A stretch of 13,642 nucleotides of DNA, from NCBI GenBank assembly GCA_900547645.1, contig URHP01000040.1:1-13642 (forward strand). Direction: 5' to 3'. Below, piece after piece: positions 1 to 13,642 of the stretch. Both the position numbers and the translations under genes were made by a program. The DNA is from an uncultured Eubacteriales bacterium. Lineage in GTDB: Bacteria > Bacillota > Clostridia > Christensenellales > Borkfalkiaceae. The first letter of the stretch is position 1; every line of letters begins with the position of its first letter. The notes under the pieces were generated by a model. It did no database searches. It saw only the letters and a list, made by a program, of their open reading frames with translations, and had not been told where the DNA came from.

Positions 1-2
1 AT

Positions 3-200
3 TTGGCGGCGGAGGGGCGCAGGCTTGCGAATGCCACGTTCTCTGCAAGCCATGCGTGCGATACCTATTCCGCGCTCAATTACGCGATGGATCTGACTCC
101 GCTCATGGATATAACCATAGATATTGCCGACTATATAGCAGACTATATCGACCGCTTCAAAATGCAGGTCATGGAAACGATCGGCAGGCTTTATCAATAG
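3..200 (+). CDS. C-terminal end of an unrecognised protein, cut by the left edge
   Basis: An open frame enters from the left edge and ends at TAG 198-200, giving the last 65 or so residues of a protein whose start lies outside the window. The apparent TTG at position 3 is probably just an internal Leu codon, as no ribosome binding site is visible. The residues look like normal folded protein: a short run with repeated ADYI units (IADYIADYIDRF) followed by an amphipathic end (MQVMETIGRLYQ). No signal peptide, membrane helix or catalytic motif can be seen. I do not recognise the family and assign no function. It points toward the minus-strand tRNA, and I see no clear terminator of its own in the 150 bases that follow. 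It could be a chance frame, but the composition argues mildly for a real gene. Confidence 0.4.
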   Translation: MAAEGRRLANATFSASHACDTYSALNYAMDLTPLMDITIDIADYIADYIDRFKMQVMETIGRLYQ

Positions 201-300
201 GTCGCCGCACCTTCACAGAAGGAAATTGCGCCGATGATCCATACAGTCGCCGGAAAAGAGTCTGGCTTTGGGTTTGCGGGGTGCCGAAGACGTGAAAATA

Positions 301-325
301 GCAGCCTGAAAGTATTTCAGACTGC
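301..325 (-). terminator. Rho-independent terminator of the tRNA-Leu gene
   Basis: Read on the minus strand this is an 11-bp stem (GCAG, then a U-G pair, then CTGAAA) closed by a 3-nt loop, followed by the short T-rich stretch TATTTTC. The one non-Watson-Crick position is a U-G pair only on the minus-strand RNA and a C-A mismatch on the plus strand, which fixes the orientation. It begins 28 bases beyond the CCA end of the tRNA. The U-tract is short, so efficiency is uncertain. Confidence 0.65.
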
Positions 326-353
326 CATGATCCCCCGACTTGCGGTGTCGAGA

Positions 354-440
354 TGGTGCGAGTAATCGGATTTGAACCGATACGGGATCGCTCCCGAGGG
401 ATTTTAAGTCCCTTGCGTCTGCCGGTTTCGCCATACTCGC
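354..440 (-). tRNA. tRNA-Leu (anticodon TAA), CCA encoded
   Basis: The reverse complement folds as a class II tRNA. A 7-bp acceptor stem GCGAGTA/TACTCGC is followed by discriminator A and an encoded CCA. The anticodon stem is AGGGA/TCCCT with loop CTTAAAA, giving anticodon TAA, which reads UUA leucine codons. The long variable arm CGGGA-GCGA-TCCCG is typical of leucine tRNAs. The T arm is ATCGG-TTCAAAT-CCGAT. The length including CCA is 87 nt. It is a single gene, not part of a visible tRNA cluster, with its own promoter about 50 bases upstream and a hairpin terminator downstream. Confidence 0.97.
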
Positions 441-491
441 GTATATTTTTGAAGTTTGCGTCCGCTGATCCTGCTGCAGCGGCATGGGGAA

Positions 492-520
492 ATTATAGCA
501 AAACGGCGGAAAGATGTCAA
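492..520 (-). promoter_or_regulatory. Consensus sigma-A promoter for the tRNA-Leu gene
   Basis: On the minus strand there is a perfect -35 TTGACA (515-520), a 17-base spacer, and a perfect -10 TATAAT (492-497). A TGC just before the -10 forms an extended -10 element. Transcription would start near 485, about 45 bases before the mature tRNA. A full consensus is what is expected for a stable RNA gene. Its -35 lies 121 bp from the -35 of the divergent XRE-gene promoter. Confidence 0.9.
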
Positions 521-593
521 GTGGGTTTGAGGTGCGTACAAAGATGCCGCAAAAATTTTGCCGCGTCGCACGGGAGGAGAGCGCGTCTTCTGA

Positions 594-635
594 AATTCGA
601 AGAGATTCTACCGCAATTCGACAAAGTTCTACCGC
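594..635 (+). repeat. Two tandem 21-bp direct repeats upstream of the regulator promoter
   Basis: Copies at 594-614 and 615-635 abut exactly and match at 17 of 21 positions. Both begin with AATTCGA and end with TTCTACCGC. The second copy stops 6 bases before the -35 of the XRE-gene promoter. A 21-bp period is about two helical turns, so two proteins would sit on the same face of the DNA. Position and period suggest an operator, perhaps for autoregulation by the XRE protein; this role is inference only. Confidence 0.6.
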
Positions 636-641
636 CGGTAT

Positions 642-670
642 TTGACAGGACGGCCGTAAGGGGGTACAAT
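642..670 (+). promoter_or_regulatory. Sigma-A promoter for the XRE regulator
   Basis: A perfect -35 TTGACA (642-647), a 17-base spacer and -10 TACAAT (665-670), one base off consensus. The predicted start near 677 leaves a leader of about 23 bases before the TTG start codon at 700, just enough to hold the ribosome binding site. Confidence 0.85.
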
Positions 671-686
671 GTCCGTATTCTGATTC

Positions 687-692
687 AGGAGG
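687..692 (+). promoter_or_regulatory. Ribosome binding site that fixes the TTG start of the XRE gene
   Basis: A perfect AGGAGG stands 7 bases before TTG at 700-702. No ATG or GTG is available at suitable spacing in that frame, and translation from this TTG yields a complete XRE helix-turn-helix start, so the rare start codon is well supported. Confidence 0.85.
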
Positions 693-699
693 CGGAACA

Positions 700-1457
700 T
701 TGAACGCATTCGGAAATTTTCTGTATTCTCTGCGCAAAGAAAAGGGGATGACGCAGCAGGAGCTTGCCGATCTGTTGGACGTCACAAATAAGGCGGTCTC
801 CAAGTGGGAGACGGGGAAGCATTCCCCGAGACGGCGCAGCTTGTGCCGATCGCCGACGTGTTCGGCGTGACGGTGGACGAGCTGCTGCGCGGCAGACGCG
901 CGGAGGCGCCCATGTCCGCGTCCGGGACGCAGGCGGCTGCCATGTCCTTGCCAAGGGGCGCACAGAGTGCGGACATGCCCGCGGTATCCGATTCGGCGGT
1001 CTGGCGCAGAACGCGCACTGTGCTTGCGGTCGCGGCGGCGGGGATCGTGATCTTTGCGCTTGCATATCTGATCGCGGCATGTCTCACGGAGGGCGTCGCG
1101 CTCCGTGAGGTCATCGTGCGCGGTTCGGTATGTCTGTTTCTGATGGCGCTTGCGGCGGCGGGGAGCTGTCTGCTCGGCATCGTTCTGACGCAGAAACTGT
1201 ACGCTGCGGTGCAGGATGATGCGCGGCGCGTGTTCTCGCGTTTACGCTGGACGGGCATCCTCGGGCTTCTCGTTCTCATGCTCGGCGTGTGCTGCTTCGT
1301 GTTCTTTCCGCTCTATGCGATGCCGGCGTACGCGAATAACGCTGCGTATGTCGCGGGAATGACGGCGGGAAGCGCGTTTGCCGTTGCCGCGGCGGCGCTG
1401 TTTGCTGCCGGAGGGGTTTCCTTCCTCTCATATATGCGAAAAAATTCGCGCGAATGA
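700..1457 (+). pseudogene. XRE-family membrane-linked transcription regulator, frameshifted in the HTH domain
   Basis: Two overlapping frames together make one protein of about 252 aa. The first frame starts at TTG 700 and encodes a typical XRE DNA-binding domain (MTQQELADLL, then VTNKAVSKWETGK), but leaves the family pattern at about 820 and stops at TGA 868-870, giving a 56-aa product. The missing half of the domain (FPETAQLVPIADVFGVTVDE) continues in the frame one base back, after which come a linker and four hydrophobic helices (roughly 1018-1083, 1108-1190, 1252-1311 and 1342-1422), ending at TGA 1457. One extra G in GGGGAAG-CATTCC (816-825) would restore the family sequence KWETGKAFPE. 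The architecture, an N-terminal HTH plus a small multi-helix membrane domain, is common in Firmicutes. Regulation is probably local; the targets are unknown. The shift may be a real mutation or a consensus error. Promoter and ribosome binding site are intact, and the C-terminal frame shows no other damage. Confidence 0.8.
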
Positions 1458-1462
1458 TACAT

Positions 1463-1500
1463 GACGAGATCCCTCTCCGAAACCGGAGAGGGATCTCGTC
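1463..1500. terminator. Perfect 17-bp stem-loop between convergent genes
   Basis: GACGAGATCCCTCTCCG, a 4-base loop AAAC, and the exact reverse complement. It lies between the end of the XRE gene (1457) and the end of the EF-G-like gene (1513), so it can serve both directions. Neither side has a strong T-run, so it may act by blocking or stabilising 3' ends rather than as a textbook intrinsic terminator. Confidence 0.7.
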
Positions 1501-1512
1501 TGTATGCAGCGT

Positions 1513-3564
1513 TTATTTGGCAGCGTTCAGAAGATTCTGCAGCACGTTGTCGGGCGCCTGTTCGTAGCGCGCGAAACTTTCGGTGAACTTGCCGCGTCCC
1601 TGCGTCATCGAACGCAGGCTTGTGGCGTAAGTGAGAAGTTCGCCCTGCGGCGCTTCCGCCGTGATCACCTGCATGCCGTCCTGCGAATCCATGCCGATGA
1701 TGCGCCCGCGCCGTTTGTTCAGATCGCCCATGACGTCGCCGACGTACTGCTCGGGAACGGCGATCTTGAGGTGCGAGAGCGGCTCCAGCAGGACGGGATT
1801 GGCGCTTTTGATGCCCTCTTTGAAGGCGATCTCCGCCGCCGCCTTGAACGCCGCTTCGGAGGAGTCGACGGGGTGGAAACTTCCGTCGTACAGCGTTGCC
1901 TTCACGTGAATGACGGGGTAACCCGCAAGCACGCCGTGGGGCAGGCATTCCATGAGACCTTTTTCAACGGCGGGAATGTATTGTTTGGGCACGGTGCCGC
2001 CCACCACTTCGTCCACAAATTCGAAATCTTTTTCGCACGGTTCGAAGCGGATCTTGCAGTGACCGTACTGTCCGTGTCCGCCTGTCTGCTTCTTGTGCTT
2101 GCCTTCGACGTCCGATTTGCCGCGGATGGTCTCCTTATAGGCGACCGCGGGGGAGCGGAACTCGGCATCCGCGCCGAATTTTGCCTTGAGCTTTTTCTGG
2201 ATGACGTCAAGATGGACCTCTCCCTGTCCTCCCACGAGCGTTTCGCCCGTGTCGGGGTTCTTGCTGATGGTAAAGCTCTTGTCCTCTTCGGCAAGGCGGT
2301 TGAGTCCGCCGAATACCTTGTCTTCCGTGCCGCGCACCGTCGCATAGACCGCCATGAAGAGGACGGGTCTGTGGAAGGGGATGGGATCGAACATGACGGG
2401 CGCATCCTCTGCGCACAGCGTGTCGCCCGTGCCCGTGTTGGTCAGTTTGCTGACCGCGCCGATGTCGCCCGCGCCCAGCTCCGTGAGCGGTTCGAGCTTC
2501 TTGCCGCGGATCAGGTAGACGGCGCTGATGCGTTCCGTCGTGTTCGTGTTGGGATTGAGCACGCTCATGCCGGGTTTGAGGCACCCGCGCACGACGCGCA
2601 GATAGTTCATCTTACCCACAAAGGGATCGACGGCGGTCTTGAAGATCTGCGCCGCAAAGGGACCGTCCGGATCGCAGGGGATGCCCACGACGGTGTTCTT
2701 TGTCAGGTCGGTCGCGGGCTGTTCGGCGCGCTCCGCTGCCTCGGGCAGGTACTTGACGATCTCGTTCATCAGGTTGATGACGCCCTTGTTCTGCAATGCG
2801 CTGCCCGCCATGACGGGGATGACGTTGATGTTGAAGATGCCCTTGCGGATGCCGTGGATCATGTCCTCGCGTGACAAAAATCCCTGTTCAAAGTACTTTT
2901 CCAGCAGGACGTCGTCGTTTTCCGCCGCCGTCTCGGTGAGGGCGAGCTGCATCTCCTCGTAGTCGCGGCGGTATTCTTCGGGCACCGCGATCTCTTCGGG
3001 CCCCGTGTTGGTAAAGTGGTAAGCCCTGCCCGTCAGCGCGTTGGCGTTGCCCGTCATCTTCTTGCCGTCCATGATCGGGATCTGGATGGGCGCGAGTTTG
3101 TTTTTGTATTTTTCGCGGAACGCCGCAATGGTCGCGGGATAGTCGGCGTTCTCCTTGTCCATTCCGTTGATAAAGATGATGACGGGTTTCTTTGCGCGCA
3201 GGCAAAGATCGATCGCTTTTTCCGCGCCCACCGTCACCGTGCCGTTCGCGCCCGTGACCACGATCGCCGCGCCGCATGCGCGCAGCGCTTCGGAAACTTC
3301 GCCCTCGAAATCGTAGAATCCGGGAACGTCGATGAGGTTGATCTTGACGTCCTTCCAGGTGATCGAGGCGACGGAAAGGGAAACGGACATCTTGCGCGCG
3401 ATCTCCTGTTCGTCGAAGTCGGAAACGGTGGTGCCGTTGTCCACTCTGCCCATGCGTTCGATGACGCCGCTGTTGAACAGCATCGCTTCGAACAGGGTGG
3501 TCTTGCCTTCGCCGCTGTGTCCGATAATGGCTACGTTGCGGATATCCTTTGCCGAAATACTCAT
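1513..3564 (-). CDS. Elongation factor G-like translational GTPase
   Basis: 683 aa with the full five-domain EF-G layout, slightly shorter than canonical EF-G (about 700 aa). The G domain has a P-loop GHSGEGKTT at residues 15-23, a G3 motif DVPGF at 79-83 and a G4 motif NGMD at 133-136. Domain III carries the NPDTGETLVGGQGEVHLDV region. Domain IV contains TGGHGQYG and DGSFHPVDSSEAAF; domain V begins near PVLLEPLSHLKIAVPEQYVG. Canonical EF-G has AHIDAGKTT, DTPGH and NKMD, so the histidine used for GTP hydrolysis is Phe83 here. The switch I region (EIARKMSVSLSVAS) also differs from the usual RGITI. These differences are features of the EF-G-like paralogue group (FusA2-type), so I do not call it the essential fusA. 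No ribosomal-protein or tufA genes are adjacent, as expected for such a paralogue. The start is ATG 3564 with AAGGGGA 6 bases upstream. Its ribosome-related role is inferred from the family; the precise function is unknown. Confidence 0.93.
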   Translation of the reverse strand: MSISAKDIRNVAIIGHSGEGKTTLFEAMLFNSGVIERMGRVDNGTTVSDFDEQEIARKMSVSLSVASITWKDVKINLIDVPGFYDFEGEVSEALRACGAAIVVTGANGTVTVGAEKAIDLCLRAKKPVIIFINGMDKENADYPATIAAFREKYKNKLAPIQIPIMDGKKMTGNANALTGRAYHFTNTGPEEIAVPEEYRRDYEEMQLALTETAAENDDVLLEKYFEQGFLSREDMIHGIRKGIFNINVIPVMAGSALQNKGVINLMNEIVKYLPEAAERAEQPATDLTKNTVVGIPCDPDGPFAAQIFKTAVDPFVGKMNYLRVVRGCLKPGMSVLNPNTNTTERISAVYLIRGKKLEPLTELGAGDIGAVSKLTNTGTGDTLCAEDAPVMFDPIPFHRPVLFMAVYATVRGTEDKVFGGLNRLAEEDKSFTISKNPDTGETLVGGQGEVHLDVIQKKLKAKFGADAEFRSPAVAYKETIRGKSDVEGKHKKQTGGHGQYGHCKIRFEPCEKDFEFVDEVVGGTVPKQYIPAVEKGLMECLPHGVLAGYPVIHVKATLYDGSFHPVDSSEAAFKAAAEIAFKEGIKSANPVLLEPLSHLKIAVPEQYVGDVMGDLNKRRGRIIGMDSQDGMQVITAEAPQGELLTYATSLRSMTQGRGKFTESFARYEQAPDNVLQNLLNAAK

Positions 3565-3628
3565 AATTTGTCCCCTTATCGAAATTTACAGCCGTATAAA
3601 CTGTGCGTTTGTGACAGCCGCTGTTTCT

Positions 3629-3656
3629 ATTATACAGGAAATCGCGGAAAAATCAA
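3629..3656 (-). promoter_or_regulatory. Promoter of the EF-G-like gene
   Basis: Minus-strand -10 TATAAT (3629-3634), a 16-base spacer and -35 TTGATT (3651-3656). The leader to the start codon is about 58 bases. It is divergent from the ribokinase promoter, with about 80 bp between the two -35 elements. Confidence 0.7.
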
Positions 3657-3737
3657 TACCCGCGGCAAAAATAATTGTGTCCGCCGGATAAAAAAACGCT
3701 GAACGGTGCGCCAGGAAGGGAAAAATCCGGGCGGGGG

Positions 3738-3766
3738 TTGACTTTTTCCGGAGAATGTGTTATATT
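3738..3766 (+). promoter_or_regulatory. Promoter of the ribokinase gene
   Basis: -35 TTGACT (3738-3743), a 17-base spacer and -10 TATATT (3761-3766). The predicted start is near 3773, followed by a leader of about 32 bases that contains the ribosome binding site AAGGGGGTG (3791-3799). I see no operator-like repeat around it. Confidence 0.75.
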
Positions 3767-3804
3767 AAACACAGATCGGGGGAAGCTGAAAAGGGGGTGC
3801 ATCC

Positions 3805-4725
3805 ATGCGTATCTACATTGTCGGAAGCCTGAACATGGACCTTGTGATCCGTGCGCCGCGCGTGCCGGAGGCGGGCGAAACGCTCTCGGGCGAGGGATTT
3901 ATGACCAATCCGGGCGGCAAGGGCGCCAATCAGGCGGTCGCCGTGGCAAAATTGGGCGGCGAGGCGTACATGGTCGGCTGCGTGGGGCGGGAGTTTGGAC
4001 GGGAACTGACGGACGCGCTGCGCGGCTACGGCGTCCATGCCGATTATGTACAGACGGAGACGGATATTTCGAGCGGGATCGCCGTGATCGTCGTGGCGGA
4101 AGGGGACAACCGCATCATTCTGGACGCGGGTTCCAACGCGCGCACGGACGGAGAACTCATTGACAGGGCGCTCGCGGGCGCGCGTGCGGGCGATTACCTT
4201 CTGTTGCAGCTGGAGATCGGGCTGCACGCCGTCGGGCATGCCCTGAAGGCGGCAAAGGCAAAAGGCATGGTCACCGTGCTCAATCCCGCGCCTGCGGCCC
4301 GCCTTCCGCAAGAGCTGTACGCATTCTGCGATTGGTTCATGCCCAATCAGACGGAAGCAGAATTTTATACGGGGATCTATCCTTCGGACGAGGAGAGCAT
4401 CCGCCGCTGCGCCGAGAAGCTGCAGTCGCTGGGGATCGGAAACGTCCTCATCACGCTGGGGACGGACGGTTCTGCCTGTGTGAGCGGCGGCGTGTTCCGC
4501 CGCACGGACGCCGTCCCCGCCGAAGCGGTCGATACGACTGCGGCGGGCGATACCTATGTGGGCGCGTTCGTCACGCGGCTTTCGGAGGGTGCCGACATCG
4601 ATACGGCAATGCGCTTTGCCAGCACGGCATCCGCCGTCACCGTCACGCGCCGCGGCGCGCAGTGCGCCATTCCCGTGCGCGCGGAGGCGGAACGTTACGC
4701 CGCAGAAAAGGGCGTGGCGATCTGA
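3805..4725 (+). CDS. rbsK: Ribokinase (PfkB family)
   Basis: 306 aa, close to the 309 aa of E. coli RbsK. It would phosphorylate D-ribose at O5 with ATP in the cytoplasm, feeding the pentose phosphate pathway. The N-terminus VGSLNMDLVIRAPRVPEAGE and the sugar-binding stretch NPGGKGANQAVAVAKLGG (from residue 35) match the first PfkB signature. The second signature is DTTAAGDTYVGAF, with D243 and the anion-hole run ending at the catalytic base D249. NQTEAEF precedes the nucleotide-binding part, as is usual in ribokinases. The start ATG 3805 has an AAGGGGG site at good spacing. The gene is monocistronic: its own promoter lies upstream and a strong palindrome follows, and no ribose transporter or nucleoside hydrolase is next to it. 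Another PfkB sugar or nucleoside kinase is possible, but the N-terminal motif favours ribokinase. Confidence 0.9.
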   Translation: MRIYIVGSLNMDLVIRAPRVPEAGETLSGEGFMTNPGGKGANQAVAVAKLGGEAYMVGCVGREFGRELTDALRGYGVHADYVQTETDISSGIAVIVVAEGDNRIILDAGSNARTDGELIDRALAGARAGDYLLLQLEIGLHAVGHALKAAKAKGMVTVLNPAPAARLPQELYAFCDWFMPNQTEAEFYTGIYPSDEESIRRCAEKLQSLGIGNVLITLGTDGSACVSGGVFRRTDAVPAEAVDTTAAGDTYVGAFVTRLSEGADIDTAMRFASTASAVTVTRRGAQCAIPVRAEAERYAAEKGVAI

Positions 4726-4750
4726 ATATTGATATATAACGGAATACGGC

Positions 4751-4794
4751 AAAAGGGTGCGCCGCCGCGGGATCCCGCGGCGGCGCACCCTTTT
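4751..4794. terminator. Bidirectional terminator: perfect 44-nt palindrome
   Basis: The 22 bases at 4751-4772 and those at 4773-4794 are exact reverse complements, centred on GATC. The stem is GC-rich (GGGTGCGCCGCCGCGG) and flanked by AAAA on the left and TTTT on the right, so either RNA strand ends its hairpin with a short U-run. It lies between the convergent ribokinase (ends 4725) and AraC (ends 4800) genes and can terminate both. Confidence 0.92.
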
Positions 4795-4799
4795 CGGGG

Positions 4800-5684
4800 T
4801 TACAGGCTCAGCCGGTTGGCGGAGCGGAATTTCAGGGGCGAAAGCCCCGTTTTTTGTTTGAACAGATTGGAAAAATAATAGGTATCGGCAAAACAGAGCT
4901 GTTCGCTGATCTCATATACGCGCATATTGGTGGTGAGCAGCAGCTGTTTTGCGACCTGGATCTTTTTATCAAGGATGTACTGATAGGGGGAAACGCCGTA
5001 ATGTTTGGTAAATTCCCGCGTGATCTGCGATTTGCTGATGTTCAGCTGCTCGCTGACTTTTTCAATGGAGATCTTGCGGTAGATGCAGATGTCGAGCGTC
5101 TCTTTGACCAGATTTGCCACCGAGGAAGCGCTTCCCTTTGCCTTCCGGTTGCGCGCAAGGCGGAGCGCGATCTCAAAGACGATGCCCGAGACATCCAGAT
5201 ACACTTCGTCGTTGCTGTCGCTCTTCTGCGCAAGTTCCAGCAGCTTTTCAAACAGATCGCGGCAGCCGGAAGCGGGGAACACGACCTGATCGGCAAGTCC
5301 GTACGTCGCGAAAATATCGGTAAAGATCTCGCTGAAAAAGTTGATCCAGATCTTTTCGTAGGGATGTTTCCTGTCCGCGCCGTAGCGGTGGGGCTTCCCG
5401 GGCTGCAGAAGGTAGACGCAGTCCTCCGTTACTTCCTCCCGTCCCGCTTCCGTTTCGACGTAGCCGTTGCCGGAGATCACATATTCGAGCACGAAGTAAT
5501 CCCCGTGCTTGCGTTCGATAAAGTAATCTTTGTCGGGATAGGTGATCCCGATCGTCTCCACGCGCAGCGGATACTGTTTGAGCGGATCATGGGTAAAGCC
5601 GATGAACGCTTCCTGCTGCGTGCTTCCGTAGGAGATATTGCTTTTCGGATCGGTCAGTTTTCCCTTGTAATGCATCAAATCCAT
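4800..5684 (-). CDS. AraC-family transcription regulator with N-terminal cupin sensor
   Basis: 294 aa. The N-terminal half (about residues 20-130) is a cupin-like ligand domain, with the run YVISGNGYVETEAGREEV and the turn LLQPGKPHRYGAD seen in sugar-responsive members. The C-terminal 100 or so residues form the double helix-turn-helix: the first HTH contains SIEKVSEQLNISKSQITREF and the second VYEISEQLCFADTYYFSNLF, followed by the family signature FKQKTGLSPLKFR. It is divergent from the GH31 lipoprotein gene, the usual arrangement for an AraC activator and its target, so a role in glycan-induced expression of that unit is a reasonable inference. The start ATG 5684 has only a poor ribosome binding site, and Met4 could also serve. 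A 7-bp inverted repeat (AATGAGG/CCTCATT, 5699-5728) lies in the leader. The sugar ligand cannot be read from the sequence. Confidence 0.92.
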   Translation of the reverse strand: MDLMHYKGKLTDPKSNISYGSTQQEAFIGFTHDPLKQYPLRVETIGITYPDKDYFIERKHGDYFVLEYVISGNGYVETEAGREEVTEDCVYLLQPGKPHRYGADRKHPYEKIWINFFSEIFTDIFATYGLADQVVFPASGCRDLFEKLLELAQKSDSNDEVYLDVSGIVFEIALRLARNRKAKGSASSVANLVKETLDICIYRKISIEKVSEQLNISKSQITREFTKHYGVSPYQYILDKKIQVAKQLLLTTNMRVYEISEQLCFADTYYFSNLFKQKTGLSPLKFRSANRLSL

Positions 5685-5734
5685 AAATTTCTACCAAGAA
5701 TGAGGGCAGTATGCTTCAAATCCTCATTTTTTCG

Positions 5735-5782
5735 ATTGATTATTCTATTTTCCGGACGAAAATGATATTGTATATTGATTAT
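5735..5782. repeat. Repeated 9-mer ATTGATTAT, candidate AraC operator
   Basis: Exact direct copies at 5735-5743 and 5774-5782, 39 bp apart. They lie in an AT-rich island between the divergent AraC and GH31 genes. The second copy overlaps the -10 of the AraC promoter. AraC-family proteins commonly bind direct-repeat half-sites, so these are candidate half-sites for activation of the GH31 gene and autorepression; this is inferred from position only. Confidence 0.4.
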
Positions 5783-5807
5783 AGCAGAAAGTGTGTACGC
5801 TTGTCAA
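5778..5807 (-). promoter_or_regulatory. Promoter of the AraC-family gene
   Basis: Minus-strand -35 TTGACA (5802-5807), an 18-base spacer and -10 TATAAT (5778-5783), with a TGC extension before the -10. The leader is about 87 bases. No comparably good plus-strand promoter is visible for the GH31 gene; TATATT at 5771-5776 with a poor -35 is the best candidate. That fits a promoter needing an activator. Confidence 0.8.
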
Positions 5808-5826
5808 TTTCTGAAAGCGAATTTCA

Positions 5827-5877
5827 GGGGGTACCCCCTTTGCGTTCCCTTGCGGGAACGCAAAACACAACGCAAGG
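5827..5877 (+). promoter_or_regulatory. Structured 5' leader of the GH31 gene
   Basis: Three elements are stacked just before the ribosome binding site. First is a 12-nt palindrome GGGGGTACCCCC (5827-5838). Second is a hairpin TTTGCGTTCCC-ttgc-GGGAACGCAAA (5839-5864, 11 bp). Third is a second copy of AACGCAA at 5869-5875, equal to 5857-5863. TTGCGTT (5840-5846) can therefore pair with either copy, and the loop region CCTTGCG (5848-5854) is complementary to CGCAAGG (5871-5877). The last of these lies just before the AAGGAG site at 5879-5884. Alternative folding near the ribosome binding site is possible; no known riboswitch class is recognised. Confidence 0.5.
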
Positions 5878-5889
5878 TAAGGAGAAAAA

Positions 5890-8800
5890 ATGAAAAAGAA
5901 ACTGATGGTACTGTTATCTGCAATGTGCGCGCTGTGCCTTTCTGCGGGCATCTTCGCGGCATGCCAGCCTGCGGATCCGGGCAGCAGCGGGAACAACGGA
6001 GGGACTTCCGGCACGCCCAGCCAGCCCAATCCGCCCACGCAGCCGACGCAGCAGAGCGAGGTCACCTCTCTCACGTTCGGCGACGTGCGCGTTCAGCTTC
6101 TGTCCGATACGATCGTCCGCATCGAGCAGAAGGGGCCGGAGGGGTTTGAAGACAGACCCAGCTATATCGTCACCAACCGCACCGATTGGGAGCCGGTGGA
6201 ATATACGCAGGCTTCCGCGAACGGCGAGACGACGCTGAAGACGGCGAACTATATCGTACATATTCCGGACAGCGCTTCGGCGGAATCCGTCTATATCACG
6301 TCTGCCGAGGGCGACGCGCTCTACAATTACGGCGGCATGACGGATACCAACGTCTACCTTCCCAGCCCGTCCGACGAGCTGCAGAGCTGGTACTTTACGG
6401 ACAGCCCGCGCATCATTCCCTCCGAGTACGGCTATTCCGTCAACGAAGACGGCGGCATTCTGCAGGATTGGGATTTCGATAACGATGCGACGGACATCTT
6501 TGTCTTTTTGCCGCTCGGCGATTACGAACAGTTCGCCAATGACTATATCGACGTGACGGGGGAATCTGAGATGGTCTCCCTGCAGATGCTCGGCTTCTGG
6601 GATTCGCGCTGGTATGCGTACAGCGCCGAGACCGCGCTGCAGCAGATCAAGGATTATACCGACAGGGGATATTCCATCGACGTGCTCGTCATCGACACCG
6701 ACTGGCGCAATTCGGGCGCAACGGGCGGCGTCGGTTACGACATCAACACCGATCTGTTCCCCGACATGGCGGGATTTCTGGACGACTGCCATGACCTGGG
6801 CGTCAACGTCATCTTCAACGACCACCCCGAACCCGTGACGAGCGGCAACGGGCTGGACAAGGAAGAAGTCGCTTACCGCAACGAAAATCTCACGCTCATC
6901 CTCTCGCTCGGGCTCGACTATTGGTGGTACGACCGCAACTGGTCGGTCGCGCTCAACAGCTGCGATCCCGATATTTCCGTCTATGCGTTCGGAATGTATG
7001 CGTACAACTGGGTGACGCAGGAATATCTGGAGAGCATCACCGATCTCAACGAATATGCCGAACGCGCGCTCATCATGGGCAACGTGGACGGCTGTCTGCA
7101 CGGCAAGTGGAACTACGCTTCCGATCTTTCCGCGCACCGCTATACCATTCAGTGGACGGGCGACATCGGCTCCACGTCCGACGCGCTCGCCCAGGAAATT
7201 TACGCCGCCGTCTTCGGCGGGGCGGAAGTGGGCATTCCCTTCATGTCCTCGGACATCGGCGGTCATACGCAGGCGGTCACCGATGAAATGTACGTCCGCT
7301 GGTTCCAGTACGGCGCGCTCTCGTCCATCCTGCGCGTGCACTGCACGAAGGCTGACTATATCGGCGGGCAGGAAGGGCGCATGCCCTGGCTGTTCGGCGA
7401 CACGGCGGAAGAGGTCGCGCACGTCTATATGGATATGCGTTACCGTCTGCTGCCGCTGTACTACTGTCTGGCGCGCGACAACTATGAAAGCGGTCTGCCC
7501 GTCATGCAGCGGCTCGACATCGAGTATTCGCAGTATGTCGAGGCGTCCCGCAACGACGAATATCTGCTCGGCGACTATATCCTCGTGGCGCCCATTGCCG
7601 AAGCGACGCCCACCGCAATGGCGGACGATTCTCAGCTCACCCACACGGCGGACGGCGGCGAAGCGCCCGGGCTGGTGGCGGAGTACTACAACAACACGAC
7701 CTGGAGCGGCAATCCCGTCCGCACGCAGGTGGACGCCAATATCGGCTTCGACTGGGGCCCAAGCGGTCCCGCGGGGCTGGGCAGCGATAACTTCTCCATC
7801 ATATGGAGAGGAAACATTACGATCGGCGCGCAGCCCGCGCAGCTCATGTTCTTTGCGGACGATACCGTCATCGTCTATATCGACGGTGAAAAGGTCGTGG
7901 ACAGCAACGGGACTTACGACAACTATCTGAAGACGAGCAAAACGTACGAGGCGGGCACCACGCATTCGATCGAAGTGCAGTATGTGGAGGAAGGGGGGAA
8001 CGCCCATATCTACATGTACTATGTGGAGGCAAACGCCGCGCAGACGCAGTACAATTCCCGCACGGTGTTCATCCCCACCGGTACGTGGATCGACGTCTGG
8101 ACGGGCGAAACGTTCGTGGGACCGCGCACGGTCACCGTGTCGCACCCGCTCACGACTTCTCCCATCTTCGTGCGCGAGGGCGCGCTCATCGCGCTTGCGC
8201 CCAACATGGTGAACACGAGCGCGGAGACGTGGAGCGAACTCACGCTCGACGTGTATCCTTCCACCAATTTCGAAGCCGGCATCACGCTATATGAGGACGA
8301 TACGACTACGGTCGCCTATAAGCACGGCGAATATCGCAAGACGGACGTGACCATGACGTACGCCGGCAACAATACCATCCTCGTCAATATCGGGGCGGCG
8401 GTGGGCGAGTTCGAAGGGAACCGCGCCTTTACGGAGCGCACCTGGAACGTGCGTGTACACGTCTATGACGATTGGGGCAGCGTATCCGGCGTGCGCATCA
8501 ACGGCAGATACGTTTCCATCAAAGAGTTTGCAAAGTCCGCCGACGCGGAGCCGTTCGCCTTCTCGGGCGCGGCGGCAGACAGCGGCATCGCGGAGTTCTC
8601 GTTCACGGGCTCCGTCAAGGAAGCGTACGAGATCGAGATCATCTTCACCTCCACGCAGGAGACCGACGTCAACGAAGACTATGACGACACCGCGGTCGGC
8701 TTTACGCTGACGGCAGGCGAAGCGGGCGGTTCCGCAGACTTCGATGCGCTCGGCACGCTCGGCTGGACGGCGTACGGCGAAGGCAGTGCGGAATTCCCCG

Positions 8801-10371
8801 TCAACAAGGCGGGCGTTGCACCGCTCATCAATTACACGGGTTCCTACGATACGCCCTGGATCGTGGACAACAACTTCTTCAACAAGACGTATACCGACGG
8901 AAGCGGCACGCACACTTCTGCAAGCGCCATCGCTTCCCAGAAGGATTTCTCCATCGAACTCACCACCACGGGGCAGAAGGCGTATTACATACTGTATGTC
9001 GGCGGCAATCAGTGCACGGCAAAGATCACCGTCCGTGACCGCGCCGGAAACGTCAGCACGGAAATGTTCGGCAATATCGACGGCAGATTCCTGCGCCGTA
9101 TCGTGATCGAGGTCGAGGAAGGTCCCGTCAGCACGCTCTATATCACCTATTCGGCGCTTGCAAGCGAAACGGCGGGCACGGGAACGCCCACCTACCTTAC
9201 GCTGCTCGGAGGCTTTGTTTCGGAGACGCTTCCCGAAGTCGGGCAGCTGCCCGAGACCACCGCGGAAGCCGAGATCGTCTCCTCCGAGACGCCCGATGCC
9301 GTCGTCAACCTGAGCGACGCCGGGCGCGACCTTGGCGCCGAGACGCTCGACTGGGCGCAGTTCAGCGACAACGGCAACAACCCCGAGCGCCGTCTGTACG
9401 GCGAGGGCATCGACAGCGTCGTATTCGCAAGCGGCGCGGGCTTCGGCGATTATTCCGCAAGCATCATGTACAGCGACGGTTCCGCCAACGGCGCGCACAC
9501 GGGCACCCGCAACGGCACCTGCACCTCCGGCTATATCACGGCGAACTTTACCGTAACGCCCAACGTGCAGTATATCCGCCTGTATACGGGCACCTATCAG
9601 TCCGAAAACGTGGTGGAAGTGTATGACCAGAACGGCGAACTGCTCGCGCAGGCGCAGCCCTTCTCCGCAACTTCCGTTGCGGTGACGCGCGTCGTCACCA
9701 TTGCGGTGAGCGTGGAAGAGGAGGAGAGCATCATCGTCATCATCCGTTCGATGAACGCGGGCACCGGCGGCAACGTCTCGCTTGCGGCGGTCGCTTTGCT
9801 CGGACAGTACGCGGGCGAGAGCCCCGTCACGGCGGAAGCGACGCGGGAAGCGCTTCCTTCCGAGGTCGATCTGACCGAGCGCGGCTCTTCCGACTGGATG
9901 TATGTCGTGGGCAACGCTTCGAAAGAGGGCGGCACCGCGATCTCGGCGCTCACCTTCAGCTCCTATATCAACAACTATAACGATTACGCGGCGACGTTCT
10001 CCTACCTGAACGGCAGCACGCCCGCGACGGGTACGGACGGCAGAGAGTGCGACTTCGCGCGCTTCACCGTGACCGTGGACGAAGACACCGACTATATCGA
10101 ACTGTATGTCAGCGCGATGGACGGTGCGTCGGCGGGCGTCGTGATTCTGGACGAAGCGGGAAGAGCGGTGCTGCGCGCCGAACCCGTGACCTCGTCGAGC
10201 GGAAAGACGTGCGCCGTCATCCGCATCGCGGTCGACGCGGCGGAGGAAGAGACGCTCACCTTCATGTGCTATAAGGGCGGGAACGCGGGCGGCAAGTTCG
10301 GACTTGCCGCGATCGCGGTCGGCGAAGCGGCGCCTGCAACGGACGCGACGCAGGATGCAGATAACGCATAA
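5890..10371 (+). CDS. Surface lipoprotein: GH31 glycosidase with inserted PA14 domain and three C-terminal beta-sandwich modules
   Basis: 1493 aa. A lipoprotein signal peptide (KKK, a hydrophobic run, lipobox FAAC with Cys25) is followed by a Ser/Gly/Pro/Gln linker, so the enzyme is expected to be lipid-anchored outside the membrane. GH31 enzymes hydrolyse or transfer alpha-linked sugars with retention. The N-terminal beta-domain spans about 60-230 and the (beta/alpha)8 barrel starts near GFWDSRWYAYS (235). The likely nucleophile is Asp348 in WWYDRNW, and the likely acid/base is Asp425 in QWTGDIGS; MSSDIGGH (Asp455) is also family-typical. A PA14-like domain (about 594-716, GLVAEYYNN onward) interrupts the C-terminal beta-domain between LLGDYILVAPIAEA and RTVFIPTGTWIDVWTGE. 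Three modules follow at about 950-1110, 1138-1307 and 1325-1478. The nucleophile context differs from the usual WxDxNE, so the substrate is not predicted. The start ATG 5890 has GGAG 5 bases upstream. The gene lies opposite the AraC gene and 44 bp before a second lipoprotein. Confidence 0.92.
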   Translation: MKKKLMVLLSAMCALCLSAGIFAACQPADPGSSGNNGGTSGTPSQPNPPTQPTQQSEVTSLTFGDVRVQLLSDTIVRIEQKGPEGFEDRPSYIVTNRTDWEPVEYTQASANGETTLKTANYIVHIPDSASAESVYITSAEGDALYNYGGMTDTNVYLPSPSDELQSWYFTDSPRIIPSEYGYSVNEDGGILQDWDFDNDATDIFVFLPLGDYEQFANDYIDVTGESEMVSLQMLGFWDSRWYAYSAETALQQIKDYTDRGYSIDVLVIDTDWRNSGATGGVGYDINTDLFPDMAGFLDDCHDLGVNVIFNDHPEPVTSGNGLDKEEVAYRNENLTLILSLGLDYWWYDRNWSVALNSCDPDISVYAFGMYAYNWVTQEYLESITDLNEYAERALIMGNVDGCLHGKWNYASDLSAHRYTIQWTGDIGSTSDALAQEIYAAVFGGAEVGIPFMSSDIGGHTQAVTDEMYVRWFQYGALSSILRVHCTKADYIGGQEGRMPWLFGDTAEEVAHVYMDMRYRLLPLYYCLARDNYESGLPVMQRLDIEYSQYVEASRNDEYLLGDYILVAPIAEATPTAMADDSQLTHTADGGEAPGLVAEYYNNTTWSGNPVRTQVDANIGFDWGPSGPAGLGSDNFSIIWRGNITIGAQPAQLMFFADDTVIVYIDGEKVVDSNGTYDNYLKTSKTYEAGTTHSIEVQYVEEGGNAHIYMYYVEANAAQTQYNSRTVFIPTGTWIDVWTGETFVGPRTVTVSHPLTTSPIFVREGALIALAPNMVNTSAETWSELTLDVYPSTNFEAGITLYEDDTTTVAYKHGEYRKTDVTMTYAGNNTILVNIGAAVGEFEGNRAFTERTWNVRVHVYDDWGSVSGVRINGRYVSIKEFAKSADAEPFAFSGAAADSGIAEFSFTGSVKEAYEIEIIFTSTQETDVNEDYDDTAVGFTLTAGEAGGSADFDALGTLGWTAYGEGSAEFPVNKAGVAPLINYTGSYDTPWIVDNNFFNKTYTDGSGTHTSASAIASQKDFSIELTTTGQKAYYILYVGGNQCTAKITVRDRAGNVSTEMFGNIDGRFLRRIVIEVEEGPVSTLYITYSALASETAGTGTPTYLTLLGGFVSETLPEVGQLPETTAEAEIVSSETPDAVVNLSDAGRDLGAETLDWAQFSDNGNNPERRLYGEGIDSVVFASGAGFGDYSASIMYSDGSANGAHTGTRNGTCTSGYITANFTVTPNVQYIRLYTGTYQSENVVEVYDQNGELLAQAQPFSATSVAVTRVVTIAVSVEEEESIIVIIRSMNAGTGGNVSLAAVALLGQYAGESPVTAEATREALPSEVDLTERGSSDWMYVVGNASKEGGTAISALTFSSYINNYNDYAATFSYLNGSTPATGTDGRECDFARFTVTVDEDTDYIELYVSAMDGASAGVVILDEAGRAVLRAEPVTSSSGKTCAVIRIAVDAAEEETLTFMCYKGGNAGGKFGLAAIAVGEAAPATDATQDADNA

Positions 10372-10386
10372 CGGTCCGATGACCGT
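10371..10386 (+). other. Small intergenic hairpin after the GH31 stop codon
   Basis: ACGGTC-cgat-GACCGT is a 6-bp stem overlapping the last base of the stop codon. No T-run follows, so it is not a convincing terminator. It could be a 3'-end stabiliser or an internal processing point that sets different levels of the two proteins. It may also be chance. Confidence 0.3.
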
Positions 10387-10394
10387 AAATCTAT

Positions 10395-10406
10395 AAGGAG
10401 AGAGGG
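10395..10406 (+). promoter_or_regulatory. Ribosome binding region of the BIG2 lipoprotein gene
   Basis: A purine-rich stretch AAGGAGAGAGGG precedes ATG 10416. AAGGAG ends 15 bases before the start, longer than ideal; the following GAGGG ends 9 bases before it and is the more plausible pairing. The start is also supported by the signal peptide that follows at once. Confidence 0.6.
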
Positions 10407-10415
10407 AAAAATCGT

Positions 10416-13400
10416 ATGAAGATCAGAAAGTATCTGCTCAGCGTGCTCATGCTCGTCATGTGCGTTGCGTTCTCCGTGGGACTGGCGGCATGCCAGGACA
10501 AAGCTCTTACCTATGAACTCAACAAGACGAGCCTCACGCTGGAAGTGGGGGAGACCGATCAGCTCACCGTCTCGGTGACGCCCGAACAGGAGACCGATCC
10601 CGCATTTGCTTCGGACAACGAAGCGGTCGCAACGGTCAGCGACAGCGGACTTGTCACCGCCGTTGCAGAGGGCAGCGCCACGATCACGGTCACGGTGGAC
10701 GGTCAGACGCTCACCTGCGCCGTGACCGTCACGGAAAAGACGCTTCCGCCCATCGGCGAAGAGTACGTTCTCAATAAGACGCGCATGGAACTTGTCGAGG
10801 GCGCGACGGACCGGCTCACCGTGTTCGTCAATTCCGACAAGGAGATCACGCCGGAATTTACTTCCGCCGATCCATCGATCGCTTCGGTCGCTGCGGACGG
10901 CACCGTTACGGCGGTCAAGGCGGGCAATACGACGATCACGGTCATGGCGGACGGCAAGGAGCTCACCTGTGAAGTCATCGTTTCGGCAAAGCCCGTCGAT
11001 TATACCTATGCGATCAGTGAGGAGACGCTCGCGCTCGACCTCGGAGACAGGCAGCAGCTCAGCATCCTGATCACGCCCACGCCCGACGTCGCTCCCACGG
11101 TGGTATGGGAGACCACGGATGCGCGCGTTGCGTCCGTCGATCCCGCGGGCAACGTCACGGCGGTAGGGGAAGGCAGCGCCACGATCACGGCGACGGTCGC
11201 AGGGGAAAAGTTTACCTGCGCGGTCACGGTCTCTTCCGCAATTGAAGCGGAGGCAGCCGCTGTCACCGACATTGCCGGGAAGATGATCGATCTGAACGCG
11301 GGCACTTCCGAATACGGCAACCTGTATTGGGAGCACTATTATTACGACGACGGCGTGACGGCGGACAAGAAGACGGACGGCGCGGACTATATTCCCGAAG
11401 ATGAAAACGGCGCGTATCTGCTCGCCAACGGCTTTGCGGATTACAAGGCGTCGCTCTATTGGGCGGCGGCGGAGCGCCACTATAATGTGCGCACGGGCGT
11501 GCATTCGCTGCCCGGCACCACGGCTCCCGTTTCGGTCATCGTCAAAGTCGATCAGAACGTGAAAGCGATCCGCGTCTATACGGGCGCATGGAACGCGACC
11601 AACACGACGGCGCTGTATTATAACGGCGTTGCCGTCTCCGCGGCGGCGTCCTTTGCAACGGGCGACGATCCCCTTGCAAGGCTCGTCGAATTCCCCGTCA
11701 GCTACACGGGGACGGGCACGATCGAGCTGGAAGTGCGCATCACGCCTTCGAACGTGATCGGACAGGGCAACTGCTCGCTGTCGGCGATCGCGGTCATGGG
11801 CGGCGCGCCCGCGTCTGCCGCGCCTTCGACTTCGGTCACGGCTACGCCCGGCGTGGCGATCGTGAGCGGTACGCAGGTCGATCTGACGCAGGTCGGCAAC
11901 CTCGACTGGCTGTACACGGGCAGCTCCGATAACACCGCCAGGACCAAGGCGGGCGGCACGAATATCATTGCGGACAGCTTTACGGCACAGACCACCCGCG
12001 ACGGCGGCTACCGTGCTTCCTTCAGCTGGACGGACGAAGAGAGCGGCGCGCAGCCCGCGTCTTCGGAGACGGGCACCCGCTTCAGCACGGGCTGTCTGAG
12101 CATCGACGTGAACGTCGATCAGTTCACGCAGGAAGTCACCCTGTACCTGGGCATGTTCGACGGAACGGCATACATGGGCGTTCTCGATTCGGACGGCAAT
12201 CTGATCTACAACGGCGAAGTGCTCGTATCCCCTGCGGGCGAATCGGCGAACTGCGCCGTCACGTTTGACGTTGCGGCGGCGGAAAAGGATACGCTCACGT
12301 TCGTCATCTATAAGATCGGCAACAACTGCTCGCTTGCGGCGGTCGCCGTCAGCGGATACGGCTATCAGCTCAGCCGCACGTCGGCAGAGATCAAGGACAA
12401 CGAGACGCTGCAGCTCACCGTCACCCGCACGGACGGCGAGGAAGTGACGGGCACGATCTCCTGGGATTCGACCAATAAGGCGGCTGCGACCGTCAACGGG
12501 CAGGGGCTTGTGACGGCAGTTGCCGCGGGCGAGACGACCATCACCGCTACGGTGGACGGCGTGGAACTCTCCTGCAGACTGACGGTCGTCAGCTCCGCGA
12601 TCGAATATGAGTATGCGCTCAATGAGACCGATCTCGAGCTCACGCTCGGGCAGAGCGTCGGCCTCAAGGTCACCATTACGCCCGAACCTGCCGTCATGCC
12701 TTCCGTCACATGGCGCACGGACGACGATACGATCGTCACGGTCGATCAGAGCGGCAAGGTGACTGCAGTCGGATTGCAGGGCGGCACGACAAAGGTCTAC
12801 GCCAAGATCGACGGCGTCGAACAGGAACTTTCCTGCGAAGTGACGGTCGCCGCGTCTCCCGTCACCGCAACGGCGGGGACTCCTGCAGACGTGATGGGCG
12901 CAGGCGTCGACCTCAATGCGGGCAGCGAGACGTACGGCAATCTGTATTGGGAACATTACTATTATGACGGCGCCGTCAAGGCGGACAAAAAGTCGTCGGA
13001 TGCTTCGTACATTGCCGAAGAGACCAACGGTGTATACGCGCTGAAAAACGGCTTTGCGGATTATAAGGCGTCGCTCTATTGGGCGGCGACGGAGCGCCAC
13101 TACAACGTGCGCACGGGCGTGCATTCGCTGCCCGGAACGGAGACGCCCGTCTCCATGACGATCCGGGTGACAAAGGACGTCAAGGTCATCCGTGTTTACA
13201 CGGGCGCATGGAAGGCGACGAATACCACGGCTCTCTATTATAACGGGATTGCCGTTGCGGTGGCGGATTCCTTTACGGCAGGAACGGACAGCGCTTCGCG
13301 CATGGTTGAGTTTACGATCGACTATGACGGCAGCGATGCGCTTGCGCTGGAACTGCGGATCACGCCTTCGCAATTGGACGGCGGCAACAACATGCTCGTT

Positions 13401-13642
13401 GCGGTCGTACTTCTCGGCGGCGAACCTGTGACGAGCACCGCAACGACGTCCGTTGATTTCAAAGGCGCAAACGAATATACGGGCAGCGGCAACGATCCGC
13501 AGACGATCTTCGATCTGACGCAGGAAGGCACGCTCGACTGGTATTATGCAAGCTATGACAAGATCCCCGATGAAAAGAACGGCGGGAACAGCATTGTCTC
13601 CGATTCGCTTACTGTAGACGGAACGGGGTATGATTGGGCATA
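10416..13642 (+). CDS. Modular surface lipoprotein with BIG2 Ig-like domains and glycan-binding-like modules, cut by the right edge
   Basis: The frame is open from ATG 10416 to the edge (1075 codons, no stop). A signal peptide ends in lipobox LAAC with Cys26. Visible order: BIG2 domains at about 33-107, 117-191 and 198-274; module A at 291-463; module B at 488-649; BIG2 at 650-726 and 733-812; a second module A at 831-1002; and the start of a second module B from 1032. Each BIG2 domain has the family pattern, for example SGLVTAVAEGSATITVTVDG and a closing TC.VTV strand. Modules A and B begin (V/I)DL, contain a W/Y-rich strand and end with a GN.SL.A.AV.GG-like strand, resembling the C-terminal modules of the preceding GH31 protein. 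BIG2 domains usually form stalks or adhesive surfaces outside the cell, so this is probably a cell-surface glycan-binding partner co-transcribed with the glycosidase. No catalytic motif is visible in the part present; the missing C-terminus could hold one. Confidence 0.88.
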   Translation, partial: MKIRKYLLSVLMLVMCVAFSVGLAACQDKALTYELNKTSLTLEVGETDQLTVSVTPEQETDPAFASDNEAVATVSDSGLVTAVAEGSATITVTVDGQTLTCAVTVTEKTLPPIGEEYVLNKTRMELVEGATDRLTVFVNSDKEITPEFTSADPSIASVAADGTVTAVKAGNTTITVMADGKELTCEVIVSAKPVDYTYAISEETLALDLGDRQQLSILITPTPDVAPTVVWETTDARVASVDPAGNVTAVGEGSATITATVAGEKFTCAVTVSSAIEAEAAAVTDIAGKMIDLNAGTSEYGNLYWEHYYYDDGVTADKKTDGADYIPEDENGAYLLANGFADYKASLYWAAAERHYNVRTGVHSLPGTTAPVSVIVKVDQNVKAIRVYTGAWNATNTTALYYNGVAVSAAASFATGDDPLARLVEFPVSYTGTGTIELEVRITPSNVIGQGNCSLSAIAVMGGAPASAAPSTSVTATPGVAIVSGTQVDLTQVGNLDWLYTGSSDNTARTKAGGTNIIADSFTAQTTRDGGYRASFSWTDEESGAQPASSETGTRFSTGCLSIDVNVDQFTQEVTLYLGMFDGTAYMGVLDSDGNLIYNGEVLVSPAGESANCAVTFDVAAAEKDTLTFVIYKIGNNCSLAAVAVSGYGYQLSRTSAEIKDNETLQLTVTRTDGEEVTGTISWDSTNKAAATVNGQGLVTAVAAGETTITATVDGVELSCRLTVVSSAIEYEYALNETDLELTLGQSVGLKVTITPEPAVMPSVTWRTDDDTIVTVDQSGKVTAVGLQGGTTKVYAKIDGVEQELSCEVTVAASPVTATAGTPADVMGAGVDLNAGSETYGNLYWEHYYYDGAVKADKKSSDASYIAEETNGVYALKNGFADYKASLYWAATERHYNVRTGVHSLPGTETPVSMTIRVTKDVKVIRVYTGAWKATNTTALYYNGIAVAVADSFTAGTDSASRMVEFTIDYDGSDALALELRITPSQLDGGNNMLVAVVLLGGEPVTSTATTSVDFKGANEYTGSGNDPQTIFDLTQEGTLDWYYASYDKIPDEKNGGNSIVSDSLTVDGTGYDWA
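11286..11804 (+). repeat. Module A, first copy (intragenic repeat)
   Basis: Encodes residues 291-463 of the BIG2 lipoprotein. The DNA from 11427 to 11515 matches 13047-13135 at 85 of 89 positions, with a constant offset of 1620 bases for the aligned part of the module. Shared protein landmarks are YGNLYWEHYYY, NGFADYKASLYWAA, ERHYNVRTGVHSLPGT and IRVYTGAW. Confidence 0.9.
12906..13421 (+). repeat. Module A, second copy (intragenic repeat)
   Basis: Encodes residues 831-1002 and pairs with the copy at 11286-11804. The conserved core is nearly identical in DNA, while the linking and C-terminal strands have diverged, as expected for an older duplication under selection on the core. It is again followed by a module B start (13509 onward), so the duplicated unit is BIG2-A-B. 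Confidence 0.9.

Follow-up and report, generated by a model that had tools for sequence, protein, structure and literature searches.

The locus described here raises the question of why a glycosidase and its non-enzymatic neighbour carry modules of the same kind, and what those modules might bind. The window, i.e., the whole stretch of 13,642 nt analyzed, holds two plus-strand ORFs with lipoprotein-type starts, the first (5890-10371) encoding a GH31 enzyme and the second (from 10416, running past the window end) a stalk protein with BIG2 repeats. A preliminary description had read these as adjacent genes for predicted lipoproteins, apparently forming one unit behind an AraC gene. Both starts are of the lipoprotein type when judged by eye, the AraC-GH31-stalk unit recurs among relatives, with a homologue of the AraC regulator adjoining the gene unit in eight of them, and the two genes would be co-transcribed. 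The 44-nt gap between them (10372..10415) was searched for a terminator-like site and none was found. The features of the window are the following.

4800..5684, minus strand: AraC-type regulator, divergent to the GH31 gene (Pfam HTH_18 4.5e-18, AraC_binding 4.4e-13)
5890..10371, plus strand: GH31 glycosidase, 1493 aa, with modules at the C-terminus (Pfam Glyco_hydro_31_2nd 1.8e-38, PA14, Glyco_hydro_31_3rd, DUF5110)
5890..5964, plus strand: GH31 lipoprotein-type signal ending FAAC (Cys25), translation judged by eye
6055..8470, plus strand: GH31 catalytic region, nearest solved relative 7wj9 (E 2.9e-41)
6931-6933, plus strand: candidate nucleophile D348, assigned by motif and not by alignment to 7wj9
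7162-7164, plus strand: candidate acid/base D425, an Asp kept in relatives
7663..8025, plus strand: PA14 domain inside the GH31 C-terminal region (Pfam PA14 3.4e-14, residues 592-712)
8671..9225, plus strand: module G1, divergent and GH31-specific (profile comparison, tree; model pLDDT 70.6)
9292..9816, plus strand: module G2, A-type (110 bits with the stalk A profile; tree)
9853..10335, plus strand: module G3, B-type (83 bits with the stalk B profile; tree)
10372..10415, plus strand: intergenic gap of 44 nt, with AAGGAG at 10395
10416..13642, plus strand: BIG2 stalk lipoprotein, cut at the window end (Pfam Big_2 3e-56, five stretches)
10416..10493, plus strand: stalk lipoprotein-type signal ending LAAC (Cys26), translation judged by eye
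10506..11234, plus strand: three BIG2 repeats (Pfam Big_2; approximate, bounds chosen by us)
11268..11810, plus strand: module A, A-type (189 bits with the A profile from other stalks)
11865..12365, plus strand: module B, B-type (148 bits with the B profile from other stalks; model pLDDT 91.4)
12363..12851, plus strand: two more BIG2 repeats (Pfam Big_2; approximate, bounds chosen by us)
12888..13427, plus strand: module A2, A-type, 64% identical to A
13500..13640, plus strand: start of module B2, B-type, cut at the window end (BLASTP to B 4e-8 over 42 aa)

The barrel and the two catalytic Asp residues that mark GH31 are both present in the enzyme (Pfam 1.8e-38), with Asp at the positions of D348 and D425 in all 20 of the GH31 relatives aligned. 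The best solved match of the GH31 region (E 2.9e-41) is LlGH31_u1, an alpha-1,3-glucosidase of Lactococcus lactis, whose acid/base Asp and NDHP histidine correspond in the window enzyme; however, the match is made only as three separate stretches, and the window enzyme has a PA14 domain, a term absent from the LlGH31_u1 paper (PMC9061262). The next PDB match, 6jr6, is nearly equal (4.5e-40), and best-match evidence of this kind would suggest, at most, a tie to GH31_u1, the alpha-1,3-glucosidase group. The stalk carries a second module pair, A2-B2, beyond A-B (B2 being incomplete in the window), and has a relative of 1740 aa, P0010, with 99% identity within the searched region.

Five modules (G1, G2, G3, A, and B) had been proposed in the preliminary description to share one plan. 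On sequence evidence G2, G3, A, and B belong to a single homologous family, because profiles built from the modules of other stalks alone give them 34-189 bits against 13 or fewer for shuffled modules; for G1 the proposal is only probable. The modules for the profiles (21 A-type, 21 B-type) came from 10 other stalk proteins, a set that excluded every GH31 protein as well as P0010 and P0011, which are close relatives of the window; the scores (A profile/B profile) were 110/72 for G2, 39/83 for G3, 189/34 for A, and 55/148 bits for B. Among 6000 shuffled modules, of which HMMER reported 5428 and 5558, the best reached 13.0 bits with the A profile and 11.2 with the B profile. Direct BLASTP between modules linked B to G3 (2e-19), G2 to A2 (7e-14), G2 to G3 (4e-11), G2 to A (4e-9), and A to B (1e-6), and for G1 gave a best value of 0.018, unconvincing alone. 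With the B profile G1 scored 12.6 bits (it was absent from the A-profile listing) and seven G1 orthologues scored 10.6-22.8 bits, two of the seven below the best shuffle, while 16 G1 copies, compared profile to profile with the B type, gave a probability of 95% and an E of 2.7e-8, and G1 is probably a divergent member of the family. Two module types can be told apart, A (A, A2, G2) and B (B, B2, G3), with G1 standing beside them as specific to GH31. The motifs given in the preliminary description recur among 132 non-redundant modules, where W occupies position 15 in 95%, an aromatic residue position 94 in 98%, and A position 159 in 80%. The strongly conserved positions are W15, D48, W55, D57, Y94, and W98; the aromatic residues 94 and 98 and Gly96 are alternate residues on one strand, beside aliphatic 91 and 93. 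The preliminary description also likened the modules to one from Paenibacillus and actinobacterial surface enzymes (motifs DW.HWGL, SWTDG, and GNVTLQA), a kinship that is conjectural; motifs similar to these, e.g., DWVHF and WNDGTPTA, are seen in genomes from the same phylum.

The suggestion that these modules form a new carbohydrate-binding module (CBM) family was to be checked against Pfam and against CBM folds. Searching 35 modules against Pfam, and also NCBIfam, returned no family at its cut-off, and PDB sequences, queried by two module profiles as well as two individual stretches, yielded chance-level matches only and no relative. The nearest candidate, Gmad2, matched three of the 35 modules (best E 0.0046) and was set aside as weak and partial; on the whole protein P0019, whose precomputed annotations also list it, it reached 24.7 bits, short of the 25.7 that its cut-off requires. 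PF26182 and PF26918, which come from the precomputed lists of stalk proteins and were not reported by the Pfam search run here, were rejected as module families: nine module-bearing GH31 proteins (P0001-P0008 and P0025) have neither, and both therefore track the BIG2 part and not the modules.

The beta-sandwich is the fold of most CBM families, and AlphaFold models module B as such a sandwich with confidence (pLDDT 91). The solved folds nearest to this model include many CBMs, among them CBM4, 6, 16, 22, 35, and 61, but these lie within about one Z of toxin, tailspike, and other domains, the fold being a common one. The VIA-align matches do not settle membership of any particular CAZy CBM family; to the CBMs named the module model has a likeness of fold, whereas in sequence the modules match nothing in PDB, Pfam, or NCBIfam and their glycan binding is putative. 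Kinship with CDTb/iota-toxin, tailspike, or Cry domains, whose fold scores equal those of the CBMs, was set aside, given the common fold, the tied Z, and the lack of both a sequence match and any such context. A viral structure library gave diffuse matches to the module, tail-protein and CBM-like. The modules occur as discrete non-catalytic domains joined to carbohydrate-active enzymes, both in the window and its relatives and in a second bacterial family. Of the new CBM family that had been suggested, what stands is a family of modules with a predicted CBM-type beta-sandwich, fused to enzymes and uncatalogued in Pfam or NCBIfam, hence new as far as those two go, and glycan binding would be its likely activity.

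The order AraC, GH31, BIG2 stalk was found in seven of the 13 relatives examined, and one of the 13 fuses enzyme and modules in an ORF that joins a GH31 end to seven modules. In two loci (L040 and L042) the BIG2 partner is present but devoid of modules, next to an enzyme that still has them, and a third (L043) has the enzyme and no stalk. Stalk proteins carry two to six modules (first 20 proteins) and the A-B alternation is not strict: five-module stalks run A-A-B-A-B, and in locus L047 the first two are both A-like. A tree of the modules, in which 311 modules were reduced to 281 rows by dropping identical copies, every module past the third in GH31 proteins, and those from five ORFs that lie outside the second family and have no GH31 or BIG2 part, showed one A-B pair common to enzyme and stalk, with enzyme copies and stalk copies in separate clades and no sign of exchange. 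In the second bacterial family the module carriers are GH31, GH92, MGH1/GH63-like, and esterase-like proteins in ORFs without BIG2, some of them anchored by dockerin or SLH; Pfam on the full catalytic domains of several of these carriers (L060, L092, L098, L100) returned no family, and further module ORFs occur there (e.g., G1091 contig 28, G983 contig 126). Four genomes (G060, G214, G388, G412) gave one weak module match each, and a scan of genome contigs with one peptide pattern, which is not a census, found three loci. A phage or plasmid origin of the modules was rejected, a plasmid tblastn with the module giving no match and viral contigs no relative.

Several readings of the modules have to be weighed. 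They could be spacers or stability domains that, as BIG2 and FIVAR repeats do, bind no ligand themselves; their alternation with BIG2 repeats and their varying copy number would fit this, and binding is not demonstrable from fold matches alone; the conserved aromatic and polar positions would however be unusual in a spacer, and fusion to several kinds of glycosidase in the second family argues further against this reading, which we regard as unlikely. That the modules are docking domains, the enzyme copies binding the stalk copies to give an enzyme-stalk complex, would account for the same pair on both partners and for the adjoining genes, but we consider it very unlikely, since second-family enzymes carry modules in ORFs without BIG2, some with a dockerin for assembly, and the L040 and L042 enzymes keep theirs though the BIG2 partner has none.

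The stalk could also act as a fibrillar adhesin that attaches the cell to a host or to microbial surfaces, with the enzyme trimming bound host glycan and feeding being secondary. Its lipoprotein signal (by eye), BIG2 repeats, and repeated modules of putative adhesive role would be compatible with the surface anchor and repeated stalk domains of the fibrillar adhesins with BIG2 stalks described in the available part of PMC9210967, and a Clostridium perfringens GH31 enzyme with GalNAc-binding CBM32 modules is known (PMC5291390, abstract). Unlike in those adhesins, the modules here lie between BIG2 repeats and are common to an adjacent enzyme. Nutrient use better fits both the divergent AraC regulator and the L047 neighbours, i.e., an ABC-transporter ATPase that carries a MalK OB domain, together with a second GH31 and a solute-binding protein; we regard an adhesin as quite unlikely.

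We judge it rather probable that the AraC-linked pair is a surface unit for glycan capture and trimming, in which a new CBM-like family is carried by an exo-glycosidase and a multivalent stalk. The stalk lipoprotein would display repeated A-B pairs away from the membrane, several weak sites together would hold an alpha-linked glycan, and the GH31 exo-glycosidase, with the same A-B pair plus G1, would stay on that glycan while releasing sugar units. Our guess is that the glycan is an alpha-1,3-linked glucan, the GH31 enzyme being closest to a solved alpha-1,3-glucosidase (with 6jr6 nearly as good). That an enzyme and a non-enzymatic neighbour carry the same modules, the starting point of the preliminary description, is confirmed by the module family in both. 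Surface display of both proteins is predicted, and a common or overlapping ligand may be expected; a strictly shared one is weighed against by the separate clades without exchange and by the L040 and L042 partners without modules, and the ligands of enzyme and stalk may differ because their module copies have diverged. A wider proposal is doubtful and offered tentatively: that a new CBM superfamily begins with the A-B pair and is specific for alpha-1,3-linked glucan, or for some other alpha-glycan that the carrier GH31, GH92, or GH63-like enzymes trim, and that the AraC-GH31-stalk unit is a Gram-positive counterpart of an enzyme with a surface glycan-binding protein, both partners using the same duplicated pair, passed between the two genes once and then inherited.

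Among known systems Sas20 of Ruminococcus bromii, a non-catalytic protein of a surface complex whose two binding domains help enzymes hold alpha-glucan, resembles the stalk as a non-catalytic partner of enzymes, a comparison by description and not of domain kinship; as far as the available text goes, Sas20 belongs to the amylosome, has a flexible linker, and demonstrably binds starch, whereas the window stalk has BIG2 repeats, a lipoprotein signal, and putative binding (PMC9112005). The C. perfringens enzyme is likewise a GH31 with several accessory binding modules, but CBM32 is a known family and its abstract describes no module-sharing stalk partner (PMC5291390). According to the part of PMC9210967 available, over 90% of the stalk proteins predicted in Firmicutes on the basis of known stalk domains have no known adhesive domain. 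The present modules are uncatalogued and tied to defined glycosidases by recurrent neighbourhood and by fusion, so that their ligand is testable from the enzyme side. If glycan binding is borne out, it would give a function to surface proteins that reach about 2000 aa in uncultured Clostridia, and a clue to the substrate of GH31 relatives without known specificity.

The modules in the tail of the GH31 glycosidase (G1, G2 and G3) and those of the BIG2-repeat lipoprotein encoded next to it, the stalk (A and B), comprise an A type (A, A2, G2), a B type (B, B2, G3) and the GH31-specific G1. Single-module BLASTP linked the two proteins (B with G3, 2e-19; G2 with A2, 7e-14) as well as the two types (G2 with G3, 4e-11; A with B, 1e-6), and G1 lay close to noise in these module-to-module comparisons (best 0.018). 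For independent profiles, ten other stalk proteins supplied 21 A-type and 21 B-type modules; excluded were all GH31 proteins and also P0010 and P0011, which are 98-99% identical to the window's stalk. Scores with the A and B profiles were, respectively, 110 and 72 bits for G2, 39 and 83 for G3, 189 and 34 for A, and 55 and 148 for B; shuffled modules reached at most 13.0 and 11.2 bits. G1 scored 12.6 bits with the B profile and was absent from the match list of the A profile, and seven G1 orthologues scored 22.8, 16.3, 15.6, 15.5, 12.1, 10.8 and 10.6 bits with the B profile, two of the seven falling below the best shuffle. When 16 G1 copies were compared profile to profile, the probability was 95% against the B type (E 2.7e-8) and 71% against the A type (E 3.6e-5), both E-values being for a single comparison. 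Taken together, these scores make membership of G1 in the module family probable, not certain.

A tree of 281 modules, built by a quick method with SH-aLRT support, placed the G1 copies in one clade (99). Enzyme and stalk copies of the A type met at a fork with support 90, those from GH31 forming a clade of their own (84); for the B type the corresponding values were 89 for the fork and 97 for the GH31 clade. On the simplest reading, the A-B pair became common to the enzyme and stalk genes through one sharing event and was inherited thereafter.

The window carries the following genes:

minus strand, tRNA-Leu
minus strand, EF-G-like gene
minus strand, AraC regulator gene
plus strand, PfkB kinase gene
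5890-10371, plus strand, GH31 gene
from 10416 past the window end, plus strand, BIG2 protein gene

By eye on the translations, both N-termini have lipoprotein-type signals (FAAC in the GH31 protein, LAAC in the BIG2 protein). The two genes are 44 nt apart, with AAGGAG at 10395, and none of the terminator-like sites found in the window lies inside this gap, which makes a single GH31-BIG2 transcript likely. The AraC-GH31 gap holds a 12-of-12 sigma-70-type site (5778-5807, minus strand; TTGACA, 18 nt, TATAAT, with TG preceding the second hexamer) directed toward AraC. Antisense to the stalk gene runs a 1034-aa open frame (10269-13373, minus strand), probably a by-product of the high GC of that stretch.

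Among the loci fetched, thirteen genomes of the window's lineage encode a module-bearing GH31 protein, counting L039, whose contig has the module tail only and whose GH31 part is inferred. The window's arrangement, with a divergent AraC gene, GH31 and then a same-strand BIG2 stalk with modules, is repeated in seven loci (L032, L033, L034, L035, L038, L047 and L048). An AraC homologue adjoins the unit in all eight loci having a module-bearing stalk and was not found in L040, L042, L043, L046 or the short L036. L039 has the enzyme tail separated from the stalk by two AraC genes in tandem, both homologous to that of the window (9756-11563). The GH31 proteins of L040 and L042 have two modules each, and a six-frame check of these loci gave no additional ones; the BIG2 lipoprotein adjoining GH31 there (L040:10190-11239, L042:7109-8296) lacks modules and has four BIG2 repeats. 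L043 has a one-module GH31 without a stalk, and the contig of L046 ends just past GH31. At the contig edge of L036 (530-5674), a single 1715-aa ORF joins the C-terminal part of a GH31 (PA14, DUF5110) to seven modules and lacks BIG2; it is a natural fusion of the enzyme and the stalk's module array. The remaining neighbours differ: L033 and L034 have housekeeping genes, L047 an ABC-transporter ATPase with a MalK OB domain, a solute-binding protein and a second GH31, and L048 likewise a second GH31.

The best solved-structure match to the GH31 region was 7wj9 (E 2.9e-41), with 6jr6 close behind (4.5e-40). 7WJ9 is named once in the paper describing LlGH31_u1, an alpha-1,3-glucosidase strict for nigero-oligosaccharides (PMC9061262). 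With a 20-residue offset inferred from that paper's Asp394, the acid/base Asp of LlGH31_u1 corresponds to D425 here and its NDHP histidine to H312 (PMC9061262). All 20 aligned relatives have both candidate catalytic Asp. Alpha-1,3-glucan is only a lead as to the possible substrate.

Protein searches (E 0.01 or better) identified at least nine proteins with the enzyme tail and at least 11 with stalk modules, together at least 20 proteins, those 20 holding 77 modules; a search with a B-type module yielded 35 proteins with E up to 1, a set that overlaps the earlier 20. The three named relatives are metagenome-assembled Clostridia. P0010 (99% identical to the window's stalk in the searched region) is a complete 1740-aa stalk with three BIG2-repeat blocks plus A and B. 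Genomes with matches numbered 12/201 in the family of genome G001, 8/297 in its order and 2/398 in its phylum, and 10/250 in the family of genome G853 and 6/291 in its class; these sets have genomes in common, and several of the matches are lone, weak ones.

The loci fetched from G853's family contained 24 module-carrying ORFs, nine of them GH31 with PA14. Pfam searches on selected pieces identified GH92 (L083, L094), MGH1/GH63-like domains (L062, L088, L089, L093) and an esterase-like domain (L061). Four module-bearing glycosidases have dockerin-like C-termini, suggestive of cellulosome-like assembly in this family; the Pfam score passes the cut-off for L085 and L087 and falls short of it for L088 and L086. 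Large ORFs carrying modules also occur in L060, L090, L092, L098 and L100; the middle parts of L060, L092, L098 and L100 gave no match in Pfam and may belong to new catalytic families. In G853's class, four more genomes have modules on large proteins or GH31, with SLH domains in L107 and L109 (those tested) and GH31 with PA14 in L110. L107, L108 and L109 encode long proteins with N-terminal modules and a large central part, in which Pfam detected no catalytic family.

Taken together, these proteins show the module joined to several carbohydrate-active enzymes and combined with three kinds of anchoring: lipoprotein, dockerin and SLH. Such fusion to varied carbohydrate-active enzymes with varied anchoring is usual for carbohydrate-binding modules (CBMs). 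The modules might instead be spacers or docking domains, or those of the stalk might serve as an adhesin. In the proposed mechanism, AraC would sense a sugar and switch on enzyme and stalk. Consecutive A-B pairs of the stalk, several in number, would hold a polymer, while the enzyme would stay on the same material through its G1-A-B tail during chain-end trimming. Listings of freely accessible papers gave no description of the module or of the AraC-GH31-stalk unit. The module is best regarded as a domain family that is not yet catalogued but belongs to a known kind; what is unusual is its sharing between an enzyme and a stalk.
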